Assembly (NCBI GenBank): GCA_030435675.1
Contig: CM059621.1
Span: forward strand, 12,090,001 to 12,154,000
Direction of reading: 5' to 3'
DNA length: 64,000 nt
Source: Steinernema hermaphroditum
Taxonomy: Eukaryota > Nematoda > Chromadorea > Rhabditida > Steinernematidae
The stretch's first letter is position 1, and every line of letters starts with the position of its first letter. Below the pieces are notes generated by a model. It saw nothing but the letters and a program-made list of their open reading frames with translations. It made no database searches and was not told the DNA's origin. This document shows, one piece after another, positions 1 through 64,000 of the stretch. The position numbers and the translations under genes are program-made.

Positions 1-1685
1 CGGATTGTTGTTTTTAGGCGGACACTTTTCGAAAAAGATTGAAAAACATGAAATGCAAAGAAAAATAGAAAATGGAAAACTTGCGATTTGATAAGAGCAG
101 ACAAATGTGTAAAATACATGAAGCAGAAACATGTCCTTTCGTTGGGCCATCTATTTTCAAAGCGTCACCTATGTGCTAAAGCTTTTAGAACTGAAGTACC
201 TGGTCAGTGTGTGTGTATTTCAGGAACTAACTGGATCGTCTTGCATATTTGTTTGCAAGATTACCACCTGTGTGTCAAGTGCACTTGCAGCAGTTTTCTC
301 AACTTCGTGATCGAACATTAAGCGCCAAGTGAACACAATGTTCTGAGAGGCTAACATTAAATGATGAAATGAGGCACAAACAAAACGCGGTATAGCGGTA
401 CAAGAACATATCAAATGATGCTTTCCAGTGGTTTCTTGTGTAAAAAGATGTGCCTAAAAATTACATTCTTTCACGAATTCATTATAAGATTTGACCGCGA
501 ACAACAAAATCACGAATGGATGGCGAACCAATACATTTTATGGCAAGAAAGAGGGTCACCATACGATGCGATGTAGGCTGATGTCGTTTAGGTCCAATTT
601 GCAAAAACGCCGTTGTGTCGAATAAGATATTCACTTCAGCATTCAAAAGGGAGCACAAAGAATCCTCTATACTATGAAACGCAGAATTTCTTATGGCAAT
701 AACTACGGTAGAGAGACGACGAAGAAAAAGCATCTCTCAGGAGTCGAAAGTCCATGTTCATCGAAAATGAAAAGTTCCATTAAGGCGCAACATGGACCTC
801 ATTGGGAAAGAGCCGAAAAGAAGAGAACGACAAAAGCAATGGGCCACGGAGACGGGCGTTCTGTTTTGGAGTCGCCTATAATTACGAATGAATGCGAGGC
901 TTTGTTTGTGTCGAAAGAGCCGAAGATAATAAATTTTTAGAAAAGCCAGACGCTTGCTGGAAAAAAGGCTAAGGCTCTCAAACACCCACACATCATTTGA
1001 AAACCCATTGAGCACGTTGACTGCAAATTTAGAAAGGCTCCTAACGGGAGTCTAATGTGATTAGCGTAAGGTCAATTGGCTTCTTATGCTTCCCGAGTTC
1101 CAGGAAGCATTTCAACGAACGTTCCTAGGAAGGTAGGGACGATGATAGGGGTGCAGAGTGCCGGTGGTCAGGGCTGACGCATCGAAAGTATAAAGAAATT
1201 ACGAACCACTTTCAGGAATATCCTTTCGCCTCGAATGCGCCCTTCGAAAAATAGATTTTCGTGTGCCGTTATAACCCAACATTACATTCGTCGTGACGAA
1301 GAAATTGACCCTTCCAAGGCCGTATTTTTGACGAAAAGGGAAAGTATCCACTTTGAGTATATATTCGGCACAAACGCTAAAAATAATAGCTATAGCTTGT
1401 CGGTTTAATGTATCTTTTCGGATGTGATAACCCAACATCGCTGAGGGAAGATTCGATTGGAATCCGGTTCTGCCAAGATTGCCCTGAAGGAGGTGTCCCG
1501 TCTTTTTTTCCGCTATTTCGACTTGATTTGGTTCGTCGTCACAACGATCGACTCGAGTCGCCGATTTTTGTAAAAGTTCCCGAATATTCGAAAAGACGTA
1601 AAAGGACATTAGACTTTAGTTGTAGACATACGAAGCAGACAGACATTTGCTACAAAGGACATGGAGCGGTCATTCCCTCAATTCA
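1..1685. other. No recognisable gene
   Basis: Only short, mutually overlapping open frames are present, none with a family signature or a convincing chain of splice sites. Composition is AT-rich and typical of intergenic DNA. The 3' end (about 1620-1685) is presumably the promoter and 5' UTR of the gene starting at 1686. Confidence 0.5.
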
Positions 1686-2741
1686 ATGTTATCCGAAGCG
1701 GTCGGCTGTTTGGCCGTCGTCTTCAGCTGCACCGTGCTGATCGTTCCGATCATCCTCTGCGTGCGGAAGAAGACTCCATCGTTCCTAGAAAAGGTATGCT
1801 TTGCTTAGTCTCTTTATGATATCTCATCCGCTTCCCTTTCAGGTCACAAAAGCAGGGACTCCGAAGAAAGCGAGTCAAGAGGGCGCGCAAGCACCGAAGA
1901 TTTCGGTGGTCAGTGTGCTTGAGAAGACACCGGAAATCGAGAAGACGCCGCAAGTGAAGACGTCGAAGCGAAGTACGGACAAGCTAGAGCCGAGGAAAGA
2001 GCATTCCGAAGCAAAAAAGGAGAAGGAGAGGACCGAATCGCCGAATGAGAAGGCTAAAACTGCAAAAGAGAAATCAGGAAGCCTGCGTCAGTCGCAGAAA
2101 CCGCTTCTGGATCACTTGAACTCGAATATGTCGAAACCGACAAAAAGCAGCTACGTGAAGTCTCCGGGGCACTCCGGATCGACGCAGAAATTCGCAGTGA
2201 ATGAGCAGTTCGAGTTTCTGAAGGACATGCTGCAAGGCCAGCCGAAGCCGAAGGCGCCACAAAAGACCGTAGTCTCTGCAACACCGCCAGATATTTTCGG
2301 AAACGATAAAAAGGCGATTCCCGAAGAAGAAAAGAAGAAAGAGCAATCGAATTTGAAGAATGAGGCGATAGAGTCTGAATCGCGGAAACCGAAGGTGCTG
2401 CCCAAGAGTGCTAAAGAGGTATGGCTGTCTGCGCCGGATTTATGTCAGTTTCACGATTTCAGGAGAAAATAGCGAAGGGAGAGACGAGGAACAAGAGTGA
2501 CTATCCGACGATGGACGACGTGGTTAGCGACTGGGACAGCACGCAGCTGCCGATGAAGAGGAAGCCGAAGGATGAACAACAGAACAAGAAGCGGAATGAG
2601 GAAACGAACGATGAAGTCGCGTACAAGTCGAGGATGGACTGGCTAGCTTATGAAAGAAATACCCAGGGAGACCAAGTGCCAACCTACAAGCTGTCCGCGG
2701 ACGCACAGTCCCCGGTCGCTCAGCCAACTCAGGAAGATTGA
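1686..2741 (+). CDS. Lysine-rich membrane-anchored protein of unknown function
   Basis: Three exons (1686-1793, 1843-2418, 2463-2741) join in phase 0 with 49- and 44-nt introns to give 320 residues. Residues about 5-27 form one hydrophobic segment followed by CVRKK, so it reads as a signal anchor with a long cytosolic tail. The tail is highly charged and low in complexity (many KE, EKA, PK stretches) and probably disordered. The C-terminal 90 residues are less repetitive and contain WDSTQLP and MDWLAYERN. I do not recognise a domain. The lysine-rich gene at 58185-59246 has the same three-exon layout, a similar CxRKK start and a similar KEKAE-rich body, so the two may be distant paralogs. Its 3' end lies 42 nt from the 3' end of the convergent receptor gene at 2784-4146. 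Confidence 0.75.
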
Positions 2742-2783
2742 TTTGTGAGGAATTAAGTAAATTGTATTCTTTGTACGCTTTAT

Positions 2784-4146
2784 TTAATTCCTGTGCCTGT
2801 GGGAATTTGAAGATCGTTCTGGACGAACCATGAAGATCGTGTGGAGCTGTTTGTGGTATTCCTCGGCGTTCTGGTAGGTTCCCGTATTGCGGACGATGTC
2901 GGCGGTGGACACCGACTTCCTACAGCGCGTCTGCGTGGCTAGGAAGATGATCGACATTGTGATCGCGTAGTAGACGTTGGTCGTAGTTGCCTCCGCGTAG
3001 ATGGCGAAGAATTGGTTCGCGAGGTTTCCGTTGGTCTTAAGTAATTTCGTTCAGGATTCAAGATCAGTCCTGAGTGTAATGTTTGTTACCTTAGAGTAGA
3101 CGGTCTTGCATACGCCCCAAATGATGACATAGATGAAATGACTCCAGACGATGGGAAGGACCAACTTGATGACTTTCGTGTTCTCCTCCATCTGGTACTT
3201 CGCCGAAAGCGATTTGGTGAGTTGGATTGCGCGGCTTTTTGTGAGGTGTAGAGCCCTTGTGTCGCGGTGATTGACGTACAGAATGAAGTGGTAGAGGACG
3301 ATGGCGCACACTTCAACGGCCATGAGAGCGTAGGCGACAAACTGAAAAAGGTGGGATTAGAGGGAAAGTTGGGAGAGGGCCGCTCACAACCTCGTACTGG
3401 GGCTCGTTCTCCTTTGTTCGGAAGGTGAAGACGACAACGTGGGCTGACCAGTCGACGTGGATTCCCAGAAGGATGTAGGAGATGAAGGACACGAAGACTA
3501 TCTGAATAGTGAGTTTAGAAAACCTTCCTTTCTATGATCACATAGGCCGTGAAGTGAAACTCCCATTTTAATTTTTTTTTGGAATCTGACTCTAACAGGA
3601 GAGTTTTACGGTCATCGGAGACAACAGAAAGTGATAGAAGTGCCTTACCTTGGCGACAATAAACAATGGCATGAGAAGTTTGCATTGCACTCTCTCATAC
3701 TCTCTGTAGTAGGTGGCCACAAAGCGCTCGATTGAAATGTAGGCGATTGTGATAGTCTCAGCGAAGACGCCAAATACGAAAGAGCACTTTATGGGGAAAG
3801 TGAGCCATATCGGGATGAGGTAGTCGCAGTCATCTTCGTGGTTCATTGAGAGTCTGCAGAAATATTTCCTGCTGGCAGCATAACAGGAAGGATACCTGGC
3901 CAAGTCGATGATGAGTCCGGAGGTCATGAAGAAGACGACGTGAATGACATAGTAGAAATGAAAATAGAGGAGGATCTTGATGTTCCTGTGCATGACGAAC
4001 AGCCTCTTCGTCCGGCAGGTCTTCACAACGGTGGCGATAAGGCATGCGGCAATGCAATTGAGGCTGATCTTGGCGATCAAGACGAGCTTCATGGACACGC
4101 TCGTGGACAATTGTCTCGCTTCCACACAGTCGATCGGAGACGACAT
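2784..4146 (-). CDS. Sra/Srab-type 7TM chemoreceptor (paralog 1)
   Basis: Four exons (4146-3649, 3501-3391, 3341-3090, 3035-2784) join in frame to encode 370 residues. Several hydrophobic segments compatible with seven helices are present. Family hallmarks seen are RNIKILLYFHF near TM2, the SIERFVATYY motif after TM3, and KSLSAKYQMEENTKVIKL before TM6, the L-x2-(R/K)-(Y/F)-Q-x2-EN signature of the nematode Sra superfamily (sra, srab, sre). Such receptors are G-protein-coupled chemosensors at sensory neuron cilia; ligand and exact subfamily cannot be read here. Its first exon is undivided and covers what takes three exons in the paralog at 10811-12353. The 37-codon exon 2 has the same length in both. 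The start is the first Met of the open exon, followed by a Cys-containing N-terminus usual for the family. Confidence 0.88.
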
Positions 4147-6077
4147 ACTTGTGCTGTCGAACGACTCTAAAGTGCGTGGTTTACTTTGCTGTGGGATTTA
4201 TGCATTCAAAACGGATAAAGCGTAATCCCAGAAATCCGAAGAGCAGCGAAGCTATCAAAGTTCGAAGAAGTTTTTAGGAGTTTACGACATGTGCTTGTTG
4301 CGAGGACATGGACTTAAAAGAAAATGACAAATAATAAAAAGGTCTTCGAATGTGAACGCGTCCTTGTAAGGCTAGGACACTCTACACTTTTTGACGTACA
4401 AATCTCTCCGAAATAACAACTGGTACGCAAGCTGAAAAACTGAAAAGAACAGTACATGACAACTGAATCGAAATGAAACCGTCATTCACGCTTCTTTCAG
4501 AAAGGAAGTGAAAACACTCGAAAGACGCACCACCTGCCAAAGACACATGTAATTACTACAGTACTGAGAAACCCAAGCTTAAAGACACAGACGTGTAATT
4601 TGGTACTAAAAACAAGAGTCAAAGGGCGGAATCAAAGCTCACGTCATGCAAGACCTTTATTCAACAGACGCCGATTGAATGCAAGCGCCATAAGGAGCAG
4701 CTGAATATTGTTTTGAGAGCTGTCGAGATAGCGATAATGAGTAATCTGGTCGTCACGTATTTGAGTGTTCGGCGACGTACAATCTATAGCAAAGTGAATA
4801 GAAGTAATTGGAAACAACTGCGTATTGAATTAGTTAGAGGACACTACAAACAAACGATGGACAGCTCAATGAACACGTTTGTTACTACAGTCTTTGATAT
4901 ATTTGCATATATGAATGTACTTTGATTTGCCTGGCTTACAAAAGCAGTTAAGCAGAACTATTAGCGTTTAAGCCAAAACAGGTCCTTTTCGAAAAGCGAA
5001 TCACTATTTCATATGTTAGCAGTGACACTCATTGACTGAGATAAGTTTAGCGCTTTATGGTCATGAATGTGACTGACATCAAGCATCAGGTCTTATTCAA
5101 ATGAACATCTGGCAGAGCGTATTTTCATCTGCTCGACCAATCACGTTGTTGACGTAGCGGCTATTTCACACTTCACGCACAAAAACAGAGGATCTCTGAA
5201 CAAGTGGAGTTGTTGTGGAACAATTCGTCTTATTATCCTCCACGCACACACGGTTGTTTTGGAACAGAGTTCAAAAACGAAATGTTTATTAGGCTAGATA
5301 AATGGTGATTTCTCGACGTATAATCTTGAAGATAGACAGTTTCAGGCTGAAGTTGAGCACGTAGTCAAATGGACATGACACGAACACTTAGGGTGCAGTT
5401 CTTATGAACCATTAATTGACATGTTTTCAAAATTTTGCAGGATATAACGCGAGGTTCGCACGACATTAGCTCTGAAAAACGCTCCTTGTGAAAGGGGCGG
5501 AAGCGAAGCGATTATACATTGCAGGTGCGGTTGTATATTGAATGTCTATTTTTAGAACTGAAAACCAAAGACTTGGACGCAGCACGAGTGAATGAAAAAT
5601 CCTAGTAAAGTGTTTACGACATTCGTTTTTTTTTTGTTCGGAACTCTATTTCATTCCAGTTACAACAGAAAAGAAAAGACTAACAAGGAAGCGGTAATAC
5701 GTATTTCCGCTCACGTTTCACGAGGAAATGACCATAATTCGCATGTTGACGAACTATTGGCACCTAACGTAGAATCAACTGGCAATGTACACTGAAATCC
5801 AACAAGCTTACTGAGTTCGATGGCTCACAAACCTCGTTTTTTTTTGTTCGGAACTCTATTTCATTCCAGCTACAACAGAAAAGAAAAGACTAACAAGGAA
5901 GCGGTAATACGTCACCTCACAAACCACAAAGCCAAATGTTTATCGAGTCGCTTTCATACGTAGTAGTTCAAGGTACCACGTAAAAGATCCGTGAGCCTCC
6001 AATTCTTGGCAAAACAACTGCTGACAAAGAGACTAGAAATTTTCTTTATTGGGAACTCCTCAGAGTCCGATCGTTGG
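4147..6077. other. Intergenic region without a recognisable gene
   Basis: No open frame here shows a family signature or sensible splice pairing. The region contains an 80-bp direct repeat, annotated separately, and the presumed upstream control region of the receptor gene at 4146. Confidence 0.45.
5623..5912. repeat. Pair of about 80-bp direct repeats
   Basis: The block at 5623-5702 (T-run, then GTTCGGAACTCTATTTC, through GCGGTAATACGT) recurs at 5834-5912 with only a one- or two-base change in the T-run and one T-to-C change. About 130 bp separate the copies. No coding potential is evident. It looks like a recent local duplication. Confidence 0.85.
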
Positions 6078-6411
6078 CTACAAAATCGAGCAGCAATCTT
6101 TCTTCTTCTTCAGAGGCTTCGCTTCCGGTGACTTCGGGATCGGACTCGCCGATCCAACACTTGGCGGCGTCAGAGCCTTCTCAGGGGACACATCGCCGTT
6201 GCTTGTCTTCTCCGCACTGGGCTGCATCAGTAACTTGGCGGCGCTTTTCTCGCTTCTGAAACACTTACTAGTTCGCATTTATCGCAAAATATCTGTCTCA
6301 CCCGCCAGTGAGTTCGATGTCGTCGTAGCCAGTCTTCTTCCTGCTTCCCCTGACATCAGGCGACTGCTTTGCGCACTCTTTTGCCACTTCTTCGATGTTC
6401 TTTCCGCTCAT
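6078..6411 (-). CDS. Small prenylated (CaaX) lysine-rich protein
   Basis: Two exons (6411-6302 and 6255-6078) separated by a 46-nt intron give a 95-residue protein. The N-terminus is hydrophilic (MSGKNIEEV), the middle is Pro/Ser-rich, and the chain ends in KKKKDCCSIL. The last four residues, CSIL, form a CaaX box; a terminal Leu favours geranylgeranylation. The preceding lysine run is the polybasic second signal seen in Rho and Rap GTPases, and Cys91 could be palmitoylated. No GTPase domain exists, so this is a stand-alone membrane-targeting peptide of unknown role. It is transcribed away from the SLC17-like gene at 6923, with about 500 bp between the two starts. The exon join is phase 2, and both splice sites fit the local consensus. 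Confidence 0.72.
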
Positions 6412-6922
6412 CGCGTCGATGGACGACGATCGACTGATCCCGAGAGTTGCTCCCAACCGAAATGAAAAGGACTGGCGCTGCAGACGAAGGCGCGTCTAGT
6501 ACTTGCACTCGCCTGTCTCTGAGACGGCCAAATGAGATGGTCAGAAAAGGACACTGGGGCCGAAATCGTAGAATTGTCTCTTCAGCAGCCCATGGAGATC
6601 TAGTAGGCAGTAAGTAAGCTCATCGATTACCATGCTCATCTATCTTTGCTGCAAATGATTTTGATATTTTTGTCAACTTTTACACATGTTAGTGATGAAA
6701 TAAAAGATACAAACTCGTTTCCACAACTTGCACTTATGTGCTTCCGCTATAGAGCAAAATCAACTAACAACGAGTTGATCTCTACTCCACAGCATGATAT
6801 CGAATTCCGCAGAACTAAAGTGGATCATGACTCCCATGCCGCTAATACTTTTGTCTATTTTTTGCTTTTTGAATATTCAATTGGCCCCACATGTCACTCA
6901 CCGCCTGTACGAGTCACATTCG

Positions 6923-8996
6923 ATGACGGACCCCGATCGAATCCCGTCACTGTTCTCTCCCTTTTCCGTCCGTCTCTGGATCCTTCTGCTATGTCTTGGC
7001 GCATTCACGTTATGTGTGTCCATGAAGCAAAGTCTCGGAATGGCCATGGTTTGTATGGTAAACAATAGCGCATATGATGGATCACCAAGTGGTAACGAAT
7101 CGAAACATTTTTGCCCATTTTCCGAACGACCAAAGGAGAGAGAATCTGTTCAGGATTATCAGGCACATTTCGCTAGCTTTCGTATCCTCAAATTATGTCT
7201 TTAGGGAACATTTCTCTGGTCGCCAGCCATGCAATCTCTCCTTTTCTCCGCCCTGGCCTATGGATCGCTGGTGACTACGATTCCCGCCGGAATGCTCGTC
7301 GATCGACTAAACCAAAAGACGATCCTTGCCTGTACTGTAGGAGTCTACTCTCTGATGACTCTGCTGGCGCCTCTGAGCGCCGATCTGGGATATTTTCTTT
7401 TTCTTGCGAATCGATTTTTGGTTGGCTTTGCTGAGGTGACTGCAAACCGAAACTCTGAACTCATGCCTGAGGCTTCAGAGCTTCGTTTTCTCTGGGATGG
7501 CAGCGCTGGGATCACGCTGGTTCCCTCCGTCCGAAAGAAGCACAACGGTGGGCATCTACACGTCAGGCTCCTCTATTGCCGGCATTCTAAATGGAGCCGT
7601 TGCGCCTGTATTTTGCAAACAGAAGCTTCTTGGAGGCTGGCCTTTGATATACTACTTCTACGGAGTTCTTGGACTCCTCTGGATGGTCCTATGGCACGTA
7701 GTCTCTTCGCATAAACCGGAAAGCAATCGATGGATCTCTGAAGCAGAGAAAGAGTACTTGTTGAAGGAGATTGGACACACCTCACAGCCGAGACCGAAGG
7801 TTTGTCCCTTAAGCGTAAAACACGCCCATCTTCCCGGTCTCTCGTCCTCGACTCGGATAAGATTACCGAGGCGAGCCGGAGTTGTAAAACCGGTAAATTG
7901 AGCGTATATGGGAATAATGTACAATTTTTAATGACGGGAGAGCGAGCATTTACCAAATGGAGGCCAAAATAATACAGATCACGATTGGCCATGTTCGTGT
8001 TCTTCGAGTTTTCTTGTCAGGTCTGGACTCGTAGAACCTGAACCTGAAGCCAACATTTTTGTCCTCCTTTGTACGGGGAGACAGATATGAATGGGACCAA
8101 TTTTTTTGCAACTTCCTCAACTCATTTTGATGTCATTTTTTGCTGCCCTCATCGTTCCGCAGCTACTCAGTTTGTACTTATTTTCAGAAGAGCATTCCTT
8201 GGCGCAAAGCAATGAGAAGCAAGCCTCTCTGGGCAGTCGTTTTCGCATGGTTCTCTTTCGGCTCCTTTGTGGCCATCCACCACAGTATTCTGCCATCGTA
8301 CTTTCGCGATGTCCTCGATCTCCCACTAACTACGGTGTGTTGTTCTCCACTGCGCAAAACAATTCTTCTTAGAACGGCTTCTTCATGATGAGCGTGTTCG
8401 GCGCTCAACTAGTCTCCAAAGTGCTCTGTGGAATGGTCTCTGATTTCATCAGAGCTAAAGGACTTCTCAATGAGAGCGGTTCTTGTAAATTCTTCCAAAC
8501 CGTCAGCAGCTTTGGATCAGCGATTCCGTTCTTGGCACTTGTGGCTTTCGTCGACTGTCGTAATCCTTTCGTTGGATTGCTCATTATTCTCATCCACTGT
8601 AAGTGCCCTCAACCACACGATATGAACAGGTGGAATTCCAGGCCTGTGCCTAACTGCCATCTCCGCCGGATTCATCAGTAGCTTGATTAGCATCGCACCT
8701 AACTACTCGGGAACGTTGACGGCCATCTGTTCGATCGCTGGGATGGCTGGTAACGCCTTCTCTCCTGGACTCTTCGGAATCGCCGCCAAATACGTGCGTC
8801 AGAGCAGCATATCTATGAATGTCGCCTAATTTCAGTTTCCCGGCACTGAATACACCGTGACAATGGTGTCAGCCGCGCTGATCAGTGTTTTTGCCGGCGT
8901 CTTCTTTGTCCTCTTCGGATCAGGTATACATATTTTGGTCCAGGAAGCGTAAACAACACCTTGTATTCAGCGAAAGAACAGAGTTGGGCCAAGTAG
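6923..8996 (+). CDS. SLC17-type anion/phosphate transporter (MFS)
   Basis: Eight exons (6923-7147, 7205-7435, 7479-7799, 8188-8334, 8373-8598, 8630-8793, 8836-8923, 8971-8996) give 475 residues, the usual SLC17 length. Family marks: first helix then SLGMAMVCMVNNS with N-glycosylation sites and a Cys in the first loop; TFLWSPAMQSLLFSALAYG; IPAGMLVDRL; GMAALGSRWFPPSER; GGWPLIYYFYGVLGLLW; and the RKAMRSKPLWAV repeat at the start of the second half. SLC17 proteins co-transport organic anions or phosphate with Na+ or H+; the substrate is not deducible. An upstream in-frame Met (6827 or 6794) would add a hydrophobic N-terminus; I chose 6923 on family length. The first donor (TCT|GTTCAG) is weak, and the intron at 8599-8629 is only 31 nt. 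Confidence 0.85.
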
Positions 8997-9454
8997 AGCG
9001 TTTTAAACGACAAAGAATCTAGTGTCAACCAAGAATCAACGAACATTCTGTGTTCCCCACTGGTTTCCAATGTGTCTCTCTGGTTATTGTCGTTTGAGCC
9101 ATTTACACTGCATTGATGTACGATTGCTGTATTAGTGTGTATAAGTGAAAAAGAACTCGAACGTTCATAGGATTGGATTCGCATAAGGTACACACATACA
9201 CCTTTCTGAGTGAATTAGGAGTTGTTCACACAATATAAGAAGTTGCCACATTTCTTCAGTACACTTACATTCAGTATGTTTTGAGCGTGTATTGATACGA
9301 ATTCACACAATAGAAGAACTTGTATTGATACGAAAGCACTAGGTGCCCCAAGTTTGTCCTCATCCCAAACACGACTTTAGTGACTCTTTCTGGTTAGTCC
9401 TGGTCAACGCGGCTACTTTTATTGTTGTTTTCGAGCACAGATCAGAGGTATTAT

Positions 9455-9672
9455 AGTATTATAGAGGAGCAGTCCTCCCAGAGGGAGTCGAAGACGACTC
9501 CGTTCTCGAACACCAGAGGGGAGTCCGGCAGCTGCAAACTCATGCGCTTTGGCCCCTTCCAGTGTAGCCCACCTCTCGGACGTTGTTGTTGTAGATGAGA
9601 AATCTACCGTTGGGGGCCAAGGGGATGAGGCTCCAGTAGTCAAACAATTCGCCCCCGCTTCGGGCCTCGTAT
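9455..9672 (-). pseudogene. Possible coding remnant with one frameshift
   Basis: On the minus strand one frame reads GELFDYWSLIPLAPNGRF and on to NNNVREVGYTG, then meets TGA. A second frame at once continues with MSLQLPDSPLVFENGVVFD before stopping. The composition and continuity suggest a former exon broken by one indel, or two exons. I do not recognise the family, and no neighbouring exons were found. Confidence 0.3.
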
Positions 9673-10810
9673 CAGGGAGTAGACGATGTTGATCTAAGGG
9701 GCTTTATGGCTGCGCGTAGGTTCTCTCCATAAGCTGCAAACGAGAAGTGAAGAATTACATCCAGTCGAAAAATATTCAATTAAGTTGTTTTGCCTAACCT
9801 CAATAACAGGAATCAGAACGTCATATCTATGATTTGACAACTGTTTCCTACTTACTGTTTTCACTCGTTTCAATCTCAACTTCTTAAGTTCTTCTTGAAG
9901 CGCTCCATTGAATGGTGCGAGACAAAACAATTTCGGGCGGAGTGCATATTTGTATTTTTCTTTCTTTTTCCACAAGACCGTCACAACAGCGAGTGCACGT
10001 CCACTTGAAATAATATAAACGCCTCTTCATGCGTTCTAGATGGTTACCACGGTTGATGCGCCAGTTCTAATGCCACCCACTTGGGAGACCGAACACAGTA
10101 ACCCGCTTTTCTTCTCATCTGTATTATGAATTTGGACTTTTAATCAATTATTGATAACTTCTGCTTATCATCAATTCAGTTCCTTCTTTCTGATCAGTTT
10201 AATTAGACGACTTTCGGAGAAAGAATTAGGAAAATTGACTGACTAAATCTGTAATTCATAAAGTACTATTGCAGCTGAACCTCCACTCTATAGAACATGC
10301 TTCCATTCCTAACCGTGATTAGCGATTTGTTAGCTGCTTTACTTCGACCGAGAATCTTCTTTTAAAAGTCCTTCCATATTAGCTGACAAGATCCACTCTT
10401 CGACAATTTCTATCAAATGTGTCAGGCACCCGTTCTAAACCAGTTTTCTGCGGCAAAAAAAAGAAATTACTCAGCAAAATGAATGCAGTATTTTGCATTG
10501 TGTGTATGCACTCATGCAGGACGAAATATTCCCATTAACAGTAGCATTATGGAGATACTTTTGATATTATCACGCCTCTCTGCTCATCCTTCTTGAATGC
10601 AAGAAACAGCATTTTTTGCATTTTCCGTCTTTTCATATCTATTCTGAGCTGAGCTAAATAGAAAGATCTTACGTAACGATGCTTACGTCGTCTTTTTAAA
10701 ATCGCACATAACTAAGATGTTGTTTGCCCACGAACATACTCTATATTGCAATCAGACTATTATTTCTCAGACTACTACTAGCACATCTTTGAGTCATTTC
10801 AGAATCGAAT
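9673..10810. other. Intergenic, nothing recognised
   Basis: AT-rich sequence with no supported gene. It includes the 5' flank of the receptor gene starting at 10811. Confidence 0.45.
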
Positions 10811-12353
10811 ATGGAGACCACTTGCCAGTACGCGTGGAATCTCTCCCAAAGTGTGCCTTTCAAGTTCATCCAAGGAGTCAAGATTGTGATCATGATTGCC
10901 AGCCTTGTGATGCTGTTTGTCTTTTTCATCAAGACTAAGGTAAGACTCCGCATCTAGCGGTATCCAGGAATGTTTTCCGTTGCAGAATAACAAAAAAATG
11001 AAACTGATTCACTTTAACCTTCGATTCATCATAATTGCTCATTACGCCTTTGTGACTATAAATACGATTACGCTAACCGTCATGCTACTTATGGATTTCA
11101 TCAGGTAATCCATTAAGATTAGAGTAGACTGGCAGTGGCCGAAAAATCGATTATGATAAAGCGATGGAATATGAGCATTTCCAGATTGGCCAAGCCATAC
11201 GAGGACATCTGCGATATTCGTCTCCCAATTTGGGTCGCCTTCTTCGTCCGCTCAACCTACTCTCTCTGTGTTCTTGCCGAGACTCTCACCATCGCTTGCA
11301 TCTCAGTCGAGAGAATACTGGCTACTTGCATCAAGAATTACGACTCAAAAGGTTCCAAGATAGTGCCATCCTGTGTGCTCGCCATGCTGGTAGGTTCGCA
11401 TCAAAGCTAAAAGTATAATTCGGATTATATTATCATGGAACGTAAGGGTGCTTGTACTTAGCATAGGTCAAACAGGTGAAAGAGACATTGGACATTCATG
11501 ATTCCAGGATATATTCTGTAAAAACGCTTTTCAAAACGCCTTCAACAAAAGGTCATATAAGGTCCATGTGTGGAATAATTCATTTCTTCCCAAAAGAGGG
11601 AAATCTTTTGCAAAAAACTTCTTTTGCAACTGCTCATTGTTGTATATTTCAGCTTACCCTGCTTTTCGTCTTCTGCTACGTGTGGTACGGTACGATGTTC
11701 AGTTGGAAGGAAAAAGTCGCCGCGTTCAACTTTCAAACGAAAGAGAACACTCCCTCTCTACAGGTGCCTTGCCGTCCCGCATCGCCACTCTAAGAGTTCT
11801 TTCTAGGCACTCGCTTTCTTGATCTTGGGCGCAGAACTAGCCAGCATCATCTACTACCACATCATGTACATCTACAACAAGCGTGACTACAGCCGACAGA
11901 TTCGCCTGAAAGGCGTTCAGAAGCATCACATGTTGAAATCGCTTTCGGAAAAGTACAAAATGGAGGAGACTCGGAAGACCGTTGAGTTTCTTCTTCCCAT
12001 CGTTTGGATTCACTTCATCAGCATTCTCTTGAGCTATGCGAGTTATGTTGTCACGTCTTTGGTGAGACAGATCCTCACAAGATGGAGGCAATCACAATGT
12101 GTTTTAGACGGTTGCAAATGGCGATTTTGTGCGAACTCAAATCATCTACGAACTGCAGTCTTTCCACATCTTCTATCCCCTCCTTCTCTGTATAGTTGGA
12201 TGGAGGCAGCTCAACCGCCAAGTGGTGAATGTAGTCGATGTACACAAGAGTCAGCGCCAAATACGAATAGACAACAACGAGCTCTATCACCAGAGGATGA
12301 ACGAGCTGTTCCAGAGTGTACCGTATCAGAAGGAATCGAAAGCGAAGAAGTAA
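10811..12353 (+). CDS. Sra/Srab-type 7TM chemoreceptor (paralog 2)
   Basis: Six exons (10811-10939, 10986-11104, 11128-11389, 11653-11763, 11807-12061, 12108-12353) join in frame to 373 residues. It matches the receptor at 2784-4146 along its length: IWVAFFVRSTYSLCVLAET, SVERILATC, FSWKEKVAAFNFQTKEN and KSLSEKYKMEETRKTVEF before TM6. The 37-codon exon is shared by both genes. It is a probable chemosensory G-protein-coupled receptor. The predicted second intron (11105-11127) is only 23 nt, although both flanking exons clearly code. Reading through it meets TAA at once, so the gene is either spliced with an exceptionally short intron or damaged there. Confidence 0.82.
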
Positions 12354-12708
12354 TCAGTTGTTGTCTTCGGTTGAAAGTTATATTTATTTTTTTAATAAAA
12401 AATGACTCTCACTCGTGTCGGTCGGCCCCTCAGTCACAACTGAAAGTTTTTTAAATAAAAATATAAATTTGGAGTGCAACAAAAAATAATTACAGCTAAC
12501 TGACTAAATGGATATAACACAGAGTCCTTTAAAGGCTCTCTTTTGACCTTCTTCAATTCCTCCGTCTTCCACCAGCTTGTAGAAAAAGACATCCAAAGAG
12601 TGCGCTAAAGATAAGATGCTTCAGCCATTTATTAAGTACGCTTCAAATACGATCATAAGACAGCTTTAGACTCAAATGGATACAGTTTCACGCGAAGAGT
12701 GGCTGTCT

Positions 12709-12912
12709 TCAGAATCGACACTTCATTCCGGGATAGCGCCGCTGGAGAAAGCGCATGCACCAAACGCCGTCGACTTCGTCGGTGATTCGCTTGTCGATGA
12801 CCACAGCTAAGAGGCGGACTATGACTATTCAAAACGAGTCTTATCTACCTGCGTTCATGACCACGTCGAGTAGGACGGCGAGAAGGAGAAGGACGAGCAG
12901 AAGACGCATCAT
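12709..12912 (-). CDS. Secreted peptide precursor with a single disulfide ring
   Basis: Two exons (12912-12849 and 12806-12709) joined over a 42-nt intron encode 53 residues. Residues 1-21 are a classical signal peptide (MMRLLLVLLLLAVLLDVVMN). A dibasic Lys27-Arg28 would release a 25-residue C-terminal peptide with two cysteines, Cys38 and Cys51, enclosing twelve residues (CMRFLQRRYPGMKC), followed by Arg-Phe at the end. There is no C-terminal Gly, so no amidation is expected. The layout fits a neuropeptide or peptide-hormone precursor; cyclic peptides such as melanin-concentrating hormone or allatostatin C have a similar ring, but I see no clear homology. An internal Arg44-Arg45 lies within the ring. 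It may equally be a small secreted effector or antimicrobial peptide. Confidence 0.65.
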
Positions 12913-15900
12913 GATGTCAAGAGGGAAACTTTGTGTGGTGTCTGAAACGAAACTCTCTTATATGTGCACTCTGATGGACAAGCCAGCAAGGGATCAAACT
13001 AAATTAAATTTGGTGGCGTTCATTTTTCTATTTTTGCGCGGAATTAACATTGTGTGTGACGAGGGCGGCCTCTCTAAAAATATCCACGACTCGAAATCGC
13101 AAATGGAAATAATGGACGATTATTTTAGGGAAATATCTCTCGAGAAAAGCCATTTCAATCGGCTCGAGACACGAAATAAAGCGTACGGCATTCTCGGGCT
13201 TTTGAGATTTGGGCGGTGAGATAAGATGTATGGCATTTTTGAAAACACACCCCTTTGTCATGATTCGCCAGACGCAATAGTTCCAAAATTCGCGACTACA
13301 AATTGAATTTGTTTCGGGCAGAAGGAACGTTAATTACTCTAAAGTCTTCTTCAGGAAGTTTTGAGAGAAAAAGAACAAAGCACATGAAAACAGAGCCAAA
13401 ATTGGATTCAGAACTGAATGGTCGTAGAAGGCAATCTTCACTGTGTGACCATGCGTGGAACATTTTATTTTCAACGCACGGGATTAAAGTCAGCCGTGCG
13501 AATAAAAAGTCAAGAAAAGATAAGGTTGCGAACAGAGAAACCTAACCCTACAAAGGAGTAGGTTCCAAAATATTCCTAGAAAGGCTATATTTTGAGTTCT
13601 ACGTGTAGCCCTACAAAACACGATGACGCTTCCTGTTTTTCTCCATCGCTGGAATTTGTTCCGTAATGGGATTGTCTCCTCATGCATCCATAGTTTCTTG
13701 TTGTTGGACGACTCGAAAATCAGTAATGATGTGTGGCGCCAAACGTAATGAAATTTTATTCACAAGGCCACAGAGATCAAATCATCCGAAAGAATTGAAC
13801 ACCAAAATTCCAATTTTTACATGTGTGGCTGTATCCTATAAATAGGGAATGAAAACTTCCAGGGAAGTGCTTCCCATCCACTACCCGTTGGGAAGTTGCC
13901 CAAAATCTCATGGAAACAGGTTCGGAATGTTAAAAACGTAAAGTAGTGTGCCACAAAGTGTGAAAAAAGATCCAAAACAGTGATTGGGAAGTCGCTTCCC
14001 AACCACATGTAGGTGGGAGGACTGGGAAACATATGGGAAGTCTTCCCAGTTTATTGGATTCCGCTTCCCACTGTTCCCAGTTTATAAATAAACTCCTTTT
14101 TGAATGTGAACGAACCGTATCAGAACAATAACGCCTATCGATGCCGAAAAACGCCAGAATTTCTTAGGTCTTCCGACTGTTGAGTGCTATTCACATCCTA
14201 TGCAAGTTCAGCAAGAGTCTACACAACCGATTAACATTTACTAGAGTTTGTTATTCCCGCATAATATATACTTTTTCAGTGATAGGACATTTGTGATTTC
14301 CAAGTGACCCACTTTCTCTATAGAGCATATATGAAACTCAATCAGCTCAAAAGTCGTGTCCATCATGGTAGTTGTCTCGGGGCCGGCAGACCGAGAATTA
14401 GACAGTAAAACTGTCTGGATCCTAAGGTCTGTTTCTTGAAAACTACTGGGTTTTTTGGAATCTGATTTCAGCATGATTTTCAATTGTTCTCTGAGCGATG
14501 TTGGGCAGCTTTGAAAGAAGGGAATGAAAGGTTTTCGGGACGAACCGCGAACTCTGCCTTGCGCTTCAAAGCAAAGTTTGCACGATATTTTTTGCCTATT
14601 TTTTGCTATTTCTCGGAAACTACCATGTTTTCCGAGAAACCGACTTCACCATCATGTTCTGCGACCCCGAAAACAGGGGTACACAAATTTTCAGAAGATT
14701 TAAAGAAGTTTTTTATCCATGACCGGGTCCCTTTAAGAGTTACCAGTAGGCAACAGATGTGGCCTAGAGTGTCCACGGGTCGCTCGCACTCATGAGGAAT
14801 AGCACAGTAATACCATCAGTGCGCTAAAATTCAGCCGAATCGACTTTGAACCTGTGCATCTTTGACCGGTCCTTTGTTAGTTTCACTGACATTCTTTAGA
14901 AGGTTGTTACAGATTCTATTGTCAGTGTTGTCTATTGTCAGAAATCATATTAAGGGTCAGATTCCCCATGGGCACAATACTTAAAAACATGGCTATAAAT
15001 CCTAGCTCTGCGAATACGAGGAACTTTCATAAATCACGAAGGATAAATGCAAATCGAATTTTGGAAAGAAAAAACAGGATGCGGAAGATGATTCAAAATT
15101 TCAAAACAAATTTGTGGTCTTTGTGTGATCTAAACCAGAGCTGCATCTTTATGGTATGCTACAAAAACATGACGTAATGGGTCAACAAGCAGGGTCTTAA
15201 GCCCTTTTCGTCTTACGCCAAACATCTTGTCAGTTCGTTCTCACTCCTCCGATGATGTGAAGAACACAACGTCAACACAATGACCGTCAATCGCTGTGAT
15301 TTCCGTAGGGCCACAAGAAATAGAACAATTGCTCAGCGGTGGGATAAAGGTGTCGATTGGCTTCGTCCTTATCAATCGTCCCCAATTGTAAGATGTGAAA
15401 TCCGTTCTTGTTCTTGTGATGAATGTTTCCTGGTTCTTCGATTCAGCAGTAAAAGTGATGCATCCGAGATCTGTCACCCCTATGCCTATAGATTCATTTT
15501 TCGTTTGGCGCCACAAATGTGTATGAGCCTGGTCAGGTTTTCGGGCTAAGCGACAGTGCATTGGAGCATTCCGAAGCAGTAGCTGTACAGCTCGCCTTTG
15601 ACGTGGGTTGTATCACGCGTTTCTCCTTTGGGAGCAGAAGACTTATTATTTACCCTCTTGGGAATGAGATCCTCTGTGTAGATGAGACGTCTGCGTCACG
15701 GGATACTGTAGGCTAGATTTGAGATTAAAATGAGATAAAACGAGACAACGGTAGAAGTTAGTCAGAATGTCCACGAACAGCAATGATCCCAATCGAATCA
15801 AACGTCCCAGCGCGTCCTGGATCACTCACATCGAAAATAGACATACGCGAAATCGAGACAGTTCGATATTTCTCGTTGGTCTCGAAATGATTCGTGCAAA

Positions 15901-16150
15901 TTCTAAATTTTAAAAAGATATTCGAAAGTCTTCCGGATCTTGATTCCTTCCACTAAAAAAGCAGAAAAATCGTCCTTTTCAGTGGCTACAGTATTTTGTG
16001 GCATCGAATCAACAAACAAGTTCTGAAAACTCGGCGAAATTGTGCTGACTATTGAAAAATTGAGCTACTTTTCTCTGGTTACTTATGCATTTCGCTTGTA
16101 TTCTTCTCCTTCTTATACAGTTCATGTTCTATTTTTATCGATCCCTATTA
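12913..16150. other. Mostly intergenic; unassigned frames near 15.2-15.7 kb
   Basis: No family signature was found over about 3 kb. Between 15240 and 15716 overlapping frames on both strands look somewhat coding; one plus-strand frame at 15519-15716 contains VYEPGQVFGLSDSALEHSE. I could not join them into a gene. A cluster of short inverted motifs near 13.8-14.1 kb is annotated separately. Confidence 0.4.
13850..14085. repeat. Cluster of inverted GGGAAG / CTTCCC motifs
   Basis: TGGGAAG or its complement CTTCCCA recurs many times within about 235 bp, often as short palindromes such as TGGGAAGTCGCTTCCCA near 13983-13999. It is not coding. It may be the folded end of a degenerate transposon or a protein-binding cluster. 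Confidence 0.5.
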
Positions 16151-16156
16151 TTTTAG
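16151..16156 (+). promoter_or_regulatory. Probable spliced-leader acceptor of the helicase gene
   Basis: TTTTAG ends 8 nt before the helicase ATG at 16165. No upstream exon with a matching donor and start codon is evident. In nematodes this arrangement is typical of trans-splicing of a spliced leader onto the mRNA. Confidence 0.5.
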
Positions 16157-16164
16157 AAGACAAG

Positions 16165-19100
16165 ATGGAGCTGGAAGGCGAAGTGTGGCGAGCCAGGAAG
16201 GTGCTCTACAACGCCTATTTCGGCAAAGGACGTTACACGCCACGAGGGTCCACAGATGATAAGTTTTTCCACTTCCTGGAGAAGCTGCTGGCTCTGTCAC
16301 GGAAGAAGTAAGTCACTCGAGCGGATGCTTATAATCGTAATTCAACACTCCAGGAAGGAGAAGAACGTGAGGACGCTGGAAATGTCCGTCCGAAGGAAAC
16401 TGCTCCGCTTTGACTTCAAGTGGCTCCGCTCGGCGCGTAATGAAGCCGATATTCGCCATGTAAGGTGCGGTGGTTCATCTGATTAGTGCATTTCGTTTGA
16501 TTTCAGCTCCGAGAAGATATTGTGCAGGAATTTGAATTCGCTGTTGGGTCGTACGCCGCCTACAGAAATCGGGAGCGTTTCAACAAAGTCAGGGATCTCC
16601 GTAGTGCACAGAAGTCGTTGCCAATTGCCGTGGAACGCCAAGAAATCCTTGATCTGCTTGAAATGGTAACGTTTCACATGACATCGATACATCTAAGAAT
16701 GGTCATTTTCAGAACCAAGTGGTCATTGTCGCCGGAGACACAGGATGCGGTAAAAGTACGCAACTCCCAAGGTACCTTCTGGAAGCCGGGTACGGGAAGA
16801 TCGCCTGCACTCAGCCAAGACGAATCGCGTGCACTGCCCTCGCGAAACGCGTCGCCTTCGAAACTCTCAACCAGTATGGGAACAAGGTCGCTTATCAGAT
16901 ACGTTTTGAGAAGACCAAAACACGCGTGACGAGGATCCTGTTCCTCACAGAAGGACTTCTTCTTCGGCAGCTTGCTTCTGACAAAAACCTGAACCAATAC
17001 AACGTAGTGTCTCCTCGTTCTCTTCAAGATCGCCAGTTTTCCTTCAGGTCATTATTCTCGACGAAGTGCACGAGCGAAACCTCCATGGAGACCTTCTGGT
17101 CGCACTCCTCCGCGATGTGATTCCACGAAGACCCGATCTGAAATTGATTCTCATGTCGGCCACCATTAATCTCGAACTCTTCAAGTCTTATTTCGAGAAC
17201 ACACCAGTCGTTCAGGTACTTTCATGATGACCGGTTCCCCTAGCCCAGTGGTTGCTCAGGTTCCAGGACGTCTTTACCCGATCGAATTGAAGTACATGCC
17301 CGTGAGAGAGCACGACATGCCGAAGAACGCGAAGATCGATGTGGGGCCCTATCTTCGAATCCTGCAGGTTCGTCGATTCTTCCTTCCTGATCTCATTCGA
17401 CCTCTCTTAAGATGATCGACCAGAAGTACCCTTCCAAAGACCGTGGTGATGTTCTCATTTTCGTCAACGGAATGGCCGCAATATCTACTATAGCCGAGGG
17501 ATTGAAGAAGTATGCAGAACACTCTAAACATTGGATCATATTGCGATTGCACAGGTGAGAACAGCTACATGCGTCGCTGTACGCTCGAGTATTCAGTTCC
17601 CTGACAGAAGAAGAACAGGACAAGGTGTTCGATATGGCGCCTGCCGGTGTCCGAAAATGCATCATCAGTACGAACATCGCTGAAACTTCGCTTACCATCG
17701 ATGAAATTCGCTTCGTTATTGACTCTGGAAAGGTGAATCTGGCAAAGTACGATCCCATCACCAGATCGTCAAGGCTTACTGACTGCTGGGTGTCGAAGGC
17801 TTCCGCAAATCAGCGAATGGGTAAGGTACGGAGTCTTTCCAAGCGTACTAATAATACTTTCAGGCCGAGCTGGTCGTACTGGTCCTGGTGTGTGTTTCCG
17901 CCTCTACTCAAGTGATCATTTCCACAAAATGGAAGACTTCACGCCCTCTGAGATTCGAAGAGTTTCGCTTGATTCGCTGATTCTCCAGATTCTAGGAATG
18001 AAACTGAACTGTATGATTGGTGACGAGTTCTTGCGTTATCTGACTGAAATTTTAGGGAATGTCGAAGATTTTCCCTTCCTGGAGCGGCCTGATGAAGAAG
18101 CCTTTAAGGAAGCGATTACTTCCCTCCAGAGCCAAGGAGTTTTGACAGAGGAGAGCCACAACGTTCTCACGCCCCTCGGAGAGATCCTCTCCATGCTTCC
18201 CGTCGATGTTGCCATCGGAAAGGTAACCTCCACAAGGTTGTGCTTCTCGTCACGGAAATTTTACAGATGCTGGTGTATTCCTGTGTAATGGACCAGCTAG
18301 AAGTCGTTCTTACCGTAGCCGCTGGCCTCTCCGTGCAGTCTCCGTTCACCAACCAGTCTTTCCAGAGCAGCAGCGTTGTCAAGAAGCGCGAGGAGATGAT
18401 GTCGAGCGTCGGAGATCCGTTCGTGCTCGTCAACGTTTATCGTGAATGGCTCGAAGCAAAGGCACGGAATGAGAATACCCGAGAGTGGTGCCGAGATCGG
18501 GGAATCGACGAGCCGCGACTCTACGAAATCTCGAAGTTGCGCCGCCAGTTCGCAGAGATTTTGGAACAAGCTAATCTGATCGAAAAGGAAGAGGAAGAAT
18601 CCACAAAGTTCGAGAGGAGAGTGAGAGCTGGAGATAAGAGACGGCTGAGGGAGTTGAAGAAGGAGGCGAGGTGGGTGGAGCTTTAGTGTGCCTTCTTATG
18701 CATCCTTCGTAGATTCAAAGAGAAAACGAGGAAAGTCCTGAAGTATGAAAAACACTTCGACTCCTTCATGGACATTGATGAAGAAGGCGATCAAAACGGT
18801 AATCAACTTCAGTAACCAGCGCATCATGAGCGTGCTTCAGATCCTCTGAAGGAGATCAGCTTCTTGGAGTTCGCTGTGGCCCACAATCAGCGAGAAGTGA
18901 GCAAAGTCATCAGAGCGCACAAACTAAGAGACCTTGCAAGACCAGTGGTGAAGATGATCATCGCCTCCGGATTGTATCCTCAAGTGGCAATGGAACACAA
19001 TCACAACGTCCATACGGTAAGTCGCGTGAGCCTCACCTACCGTATCCGCATGTACTTCTTTCAGTATGGGCACGCGCAACTCGCCTACTGCAGATCGAAG

Positions 19101-19933
19101 CCATTTGTGAAGATCCACCCGAACGGCTGTCTTTCGCAGTATCCGCACTTCATGGACATCGAGCAAGACCACAGCGGAGTTTCGGACAACCACCACTTGC
19201 TGTACTACGGCATGCTCCTGGAAACAACGGATCCTTTTCTGGTGAATACAGCAAAGATCCCGGCTGTATTGTTGATATCGTTTGCAAGAAGTGTAGGGAA
19301 GAGTCTTCTAACGCCCTAATCGATGTCCTAAGTTTAGGTCATCCACACAGAACCGCGAATCATTTGCTGCGACGGATTCATCGAATTCATTTTCGACCAC
19401 GATGACCACGCGCTGGAAGTGTTCGAACAGACCTGTGACATCAGAAGGAAGTTTGCAGAGAGTATGGCAAGGAAGCTGGCGAACCAGAAGTACGGAGGCA
19501 GAGAGCTGGACAGGAAAGTCGAGAAGCTCTCCAGATCTCCTTATCCTCTTAGGTATGTGGACACGTTTATCACCACGAACTGACATCTATTCCTAGGCTC
19601 CGAAGAATAATGTACCCTCCCGTTGGAATGCTTCTCGGTGTTCATTCCCTGAAAGGAGAGGCGATATCCTTCGCGACTACTGTCGTCAAAGACGACTCTG
19701 CGGACGATTTGACTTCGCAGGATTCACAAGAGTCCAAAGAGGTACGCATTACTATCAGAAATGTAATCATTAGTACATTTCAGGCCAAGGATGGGGAGGA
19801 ACCCGAAGAGAAGAAAGGGAAGCTTCAGAGATTCTGTCAGTTCTGTCAGAAGACGCTGAACTTCGTTAGCCCTACCGATGCCGCGCGGCATATGCGATCT
19901 CACAAGGAACAAAGAAGCGAAGCGGAGTTGTAG
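16165..19933 (+). CDS. smgl-2: DEAH/DEVH-box RNA helicase, DHX34 / SMGL-2 type
   Basis: Seventeen exons (16165-16307, 16354-16459, 16507-16665, 16713-17003, 17048-17215, 17260-17367, 17412-17554, 17597-17820, 17864-18010, 18056-18222, 18267-18670, 18713-18798, 18841-19016, 19065-19292, 19338-19552, 19597-19741, 19784-19933) join without error to 1019 residues; all introns are 42-48 nt. Motif I is GDTGCGKST, Ia TQPRRIA, II DEVH, III SAT, then [15 protein letters not shown] and [12 protein letters not shown] (VI). The HA2/OB-fold region follows ([13 protein letters not shown], then [13 protein letters not shown]). The C-terminus has a C2H2-like finger, CQFCQ then HMRSH, as in DHX34. DHX34 proteins remodel UPF1-containing complexes in nonsense-mediated mRNA decay. 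The 45-nt intron at 18011-18055 is a multiple of three with no stop, so retention would insert 15 residues. Confidence 0.93.
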
Positions 19934-20384
19934 GGGATCGATCTATATTTTGTATATATTACGCGCAGAACGGGTAAAATGAACTTTAGGGATCATTGTT
20001 GTTAAAATGATGCTGTGGGAGGGCGATGGTGTCGGAATATGGTAGTTGTCGTCGTCGATATTCTGTCCAAGGATTATACACACAAGATGTCTCCGAAACG
20101 GGTAGTTGTAGATAAGAAACTAGCATTCTGGAAGCTTATTTCGCTTGCTAGCCATCTCGAGGCACGGACGCATAGCCTTGCTAACAAATGAACCACAAAA
20201 ATGATGTTCAGGAGCCTCGGCTTCGACCGTGTTTATATACAACCAATATTTTAGGTTCCAGGATTGCTGCTTATAGGGCCGAACGACCGCCTGGTATGAA
20301 ATCCCCTAACTTCCCCATTTAAAGAACAACTGGTAGAACGCTTCGGTTTCTCAGGTTCGGTTACTCTGACAACTCTCATATGGT
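19934..20384. other. Short intergenic spacer
   Basis: This is the 3' flank of the helicase gene and the spacer before the Lon-like duplication block. No gene is seen. Confidence 0.5.
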
Positions 20385-20439
20385 CTGATATTATTGTCTT
20401 TATGTCAGTCAAACATTTTATGTCGTATTTCTTATTAAT

Positions 20440-20604
20440 TTCTTTTTTCGTTCTTTTTTTTTAGTTCTTCTACCGTTTCCACGAAGACGAAATGTCACAA
20501 ATGCTTCTGACGCGCCGACCAGAAAGAAGAGAACACTAGGCGAGGAAGATTGAGCAACCTCCTGAAGGGACATCTGCCTTGGGAACCTTGACATCCATGC
20601 TTTT
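20440..20604 (-). pseudogene. Decayed second copy of the last two Lon-like exons (A)
   Basis: Directly after an acceptor-like ATATTAG inside the terminal exon, the minus strand repeats the protease exon. It reads KSMDVKVPKADVPSGG, then an in-frame stop after IFLA. Remains of the exon-5 sequence (TTCGTGGAAACGG) lie further downstream. In the annotated gene this stretch is read in another frame as the C-terminal tail. It is the relic of a tandem duplication of exons 4 and 5. Confidence 0.75.
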
Positions 20605-22393
20605 CTAATATCGGGGCTTCTTCCTTCAGAATCATTTCCTCGATGAGTTCTTCCACCGTTTCTACGAAAACGACTGCCATTTCTCTCTGAAATCAATGCC
20701 GGTCAACCTACTCGTCCTCCTAAACCTCACCTTCAGTCTTTCTCCCATCTCGTTGTTGACATGCACTTCGTTGCTTTTGGCAAGAACGATCCTTTTCGTT
20801 CCATTTTTGAACGCTGCATCTGCCTTCTGATGAAGCCCCCCTACGGCAAAGACACGTCCACTTAGGTGAATCGCTCCGGAGACGGCTGAATCGCTTCTGA
20901 CGCGTCGACCAGAAAGGAGAGAGTATAGTGAGAGGAAGATTGAGAAGCCTCCTGAAGGGCCATCAGCCTTGGGAAACTTGACATTGATGCTTTTCTAAAA
21001 TCAGGACTACTTTTGGCGGAAGAGAACAATTCGAAGCGAACCGTCAGATTCTTCTTAGGGATCCCGAACTTGTCGGCATTCTTCCTTATATAGTTATAGG
21101 CCGTTTCCACCGAACAACGCACCATCATTGTCATTGAATCGCAGTTCATCTCAATGGTCGGATCCTTCCTGAACCAGCGAAATGGGAGAGATGAAAGGAG
21201 TGGTTTAGGGCGGAACGATGACTCCATGACAGAGACGTCACCCTTGAATCCACCGCCGATATGAACTCCCAGTATTCTGGTACACCCCATACGTAGCGCG
21301 TTCCCTTCCACGATGGTCATATTCGAATCGAAGGACCACCTTTCTGCGTGGCTTCGATCGATCTGTCCAAGAACGCTGCCCTGGGCTACGGAGTCGAGCT
21401 TCGCAGTCAGGTCTTCGACGCCGAGTTCGTCGGTGTAGAAGTCAATGAGGAGTCGAAGTGTGTCGTCCGGGAACAGATTTGGTTGTAGACCGTACTTCTG
21501 AAGGATAGTTGGGAGGATGGACTTCTTGACAGCTCGAATTTTCTCATCAGTTGAAGGTCCCATCGGAAAGGGTAAAAAACGAGCCATTTCTGGCAAAATT
21601 GTTCTCTTGTGGCTAGTTTCTGTCTTGTTCCAGTTGATCTTCATGAAAACGAGGAAGTGGACGTTGGAAAGGTCGAAGGGCACTTCCAGGAATCTGGAAT
21701 CGGACGGTCATGACAGGAGCACTTAGAGGGTTCTACCTGTCCACGAAAGCGTTATTTCTTGTTTTGTCAGTAAGCTTGCATAACACATTCCACAGCTTTA
21801 CATCCTCAATCTCGTCCATGATCTCCAGGCGAATCACAGGATTGCAGCACTTGGCCCTGAGGATGGCTTGCATCACAATTCCCAGGGAGTCCCTCGATCC
21901 CAAAACGTCCTTTGGCCGACTGTTCGCGTCGAAATGGATCGTCTCCACCGGTCGGCCGAGGGCTTTGCCGACGTCGATCAACGCCCAGATCTCCGGATGT
22001 CCGGTTATTTTCAATCTTTCCACTTTGAAGTGGGGAAATGTCCTTTTCAGCAACCTATACTCGAGAAGGTGTCTCTTGAAAATCTCGAAGCCACGACGAT
22101 GATCGTACGTCCTCCGCAGATTCTTCCTAAAATAAGATCGGTAATCAGAGCTCGGCACTCTCCACTTACATAGCCCGGTGAATGCTGCCGATGCTCCCTC
22201 CTTCCTCGCAGAATTTCCCCCAGGGAAGTTCTTGAACCACTTTTGTCCATTCGGTCGATTTCTCCTTCCTTTTGATGCACTGATGAATGGGGTGAATCTT
22301 TTCGTTCGTTTTTTCCTCCCGAATGGTCTCACCTTTCTCCAGTCCATCTTCATGTGGCAAATACGGCTCCCATTTGGCAGAGAATGTCATCAT
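20495..22393 (-). CDS. Lon-protease-like protein with degenerate ATPase (copy A)
   Basis: Five exons (22393-22170, 22126-21737, 21693-21042, 20994-20731, 20686-20495) give 573 residues. The chain aligns with Lon from just before the AAA+ module: KVVQELPWGKFCEE, then the P-loop position, which reads TGHPEIWALIDVGKALGRP and lacks GxxGxGKT. Next come NPVIRLEIMDEIEDV at Walker B, NNAFVDRFLEVPFDLSNVHF, the alpha domain with IDFYTDELGVEDL (sensor-2 Arg absent), and the protease domain. Catalytic Ser436 sits in PKADGPSGG and Lys479 in GGLHQK, 43 residues apart as in E. coli Lon (Ser679/Lys722). The N-terminal LON substrate domain is missing, and no clear mitochondrial presequence is visible. Inference: a Lon-derived Ser-Lys peptidase or regulator that cannot use ATP. 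The start is the ATG-ATG pair conserved in both copies; an upstream Met at 22525 is possible. Confidence 0.82.
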
Positions 22394-22594
22394 TTGGAGG
22401 TGATAAATCATATTGAAACTGATGACCTTTTTATGATATGTAAAATGTTGTACGAAAAGCGATGCTTGTATTTTCGCCTGATGTCGGTTTTGACATACTT
22501 TAACAGCGACCTTTGATTTTGACATGATTAGGTCACCCTGAACATGCCCTCCTCTGTGTCCTCACAACACCCTTCGAAATTCGATTCCATCCAT

Positions 22595-23702
22595 TTATTT
22601 TATTCTCACGCTCATCTCGTAAACATCTGTTTTCTCCAAAGTGACTTTAAAGGATCGCTCAGTGGGGAACGGTTCGTTGTCTAGCTCCTTTAGAACCTGC
22701 TCATACTGGTCATCGTTGACGTAGGATAGGGACGCCATTCCTGATGTCCGATCGGGTGGGAACGAACGAATAAAGTTTACGATTTCCTCGCTCGAAAAAT
22801 TGTCACTTCTGATAGCGAATTCGCTGAGGAACGGATTAGCGCTGAAGAGTTTGAATAGACGGTCGTGGTCGCCGTTGTAGGACAGCTCGAACCTCTGAAA
22901 ACAGATCAGAGAGTCCGTACTGCAGTAGCCAATCTACCCTGAGTGCTTTAGCCTTCCTCAGAACACTCTCTATCTCGTCCAGAATAGCGAAGGGCCGTTT
23001 TATCCAGTTCTTTCTGATCGCAATGAAGGACTTGAAGGAAACTCTCGGCTGCAGGAGCTCTCGAGGGACCTAAAGAGCTCAACAACGGCCATGGGTAGCC
23101 GTAGCAAGCGCATACCTGACTTTCCGTCATGCCTAGTTGGAGCTCCTCTAATTCTTCACAGTTTGGCAGCTGCAGCACTTGGATCAATCTCTTTAAATTG
23201 GATCTTTTACAATCATCGTTGTAGGAGTGCCACTTGATGGACCTGACTTCCACATTTAGGGGCCAAAAGACAACCAAGTTCACAGGGAAAGTAGTAACTG
23301 CAAAGCGTTTGCATTCAACATCCACGCGATCTACGAAAGCGCTTAACTATATCTTAAAATTGAAGCCAAACAAACACTTTACTTGAATCTAACATCGACC
23401 CTCAAACGCGGAAGGAACTCTTGGATCCTTGCATTCCACTCTTTGTTCACGAGGCGACAGCGAAGAAGGTCAGAAAGGGCGAAATACTTAGTGAAAAGCA
23501 GGTACTGAAGTTCGTCGGAGAGGAAGAAAGGCGATAAGACGGAGTCACAAGGTGGGGAGTCGGCCGGAGCTGAGCTCTTTCTCGAGGTTGATGCGCCCAT
23601 GTAACCGTCGATGAGCGCCCAGCACCGCCACGACCGCCGAATCAAGTGAATGGGATTCCCGCGGAGTGACTCAAACTGTGGCGTCCTTGATCGTCGCACC
23701 AT
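22595..23702 (-). CDS. F-box protein (substrate adaptor), possible frameshift
   Basis: Exon pieces are 23702-23383, about 23330-23116, 23069-22938 and 22894-22595. The first has an F-box: LSDELQYLLFTKYFALSDLL, then RCRLVNKEWNARI. The rest is a leucine-rich C-terminal region of the kind nematode F-box proteins use for substrate binding (IKWHSYNDD, LEELQLGMTES, ISFIR-type segments). F-box proteins recruit targets to SCF ubiquitin ligases. Exons 2-4 join cleanly (phase 0), but exon 1 ends in phase 2 while exon 2 needs phase 1. Either there is a one-base frameshift, an unusual splice site (an acceptor near 23255 would restore phase but drop about 25 residues), or a sequence error. The start is uncertain: Met at 23702 or further upstream to 23924. 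It lies head-to-tail upstream of Lon-like copy A and is not duplicated with it. Confidence 0.6.
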
Positions 23703-24399
23703 TCCACTTTGTGTTGGGCGTTTGGTCTTCTTGAGCGTTCGAACGAACCTTCGCTGGTTTGTGATTTCCAGTTGAAATGCACTCAAGGAAGGCGCACACT
23801 TTACAACGTCTATGGGAGCGGAAGAAGGTGGTGCCGATCTAACTACAGAAATAGAATGTAGTCGAATGAACAAAGCAAGAATCTGACGTTTTCGCTTATG
23901 GCAAGCAACAAACGATGTTTTCACTTTCCAAACGACACTTTAAATACACTCCTTCATCCGCAACTTGCCGAACAAAATTATCAACAAAACAAACACTTTG
24001 AGAACAAGCAAGTTCTTTGCCAGAGAAGACAAGTTCCGCGTTTTCGAACAAAGAACAGGAAACGCTCTTTGTATGCGTTTTGCTTGTGTCTCAAAATTAG
24101 AGACGCTTCCCAAACACATTCTCCGCTTTCCAAACACAGACACACGCGTCTCTAGCATGGACTAGTTTATAGCCCATTGCATTCTTATAGGCTTGAATAT
24201 CATATAAATCAAAGCCACCCTGTATACAATATCTTCCGTGGATCGGTCTTTAGCGCGTACATGTGACAAGCAAAAGAGTCATATTTTCTAAGAATCGCAA
24301 CGAAATTTAAAGCCTACAAGTTTTAAAGTGTGTAAGCGCGCCTGGAAAAGGCGCCAACTAAATTCTACCTAAATTCTAAAGCTTGCCATTCCGATTCGC

Positions 24400-24482
24400 T
24401 CAAAATATTTAGATGTCTATATTAGATGAAGACATACGTCTCAAAATATTTAGATGTCTATATTTAGATGAAGACATACGTC
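24400..24482. repeat. Tandem 41/42-bp direct repeat
   Basis: TCAAAATATTTAGATGTC through GAAGACATACGTC occurs twice back to back (24400-24440 and 24441-24482), differing by one T. The second copy runs into the hairpin that starts at 24474. Confidence 0.85.
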
Positions 24483-24519
24483 CTACGCTGCTGCCTAAGC
24501 AGCAGCGTAGGACGTATGT
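24474..24519. repeat. Perfect 21-bp inverted repeat with 4-nt loop
   Basis: The left arm ends ...TACGCTGCTGC, the loop is CTAA, and the right arm GCAGCAGCGTA... is its exact complement over 21 bp. Such a stem could fold as RNA or as a DNA cruciform. It is shorter than a normal microRNA precursor and lacks bulges. Confidence 0.85.
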
Positions 24520-27500
24520 AAAGTGAATGTAAACTCAATTCGCCACTAACGTGCATTTAAAGCATACCCCTCGTTTACGTAGCCATATTTCGTTATCGAA
24601 ATTCGAAATTATTCGAAAGAGTGGGGTTTTATATCCTTTGTGGGTATACCCATCTGTTCATAATACCATACCGAATAATGCCTGAACAGAATTGATTCTT
24701 CGCGCATTACCCTCATGCCATCTCATGTGGTCAGAACAACTAGCACTTCTTACTGTAGGTCCTGAAAGTTACCAAGAACCAAGGGATACTCACCTCAAAG
24801 GGAACGTGTAGAACCCTGGTTTTTTTAAGAAAACCATATCCTCATTGATATTTTGCTACCAGAACGTGAAATAGTAATTCTTTCTACATATATTCCCAGA
24901 GCTTATGGGCTCAGAGTGTTTTGAAAGACGATTTTGACCGATGTAAATTGTCAAATGTCCCAATTAGTAGGAGGAATATTTCGATATTTGATTGTTTCGC
25001 ATTTTTTGTTGACCAAAGTCAACATACTAACCTTTGACAACTTGACATCGGCCAGCAACGTCTTTAAAAACGCTGCGATCCCGTCATCCATCCTGCGACC
25101 CCCCAGAATACGTGCAATTAACCTTGAAATGACGGCTATCTCAATTAATCGTGCGCAACCCGTGAAGCATGGATAATCGGCTTTGATTTTGCCGAAAACT
25201 AAGACCTCCCCCCGCCATTGGCCCACCCGTCTTGGGATGTTTATTCCTGCGTACGCAATCGTTGTCCCGTAATTTCTCGGCGTTCATCATAAATCTATCA
25301 AAACATGACCCACGGCTGTTTACAACTTTCGGCACCCCAATCTCTTCCACATGGCCGAGATTTCGTCGTCGTCGGCCAGCGGTCCGACGACGTACGGGCG
25401 TCCGAGGGGTATCATATATCCATCTCATCTCTTGTGGAATCAATCGATGCGCTCCGAGAAGTGGGCCCAGTTGGCCATTTCATCTCCCGATGCGCATCCT
25501 TTTTGGCGAATTCCGACGGAGTCACAGCACTTAATTGCACAAATTGTGCCGCTTCGCCCCCGTCTCCTTGGCAAATTGGTTTCGTTTCGTTCGACCAGAG
25601 CTCTTCATCGTGATAACAATGTTTACAAGTGCTCAAGAAGATCGCTTTCGCACTCAAACTCTCGAGCACTTCCAGCCGGCGGCCGTCTTCTTCCATCTTG
25701 TGCCCCTCGACCCATTATTGTCCGCGCCGTCGCGCGAGAGTGAATTTATATTTTTTCCGCCTCAATTCCTTCGGGACATATGTCGCCCTCTCCCTTTGAG
25801 ACTCCTTTCGTCGCCGACACGAGGTCAAAGTTGAGCTTTCCCCGAGTTGCAGAGTCCTCTTTGAAAAAGCGGCAGCCAAAAGAACAAAATGCATTAGGGA
25901 TAATCAATTTGCGTCGCGTATATTTAATCGTGTTCACGCGACGCTATTGCGAATCGATACGGCTTAGCGCGTGAAACTCATTTCGGGACGCTAATTGGAC
26001 CGGGGTGTACAGAAGGTTCGCCAGGGATTAAGGAGCGCCTGGGCCAGAGCAAAGGTCGAGCGGATTTATTCATTTAGATCGCGTGACGGTGTTGTTTAGT
26101 GTCCACTTTGCATGCTTTCGTTCCGAAAGAGGCCTAGTCACCGATCTAATGCTTGAATTTCATAGAAGCTTCTTTCTAGTTAATGGACGCTTTGAAGTCA
26201 TCGGTCCAAGGAAAGTCGGTCCATTTTGGTTTCCCTTGGAGAGTGCCATTCCCATTTTATTGAATTCGAAGGTAGTCGTTCTCGAGGTTCTCGTGCTACG
26301 CTGAACCCCCAAGAGTTCACTCTTGGCTCTCCGGTTTGTTCACTTTGTGCTGGAGCTTCTTAGCTCTCAGCATCTTCGAAAAGTATGGGTTCACCGCCCT
26401 CAACTCTTATGTTTGCCTTTCTCCGAGACCAGACGGTGACAATTTTGCGATACTGTGCCTTTTTTTTGCTTATATGACCCTGCATAGCGCTGTTCTTAAC
26501 TACGCCTAAACGACAATAACTGAGAGACAATTTCGGACTGTTTGCATTTCATATTTTTGTCAAGTTCACATCATGTTCTCAGGTCTTAGTAATTGATTTG
26601 TACACAAATCTGTTATCAAATTGTATAATTACCAGATGCCTCTCGGTACATTTACTGGCGATCTAACAGTGGGTACATCCAATTTCCTTTGGCGTCCCGA
26701 AACGAACTAATGGTTTGGATTTCATGGAAAGCTTTTATGCATTAGAGAAAGCTTTTAAAGACTCTTCCGTTCGGAAACGAAGGCGCCCACTTTCATCTCC
26801 TTCGTCCAAAGTGGAACGATCTCCGTTTATTTAATTTAGCGGTTCCACAGCGGGCTTCGACATGCGTTCTTGCAGCCGAAGTGTTTTGAGAAATTCATGA
26901 TATTTGAGGCATTGGTGATAACTCGCATTAAGCCTATCCAACTTTAGCATATTTCAATGGATATCCTCATTTTTTTCTCATTGTACTGTGAGAGCATAAA
27001 AACCCCGTAATAGCGCTGTTTTTCTGCAATTACGTGTGATACCCCGTAGCCGGCGCCGAAATGACCCTTCCCGAGTTCCGCATCTGCCATAAAACCGCCT
27101 CATCTGCAAATGCATTTTCATATTTCGGTGCAGCTATTTTCCGCAAGCAAAGAGCGTCGTCGCTGAAGGCGCCATTACCGCCACAACCAAAGGCACATTA
27201 GCGATTCATAACGATCCCTCTTCGCGCTGTTTACATCTCCTTCGCAGCCCTTTCCATGCCTCGCACTCCTTCCTAAATACCCATTTGTTCCCAATTAGCC
27301 GTTCCGTTCTTGTTGTCGACGACTCTAAATGAACACGTCTTGACGCATAGAATTAGCCAGAATTATTCGTGTGCTCCTCAGGCGGCAGCTAATGGCACGC
27401 GGGAAAGAGCGAAGCGCTTATCGCGCATCACTATCGGCCGAAAATTGATGTCGAGGAATAGGAGAGCTCGCGGCTCAGGATGCTTTTAGGGGCGCCGGAA

Positions 27501-29000
27501 TCTTTGGGTGAGGGTCGCTTTGGCGTTTCGTTGTTTGGCGGCGGAGGGAGGGAGTGATTATTATGTTGCGATTGCGCTTCTTTGTTTGTGAAGCGCTGAC
27601 GACGCCTCTGGGACCGTGAATCACGGGGTTGACGAATTGACGTGTCCTTGTCCTTTTCGGAGAAAACGCGTAGATCGCAAGAGAAGATAGTGGACCTGGT
27701 TGTGCTTTCAGAGAGAGACGATTCGATGAGTCGCCAGGCTTGATACGTGACCAAGGAGAGAAACGATCGACGCCTTTCGGAATATGTGAATTGAGAAGCG
27801 GCGCCAATGGTGAGTTTTTGAGTGATTTGTGGTCCTGTTGGGGTCGCGGCGGGGCAATTAACAAAAAATGTGTGGCCGCTTTGATCGGCACACCTGTTCC
27901 AGGGGTCGCCACCTAGGTGAAGACAGGTGTCGCTCGATTATTCATTGAGTAATGGCCGAAGGTGCCGGAATCGATGTTAAATTCCGTTGGGGGTATCAGT
28001 GTTGAGACATAGCGCCATTCTGACTATCTAAGCACTTTGGTGAGGAAAAAACCGTGGTAAATTCTACCTTCAAGTTCAGTTGGCACGAAACTCAGCGGGG
28101 TCCCCTTCGTGCACTTTGATGTATTTATGATTTCTATGCACTCTGACAAGTCTTGCATTTGGCGCGTTTTTATGAGTTCTCCCGAAGGAGTCATATAGAC
28201 ACGAAATGAAGTTTTTTCTTTTTGGTATAAAGAATTGGGAACTCGACGGACGTTCGTCTTGGGAGCAAATTGCGTTTTATAGATGTACTGTTTCTTGTGA
28301 CTTGTGCATTGACGTCTTCTACATAGTGAGAAGGTGAATATTAAATACTAAAGGTGTTTATTTATCCCATTTCGACTCTCCAATGAAGCCCAATTCTAAT
28401 TAACTTCGCACGACCATCTTTGATCTCAAAAAGTTCATTCCTTTTCCTCATCGCTTCGCTAATCAAACTTATTTCCCCACATCCTGCGCAAATTGGGTTC
28501 CCTCAGGGACGAAGACAACTTCGAGAATAGAATTCATTAATGTGCTTCCTTCCAGGACCTAGAGGCGCTCTCCTTTTTGAAGGGCTCAGTGTTGCCTAAT
28601 ATTTGCACATATCTTCCCAGAGGGCATTCATCAAAATGGCAGAGTAATAATTCAGGGAAAGAAATCGTCCATTGACGGAAACGTGCGCCATCAATCCCCG
28701 CGTTTCCCTCGATTCGTTCCTCATTAATATCCGAAGTGTAATAAGTGCGCGAAAACAGCGTTTATCGCCCTCCGCCGCTGCCCATCGGCGATTCCTCCGG
28801 CGGTCCTCCCGCAGTGCCCCAAATCCCCTCCGCCCTCTTCGTAACAACCCCGTCGACAATATTGATCCACAAGCTGCGTGCGCGCCGTTAGCAGCTCCGG
28901 CTTGCACTAATGCTCTTCCGGGCGCGATCGCTTTCCTTCACATGGGCCCTAGACACTCTTTGCAACTCCAATTACGCATTCTTTCTTTCTCTAATTGCAG

Positions 29001-30414
29001 CTCATTGTGACGGCAACACAGTGGTTTCTATGGGCGCTCTGCGCCGTCGTGGCGCCCCTCGCCGAGGGAATCATCACCGAACAGGTACGGAGCAAGCAGC
29101 TTGACGTGGATGAATGTGGAAGTTCAGGATCCTAATACGAGGTACATGTGCCAGGGCACTCTCAGCGATTTCGCCGCTTGTCAGTGCCGAGAAGATGAAT
29201 CGGAGCTGGCTTGTGTCAATGCTCAATTTGTCGACACCGACGTGTTTTTACATGTCAACAATCACTACAGGTACGCAAAATATGAATATGAGTTGCCTGC
29301 TGAAGGGTTAAATGTTATTTGTACCATACATCGTCAAACAGTCCTAAAACGGTGTTTTATTCCAAGTGTCTAAGCTAGATAAAAGTGTATCAAATGAACC
29401 TTTTGTGCTTGCCACTATCTTCTCGTCTTCCAGACATCTACGGAAAGTGACCTTCCACGGCAACAACTTCCAAGACCTTCCCGACAGTGCTCTCTTCGGT
29501 TCGCACGACCACAAAGAACTCCAAGTTCTCAACATCTCTGCCAACTACATCGTCAATCTCAACCATTTCGCCCTCAAAGGGATGCCCAATCTGCGCGTGC
29601 TCGACTTGAGCTACAACGAGATCGTGCTCAAGGAGGAGAACGTCGACTTCCTCACACACACTTCCAAGTTGCGCGAGGTAATCATCCACGAAATAGAGAG
29701 CTTTCGCCTCACTGCACCCACAATTTGCAGCTCTATCTGCGCCGCGCCTTCACCACCGTCGTGAATCGCACCGAGCAGTTCGACATTCTCATGAGAATGT
29801 TTGCAAACGCCAAATTGGAACATCTTGAGGTGCTCGACTTGAGCTACAACTACTTCAACAACGTCCCCTACGAGCTGCCCTGTCCGTTCCCCAATCTGAG
29901 AACGCTCGATTTGAAACAGAACTTGCTCAAGACGCTAAGCATAAACACTACGTGTTTGAGCGATATCGACAAGCTCGATCTCAGCAGGTAACGCATAGGG
30001 TCCATTCAGGAGGCACCTTAAAACTTCCAGGAATCATTTCCGCGAGTTGGACAAGCCCTTCAGGGAGCAGATGGCGAATCACCTCCCGGACGAATCGCTG
30101 ATGATGCGCAATTCGTACTTTTGCGATTGCAATAGCAGGGAGTACATACAGTGGATCAGATCTACCAACAAGGTGCCTTGTTCATTCAAGTCTCCTAACC
30201 TCTCAAGTCCGTTCAGATCCGCGAAAAAGGGAACCTTCTCTGTGCCAGAGCCAGCCCAGAAGAGTACACCGGAGTGCGCCTAGTAGAGGTGCCTCTCCAA
30301 CAACTTGACTGCGCCAAATCGCTGACCCAATCGGCTCCTTCAGCTGTAGTGCGCAGCTTTGGACACATCATAGCTACAGTCCTCTCGCTTATCGTCCCTT
30401 TCCTCATGTTCTGA
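29001..30414 (+). CDS. Secreted/GPI-anchored leucine-rich-repeat protein (5' end not found)
   Basis: Six exons (29001-29084, 29128-29270, 29434-29677, 29731-29987, 30031-30172, 30217-30414) join in frame to 355 residues. The first listed exon encodes a hydrophobic stretch (IVTATQWFLWALCAVVAPLA) consistent with a signal peptide, but it has no in-frame Met, so a short upstream ATG exon is missing. A Cys-rich N-terminal cap (MCQGTLSDFAACQCRED) is followed by LRRs such as LRVLDLSYNEIV, LEVLDLSYNYFNNVP and LRTLDLKQNLLKTL, then a Cys-containing C-terminal cap (FCDCNSREYIQWIRS). The chain ends in a hydrophobic tail (FGHIIATVLSLIVPFLMF) right at the C-terminus, typical of a GPI-attachment signal. Likely an extracellular adhesion or matrix protein; the ligand is unknown. 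Confidence 0.8.
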
Positions 30415-31174
30415 GCATTGATCATACGCGGTGTTTTCTTCCTTTCAATTCCTTTTCCTTGATTTATTGAGATGGTACAAAGCTTTCGATAAAAACATTA
30501 GCTTACCCGTTGATCACCACAACTACTTCTTGGCCGCGTGTTTGCGCGTTACGAATTGAAATTTACAGCACCCGTGGGGGAGAAGAAGGGTTTCGTACTT
30601 CTGGGTGAGGGCGCCATAGAAGTAGTTGATGTGGAACTTATGGACTAGCTTCGCGAGAGCCACCTGGAGGTCCTGCTCCGCGAATCTGCGGCCAGCACAC
30701 ATTCTGGGGCCGTGTCCGAAGGGAAGAAAGGCGAAAGGATGGGAGTCGTGCACTTCGACACCGGTGCCCCCTCGGAGCCAGCGTTCCGGGATGAACTGCT
30801 TCGGCTTCTTGTATAGCTTTTCTGAGGTCGAGAGCACGTTCGTGTTGATTTCCACTGGAGTACCGGCTGGGATACGGTAGCCACTGAGGACGATGTCCGT
30901 TTGAGGGATTCTGGAAATGTCAGTGCCGATAGGGAAGAGCCGGAAGGACTCTTTTATGCAGGCTTTGAGGTACGGGAGATTGGACAGGGTCTCCGAAGTT
31001 ATCTCTGTAAAAGAATGTTCGACCAAAGCCACTGCAGAGGCAAACCTGAGTTCTTTCCAAGAGCAGAATCGACCTCCTTGTAGAGCTTTTCTTGAACCTT
31101 AGGATGCTTGGCGATGTTGTAGAGATTGTAAATGAGTATTGGCGTTGTAGTAGATAGTCCGTCGGAGAAGAGGG
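30413..31174 (-). repeat. Segmental duplication of the P450 3' half, copy 1
   Basis: This 762-bp block is nearly identical to 36971-37731, with only scattered substitutions. It begins inside the stop codon of the LRR gene and ends abruptly at AGAGGG, beyond which the two loci are unrelated. Confidence 0.92.
30523..31174 (-). pseudogene. Truncated CYP44-type P450 (exon 4 and part of exon 3)
   Basis: The minus strand carries the complete last exon of the P450 at 37080-38979, including heme motif [12 protein letters not shown], plus the 3' part of exon 3 ([17 protein letters not shown]). The exon-3 open frame breaks off at 31174, before the I-helix region, and exons 1-2 are absent. The reading frame of the remaining part is intact, consistent with a very recent event. 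Without the N-terminal half it cannot make a functional monooxygenase. Confidence 0.9.
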
Positions 31175-31570
31175 TATAACAGACAGTATAACAACAACCA
31201 GTAATTTATGTGTAAAGCAAAAAAAGAATACGCGACTGTCGCTAATGCTCTTGCAGTTCTGAATTTCCAAAAGAGCCAGATTCTGTCAGCCAGATTTCTA
31301 AGGCTATAGCCCCCTCCTTAAAATCAAAAGGCTAAGTCAAGCTTGGATGTTAGGCCATGCACAAAAAAAGAACTACTAGTGATTGGATAAAATAAATCGA
31401 CCCAATCCTGACCAAACGGGTCGTTCTCCACTGAACTTTTAAAGTCATCTGAGAAATTTGCCTTTTGGAAATTCAGCATCAGGTTAACATAAAACGCACT
31501 GAAATACAAGCATCGCTTTTTTACATATCATAGAAAGGTTATTGGATTCAATATCATTCAGTACCTCCAA

Positions 31571-33461
31571 ATGATGACGTACTCTGCCAAATGGGCGTCG
31601 TATTTGCCACATGAAGATGGACTGGAGAAAGGTGAGACCATTCGGGAGAAAAAAACGAACGAAAAGATTCTCCTCGTGCATCAGAGCACCAAGAGGAAGG
31701 AGAAATCGACCGAATGGACAAAAGTGGTTCAAGAACTTCCCTGGGGGAAATTCTGCGAGGAAGGAGGGAGCATCGGCAGCATTCACCGGGCTTTGTATGT
31801 AGGAAGTGTCGACCTCTGATTGCCGACCTTATTTCAGGAGGAATCTGTGGAAGACACACGATCTTGGCTTCAAGACTCTCAAGGGACACGTTCTAGTGTA
31901 TAGGCTACTGAAAAGGACGCTTCCTCACTTCGAAGCGGAAAGTTTGAAAATAACCGGACATCCAGAGATCTGGGCATTGATCGACGTCGGCAAAGCCCTC
32001 GGCCGCCCAGTGGAGACGATCCGTTTCGACGCGAACAGCCGGCCAAAGGACGTTTTGGGATCGAGGGACTCCCTGGGAAGTGTGATGCAAGCCATCCTCA
32101 GGGCCAAATGCTGCAATCCTGTGATTCGCCTGGAGATCGTGGACGAGATTGAAGATGTAAAGCTGTGGAATGTGTTATGCAAGCTTACTGACAAAACAAG
32201 AAATAACGCTTTCGTCGACAGGTAGAACCCTAGAAGTGCTCCTATCATGACCGTCCGATTCCAGATTCCTGGAAGTGCCCTTCGACCTTTCCAACGTCCA
32301 CTTCCTCGTTTTCATGAAGATCAACTGGAACGAGACAGAAACTAGCGAGAAGAGAACAATTTTGCCAGAAATAGCACGTTTTTTACCTTTTCCGACGGGA
32401 CCCTCTACTGATGAGAAGATTCGAGCCGTCAAGAAATCCATCCTCCCAACTATCCTTTTGAAGTACAATCTACAACCAAATCTGTTCCCGGACGACGCAC
32501 TTCGACTCCTCATCGACTTCTACACCAACGAACCCGGCATCGATGACCTGACTGCGAAGCTCGACTCCGTAGCCAAAAACGTCCAGGGCAGCGTTCTTGA
32601 ACAGATCGAACGAAGCTGCGGCGAAAGGTGGTCCTTCGATTCAGATATGACCATCGTGGAAGGGAACGCGCTACGTATGGGGTGTGCCAGAATCCTGGCA
32701 GTTTATCTTGCCGGTGGATACAAGGGTGACGTCTCTGTATTGGAGTCATCGTTCCGCCCTGAACCACTCCTTTGGTCTTTCCCATTTCGCTGGTTCAGCA
32801 AAGATCCAACCATTGAGATGAACTGCGATTCAATTGAGCTGCGTTCTTTGGTTGAAACGGCCTACAACTATATAAGGAAGAATGCCGACAAGTTCGGGAT
32901 TCCTCAGAAGAATCTGACGGTAGGAATTGTTCGCTTCCACCAAAAGTAGCCTCGATTTTAGAAAAACATCGATGTGAAATATCCCCAGATAGATGGTCTT
33001 TCAAGTGGCTGCTCAGTCTTCCTCTCCCTATACTCTCTTCTTTCTGGTCGACGTGTCAGAAGCGATTCAGCCGTCTCCGGAGCGATTCACCTTAGTGGAC
33101 GTGTCCTTGATGTATGGGGACTTCATCAGAAAGCAGATGCAGCGTTCAAAAACGGAATAAAACGGATCGTCTTTCCCAAAGGCAACGAAGTGGACATCAA
33201 CAACGAGATGGGAGAAAGACTAAAGGTGTGTTTTAAGAGGACGAGTGGGTTGACCGGCATTGATTTCAGAGAGAAATGACGGTCGTCTTCGTAGAAACGG
33301 TAGAAGAACTCATTGAAGAAATGATTCTGAAGGAAGAGGCCCCGATTTTAGAAAAGCATCGATGTGGAGTTTCCCAAGGCAGATGGCCCTTCAGGTGGCT
33401 GCTCAGTCTTCCTCTCTTTGTGTTCTCTTCTTTTTGGTCGGCGCGTCAGAAGCATTTGTGA
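31571..33461 (+). CDS. Lon-protease-like protein with degenerate ATPase (copy B)
   Basis: Five exons (31571-31794, 31838-32221, 32265-32919, 32962-33225, 33270-33461) give 572 residues, colinear with copy A. The P-loop position again reads TGHPEIWALIDVGKALGRP, so ATP binding should be lost. The protease domain keeps Ser435 and Lys478, 43 residues apart, but the surrounding motif has drifted: QIDGLSSG instead of KADGPSGG, and VWGLHQK instead of VGGLHQK. The alpha domain reads IDFYTNEPGIDDL. All five exons remain open and every splice phase fits, so the gene has stayed intact since duplication. It may still cleave peptides, or it may be a catalytically weakened paralog. The CYP44 fragment ending at 31174 lies immediately upstream. 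Confidence 0.8.
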
Positions 33462-33525
33462 CACTTCGTCTTTGTAGAAACGGAAATGATTCTGAGGGAA
33501 GAGGACTGTAGAAAATATTGAAAAT
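33352..33525 (+). pseudogene. Decayed second copy of the last two Lon-like exons (B)
   Basis: After an acceptor-like CCGATTTTAG the plus strand reads KSIDVEFPKADGPSGG, then SVFLSLCSLLFGRRVRS, before leaving the frame. An internally shortened exon-5 relic (TTTGTAGAAACGGAAATG) follows. The relic keeps the canonical DGPSGG motif that the live exon of copy B has lost. Confidence 0.75.
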
Positions 33526-33724
33526 GTTTGACTGGCATAAACAGGATAATATTAGTCGTTGTCATTGACCCATTTGGTCAGGATTTGTTTTAACCAGTCG
33601 CATGACCCCACTCTACACATCACTCGAAGGTCCACTGCATGAAAATGTTATGTTTTTTTTTCAAATTCCTCCTTTCACTTGGCTGTGCCGTGTTACCTAT
33701 GTATCTAAATATGATGTTCCGAAG

Positions 33725-33775
33725 TGTTACCCCTCGACCACCCGTACACCCTCGGCGCGCCTTTATTGGAACAAC
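33725..33775 (-). repeat. tRNA-derived (SINE-like) fragment
   Basis: On the minus strand GGGTGGTCGAGGGGTAACAC resembles the A-box half of the tRNA-like sequence at 34310-34385. No B-box was seen next to it. Confidence 0.4.
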
Positions 33776-33924
33776 ATAACCACAATAGCAAATTTAGAGG
33801 TGCATTTTCTCGAAATCTACCCGGTATGGACCGCTGATTTTTTGCGCGATTACTACTCTCGGCAAGACCTACTCGTGCACCAAATTTCAGCCAAATCGGC
33901 GGGGCCATGTTTGACACTTCCCTT

Positions 33925-34010
33925 ATGAGTCGGCTGGCCAACCGGTTGGAACGGCTGACGGATCGGCTGAACGGCTAGCCGATCCGATCCGTTCGTGCCC
34001 ATCTCTAGTT
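33925..34010. repeat. Palindrome-rich transposon end
   Basis: Nested inverted motifs (GGCCAACCGGTTGG, CGGCTAGCCG, GGATCGG/CCGATCC) end in GTGCCCATCTCTAG. The CCAACCGG core also occurs in a hairpin at 48524-48556. This suggests a dispersed non-coding element. Confidence 0.45.
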
Positions 34011-34309
34011 ATACCCCACGGCGAAGTATAATATTCATTTGTACGCAACTTACGCAATGTATTTACGCGGACAAGTGTGTGTATTGGCCGGAACTGAATA
34101 AATTCATCGCTATGATATCTATAAGGATAAACAGAGAAAGGGGAACGCGAAAGAACGAAAAACAGTTTCACCACAAATAAGAAATTTGGGTTAGCAGTTC
34201 CGATTCCTACAAAGACTTGCAAACCAAAGACCAGTGGTGATAAACACCAGGAGATGTAAAAACATATAGTTCTGGTGAAAAGAAGGAAGGTAGAAGAAAT
34301 AAGGACCTG

Positions 34310-34385
34310 TGGGGATCGAACCCGAGCCCGTAAACTGGTGTCCCAAAGCAGTACCCCTCGACCACACAGATACATCGGGCATTGA
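34310..34385 (-). repeat. tRNA-like sequence / SINE head
   Basis: On the minus strand CTGTGTGG, an A-box-like GTGGTCGAGGGGTAC and a good B-box GGGTTCGATCCCC lie at tRNA-like spacing, and the 5' CTGTG can pair with the 3' CACAG. The T-stem and anticodon stem pair poorly, and a related fragment occurs at 33725. It is more likely a tRNA-derived SINE or tRNA pseudogene than a working tRNA. Confidence 0.45.
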
Positions 34386-34543
34386 AAATTTCATCGTACT
34401 AGTCGCGACTGCTGTTATTTTTCATATTTCGGGGGCCTATTTATGGTAGCCAGTCGGCATATGGGCCGCGCGTTTTGTGTGCGCTCGTCTTCCTAAGATC
34501 TCCTCTATCCGTTGCACCACATTTCATTTCAATCTGCAACTAT

Positions 34544-34563
34544 CACTTGGGGATGTTCCCTTG
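34544..34563 (+). repeat. Solo terminus of the foldback element
   Basis: CACTTGGGGATGTTCCCTTG is identical to the right end of the 500-bp element at 36395-36894. No matching left end was found nearby. Confidence 0.7.
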
Positions 34564-34844
34564 TCAGATCTAGCATTGTTCGGTCGAACAGAGCAAGATG
34601 ACCGTACTGATCTGGCCTGTTTTGTGATTTGACATGTTTTGGACAATTGGGTTCTGTTTCACACTACTCCCTACAGTGCGTAGGGCTTCGTTTTTTCGGG
34701 CTTCGTCAAGGCTCGGCTCGAACCAACCCGAACCGGCTCGGATTGCGAAATCAACCCGAGTCGGCATCTCTGGTTCTGGCCTATTTCGTAAGTTTTCGGT
34801 GGTTTTTCTTCGAATGAGTTAACATTGAGGACAGCGCGGGCGAT

Positions 34845-35110
34845 TTAGAGTGAGACGGCTGCTCTGATCGAACTGCAGACGATGGTAAGCTGCAAAAAAC
34901 TACAATTGATGACTCATTTACGTTCCTTTCAAATCGATACGGGACGCGAACACGACGCCCGCCCAGTTCACCAAGAAGCGCAGCGAAATGAAGCTCTGCT
35001 TGCGCTGGAATCTGGCTGAAACTGCGCAGGATTTATCTGTACGCATTGCAGTGCAATTAGTGCGTCTCTCTGGAGCATATGGTGCGTAGGAGAGCCTGGA
35101 ACATCCAAAT
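34845..35110 (+). pseudogene. Gene fragment, inverted pair copy 1
   Basis: An exon-like stretch SETAALIELQTM with a GTAAGC donor is followed by a second coding-like stretch, DANTTPAQFTKKRSEMKLCL. A diverged copy lies in the opposite orientation at 35265-35445. The family is not recognised and no complete gene can be built. Confidence 0.4.
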
Positions 35111-35264
35111 GATCCCACAGGCGGAACAGGCAGTGGTGACGGAGATATCTAACTCCGACTGACAATTTGACACTTCAAGAGAGACGCATTTCCTGCGTAC
35201 AGCAAAAACCTTATACAGTTTCATCCAGATTCGGTTATTGCTTCAAACTGAATTTCAAACCCTA

Positions 35265-35445
35265 TTGCAAACAAAGCTTCATTTCGCTGCGCTTCTGCAT
35301 GAACTGGGCGGTTTGCTTGTCCTTCTTCCATGTATATCTGAAAAGAATCCAAATGAGTCGTAAATTATGGCTTTTTCTAGCTTACCGTCCACTGAAGTTC
35401 GATCATAGCGACCTTCTCACTCTAGATCGGTCGCACAGTTGTCAA
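35265..35445 (-). pseudogene. Gene fragment, inverted pair copy 2
   Basis: The minus strand reads SEKVAMIELQWT before a GTAAGC donor, then KKDKQTAQFMQKRSEMKLCL before a stop. This parallels 34845-35110 with an aligned exon-intron border. It is probably the remains of the same gene family. Confidence 0.4.
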
Positions 35446-35727
35446 TCCCTTGATTCGTTCGAAAAACGCGAGAAAAACATCGAAAACCATTGGAATAGGC
35501 CAAAATAGTCACGTGAAACACACTACCCGCAACAGCGAACAAGAAATGCGCTCAAAACTGCTCAAAACCGGACAAGCATGTCCAAAACTCATAGAAACAG
35601 CAGATTCCATGCGCAAACCTGACCAATCGGAACGAAATCCGCACGAGACCTCAATTTGCCCCGTGGTACACCAAGAAGGCCGTAGCAGACCATGGGTCAA
35701 ACCCACAGGACAAAAACGCGGCGGGTG

Positions 35728-35862
35728 GCACGGTTGCCCCGCGGGGTAAAGTATAACCACCCACGGGGCAAACGCCCCGCGCGCGCGTCCCTACCCCGCG
35801 GGGCACGATTTACAATGGATTTGCCCCGCGCGCGCGGGGTACCCCGTGGAATATAACCAGGC
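35728..35862. repeat. GC-rich palindromic repeat block
   Basis: GCCCCGCGCGCGCG and its complement, with several CCCCGCGGGG-like palindromes, recur within 135 bp. TATAACCA marks both sides (near 35750 and 35850). The block stands out sharply from the AT-rich surroundings and may be a foldback element. Confidence 0.55.
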
Positions 35863-36290
35863 CTTAGCGCAAACCGCAAACGCAAACTCCAGTACTACCG
35901 TCGCCGTGGGCAAGGCCACACGCAAGATTCGACCCCTCTTCTGCACGACGCTTCGCAACGTCGGTTTCGGAATGCACGGTCTTCACGAGGCCTTACAGGC
36001 GGCGTTGTTGAGGGAGCTGCTGCGGTCGCCTTCACAGCAGATCAAATAGGTCAAATACATATAACCAATTTGACCTATCTAGCTTCGATCTAGCCATCTT
36101 ACAGCGTTTCGGCCTCATAGGTCGCTCTCCACGAGGCCAACCGCGCCATTAAAACGCTAGCAGTATCTTAGTAAACAGCGCACCCTGTGCACAAGTGTTC
36201 GGGAAGCTTCTAGAATCGTCGGGCAGCTTGCAGGGCCGTCGTGGCGAGACTCTTCTTTTTTAGAGTTCGCTAAACGAAAGACGAAGGAAT

Positions 36291-36369
36291 TCGGACTACG
36301 AATTCAAGGAGGAGAAGAACCTCGCCCGCGACGACCCGAGCATCATCCGCGCCAACGTGAATCCCTTCG
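36291..36369 (+). other. Exon-like fragment of unknown gene
   Basis: The frame reads SDYEFKEEKNLARDD then PSIIRANVNPFG and ends at a GTGAGAG donor. No matching acceptor exon lies downstream, because the foldback element begins at 36395. It may be an orphan exon. Confidence 0.3.
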
Positions 36370-36394
36370 GTGAGAGTCCCCTTACGATATCTTA

Positions 36395-36894
36395 CAAGGG
36401 AACATCCCCAAGTGCCCGACGAGTTAGGAGCTGAGATGTGGCGCGGCTTGTAGACGGTCTTCTAACTAAGAAAACGCACATAATCTCATCGGCCATAAAT
36501 CAGTCGGGCTACCATAAAGATGGTCATGAAGTTGCAAGGTCTCCTGGTGCGATGTCCCTGACTAGTCAGAATATACGGTATTTTTGTCAGTTTTTTGTCA
36601 TTTTTTGACCCCTTTTCTTGCTAAAAGAACATGGTTGTTAACTGGTAATGTTAATTTTGGCTCTAAATGCCGAAATCCTTAAAAACCCCGTCCAAAATCG
36701 GACAAAAATACCGTATATTCTGACTAGTCAGGGACATCGCACCAGGAGACCTTGCAACTTCATGACCATCTTTATGGTAGCCCGACTGATTTATGGCCGA
36801 TGAGATTATGTGCGTTTTCTTAGTTAGAAGACCGTCTACAAGCCGCGCCACATCTCAGCTCCTAACTCGTCGGACACTTGGGGATGTTCCCTTG
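36395..36894. mobile_element. 500-bp foldback MITE, Harbinger-like
   Basis: Two arms of about 196 bp (36395-36590 and the complement ending at 36894) differ at about one position and flank roughly 110 bp. Ends are CAAGGGAACATCCCC... and its complement. TTA immediately flanks both ends (36392-36394, 36895-36897), a 3-bp target-site duplication typical of PIF/Harbinger elements. There is no transposase, so it is non-autonomous. Confidence 0.85.
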
Positions 36895-36970
36895 TTAGTG
36901 AAACGTTTCAGCTGGCCAGTCAATTGCTCCGTCGTGTGCAGAATCTGAAAGGTGGCTACTTCATCCCCAC

Positions 36971-37731
36971 GAGCACTGATCATGCGCGGTGTTTTCTTTC
37001 TTTCAATTCCTTTTTTCGTTTTATTGAGATGGTACAAAGCTTTCGATAAAAACATTAGCTTACCCGTTGATCACCACAACTACTTCTTGGCCGCGTGTTT
37101 GCGCGTTACGAATTGAAATTTACAGCACCCGTGGGGGAGAAGAAGGGTTTCGTACTTCTGGGTGAGGGCGCCATAGAAGTAGTTGATGTGGAACTTGTGG
37201 ACTAGCTTCGCGAGAGCCACCTGAAGGTCCTGCTCCGCGAATCTGCGGCCAGCACACATTCTGGGGCCGTGTCCGAAGGGAAGAAAGGCGAAAGGATGGG
37301 AGTCGTGCACTTCGACACCGGTGTCCCCTCGGAGCCAGCGTTCCGGGATGAACTGCTTCGGCTTCTTGTATAGCTTTTCTGAGGTCGAGAGCACGTTCGT
37401 GTTGATTTCCACTGGAGTACCGGCTGGGATACGGTAGCCACTGAGGACGATGTCCGTTTGAGGGATTCTGGAAATGTCAGTGCCGATAGGGAAGAGCCGG
37501 AAGGACTCTTTTATGCAGGCTTTGAGGTACGGGAGATTGGACAGGGTCTCCGAAGTTATCTCTGTAAAAGAATGTTCGACCAAAGCCACTGCAGAGGCAA
37601 ACCTGAGTTCTTTCCAAGAGCAGAATCGACCTCCTTGTAGAGCTTTTCTTGAACCTTAGGATGCTTGGCGATGTTGTAGAGATTGTAAATGAGTGTTGGT
37701 GTTGTAGTGGATAGTCCGTCGGAAAAGAGGG
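36971..37731 (-). repeat. Segmental duplication of the P450 3' half, copy 2 (parent)
   Basis: This is the parent copy, lying within the complete P450 gene and its 3' flank. The left limit GAGCACTGATCATG corresponds to GAGCATTGATCATA at 30413. Confidence 0.9.
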
Positions 37732-38979
37732 AGAGCATGAGAATGCTGATGTCCTGATCGGTGAGTTCGGGGTTCCTGGCAAGGTGCGAGACGAACTTCA
37801 AGTCCTTCTCCGCCGTGTTTTGGTTGCGGAGACGATGAATGGTTTCGCCGATTAATGCGTTGGCTTCCCTAGATCACCCGACTGAGCAACATCGAGTACT
37901 GAGAGTCTTACTTATAAAAGGCATCCTCGAACTTTACGAATTTCTTCCACTTTGGAGTCGAAATGTATCGATAGAGAGGAAGCGAGTAGGTCAAATCTCC
38001 GGAGAGGATGAAGATGTTCCTGTTGGTTTCGATCAGCTCGTCGGCCCATTGTCCGGCTTCCTCTGTGAACACCCCCAATCGCTTTTCGAAAACAAGCAAT
38101 CCAGCCGACTCCAAACTCCATCTCCCCCCGGCCATCCTCATGTTAATCTCCGAATTCTCGTCGGCACTCCTGTTCTTCTCCACGAATTCGACCAAATCGC
38201 TGGCCACCTGGTTCACCAGCGGAAGGTACTGTTTGACTGCTTGGGGTCGCATCATCGACTGCTGGGCGGCGCTCCTGAGTCGGTACCACGGTTCGCCGTT
38301 CATGTTGCCCAGGCCTGGATTAAAGCCCCTCATTTGTCGGTAGAGTTGGGTGGTTTCTTGGAGAGGAGTGATGTGGGGCATCTTTCCGTCGAACTGGAAG
38401 ACGACCTTCGCGTCTTCGGGCTCGAAGACATGAACGACCACACCGCGATCCCAGCCGAAGTCCGTCTTCACGATTGGACCGTACTCGGCGTTCAGTTGCT
38501 GGAGGGATTTGGCTAACATCGGGATTGTTCTCCCACCTGAATAAAGGTCATGAATGAACGGATTTACTCCACAGAGGCCCTATTCTTTGAACTCTTCTTG
38601 CTCTATGAATTAAACATTCCGGAGTAAACACAACAAAACGTCAGTTTCTCATAAACAGGCCGAGTCGTAAGGGCTAGCCTATTTATATCTTCTTATAGAA
38701 ATCAAATGAGAGCTTTGTAGCCCTATCTTCCACTCTCAGCGGGTCACTCTTCCTCTGTGAGTCCCTCAATCCCTGGAGACCAGGCCTATTACTGTATTTT
38801 GCGTTTGCATTCGACCCTCTCCCAAACTCCCTTCGCTCACCTGTTCTAAAATAGGGCAAATTGCCGACGAGGACATGTTTACGAGGGCCGGGAATCTTCT
38901 CGAAGGGGAGCACCCCCCCGCCGCCGGCTGCCTGAGTGCACAGCCCGCGCACGGCGGCAAGACGAACCCGCGAGGACAT
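37080..38979 (-). CDS. cyp-44A1: Mitochondrial-clan cytochrome P450, CYP44 type
   Basis: Four exons (38979-38841, 38536-37912, 37868-37603, 37561-37080) give 503 residues. The N-terminus is Arg- and Ala-rich without acids ([20 protein letters not shown]), a mitochondrial presequence, followed by the PGP hinge (IPGPRKH). The C-helix WYRLR, the I-helix [12 protein letters not shown], ExxR in KESFR, PERW, and the heme loop [15 protein letters not shown] with the Cys ligand are all present. The GRR-x-AE form of the heme loop is characteristic of the mitochondrial clan, which in C. elegans has one member, CYP44A1. Such enzymes are heme monooxygenases fed by adrenodoxin; the substrate is unknown. 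It diverges from TIPRL with about 1 kb between starts. Confidence 0.9.
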
Positions 38980-40003
38980 CTGAAATGTTCTTTACCGAAC
39001 GAACGCCGGGCGAAATCACGCGGACGAGTGATGGTCGCCCTATCAGTGGGCACTGCTCTATCGATCTGTTTTCTCAGTTTTTCTCTCGCTTGCCGCTTCT
39101 AGAGGTCGTCTTCCTGCCGCGAAAGGTAACTCTCTCAGCGAATTCGCACGTTCTTCCCGATTCGGACAGTCTCTCTCTCGGTTATTTATATCTTTTCTGC
39201 GTGGGAAAAGCTTATCTGATCGGTCTTTCAGGCTAAATAACCCATATGACAGCGCTTTTTGTTTTCCTGTCCGCGTGGCGACAGCCCCGCCGGCTGCGAC
39301 TCGCCGATGGTGTATCGATTCTGTCGGTGATCGCCGGCCAGTTTCGCGTAATTTCCGCTCTTTGTGCGTCGCCAACTGTTTTTTTCGGCGATCTGTGTTC
39401 TTCTTCCGATGTTTTCGAGCGCCGAAGGTTTCTATTATTGTGGGAGATCGCCGGTTGTCGCGTCGTGCAAAAGCGCCGAGCAGAACAGTCTCTTTCTTTG
39501 GTCTGTTGTCTGCCAGACGGCGTCCACCAAACATTCTAGACTTTTCCGTCTGCTTTGTGGATTGACCGTCTCTCGCTCGCCGCATTCGAAAGTGTTGCGA
39601 ACGTTTCTCGGCGGGCAAGTTGCTCTGCAAATGTTTTTGTTATTTGGTTTGCAGGATTTTATCTAAAATCGAAGAATATTCGCTTGCATTTTGCTTAGTG
39701 AATAATAGTGAATGATTCGCTGCGTATTCATGAATCTATCTGAGAAAGGTACCGTTCACGGTTCTCTATGTGCCATTTGCACTACAGATTTTGTTGTTTC
39801 TAATTACGCTCGTGTTTTCTTCAATGGACGCTGCAGGCGATGTGTGATTGAAGGTCACTGCTTCCAATTCTGCTCAATGTTTACATATTCGCCCTTTCTC
39901 TGTTTGCGAGTCCCCTTCATTGCTTTGCCCGCGCGCGCTTTTTCCCGCGTCCGTGTGTCAACTGCTCGTTTAAATTCTTGTCTTCCTTTCAGATTTAGAA
40001 GGA
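38980..40003. promoter_or_regulatory. Divergent promoter region, P450 and TIPRL
   Basis: The 1-kb interval between two outward-facing genes is GC-rich and carries no gene of its own; a 190-codon minus-strand frame here has no features. CTTCCTTTCAG at 39982-39992, 11 nt before the TIPRL ATG, is a likely trans-splice or 5'-UTR acceptor. Confidence 0.5.
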
Positions 40004-40996
40004 ATGTCTCCGGTGCCTTCTCCCCGATCTCAGCAACAGGAGTCAAACCACCAGCATCATCATCACCATCGCCACCATTCGTCGTCCTCCACGCCACGCT
40101 CTCCCAATTCGCCGCTCTCCACTTCCCCGTCGGCGCATCTCCCGAAGATCACCGTTGATGCTCTGCACCATGCTATGGCCAGCGCCCGTGCCGAAGAAAA
40201 CTTTGTCTTCAACCACATGTACCGGTTCGTATCCGTCAGCGACCACATTCTGAACTCGAAGTGCACCCACTCGCCCGACGACACAGCTGCTTCGGAATCC
40301 TGCAATGTATGCCGTTATGAAAAAGAGCTGGAACTCGCTCATTTGCCGGACATGATCTTTCCGAACAACACGCTGACGATTAATGCCATAACGGCTAAGA
40401 ACCCGGATGCAGCAACGATCCAGTTCAACGCTCTCGATGCTCTGAAGAGGGTGGATGCTCATAACCTCCCAGATGTGCAAGTGGGAGTTAGCCAGGAGTG
40501 GCAGAGAAAACGACCGCAAGTCGAACTGGACCACAAAGTGAAGGATTTCGATTGGACGTACACGAGCGACTACGACGCAACCATTGGTGAAGGATTCAAG
40601 ATTGCTGAAGCGACCGAAGATGAGAGAATCGACATGGAGAGGCTAAAGCGGCAAGAGCCCATTCACTTCTACTCTCAGCTGACTCTTTACGAAGATGAAT
40701 TGGCCGACCATGGATGCACGATGATGAACGTCCGAGTGAGATGCATGCCCACCAGTTTCTTCGTGTTGTGCCGCTTCTATTTGCGCGTCGACGGCGTCAT
40801 GGTCCGTGTTTGCGACACTCGGCTGTTTGGAGAACGTGGCTCCGAGAAGATTATTCGCGAATGGACGCGACGTGAAGCGAAGTACAGCGAGCTCTCGCCA
40901 GCTGCACTGGAAGCTGTACTCGACTCCAACCAGATCTGGCAGATGCTTCCCATCGTCGAATCGCGCTACACTACGTTGACCTTCGAGCGGTCCTAG
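40004..40996 (+). CDS. tiprl: TIP41-like protein (TIPRL), PP2A-family regulator
   Basis: One uninterrupted exon encodes 330 residues. The first 60 are low-complexity Ser/His-rich (a HHHHHRHHSSSS run). The rest matches the TIP41 family: LPDMIFPNNTLTINA, IQFNALDALKRVD, KDFDWTYTSDYDATIG, ERIDMERLKRQEPIHFYSQL, LYEDELADHGCTMMNVRVR, MPTSFFVLCRFYLRVDGVM and ending in a TRREAKYSELS helix. TIPRL binds catalytic subunits of PP2A, PP4 and PP6 phosphatases and modulates TOR and stress signalling. Complete absence of coding introns is unusual for this window and may indicate a retro-derived or intron-loss copy. The start is the first Met after a strong acceptor at 39992. Confidence 0.95.
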   Translation: MSPVPSPRSQQQESNHQHHHHHRHHSSSSTPRSPNSPLSTSPSAHLPKITVDALHHAMASARAEENFVFNHMYRFVSVSDHILNSKCTHSPDDTAASESCNVCRYEKELELAHLPDMIFPNNTLTINAITAKNPDAATIQFNALDALKRVDAHNLPDVQVGVSQEWQRKRPQVELDHKVKDFDWTYTSDYDATIGEGFKIAEATEDERIDMERLKRQEPIHFYSQLTLYEDELADHGCTMMNVRVRCMPTSFFVLCRFYLRVDGVMVRVCDTRLFGERGSEKIIREWTRREAKYSELSPAALEAVLDSNQIWQMLPIVESRYTTLTFERS

Positions 40997-41150
40997 CTTT
41001 CTTGTGAATTGTGAATAACTCGATTGTTTTTGTTTCCTCACCCTCTTTCTCTCTTTTTACTCTCTACGGGTAATTCGCTGATATGTATTGTGGTTCGTTG
41101 TTGACTATCTCTCGCTATATTGTTGATCTATTATGAAAGTGTTTCAGAAC

Positions 41151-42774
41151 TCAAATACAGAATGAGAACAGCTTTGGCTCTTCGCTTTTCCCGTTGAACA
41201 AGTCGTGAAGGTGGCAAAAGTAGAGTTTCGTATCCCACTGGCAGTCGACGGGCGCCACCTTGTCCCTGGCGGCGTCGATGCGTTTCCGGAAGAAGAATTC
41301 GAAGGCGCGCCACTTGAGAGTCGGGTAGCGGTGCATTATGATGAGGAGCAGCGCTATCCCATGGAGAGGCATCCAGTTGAACGCCTCGCAGAGGAGTACA
41401 GTCTCCACGGGATTGTCGCTTGTCTAAAGGCTACTGTAGCGTGACTCTTCACTTGGGTTCTCTTACATGCATCACGAAGATGATGGCCGGATAGGAAAGG
41501 AGCATTATGGCGAAGTGGGTGGTGAGAAGATAGCCCCAGGTGATGGTGACGGAAATATTCTCTTTGATCATGTACTTCGAGGAGAGTGAGGGGCCGTTGC
41601 CGATCGACGCGGGACTGTTGCGGATACGGTAGTGGCGGAGTTTGTTGAAGAAGTAGACGATGCGGAGGACGACGAATGTGACGAATTCGATGGAGAAAGC
41701 GACGATTATGATGTACTGTAATGCAATGTTTTGTAGGAATCGAAGGGTGTAGGCACCTCAGTGGGGTAGTTGTTGAGGGCACCTTTCGTGGTGAAGCCGA
41801 GCTTTGGAATGTTCCAGTTGGCGTTTGAGCGAAGGTTCAGGAAGTAAAAGATGAAAAAGATCGCAGCGGTCTGGAATTATGGTACCGTAATAGGAGGTTA
41901 CCGTAGGGGGCTCGATGGGCTACGACCAACACTCAAAATACGCCCCAGATGCAGACAGACACGTCGTTGTCTACAAAACAGCAGACAATGGAGAAGATTT
42001 TGTGGAAGTGGTGAAAGCCGACCGACTTCATGCACCGAAGCTCCTGTCTGATGGGTCAGTTTTCTTTGTGGTACCCTTTGTTTACATCTCTTTCTCGGCC
42101 GGCCTGGATCAAGTTCTGGATAAAAAAAACTCCCAAATTACCTTCCAGACTTCTGACTGATGTCCGAAGCTCCCTTCGCAGGAAGAATTCGCGATCATTC
42201 AAAATACCGTAGTCCAAAAAGCTTACCATAACAAGGAGAAGGCCAATAACGGCGTTCTGCGCCTTGGCGTTTTCGTAAGTGCTGAGGTTAAACGTGCACC
42301 ACGCCCTCTCCAATGAGATCAAAGAGCTGCTGAGGACTCCCATGAACAAGAAGCTTGAAGCGACTGCGTGGAAAATTTCGGCCGTGCGACGATCAAGAAG
42401 GTAAAGACATGCGTTGTCACGAGGGATGGAGAGCCTAAAATTGTGCTTTAATTCACGTAGTCCTCAGAATCGTTTTGGGTGCAGAGTTATTATGTTCCTA
42501 GTCTAACTCACCGGATAAGATCCCACATAGAGTACACCAGCACTACAACCGTGTAGCCATACGTCACAATTGCGTTGTACCGTATAAGCACACGGCAGTT
42601 CACGTGTTGGATGATCGTTGGAGGTTTGACTTTGCCGAGCAAAGCGAAGAGTGCGAGTCCCGCTATGCAAATGACGATTTTGGTGACCAGAAGGGCCTTC
42701 ATAGGGACAGAAGCGGCGAGACGCTCTCCGTACTGACACAGCACAGAGTTGGGGTCGCCGGTGAAATTGGCCAT
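41151..42774 (-). CDS. Sra/Srab-type 7TM chemoreceptor (paralog 3)
   Basis: Five exons (42774-42512, 42434-42227, 41870-41757, 41715-41467, 41423-41151) join in frame to 368 residues. It begins MANFTGDPNSVLC and has multiple hydrophobic segments, SSSLISLERAW after TM3 and PSLSSKYMIKENISVTI before TM6 (the superfamily signature). The 38-codon exon corresponds to the 37-codon exon of the other two receptors. The C-tail is long and basic (FEFFFRKRIDAARDK). It is more diverged than the 2784-4146 and 10811-12353 genes are from each other. Probable chemosensory GPCR; ligand unknown. Confidence 0.85.
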
Positions 42775-42929
42775 CGTGAGGAACTGGAATAAACACCGAC
42801 TAGACGCATGTTCTCATGTCCTAGGGAGCGTTTGACGCGGAACAGTCAGGACAATAGGCAAAACAAAGCGATCACTACGACTAGTCATCAGAGCGGAAGA
42901 AGAATACTGCAAATGAAGATGCGTCTTAC

Positions 42930-43038
42930 AATGGACATTGCCGGATAAGTGGAGTCCACCTGGATGGGCACAAGCGAAGGCGCCGCCCTTAGCTCCACCT
43001 TGTGGAATAAGTGGGATTGTTGGTGGAGTAAAGTCCAT
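42930..43038 (-). other. Orphan first exon or gene fragment
   Basis: The minus strand opens with ATG (MDFTPPTIPLIPQGG) and continues with AFACAHPGGLHLSGNVH to a strong donor, T|GTAAGA. Composition looks coding, but the receptor gene starting at 42774 leaves little room for a partner exon. It may be a truncated gene or a 5' exon spliced to something unrecognised. Confidence 0.35.
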
Positions 43039-44310
43039 AAGAAAAGGACACCTAATTATGATTATCGAATGTACTTATAGACTATGAAATTGCGCTCCGC
43101 AGCCTTAGCAAACTGTCTAATAATCAAAACAGAAAGCTAGGATCGGTGGTCATACCTTGACATGGTCAACCTAAGGAAAGCGAGGGAATTTATGTCATCC
43201 AAACCTCCAGTCAGAAACTACAACTTCGAAGCCTCGGAGCAAGATAAGCGAAGGCGCGCTGGTGCGTAAAAATAAAAACAAAAACAAACTGTTCTGATCA
43301 AACAAAAGTTCAGATTTCCAAATATAGGATGTTGTCCAGATCGTAAGTAGCGATGGGTTCCGGGTTTGTATAAATAAAAGGATTTAGCGCCTTTTGGCGT
43401 TAATGTCCAACTAGCCCTGAAGACTTCAGGCGGCAAGACTTCAATAGGCTACCGGCGGTAGACACAAAAGGACTTACGGACGGCAAGATTGTTGTTCACA
43501 GAACAGGGTAAAAATGAGTCAAAAAACGGAAAAGAAACACAAGGCCCAGCATCCCCAGAGACACAGTGGAAGCGAACTTCTGAGCTGCGTGGCTCATTGG
43601 CTTATTGTTTGATTTATAATCGATCGAGGTCGGTTCAATGCTGGTCTCAGTCCTTATTTTTTGTGCGTGTCTGTCCTGTGTGGACACAAAAACACAGGCC
43701 AACGGACCCAGCGGTTCACCGTTATGCTAGAAACTTTCAACTCGAAAGTGCAATTTCAATTAGAAATGATTTACTGGATGAATGAGTAGGAAGCGGTAGA
43801 TTCGAAATGAGGTAAACAAGGGTGGCGCTGCCTGAAACGTGACGTAGGGACACCTCAACAAAAATTTCAGCTGTACGTTTTCTTAATGACTAGGCTGGAA
43901 ACAAACTTAGAGAACATTCTACGAATTTTCGAAGGCGAACACCTAGGCAGTCAGTTCTAAACTAGTAGCTTGTAGATGAAAATGCCCAGAAGTGCACCGT
44001 TTGAGACAAACGAAATGAAGAGTTCAACGTAATTTTTGAAATTATCGAAGGCTAAGCATCACCACCGTAGGCTGGTTGCGCTAGATTGGAGAAGTATGTC
44101 ATGGAGTTCGGCTTTTCGGAAATTGCGTGAGATTGGGAAGAAATACGTGAGCACATGCACGAATGAATATTTCTGGTCGCAAGAATTCGTGTTAATTCAG
44201 TAATGATTGGTTTGTGTGCAAAGTAATCGAACATTGTTGATTTATGGGGCAAAACAGTATAAAGAGACTTAGCCTTCCTTAGCTCACTGCATTCTGCAAA
44301 CTTTATAGTA
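43039..44310. other. Intergenic, nothing recognised
   Basis: This stretch separates the orphan exon from the MULE element. Only short overlapping frames are present, without family features. Confidence 0.45.
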
Positions 44311-44332
44311 GAGAATTTGGTTGTGTGACAAT

Positions 44333-44466
44333 AGATCCCCGGGACAATAGATCCCGGGACAATAGATCCCGGGGACAATAGATCCCGACGGGACAACAGA
44401 TCCCCGGGACAATAGATCCCTGGGACAATAGATCCCGGGGATAATAGATCCCGGGGACGATAGATC
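44333..44466 (+). repeat. Left minisatellite array of the MULE
   Basis: About nine imperfect copies of GGGACAATAGATCCC with spacing of 14-17 bp. It forms the subterminal region of the transposon. Confidence 0.9.
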
Positions 44467-44659
44467 CTGGGGAAAACAGAAGAAAGATAATACATTTCGT
44501 TTTCCAGTTAAAACAACTCAGACATTTGCAAAATAATTTATTGTTTAACAACGCTATGAACAAAAGTAACATTTGCTTGTTGCATTTCGAGCATTTCCAG
44601 ACTACATACTTGTTGCATTTCGAGCATTTCCAGATTTAAACCTTAAGATATAACATTCG

Positions 44660-46064
44660 TCACACATGGACACAACAGCTTACACTTGCCAACTCAATGT
44701 TGAAGTCGGCGTCAGTTTGAAACATATCGTTTTCATCGTTTCGTGCAAGTATCGAAACGGACTTCTTAGCACAATTGAATGCTTGGTGGCGACAATAACG
44801 CACTAATATATCGAGATCGGGATCTTCTCCCTCTTCAAGTTGAGCCAAATAAAGACTCAGCTTCTCTTTCGCATTCTGAACACGCCGCTCCGATTCGCTA
44901 TAGACAGTTGCTCTCATGCGAATATCACGCTGACGTCTTAGAAGTTGTAGCGCGCGTGTTGCACTCGCATTAATCTCCTTTCTCATGACAGATAGAAAAC
45001 GTCCAAAAGATGGATGATTCGACGGGAAAACAGCACGGAGCTGGTTATGCCATCCCTCAGCGTGATTCGTCGTCCGTGGGCCGTCATTATCAAAATGTGA
45101 CTAAGAGTTACGGTATCTCGCCCAGTAATCATTGAAGTACTGGAACAATTGTCGAATCTTGGCATTTTCGGCCGGTTCATAAGATTGCGGCATGTTCTCG
45201 CGAAGATAATCCAAAATCAAGTGCCAGTAAGAGTTTGGAGCTTGCGCAGATCCAATGAACGTTCTGATCCACGTGCAGAAGGAGGCGTTCGTGGAACGGT
45301 CGTCAATAGCTTTCAAGCCTAATGTGGCAACTTTGTCCATCACGTTCTATAAATGCAACACGAAATGTGCCACATCTAACATATTCTAACCTTCGAAAAA
45401 TGAAAGTAGCATGACTTCACTGTTGAGTTTCGAAAAACCTGCTTTGCAGCATTCATTGCTGCCGGTTCCATGTCAAAGTGGAACACTTTAGCCACGCCGG
45501 TGTCCCCGAACTCTAGCAGCAGAGCGTCCCGAATGTGTTGAAACATCAACTTATAGTCAGCTGTATCCTTCGTAGGCAGCAGCGCCGTAACACTCAAAAC
45601 CGATTCCGAACGGTCGGGCAATTCCTAACGATACTCGATTAGAAGTTGAAAAGAATGTACGGCACCACCTGATAGATTGCATGTAACGTATACAACTGGC
45701 GAAAAGCCGACCCTGCTTGCGGCTGGTACTTAAAATTGCCGTCGCACGAGATGTGCTCACAACATCGAAAAGCGGCTAGACCAACAACAGACGCCATAAC
45801 AACCATAGGCTTTTTCGTAGCATCGGTTTCGTGATAAATTATCCACGTGTTGTCATTTAAATTGTTGCCGATACCTACAGGCCTAGGAGATAGTGGTGCC
45901 TAAGTAGCAAATGCCAGAGCTATTTTACAATCGCAACTCCAAAAATACCTGTAGCTCCTGAGGAATAGGAGTGTGAAACGTGTCAATATTTAGAAACGAT
46001 GACGGGAAAAAAATGACGGGAATAAGACGTTGTAGGACCAATTCGTTGTAGGATACTCCTGATC
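44660..46064 (-). pseudogene. MULE transposase with premature stop and missing N-terminus
   Basis: Exons end to end: from about 46064 to 45949, 45899-45669, 45624-45391, and 45346 to 44660. The catalytic core is clear: ISCDGNFKYQPQAGSAFRQL supplies the first Asp and VFHFDMEPAAMNA the second, followed by STVKSCYFHFSK. The C-terminal region DNDGPRTTNHAEGWHNQL is also typical. One in-frame TAG at 45101-45103 interrupts the chain between YWARYRNS and SHFDNDG. No start codon or zinc-finger N-terminus precedes the first exon, only the inverted array. The element is therefore probably not autonomous, although damage looks limited. Confidence 0.85.
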
Positions 46065-46089
46065 CTCAGGCGAAGGATTTGTTCTTTCC

Positions 46090-46232
46090 GGGGATCTGTT
46101 TTCCCCGGGATCTATTGTCCCAGGGATCTATTGTCCCAGGGATCCATTGTCCCGGGGATCTGTTGTCCCGTCGGGATCTATTGTCCCCGGGATCTATTGT
46201 CCCGGGATCTATTGTCCCGGGGATCTATTGTC
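46090..46232 (-). repeat. Right minisatellite array of the MULE
   Basis: Inverted counterpart of 44333-44466: repeated GGGATCTATTGTCCC units, including the same aberrant GGGATCTGTTGTCCCGTC variant. Confidence 0.9.
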
Positions 46233-47634
46233 CATATACCGAGAATTTTCTATGATTCAGTAAATTTACTGAGAAAAGTCGAGCAACAACTGAAGAGATT
46301 TCCAATATAAAGGTTGTAAAGATTTAGGATGCCACGTATGAAAATAAGTGGGTCAAGATCTTTACTTTAATCACTCCCAATCTGCGTATTACGTTACGGT
46401 ACTATCAAGATTCACTTGCTAACTTTGAAATTCAACCTCGTCTATTCATTGTTCTTTGAAGTAACATCTTCCTTTGTCAGACGGTCACAATGTCCGCCAA
46501 ATCCGAACGGTCATCAAAAGAAACGATTGTGAACACTTCCATCTGGAATTCAAAGAAACAAAAGACACATTTGGCTAGCAAGCGTTTCGAAATCAAAGTA
46601 CAGGGATTAGGCTGCTTCAGCAAGAGCCTACGCCCAAGCGCTCCCACGTGGCACAGCTACGTCAGCGGCGGAACTTTCACTGCGTAATTTAATGAGATCG
46701 CATGGAAAATGCCAATTTACACGAAACATTGCAGCAACTCACAAAAACCAAAGATCTAGCAAGTCGGAAAATGCTAAAAGTGTCGCCGTAGAATCTACTG
46801 AGATACGAGTGGAAGAGTAAGATGATCTCTGACGGTATGCTTATTAGATCGAGCTCTAGGAATTTAGTCTAGTTGCCAAGTTCTATAGTTCTAGTAATTT
46901 TTGACATTATCAAAGACTAGAAATTCATTGGGTTGGCACAATGACAATGGGACATTTTTGTAATGGTTGTTTATTATTAATATTTTCCGCCATTTCACTT
47001 CAAGGTATGCACAATTCTTACGGGCAACTACAAACAACTTCTCGAGCAAAAGGCGGACGCCGCGTTCGTAGAAAATGCTGGGGTAGGAGTCAAAAAGTGT
47101 TTTGGTCCAATGTTCGACCTCTTTGTCTTGTTTTAAGTGCTGGCCTCTGATGTCTCCGTTTACGGATGAGTACATATGGCGAGAGTGTAAGATAAGTAGC
47201 AAAGAAGGAATCTCTCAGCTGAACGTGGAGAGCCATTTGGGGGATAAACTTGAAAATGTGAGGTCTCAGGCACCATTGCTGAAGTGTGACTTTTTCAACA
47301 TTTGGCCTCTTTCTATAAATTAGAAGTGAGCTTGTGGAGCCGTTATATGGGTATGATAGCCGTGAGTGATAGCTATCTGCTGCATGTTCCCATTCTGTGT
47401 TACAGTACTTAACCAATTGGAAACGTTGGAGTTAAAGGAAAATGGTGATCCGAAAAGGCCATCTCTTTGAGATTTGAGATTAGCTCATGTTATGATATAT
47501 CGCGAACACAGCGATAGCTGCATTCGGTAGGTTAGACCCAACGGTGTGCGTCATTAAAGGCAGTTGACGTCCATCACACAATTATTACCATAGGAAACCC
47601 TTACATCATTTCGCATTTTGCCGTCTCTAAAGTC

Positions 47635-48420
47635 CTAGTGAATTTTCATCCTCTACAAGATGCTGCACAGAAAACAGGTGATCCTCATTACAAGGATGCG
47701 CCAAAAGGTCGTTTTAAGAACCACGGTCTTAAAAAACATAGTTTTAGGACCCCGGGCGTGGAGTAAAGTGGGGCGGGGGTAAAGTCATAGTGAAGTGGGC
47801 TTCCCTACAAGATGCCGCGAAAAAAATACGCGATCATCATTACAGGTATGGGTCAAAACATTGAAGTGAAGTAGGAGGTTTAGCGTGTGGTCCCGCAACG
47901 ATCTCCCTCAATAGCAGGAAACTACGGTAGATTTACATAAAATGACTTGTTTACCCCATTTTTCTCGGCTGGGGGGGGGGGGGGGGGGTAAATGGGGGTC
48001 TACTCGATAGAGCTCGCCTAGCTCTATGCAGCAGTGCATCGAAATTACTATGTTTCATTGCCGGATTTCGCCTAAGACGGTCAGATTCATTGGAAATCCT
48101 GCATAGTTCTTTTACTCCCACAAGTTGTGAATGTGGATTTTCCGCCTCTAGAAGATGCTGCAGAGAAAAGACGTGATGGTCATTACAGAAGTTGGACAAA
48201 AACTGAAAATAAGTAAATGTGGTCCCGCAACGATATCCCTCAATGGCAGGAACATACGGTAGAATTGCAAAATTGGCCAGTTTACTTCATTTTCCTTGGC
48301 TGGGGGGGGGGGGAGTAAAGTAGGGTCTAATCGATAGAGCTCGCCTAGCTCTATGCAGCAGTACATCGAAATTGCTATGTTTCATTGGCGGATTTCGCCT
48401 AAGAGGTTTCGTTTTGGACA
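47635..48420. repeat. Diverged tandem repeat with poly-G tracts
   Basis: A unit containing CTACAAGATGCTGCACAGAAA, a G-run next to GTAAAGT, and GATAGAGCTCGCCTAGCTCT recurs two to three times. G-runs are 18 G at 47971-47988 and 12 G at 48302-48313; a third unit has a broken run near 47770. Confidence 0.75.
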
Positions 48421-48523
48421 GCACGACTAATTTTTGCTCTCTAACAACTGTTTCTTTTGAATGTTTTTGTTTAACATCTTCCGAAAAATCCTGAGTTCCT
48501 GTCTAAAGTTTGTTCCGCCCTTT

Positions 48524-48556
48524 GACTCCAACCGGTTGGCCCAGCCGGTTGGAGTC
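48524..48556. repeat. Perfect 12-bp inverted repeat
   Basis: GACTCCAACCGG and CCGGTTGGAGTC flank a 9-nt loop. It is related to the palindromic block at 33925-34010. Confidence 0.7.
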
Positions 48557-49968
48557 AGCCGTTGGATTTTCTTCCGATTTTTGCATCCAAAGTTTCGAAA
48601 TCTGAATTCGAAAGTGTAGATCAATTATTTAACTACTCTATGCACACTGGCGAAGCAAATTTAGCCACCGATATTCGTGCTTATTCTGTCCATGTATGCT
48701 CCAGCCGTTGCGTGTGGCATTCCATCTCTGGTTCCTACCAAAGCGAGATGAATTCAAGAAGCTCGACGATTCCATGAAGAGTTTGACCTTGAAATACCTG
48801 TTCTCGATTGTACGAAACAGTCCCGTGTTCAGTTGTTCAAAATGCTCGAAAATGCAAAATGTTGTATGTCGCACCACGTGGACTTGGACCCTCTCAAAAT
48901 GGAACTGTGAGCGTGGCTTCTGCTCTGCTCATCATTAGAATCTCAGCTCTCTCCTCCTCCCAGTTTCCAGTTTTTATACTTCCCCTAAAACGAACTTCGA
49001 TTTCGTATAAATCCATTCTGCAGTTTGTTTCATAGAGACTCGTCCGAACCGATCTGAGGAATGCATGCATAATTTCCATTTTCAGTAGCTACGCTAGAGA
49101 TATTCACAAGCGAATAAGCGAACGTCAAAGTGCATGAGATCAGAACATCCATATTGGTGTTAAACTGTTGCGCACAGAGATAATCCCCGCTGTAATCTCC
49201 GGTAATCATGACCCTCTGTTTATTCTGCGGGTGTTTCACAGAAGTACGCGAAAACACGGCCGAGTTTACTCTGCGATGAACGATGCGTCCATCTGCCGCC
49301 GTGTCGCTTTCCCCGTGCATCACTAATTGCTCGTCTTATCTCTTTTCTTTAGAGGTGCACATCTCTCGCGTGCTTCATGTTCTTTCCACGCGACTCTTGC
49401 TCGATTCGCAGCTGGCGCCGTGTCAAATTCTTTCTTTCTGTTCTCTGGTCGATTTGGAGTTCGTATCGCAACTGTTTGGCATACAGATGGTCTTGTGCTA
49501 TTTTTAAAGATTTAAAAAGAAGTTTAAATATCATCCTTCACATCTGATGGTACACGAAGACTGATCGTCGTTACAGTATGTTTTCGCGCCCCTTAACACA
49601 TGGATAGTTTGGAGAAATTCGATTGTTAGATAACAGATCATCTGTTGGGTATGTTCTCATCGAGGTGCTCTCTTGCAATCCGTGTTATGTGCATGCGTTC
49701 TACCAGGCTGCTTTGTTCGTGTTATGCTAAGTCGACACTTTCTTTTTCACTTCAATGTCCTTACCGAGTTAACCATTTAGCAAGAACCTGCTAGGCTGAC
49801 AGATCACCTTTAGTGGGCGTTGTTTACGAGATAAGATTTTTAGATAAAGCGACAATATCAAAAATATTTGTTCTCAAATAAGGCACCTTCCGGTTTTGCA
49901 GGCATTTCGGAGTGCGTCCCTGATGTTGATGGGTATCTTTTAATTCCACTGATAATTTTCCAGGACCC

Positions 49969-52642
49969 ATGATACCCCTAATAGACAACGAACTTCTGAA
50001 TGTCATCCAAGTGGCATTAGGGTTCTTCTTCATATTCTGTGCTTTCAATAGCCAAGGATTCATAGAGGAAACCGTAATCAGCAACGCTTCCGATAGAGGA
50101 GACATCAGCAAGTATGCGGGCTATACAAGGTTACACTATAGCTGACCGTTCAAGGTCTAATGTTATCCTTAAGCTTGGCCATCATCTACGGAGTATTTAC
50201 CATTTCCAACTTTGCTGCAGCACCTGTCGTTCGCTTTATTGGTCCACGATGGGGAATGGTTTTTGGATCGTGCTGCTATGCAGCTTTCCAAGCCGGCTTT
50301 CTGCACCTTAATGAGACCTATCTATACGTTTCATCGGCCGTTATGGGACTGGGCGCCGCTGGTATGCGTCCTCATCGTATCCCATTTCGATGGAAGTGCT
50401 TTTCTAGTGCTCTGGACTGGACAAGGGAACTATTTGGCCCTCAATTCGACGGAAGCGAACTCGAAACGAAATAGCGGCGTCCTCTGGGGCATCTCCCAGT
50501 GCTGGTAAGTCACGTGAACCTTTCTTTACCGATCGATTTTGTCACCTCTTGCTGTGGTTTATGACTTCAACGGAATTGCAAAAAGAACGGACGGTGGGAA
50601 TGTGATAAGAGGTCACTGGTGTGTGTGACAGCTACTGGAAGGGCTGAGCAAAGCACGTGGAGAATGCTGTTTGCAAGGGCACGTGTTTCTGTGATAGCTG
50701 ATCTATGATTCTGTGAAAGAGCTACAAGTCTTGAAAGATCGCACAAAACGATTACTGAAACGGACGCATTTCCGACTAATCTTTTGGTATCACTTCCCTG
50801 ACCTTGGGTTTTTTGGTCCGCCTGCGAGGCCTGGCCTTTTTAACGCTTTTCGGAACCATGAAATAATGCTATCCATTTTTCGGTGCCCTCTAGTTCGTGC
50901 TGAAGTTCACGCATTGCTGCCAAAGATTTGATTTCATTCTGCTCCGCCTTTAAATATAAAGATATTGACTATTGACTCTAATGTGAACAGTACTGTAACA
51001 CATAGAAGTGACCTACATGAATGGACATGTATAGGAAAGCCATGACAAATCTTGCGACACACTCAGGACAAATATTCCGCAGAACTTAATCGTACCCTGT
51101 ATAATAGCTTTCAACTTCAATCTGGAACATGGATCACACCGAACCATGTTCTACTTAACGATCCACAGGTCAATAATTGAACATAAAATAATCCATAATA
51201 CACTTTCTGTAAGATCTGCATCGAACTCAAGAAATCAAAGCGTACCTGCGGTGCCTATCACCCAAACAAGCTAAGACTGTCTTGTTGAGACCCAAAATTT
51301 GAGACCCAAAAGGCAATTTTTCGAGACCCGAGGACGGAAAATTCCTCGGGGACCTCTAGACTAAAGACTTACACAGCTCGCATTTGAGCGCTGAGCGAGG
51401 TCAGCTGCACATAACTGCTTCCCTAATCACAAGGGTCTATCGTTTGCTACATTCCGATCCATACCGATCGGCGCGCAGAAGTTGACCTCGTGAGTTTTCT
51501 GACGCCGACTTGGAAATTGGAGGTTTTTTTTTTCACCGGTTTTTCACATATAGAGAAAACGCTAGTGAATGTTCCATTCTTTCAGTATCGCCTTTGGAGG
51601 AATATTCCTCTACCTTGTGTTCCGCAACGGCGGATCTCACATCTCTGACAACACGGTCAAAACCCTCTATGGAGTCTTCACGGCACTGTCGATCATCGGA
51701 GTTATCACCATCGCCTTGCTCAGAACTCCCCCACGCGTGGCCTCTGGTGAGAACGTGGACGAGGCTCTCGGCCATGGACAACTCCTGAGTGGGTACTTTC
51801 TCTCTCCGTTTCCCGCATCTCCGTTCAGTATCAACGTTCAAACTGATGATCACACCTGAGATGATCCTGATGGCTTTCGTTTTCATCTATACCGGCGTAG
51901 AGCTTAGCTTCTGGAGTGGGATATACCCAACGTGCATTTCTTTCACGAAGAAGTTCGGAACGAATACGAATGCGCTGCTTGGTTTGAACGCCATGGCTCA
52001 AGGGTTGGGACACTTCACAGGTGAGCAGAGCCCCCAGAGTAGCTTCCACCCATTCAGGTGGCCTCTTCTTCGGGATTCTCGGTGACAAAACGAGGCGATG
52101 GGGGAGAGAGCCAATCATCTGCTTGGCGACGGCTGTCCACATTGCGACGTTAGCCGGAGTTTATGCGAATATCCCTTCGAATGCGCCATTGGAGAAAACT
52201 GATGATACGAGTTTGATCGAACCAAGGTGAACCATTGGCTGTTATGTTGGCTGGGAAACATAGTTGTTTAGCATTCCTCTGGCTCTTGTTTGTGGAGGAC
52301 TTCTTTGCTTCGCTGATGCCTGTTGGAACACTCAAATCTACGGTTTCCTGGTCGACAACTTCAAGGGCAAAAGTGCGCAAGCTTTTGCAATTTACAAATT
52401 CTATCAGGTATGTGACGATAAGGCACCGTAGAAAAGGCCTCGGTTCGTTTCAGTCTGGCCTCGCCTGCGCCGCCTTCTTCTACGGCTCCAAACTTCAACT
52501 CGAGTGGCACCTCGTAATCCTCGCCGTCACCGTCGTTCTCGGAGCGATATCCTTCTTCTTGGCAGAACATCTGATGCGCAGAAGAAGCCTATCGGTGGAG
52601 CTGAAGCCACGAGAAAACGAAGTTTTCGATGAGCAGTTCTAA
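49969..52642 (+). CDS. UNC-93-like (MFSD11/UNC93A-type) membrane protein 1
   Basis: Eight exons (49969-50129, 50174-50361, 50408-50504, 51586-51788, 51829-52020, 52058-52226, 52272-52407, 52454-52642) join in frame to 444 residues. Family marks are FFFIFCAFNSQGFIEETVIS, SLAIIYGVFTISNF, VLWTGQGNYLALNSTEANS, KRNSGVLWGISQC, FGILGDKTRRWGR and CWNTQIYGFLVDNFKGKSAQ. Twelve helices of the major-facilitator fold are expected. C. elegans UNC-93 regulates a two-pore K+ channel; close MFSD11-like members have no firm substrate. It is the first of three tandem paralogs and the most intron-rich. Intron 3 is 1081 nt, far longer than the rest. An acceptor (TTTTCCAG) lies 5 nt before the ATG, suggesting trans-splicing. 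Confidence 0.88.
50505..51585 (+). other. Long intron 3 of UNC-93-like gene 1
   Basis: The intron is about 20 times the local norm. It holds no recognisable gene; GAGACCC is repeated several times near 51290-51330. It may contain an inserted or decayed element. Confidence 0.5.
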
Positions 52643-53349
52643 CTGCACAACGTGTAAATATTGATATAAACGAATAGTATTATTCTGCGGTAGCAAATGA
52701 AGACAAAACAGTTGCGGTGGGAGGACAGTAAACAGCAATAAATCAGGAAAACAATAGGAACCGCGTTCACGCGGAGCAGAAGATTGCAGTTACGCAACTG
52801 ACATGTTTTCGTACAGCGGTTGGTGGACGTCTTTTTTCCTTTTCTTATGGGGAAAGCTCGAGATTTCTTCCAATTACAGCTTCTATTTGCTTCGTTTAAG
52901 AACCTGTGGATTCTTTGGTTTATTTCGAACTATAATGGAGTCGGCGTGGACTGCTACAGCAAATGGAGCACTTCGAATGGAATTTCAATGAGACACAAAA
53001 AGGCTTCTGATCCTTCCGGTGTTTAATATTCGTGCACATGTGAGTGCAACGACCCGCTCGATCAAGTGACAAACGCTGCGATCGGAGCCATATGCACAGA
53101 AGAGAGCCCATTGTTTTCCCCTCATTGTTTGTGGCCCACAGCATATAGCCCATGTGTTTTGATTCCAGATCTTTGTGTCGCCGCTTCCGACGATAAACAC
53201 CGTGTAAATATTTACGAACAAAAATCACTCGTTCCCTTTTTCGGACATTGCATCCAGTCCTCCACGCGATTTGCATAATGCGGACGACGGTCTACATTTC
53301 GGTTCGATTTCAGAGCGAGTGCACCGTTTCCGAATCGCCAGTGTGCAGA

Positions 53350-54923
53350 ATGGGCGCTTTCGACCACGAGCTCCAGAATGTCGTTCAAACGGGCGTCGGA
53401 TTCCTCTTCATCCTTTTCGCCTTCAACAGTCAGGCCCTTATCGAGCAGTCCGTGATCACTACCGCCGCCCAGAAAGGAGACATCGACAAGTTCGCTGGAT
53501 ACCGGAGGTACCTTTGTTTGTGTAACGAACACCAAACACTTCTTCAGTTTGGCCATTCTGTACTTCTTCTTCTTTATCGGTAACTTCCCCGCGGTTCCCA
53601 TCATCGAACACACAAGTGCCAAATGGGCGATGATCGGTGGAGGCGTCTGCTACGCGCTGTTCCAGATCGGTTTTCTCTTTCTAAACGAGATGTACCTTTA
53701 CATTTCATCCGCCATTATTGGATTTGGAGCTGCCAGTAAGTGAACCTGAACAGCTAGAAGCATATGGTCATCGTTTAGTCTTGTGGACGGGTCAGGGAAA
53801 CTACTTGGCTCTGGTGTCCACAGGGGAGAATTCTCGTCGAAACAGTGGAATTCTGTGGGCGATATTTCAGTCGAGCATTGCGACCGGTGGCACCTTCCTT
53901 CTCGGAATATTCACCTTTGTGGCTTCTGGACAAAGCATCGAAGACGATGCCGTCAAGCTTCTCTATTCCATATTTACCGGCTTCAACGTCGTCGGCATTA
54001 TCATCCTGGCACTTCTGAGGAATCCTGTTCAAACCGAGCCGAAAGCGAAGATACGCACTAAGGAGACACTAGGTGTGAACAAATTAAGATCACAAACACA
54101 TTCATACTTAAGGCTCTACTTTCTATCTTATGAAGACAAAGAAGATGCTGCTTCTAGCCTTCGCCTTTGGCTTTACTGGTTTCGAAACGACCATGTGGAC
54201 AGGCGTGTTCCCCACCACTATCTCCTACACACAACGACTTGGCTCCAACACCAATGCTCTGATAGCCACTTATGCTATTGCCACTGGAACCGGCCAGATT
54301 ATCGGCGGTTTTGTTTTCGGAATTCTCGGCGAACAGACGAAACGCTTTGGAAGACACAACATTGTCCTGAGTGGAATGGTACTCCATTTGATCACTTTTC
54401 TTTTGATATTCGTCAACTTCCCGGCTGAAGCCTCTCTCGGCAAGACGGACAAAGGCGGATTCATTGAGCCCAGGTTGGCGAATCTATGAGGGTTGAACGA
54501 CAGATTGAATTCAGTATTCTGCTCGCAATGCTGAGTGGATTCCTTCTTGGCCTCTGCGATTCCATTTGGAACACTCAGCTCTATGCCTTCCTTGTCGACA
54601 ACTACAAAACCCAGAGCTCGCAGGCCTTTGCGCTTTTCAAGTCCTATCAGGTAGCCCCTTCTTAGAGCCTCCAGACCTTTTGTTCAAAGGCTCTCTGCGC
54701 CGCCAGCGCCTTCTTCTATGGCACCGTCATCAATCTCCACTGGCAGCTGCTCATCTTGGCCATAGCCGCTGTGCTTGGAGGGGCTGGATTTTATCTTTGT
54801 GAAATGGTCATCGAGAAGGAGCGAAAGAGTTCTTCTGCAGTCGAAGAACTGGATCCCGAGACGAAATCATACACCTACGCCGTTGATTTGGGACCGATTG
54901 AAGAGCGACGACCCTCGACGTGA
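53350..54923 (+). CDS. UNC-93-like (MFSD11/UNC93A-type) membrane protein 2
   Basis: Six exons (53350-53507, 53548-53735, 53779-54072, 54113-54473, 54515-54650, 54690-54923) give 456 residues. It matches the neighbours: FLFILFAFNSQALIEQSVIT, LAILYFFFFIGNFPAVPIIE, LWTGQGNYLALVSTGENSRR, GILGEQTKRFGRHN and LPLL-type helices, ending in a charged tail. Relative to gene 1 it lacks the introns after the WTGQGNYLAL exon and within the second half (exons 3+4 and 5+6 fused). It lies 707 bp downstream of gene 1 on the same strand; the gap is rather long for a typical operon. Confidence 0.9.
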
Positions 54924-55379
54924 ACAAGATGTGCAAAGTCGACATTTATTTGTGAAAATGAAAATTGTTTTAACATTATCTGCTGTCCATGGATGCAGAG
55001 GTGTGTTGATGCTCCCTACATGAAAAGTGACATACAAATGACATACCTGTCGATGCCTTATGGTAGTGCTGAGACAAAACGGAAATTGCTCATAACCTCA
55101 TGGTTGTTTCGAAACAGCATTAATTCATGATTCGCTCCAAAATTAGTGTCAGAATTTATAGCCACAGAAAATAGTGGTTAAAAGGGAGTGCCTACGGCGG
55201 TGTTCGCCTTAAATCTCCAATCCGATACGCAGCAATCGAAGGCGCCACGCGGGGATATGCCCTCAAAGTGCCGCTACAACGCACGTAACGCGTTTCTTCT
55301 CTTTTCTCCTCTCCTCGATTGAAAAAAGAGAGCAAAAAATCATATTCATTGTGATCCTTCCTACATCGATCTTTTGAAG
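54924..55379. other. Intergenic between UNC-93-like genes 2 and 3
   Basis: No gene was recognised. The segment leads into the duplicated block at 55380. Confidence 0.45.
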
Positions 55380-55803
55380 GAAAAGACTCAAGAGCGACAG
55401 AGATCATACGGGTGTTCGAATCAAATCTATATTGTCTTTAGTACGCAGTTATTCCGCAGCTTCGTTCTGCTGTTCTTTGGGCCAAGAGGAACCCTTTTTT
55501 GTGTACAGTGCCTTGTTCCGTATCTAAACGGTACTTATTCGTAACCTTACCATTTCCCTTCTGCAATTATTAGCAAAGTATTAGCTATTAATCACTATGA
55601 ATAACGCGTATAATCTTTACTCGCCAAAACGTTTATATGACACCACTGCATTAGTGTCATAAACGAATACGTCTTTCTTGCAAGTAAGCGGCTCAAGAAG
55701 CCAGTAAATAGGTTTAATTGTGTACAATATTGTTGGAGTAATTCGCTCGATTACTGCTCATGCCCGTCATAATGATCCTCTTAATCGTTTGTTTGGAGAG
55801 ACG
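55380..55803 (+). repeat. Duplicated block copy 1: 3' flank of a lost lysine-rich gene
   Basis: This matches 59225-59744, with indels in the first half and near-identity in the last 230 bp (TATGACACCACTGCATTAG through GTTTGGAGAGACG). In the other copy the block starts inside the last codons of the lysine-rich gene, so this one is the remnant of an equivalent gene whose coding part is gone. Confidence 0.85.
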
Positions 55804-56337
55804 CAAAAAATCACTCCAAGAAGAATGAGCTTTCTTTATGGCACAGTTGCAATGACGATGTCAAAGTAGTTTGGGACTAGAAATCTTCGCCGAAAGCTCA
55901 GAGTATCAAGAAAACTGCCCATGTTATACAGGCTCTGCAAGCTGCATGATTTCAAAGGTCCGATTGCTCTTTTGGAATTCGCCGATCTGCATGAATTATT
56001 CAGAAAAAAAGATGTGACGAACGCACGTCTGCTACGATTTTTTATTTCATTGTCACAAAACGCTATCCCCTGGAATATCTTCAGAACGGGTATCTTTCAC
56101 ATACAGCCATTCTTGACGTATGGTATGCATATGAACATGAAGACATTCTAGACGAAGCCACATTATGAGCGCCCTACCATCGGAGATGCAGTCGTCGACC
56201 CCCGCACATTGCGCGCCACGTTTTCGGGCGGAGTGGCTCTGCCCGTGAATCACTTAAAATCAAAAACCACGTGGCGTTTGGCGTGGCCGATGTTGTCTGC
56301 ATAAAAGGTTTCAGTCACTCCTTCCAGTGACAGTGAA
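55804..56337. other. Upstream region of UNC-93-like gene 3
   Basis: No gene is supported. A 76-codon plus-strand frame at 55921-56151 shows no features. Confidence 0.45.
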
Positions 56338-57982
56338 ATGGCGCCTACCGTAGACCTGGAGCTTCGAACGGTCGTCCAAGTCGGAATCGGCTTCTTCTGC
56401 GTTCTCTTTGCCTTTCTTACTCAATCTATCATTGAACAAGCGGTGATCAGCAGCGCTGCAGAGAGAGGAGACATAGGCGAACATGCTGGATACCTCTCCC
56501 TGGCCATCATTTACTTCTTTTTCTTCGTTGGAAACTTCGTCGCCGTTCCAGTTATTGAGTGTACGAACGCGAAATGGACTATGACAGCAGGGGCTGCCAG
56601 TTTTATCTTCTTCCAAGTGGGCTTCCTTCATCTGAAGGAGTATTACCTATACGCTTCGTCGGCAGTTCTAGGATTTGGATCAGGATGTAAGTGAATGCTC
56701 TTCACACTTCTAAGTTTCACGCCATTACGTTTAGTCTTCTGGACTGGCCAAGGTAGCTATCTCGCTCAGATATCGAAGGCCAAGAATTCCAGAAGAAATA
56801 GTGGAATTCTGTGGGCACTCTTCCAGTCGAGCATCGCTGTCGGAGGAATGTTTCTGCTGGCGATTTTCACATTTGTCTCAACCGAACAGAAGATTTCCGA
56901 AAGGACAGTTACTCTCCTATACACCGTATTCTCGGCTGCTAACGTAGTTGGAGTTCTGGTTTTGGCTCTGCTTCCAAACGCCACTACATACGGCGTCGAA
57001 CTACTTAACAGTCCTAGAAAGAACTTCGATGTTTTAGAAACATTTGGTAGCAAAAGTCGACATAAAACTAATACTGTGATATTCTTTCAGCTTCAATCTT
57101 CCATGTTTTGACGTCGAAGAAGATGTTCCTTATAGGCTTCGCCTTTTGCTTTACGGGCCTCTCCAACTCAATGTATTCTTCAGTCTACTCTACCGTAATT
57201 GCTTTCACGAAACGTCTCGGAACGAACACCAACGCCCTAATGGCGATCTACGCGATCGTCATGGGAAGCGGTCAAATCGTCGGTGGTTGCGTTTTCGGCC
57301 TTCTTGGCGAGAAGACAAAACGTCTGGGAAGGAAGAACATCATTATCGGCGGAATGGCCCTCCACCTTGCCACTTTCTCCGCCATCTTCGTGAATTTCCC
57401 TGCCGAAGCCTCGCTGAAAGCGACCGATGACGTGAGCCTGATCGAGCCAAGGTGAGCTGTTGGGTGGCGTCATGCAGAGACAATGTGGAAACGATTAAAA
57501 GAGCTTTAGTCGCCGTGAGTTTTTCGTCGCACGAAAGCGCTACGTGCGAAACCGGAGATTTCGACGCAAAGTTCAATGATCTTTTTTTCAGCATAACGAT
57601 CGCCATGGTGTGTGGATTCATGTTAGGATTAGGCGACGCCATCTGGAATACCCAGATATACGCATTTCTAGTTGACAACTACTCCACGAGAAGTTCTCAG
57701 GCCTTCGCTATCTACAAAGCTACTCAGGTGAAGCAGTGCTACAAGAATAAGACTGCAACGCGGCTTTAGGCGATTGCAAATTGTGCGGCGTTCTTCTATG
57801 GATCTTTCATCAACCTCACTGGACACCTTGCGATCATAACCGTGATGACAGTTCTTGGGGCGATTGGCTTTTACCGGTGTGAAACGATAATCGAAAGAGA
57901 GAAGGCAGAAAAAGAGAGAAGTCGGACATGTCACGGCAAAACGAACGATTTGTTTTTTATATATGAGAGGCCGTCCATCTAG
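56338..57982 (+). CDS. UNC-93-like (MFSD11/UNC93A-type) membrane protein 3
   Basis: Five exons (56338-56686, 56735-57046, 57091-57451, 57592-57727, 57770-57982) give 456 residues. Signatures include FFCVLFAFLTQSIIEQAVIS, SLAIIYFFFFVGNFVAVP, FWTGQGSYLAQISKAKNSRR, GLLGEKTKRLGRKN and IWNTQIYAFLVDNYSTRSSQ. Compared with gene 2 it also lacks the first intron (exons 1+2 fused), while exons of 361 and 136 nt are identical in length. Its first coding ATG follows an acceptor-like region near 56320. It is a multi-spanning transporter-like protein of unknown substrate. Confidence 0.9.
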
Positions 57983-58184
57983 TGATAAAAAAGAAAGTTA
58001 AGATGTGGATAGCACGGTGTCACTTCAAAGTCCCCAGTAGCTTCATCGTTTTCGGCTCATATTCCCCCAGAACCAGTCATATCTAGAGCAGCTGGAGGGA
58101 CTACGAGCTGCACCTTGCTCTGCAGATTCTTTTGTCTCAAAGGCAAGATGTCTAGACTCGTCTGATATCACTGGATGCCAGGAG

Positions 58185-59246
58185 ATGCAGTCATTCTTCC
58201 CTCTCGAAGCGCTCCTTACGGTCGATTGTGATTCAGCGTCACGTCCTCTTCGCGCGTCACCGACAATGTGCTGTACAAGGAAGAAGCCCCGATCGGCTCC
58301 GACTCCGGCTCCATCGCCGGCTATCAAAAACAAGAAAGATGTAAGTTCCATCTTCCCCTCTTATTTCCAACTGCATTTTTCAGAATCCACTGCCAAAGCC
58401 ACCCCTTGCTTTGCCCTGTACAGGAGGCATGACTGGAGAGACGTCGACGAATCCCGACACAAGTACATTGTCCGCATTTGAACACGGAAAGGAGATTTTA
58501 TTTTCAGCGGCTTTGAAGGTGTCCAGTATTGAGAAGCCGCAGAATGTCACCACCAACTTGGATGGCGCCGTTGCCTCGAAGAAAAACGCTGCTAAGTCGG
58601 TTAAGTCGCCCTCGCGGGAGCAGAAGCCCCAGACTGATGTGTCGGCCCCTAAGGAGAAGGCAGAAGACAGGAGTAAAGAGTTGCCTTCAAAGCAGCAGAA
58701 GCCCCGGAGTGAGGAGTCGATGCCCAAGGAGAAAGCAGAAGCCCGAGGTAAAGAGTCGCCTCAGAAGCAACAGAAGCCCAAGACTGATCAGTTGGTCCCT
58801 AAGGAGAAAGCAGAAGCTGGAAGCTCGGTGTCTAAGGAGAAAGCAGAAGCTGGAAACAAAGAGGCAGCCTCGCCTCCGAGGCAGCAGAAGCTGTTAAACA
58901 AGCAGCCATCACGGAAGGACCAGGAGCCCGGAGACAAGAAGACGCCGATGGAGAAGATGATGCCGTCGCCGCCCCAGCTGCGTCTTCAGAGCACTCGGGT
59001 GTCGGAGATCGAAGACCAGATGCCTTCCGGTGGGTCCGCCTGCTCGGCCATTGACACTAAAAAGTCCAAGGAGGTTCCCGTAAGACGGTTCATAAGTGAA
59101 TCTGTGTTCATTTTTACATTTAGGACATGACGCAACTGGACAACGAATCACAAAAATCAGAGAAGTCGCAGAAGACGCAGACATCGAACAAAACATTGAA
59201 GAGGCCGACATTTTCCACCAAAGAGGAAAATACTAAAGGGCGATAG
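58185..59246 (+). CDS. Lysine/glutamate-rich repeat protein
   Basis: Exons 58185-58340, 58384-59079 and 59124-59246 join in phase 0 to 324 residues. The body has imperfect repeats of PKEKAEA-type units with KQQKP and SPxKQQKPK between them, all strongly charged and probably disordered. The start is uncertain: Met at 58185, or MCCTRKKPR at 58266. Within exon 2 a 45-nt stretch (58462-58506) begins GTACAT and ends TTATTTTCAG, so it is probably a further intron in frame, giving about 309 residues. CTRKKP near the N-terminus recalls CVRKKTP in the gene at 1686-2741. No domain is recognised. The 3' end continues into the duplicated block 59225-59744. Confidence 0.7.
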
Positions 59247-59744
59247 AGATCATACTGTGGGTGTCCGCTTTTTTTGATCTATGAGCAGAATAAAGTCTAC
59301 GTTGTCTTTAGTTCACAGTTATTCCGCAGCTTCATCAGTATCGACATAGCAAAGAATCATCGCCTGATCTTGCATAGATCGACCTTTTGTAGGTGGATCG
59401 GGCACTCTTGGGCCACAAGGGATCTATTTTTGCGTACAGTGCCTTCTTTCCTTATCTAAACGGCACTTATTCATAACCTTCCCCTTTGCCAAGTACTGTA
59501 ATTACTAGAGTACATCGAGTATTGGCTATTAATCACAGTGAATAACGCGCATAGTCTTTACTCGCCAAAACGTTTATATGACACCACTGCATTAGTGTCA
59601 TAAACGAATACGTCTTTCTTGCAAGTAAGCGGCTCAAGAAGCCAGTAAATAGGTTTAATTGTGTACAATATTGTTGGAGTAATTCGCTCGATTACCGCTC
59701 ATCCCCGTCATAATGATCCTCTTAATCGTTTGTTTGGAGAGACG
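59225..59744 (+). repeat. Duplicated block copy 2: 3' end of the lysine-rich gene and flank
   Basis: Counterpart of 55380-55803. It includes the last seven codons of the lysine-rich gene, its 3' flank and a short palindrome, ATGACAC...GTGTCAT. Confidence 0.85.
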
Positions 59745-61838
59745 TCACCGACTCTTCTTTTTGCATAATCCTCTGCAGGACTCTCGACCGCGAGATTAAC
59801 AATCGAGTTTGCGCTTTTCTATTCAACTCCTCCTTTGACGTCACTTTGCAAATCCATTTGTGCGCCAATTTGCGCGAAAAGTGTCGCGGAGAAGAGGTCC
59901 AATGCGGTCAGTTAGCTTGCGCCGGTAATTTCCGGCGGAGTTCGCCACGCTTTAGCGACGCTCGATTGCAGCGAACTGATTCGATTAAGTGCCGGACGGC
60001 CATGCGTCTTTTTTGACTTCCGCCGGGCTCCTCCTTGGTGCCGTCTAGACTCTCCACAAGGAACGGTTTGGCGAGAAAGTACACGGAAATTGCAAAAAAT
60101 TAATCGGCTAAATGAAGGGAGAAGACAGAGAGGTGGAGGCTATAAAGGGAGGAGGAAGGAAGTCGCCGTGTGGAAACGTTGCGGATTCTTCTTTTCTCTC
60201 CCTGCCGAGACGACACTCATTTCTCATTCTTAAAATTAGCGGCTACTGGAGCGATGTACCGGATTAAAAGGACAGCTTTTAGGGATTCTATGCGGACCTT
60301 TAGGAGTGGCTACTTAGGGTTGCACGACATAAACGTCGTCGGGGCCCTTTAATTTTGTACTTTCGACATGGGTTTTGCGTAAGGAAGCACGTGGCGTATC
60401 GAACACGTAAAAGATGTCAACGTCGTGCATGATGTGCATGATATGTTTCTGCGCAGCGCGGCGATTATAATGTTTAGACGGCGATTAATTACATCTAAAG
60501 ACATGTAAATCCGCCGAACGGGGAAGGAACTGACGGTGGTGCGGTCAGCTGACGTTCCATGAGTAATCCGTGGAATATTCCGGATGTTTTAGAAACGAAG
60601 CTTTTAACGATGTATCTGAAAGCTTCCAAATTTGTTTGTGCTAAGGAAGTGCCGCTTTTCTTCCTCTCTTTACATTGCATGATCCTTGAAATAGCGGATT
60701 TCATTCGGGGTATAAGACGTTTGGATGAGGAAAACGTTCTTTGAGACGATCTGAATACTTTGATGTCATTGACGAAATGATATTTTTGGAAAGAGTGAAA
60801 CCTACCACTGAAGAAGCTACCAATTCTAATAGTACGCCGTGCCTTCTATCACTATTTTCATTACGGTGGGTAAATTTCTGTCGCTAATTCGATTCTTCGA
60901 TTCTAAAATGCTCCGATTAAGTCGCGATTCGCTAGATACTGGAAGACAATCAATTATCATATGCAAGCGTTTTTAATTCTATGGAATTATGGATTGGAAC
61001 TAGTTACAGAAAAAAGGAATGAGATGTACCGCTTAAGACGAAGTTTTTCGAATACCTCATTTGATTAAATGAGGCTACCTAAAACCGAACATATGGTCAA
61101 TGGCGGTTGAGTACTTTCTTCTAAATCTAATTAATTTCTGTTCGGAAATGATTTTTCGAAAATCCACAAGTGGCGGGGCACCACGAATACATAATTATTG
61201 TATTATACGCTCTACTCGTTGTTTTATTTCAACAAAATTCCCATTTCTTATATCGGTTATTTTTATGCGGTCTTTAATGAGATAGTTCCATGTGAAATGA
61301 ATACAGAACTCCATACTCCGTTCGGGCCGTCAGAAGTACTAGAATATCAGCAAAACTGTCAATACTTGAAATACATGGGCATGAACCTAAGCCGAAGTTA
61401 AGACAAGCCTAGATGTTAGGTCCGTTCCAAAAAATGAATGAATAGCTTGCCTGCGGTTCGCCCGCAGCATAAATATTGTAGACGTGTTACTTTTACATGT
61501 TTCAAAGGTGATCCATGTCAACAAGAATCAATCAAACTAATGGTTCTGCGTCATATTCTGATCGTTTTGACACGAGAAGTACGCTGAGATAGGGAATACA
61601 GGAACCGGCGCGAAAACGGCCACCCTGAGTAGCACGCGGCCGATTACGGTACTGCCGGTCGTTTCGAATCTACTGGAAGGACGATTTCACGATGATTATT
61701 TTATTGTTCATTTCATAACCAATTTCATTTATGCTCCTTTATTTTATTCTCATTTTCCATCCTACAATTTTCCATGGATGATCGATAGCCAATGCATGGA
61801 GAGGTAGGTATAAAGCACGGCCATGGATCGGGGTGATA
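59745..61838. other. Intergenic, nothing recognised
   Basis: No supported gene in about 2 kb. Frames of 60-70 codons occur but lack features. Confidence 0.45.
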
Positions 61839-62547
61839 GTCATAACCAGTGATGGGTTTCGAGACTCGAAATTTCGAGATTTTGGACCGAGATTTCGAGA
61901 TCGAGACCGAGATCGAGATCGAGACTCGAAAAGTTTCGAGATCGAGACCGAGACTCGAAAGGTTTCGAGACCGAGACCGAGAATCGAGACCGAGACTCGG
62001 GAAATTTCGAGATCGAGACCGAGAGTCTCGAAAATTTTGAATGAAGATCGAAGAAATTGGGTCTCGTGTGGAGAACAACGAACAGTATCCAGCTCACTTC
62101 ACCGTCATCTATATCGGAGTGTCGGAGTGCTCTGCAGAACTCTGCAGAACCGGAGCGAGTCTTTTCAAAACTAACGGACTTGCTATCCAACCCAAAGCGC
62201 GCTCGGCTGAACGACACCACAGTCACACGTCTAGTGAACGTTCGTCAGAATATTGCAAGCAGGAAGCTGGAAGCAAGGGAAGTAGAGGACACAGAAGAAT
62301 CGGATGACAGTGAAGATTCAGAAGGCGATTTAGACACTATTTGTTGATTGTTTGTTTGAAATTGTTCCCTTTTTGTTTGAACTGTTTGAAATTATTCCTT
62401 TTTGCAAGTCATAAAGTAAAATTTTTCGAGACCGAGACCGAGTCTCGATGGCTTCGAGACCGAGATCGAGACTCGAAAAGTTTCGAGACCGAGAACCGAA
62501 ACCGAGACTCGGCGAAATTTCGAGCGAGACCCATCACTGGTCATAAC
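61839..62547 (+). mobile_element. Internally deleted hAT transposon
   Basis: The element spans 61847-62539, flanked by the perfect 8-bp target-site duplication GTCATAAC (61839-61846, 62540-62547), as expected for hAT. Ends are CAGTGATGGG and CCCATCACTG. Subterminal regions are dense arrays of GAGACCGAGATCGAGACTCG motifs. The interior frame 62057-62347 encodes ERVFSKLTDLLSNPKRARL then TRLVNVRQNIAS, the conser-ved C-terminal dimerisation motif of hAT transposases. The catalytic part is gone, so the element is non-autonomous. Confidence 0.88.
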
Positions 62548-64000
62548 CAATGCATAACCATTTACGGGCTGTCCATAAGTGAAAATGACTGTTCATGAGG
62601 ATGGTCATGATCAGGCTGATCCTGATCCATATCTGAAGCCATGAAATATGGCATTAGTCCTGAACTTATCGTTATGGCCACGTTTTACAAAAGTACAGTA
62701 CGGTCAATAATTATTTCGTTACACTTCACACTCGATTTCGCAAGAGTGCGAACATTTCTCCCAAAAAGTGCTTTTCATTAAGCTCACTTAACTCTAATGT
62801 TCCGGCCAACCAATGACCAAACTACACATAAAATCCATTTCGCAAATCCACTTCGCAAACAACGCCGAAGTTTTCCCAGTGATATCATAAAAACTCTCGA
62901 CTTCTAAGAGCTCTCCGTTTATAGCCTCCGAGAAGTTCTCCGTTTTTCCCAACGCATCCTCTTGCAAGGCCTAATAGAAGTCGTTCGGCTCACGTCGATC
63001 AGCTGACGATCCGCTCGTCATCGTGTTTTTTGTCTTGCGACGCTGTTTTGTCTTCTCGCGTTGGGAGGAAATTGCCTTCCATGCCGTTCATTCTAGCTCA
63101 TTTTCCATTAAATCGCATCATCTGATGTCCTTTGAGCAGTGCGCCTTCCCTAATCTCTCAATCGGTGCTCCAGTCGCCGACTCCATAATTACAGCCCTTT
63201 CCCCGAAATATCCCCAACTTCTACCCGCAATTTTCTTGTCTCGCCGTCTTCCATCAAAACGCAACGGTCCACACACACAGAAACGCCCTCGCCATGGGGC
63301 AGAAGTCGTCGGAAACGTTCGCCTAGTAGCGATAAGTGTTTCCAATTAATTCATCTCCCACGTCGCTGCATGACAACTCCGCATAATTCTACGTCGGGAC
63401 TACTTCCTCATTTCGGACGAGGTGTTCCGAAACGTTTCTATGAATGATGATGGGAGGCGAAAAAGTGATAATTAACATCGTATCGAAAAAACATCTTATT
63501 TGGGAGATTTATGTTGGAAACGAAAGACGCCGAGGGAAATCGCTTCATTTGGCCATGTAGTCGATTCCATTTCACAGGCTGGACTTGGATGCACTTGCAC
63601 TTTGCGTGAGACTTTTCTAGAACGGAGATTACTTGCCATGGAGCTTGAAGTTACCCATGCCCAAAGTGACTATCATGATGTCGATAGAATGGTGGTGGGT
63701 ATCCATTTTCTTTGATAAGTAAGCGCCGTTTTTGATGATATAAATGAGACGTTTCATATGGACGTCCTGTTTAATACTATGATATGTATACAAGATAATG
63801 GACCTTTAATCACCTTTGCAGTTAGGATGTGCACTTTATACACTTTATAGGCAGTTAGGCACTTTATAAGTATACGTCAGGTGTTTCTTGATTGAATAAC
63901 CACGTTTCCAAAGTTCAGTCGCACGGGATCACCTGCCCGTTAATAATTTCGCACATTGGGGTATCGGAGAAGGCGACAGTAGGCGAAACCGATTTATGGT
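62548..64000. other. Intergenic, nothing recognised
   Basis: No supported gene. Near 63830-63870 CACTTTATA recurs four times in 45 bp. Confidence 0.45.

Follow-up and report, generated by a model that had tools for sequence, protein, structure and literature searches.

Lon proteases are normally defined by ATP-driven unfolding coupled to proteolysis. Among the Lon-related proteins, the bacterial LonC proteases (MtaLonC of Meiothermus taiwanensis and TTC1975 of Thermus; MEROPS S16.007) are the closest working precedent for the nematode gene family described here, with which they have in common an S16 Ser-Lys protease joined to a degenerate AAA-like module and the lack of a LON N-domain. MtaLonC is reported to have no ATPase activity, to form hexamers, and to cleave unfolded but not folded proteins in the absence of ATP (PMC3391209). 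Two hallmarks of LonC have been described, i.e., a seven-residue insertion after the catalytic-lysine helix (PMC3391209) and an Asp before the catalytic Ser (PMC9569914). The stand-alone S16 (Lon_C-only) proteins of prokaryotes, 39 of which were counted in a 2008 survey (PMC2605481), also resemble the family in that no working ATPase is recognised next to their S16 domain. Since ATP-independent Lon-like proteases are known in bacteria (LonC, PMC3391209), what is new in the nematode family is the lineage and not the principle. Neither this family nor any eukaryotic LonC-like Lon was reported among the matches listed from the open-licence PMC literature (titles and abstract starts), and in passages of PMC7804941 and PMC3296651 Lon or LonC is named incidentally only.

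The gene at the centre of this work is one of two Lon-like copies in a 64,000-nucleotide stretch of Steinernema hermaphroditum DNA (the window; Table 1). The splice-aware alignment yields a 573-aa product with Ser436 and Lys479, and the database entry QR680_017973 is this protein with six extra N-terminal residues. Pfam Lon_C (PF05362) matches the protein strongly (2.3e-25, 89.8 bits vs a curated cut-off of 21.1) and human LONP1 is colinear with residues 53-534 (~8e-20); a chance likeness to Lon is ruled out by these two results. The Pfam scan of copy 1 detected no AAA domain and no LON N-domain, and Lon_lid was matched below threshold only. The N-terminus is acidic and, by eye, unlike a mitochondrial presequence. 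An earlier note on this DNA had described a gene of five exons that matches Lon colinearly, starting at the linker and continuing through the protease domain, and both parts of that description stand: the exon model agrees with the annotation, and the colinearity is borne out by the LONP1 alignment and the Lon_C match. Its reading of the motifs was confirmed as well. The catalytic Ser and Lys are 43 residues apart; the P-loop is missing, its place being taken by a stretch that lacks the Walker A lysine and serine/threonine and carries a three-residue deletion (GH---PEIW vs GPPGxGKTS); the sensor-2 Arg is replaced (ELGVEDL vs EAGVRxL); and the LON N-domain is absent, the only match to it in the genome being the canonical Lon. 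Sequence that corresponds to the linker, AAA core, lid and S16 domain of Lon is still present.

Table 1. Coordinates of the Lon-like gene copies and of associated features in the window (position 1 is the first letter of the window)
Feature	Position	Strand	Basis
Lon-like gene copy 1 (QR680_017973, S. hermaphroditum)	20495..22393	minus	splice-aware alignment
Copy 1 exons	22170-22393, 21737-22126, 21042-21693, 20731-20994, 20498-20686	minus	
Copy 1 stop codon	20495-20497	minus	
P-loop-equivalent stretch TGHPEIW of copy 1 (aa 116-122)	21985..22005	minus	hand count from exon coordinates
Codon of catalytic Ser436 (TCA), exon 4 of copy 1	20953..20955	minus	hand count
Codon of catalytic Lys479 (AAG), exon 4 of copy 1	20824..20826	minus	hand count
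Partial exon 4 duplicate 3' of copy 1	20485..20604	minus	
Lon-like gene copy 2 (QR680_017976)	31571..33461	plus	
Copy 2 exons	31571-31794, 31838-32221, 32265-32919, 32962-33225, 33270-33458	plus	
Partial exon 4 duplicate 3' of copy 2	33352..33462	plus	

Searches of the S. hermaphroditum genome with the Pfam model and four proteins detected about 20 Lon-related loci, counts that are to be taken as lower bounds: a single canonical Lon, 13 divergent paralogues whose reading frames are open (modelled without a stop or frameshift, some of the models not reaching a start codon), and six broken or partial loci. The canonical Lon (C2:13.24 Mb; loci are given by contig and position) is the only locus that matches the LON N-domain (PF02190) and by eye resembles mitochondrial LONP1; these searches did not find a second canonical Lon. 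The broken or partial loci are C2:5.82 (one in-frame stop), C4:4.55, C1:16.22, C1:15.30, C1:11.544, and C2:5.728, the last being matched by the AAA-like piece only. The Lon-like gene had been seen in the window as two copies, and both are real and open (copy 2 is open throughout, retains the dyad in DGLSSG and WGLHQK, and has lost the P-loop), but they are part of a larger set of eleven open P-loop-less paralogues. Six representatives of this set are 32-57% identical to each other, and the identity of the family to Lons is ~20-30%. Lon_C scored above its cut-off in 8/8 annotated paralogues scanned; two distant members passed the AAA_5 cut-off and one passed the AAA cut-off, despite the missing Walker A lysine. 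Members from other named species were not recognisable among the matches listed (best 120 of 196, 354 and 1752). These three protein searches are weak evidence on the species distribution, being lossy (one did not list its own query members P0001-P0003) and, in the latter two, limited in the number of candidates, so that we do not claim that the family is restricted to S. hermaphroditum. The annotated protein at C5:12.785 (P0238) has an end that differs from the model made here. In P0005 and P0006 (QR680_017946, C1:12.015 Mb) a Lon-like copy is continued by a C-terminal portion of phosphoglycerate kinase; these joins may be fusion transcripts or an annotation error, and P0006, one annotated isoform of this sister copy, is without the catalytic exon (exon 4).

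Motifs were tabulated for all 13 open divergent paralogues; pore loop, arginine finger and sensors are names that we presume to fit the aligned motifs. The stretch that we take as pore loop 1 (GHRRTYxGAMPG in canonical Lons) is altered and five residues shorter in 13/13, copy 1 having lost its central residues, and the Walker B glutamate is missing in just as many. Walker A (GxxGxGK[ST]) is absent from 11/13 and kept in the two relatives at C3:14.73 and C1:15.28. The catalytic Ser and Lys are both present in 12/13, at the same place in all eleven P-loop-less paralogues and alongside the P-loop in the C3:14.73 protein, the exception being C1:15.28, which has lost the serine (GADVG). This last locus (C1:15280797-15282227, minus strand) is an open frame of 591 codons; a relative of it at C1:16.22 Mb is broken. 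In the motif-table alignment 13/13 lack the arginine of LLDRMEVI, the motif labelled arginine finger; a second alignment places an arginine there in the five recent copies, in which its loss is unsure. Close to the active site, a deletion just before the serine motif removes four residues in 8/11 and three residues in 3/11 of the P-loop-less paralogues, the HIHxPEGA histidines are lost in 9/9 annotated members, and the TGE glutamate is lost in 7/11, including both window copies (the five recent copies all have Ala instead). One of the eleven retains the proline before Ser, and the identity of the residue at this place is reported to matter little (PMC9569914).

For a wider view of conservation, nine annotated members were aligned with 64 database Lons (the named ones bacterial, one eukaryotic), and columns conserved in at least 90% of the 64 Lons were counted, 83 in the linker/AAA part and 40 in the protease. 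Copy 1 keeps 33/83 linker/AAA columns vs 22/40 protease columns, and all nine annotated members keep 16/83 vs 13/40; in this alignment the protease columns appear to be kept only somewhat better than the AAA columns. The structure models, in whose input alignment true Lons abound, predict that the Lon fold is retained. In the copy 1 model confidence is low for the P-loop segment, and the arrangement of the two domains is not that of a Lon protomer (whole-chain rmsd about 15-18 A). Sequence comparison did match LonC entries; they are not among the 50 structure matches listed, which carries no weight.

Selection was estimated from the ten pairs formed by the five recent copies on contig C1. Over residues 1-535 the mean dN/dS is 0.45 (95% CI 0.36-0.58) and not near 1, none of 1000 bootstraps being at or above 1. 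By part, dN/dS is 0.38 for the AAA-like half, 0.34 for the protease, 0.76 (CI 0.45-1.43) for the stretch between the domains (residues 316-389), and 0.55 (CI 0.27-1.07) for the tail. No stops are found in the five recent copies vs 4.6 per copy expected in a neutral star-tree simulation, in which 0/1000 runs left five open copies. Purifying selection acts on the two halves of the recent copies alike, and because dN/dS is low and the five copies are stop-free, the AAA-like half is not a relic in decay. Pseudogene status of these copies is ruled out by the same two results.

In a maximum-likelihood tree of 26 rows (P-loop columns left in, branches long, midpoint root), the eleven P-loop-less members form one group with 100/100 support and the two P-loop-bearing relatives fall outside. 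Introns at 471/phase 2 and 748/phase 0 are common to all eleven and are found in the C3:14.73 relative too; a third intron, at 840, is common to 7/11, and three more members have one a single column off. The C1:15.28 gene is the only intronless one, and the canonical Lon has no intron position in common with the family. The mutual intron positions, two of them also in C3:14.73, rule out a retrocopy origin of the P-loop-less members. Descent from the canonical Lon of the same worm was rejected for lack of common introns and for its separate place on the tree, where long branches make the root unsure. The genome searches found no second canonical Lon and the intron positions argue against recent descent from the canonical one, leaving LONP2 (peroxisomal Lon) as a possible ancestor; the family differs from LONP2 in having no clear peroxisomal C-terminus. 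In the models made here the C-terminus is KHL in three of the five recent copies and NHL in one, and one model ends short. Peroxisomal sorting by the KHL tail was considered and rejected, since the tail is an out-of-frame exon 4 duplicate with the dN/dS interval given above and the other paralogues end otherwise. The simplest order of events would be a change of the pore loop followed by a single loss of the P-loop, with the loss of the serine as a separate event.

We tentatively propose that copy 1 is a motorless, Lon-derived, ATP-independent peptidase of unfolded polypeptides, a reading to which we give close to an even chance; as judged from the sequences, the eleven-member family likely cuts unfolded proteins without ATP. 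By analogy with bacterial LonC, the AAA-like half would serve as a passive scaffold that forms a ring over the proteolytic chamber, and unfolded chains or peptides would enter unaided and be cut by the Ser-Lys dyad. Folded substrates would stay folded, as no unfolding would take place, and the protein is probably cytosolic. Cleavage of unfolded chains without ATP has been shown for MtaLonC and is proposed here for the family. By the features tested, the family is not LonC: the insertion is missing in copy 1, whose corresponding stretch aligns gap-free to bacterial LonA, and the residue before Ser is not Asp, being P, L or G among the five recent copies and one of N, S, L, R and A in each of the remaining six. 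Because both of these hallmarks are missing, the LonC-like state likely arose independently. MtaLonC furthermore keeps a Walker A (GPPSLGKHE) and binds nucleotide, whereas the P-loop-less family has lost the lysine outright, and the family is eukaryotic, intron-bearing and multi-gene. LonA and human LONP1 are similar to the family in the colinear order from linker through S16 domain, the Ser-Lys spacing of 43 and the fold (as predicted), but the family lacks the LON N-domain, Walker A and the Walker B Glu, has a shortened pore loop, and shows the low identity given above. The stand-alone S16 proteins differ in turn, as the family retains a full-length AAA-like half under selection.

Several of the results above count against the peptidase reading, namely the serine-less relative at C1:15.28, the slight lead of protease over AAA columns, the dN/dS of 0.76 between the domains and, for the structures, the Lon-rich alignment and the P-loop segment and domain placement of the copy 1 model. 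Catalysis by the family could be weak or lost, because of the deletion before the serine, the loss of the HIHxPEGA histidines and the TGE glutamate, and the P0006 isoform without the catalytic exon. These changes at the active site would fit a pseudoprotease scaffold, in which a Lon-like fold binds unfolded chains or partners and cuts nothing, the Ser-Lys pair surviving for structural reasons or by descent; so would the serine-less relative at C1:15.28, and an AAA-like half about as constrained as the protease half is what a binding role predicts. We regard this scaffold as rather unlikely, although a serious contender, in that both Ser and Lys persist in 11/11 paralogues as divergent as the six representatives, and the serine seems dispensable for an open gene, the C1:15.28 frame being open without it. 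The losses are complementary, with GPEGVGKST and GADVG in C1:15.28 set against a kept serine and no P-loop in the eleven, and one could imagine mixed rings to which the P-loop-bearing relatives (C1:15.28; C3:14.73) supply ATP binding and the P-loop-less members proteolysis. Such rings are quite improbable: with the five-residue deletion of the pore loop and no Walker B glutamate in 13/13, even a partner that binds nucleotide would be poorly equipped to pull.

The earlier note had offered two interpretations, a new ATP-independent peptidase or a dominant modulator of true Lon hexamers. The derivation from Lon, the kept dyad and the lost nucleotide-binding loop on which both were built have held up, but the modulator idea found no support. 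A copy 1 protein that joined LONP1 hexamers so as to block or tune them could draw on the domain order (by sequence) and predicted fold that it has in common with Lon; the sole canonical Lon found is, however, LONP1-like by eye, while copy 1 has neither a LON N-domain nor a recognisable presequence (by eye), and the absence of common introns and the low identity to Lons also speak against it, so that we consider a modulator very improbable. Hardly any credence is left for decaying, functionless duplicates: six of the ~20 loci are broken or partial and the gene appears to have been dispersed as a bare ~1.95 kb unit, but the low dN/dS, with no bootstrap reaching 1, and the five open copies where 4.6 stops per copy were expected contradict neutral decay. 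Returning to the motorless peptidase, a more extended version of it, to which we assign a low probability, is that the Lon motor was taken apart in an animal lineage and what was left of it multiplied into a toolkit of eleven motorless proteases, with a serine-less P-loop relative that could share rings with them. If true, the LonC principle would have been invented a second time, in a eukaryote, and divided over complementary subunits.

The genome offers a series in one organism, from the canonical Lon through a protein with P-loop and dyad but without the full pore loop to eleven proteins without the P-loop, with one further relative without the serine. The series points to a possible order of steps in the dismantling of a protein-unfolding motor, and it makes testable what role an AAA+ scaffold plays once ATP cannot be burnt. 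Forward and reverse genetics are reported for S. hermaphroditum (PMC10858997), and loss-of-function tests are therefore realistic.

Several features of the surroundings were also recorded. A downstream partial duplicate of exon 4 is present in all five recent copies and in two broken ones (window 20485-20604 and 33352-33462; similar pieces at C1:12016083, 11544010, 15300863, 11547460 and 11983279). In the window copies, exon 5 reads the exon 4 duplicate out of frame, so that the ~36 residues at the C-terminus are an overprint of the exon that encodes the catalytic pair. The mutual similarity of the recent copies extends little beyond the gene (~1.95 kb, introns included; window 20473-22445 and 31519-33483; L037:5275-7213), and the units end at similar edges, as though dispersed as units; no target-site duplications were seen by eye at these edges. 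An Rfam scan of the window gave no match at the gathering threshold. Copy 2 is flanked by two stretches (window 30413-31174 and 36971-37731) that are 98% identical and represent a duplicated 3' portion of a cytochrome P450 gene. The neighbours of copy 1 are a gene at 22595-23939 (minus strand), whose protein has a sub-threshold F-box-like match, and a helicase gene at 17737-19933 (plus strand) with HA2_C and OB_NTP_bind matches and a sub-threshold DHX34-type zinc finger.
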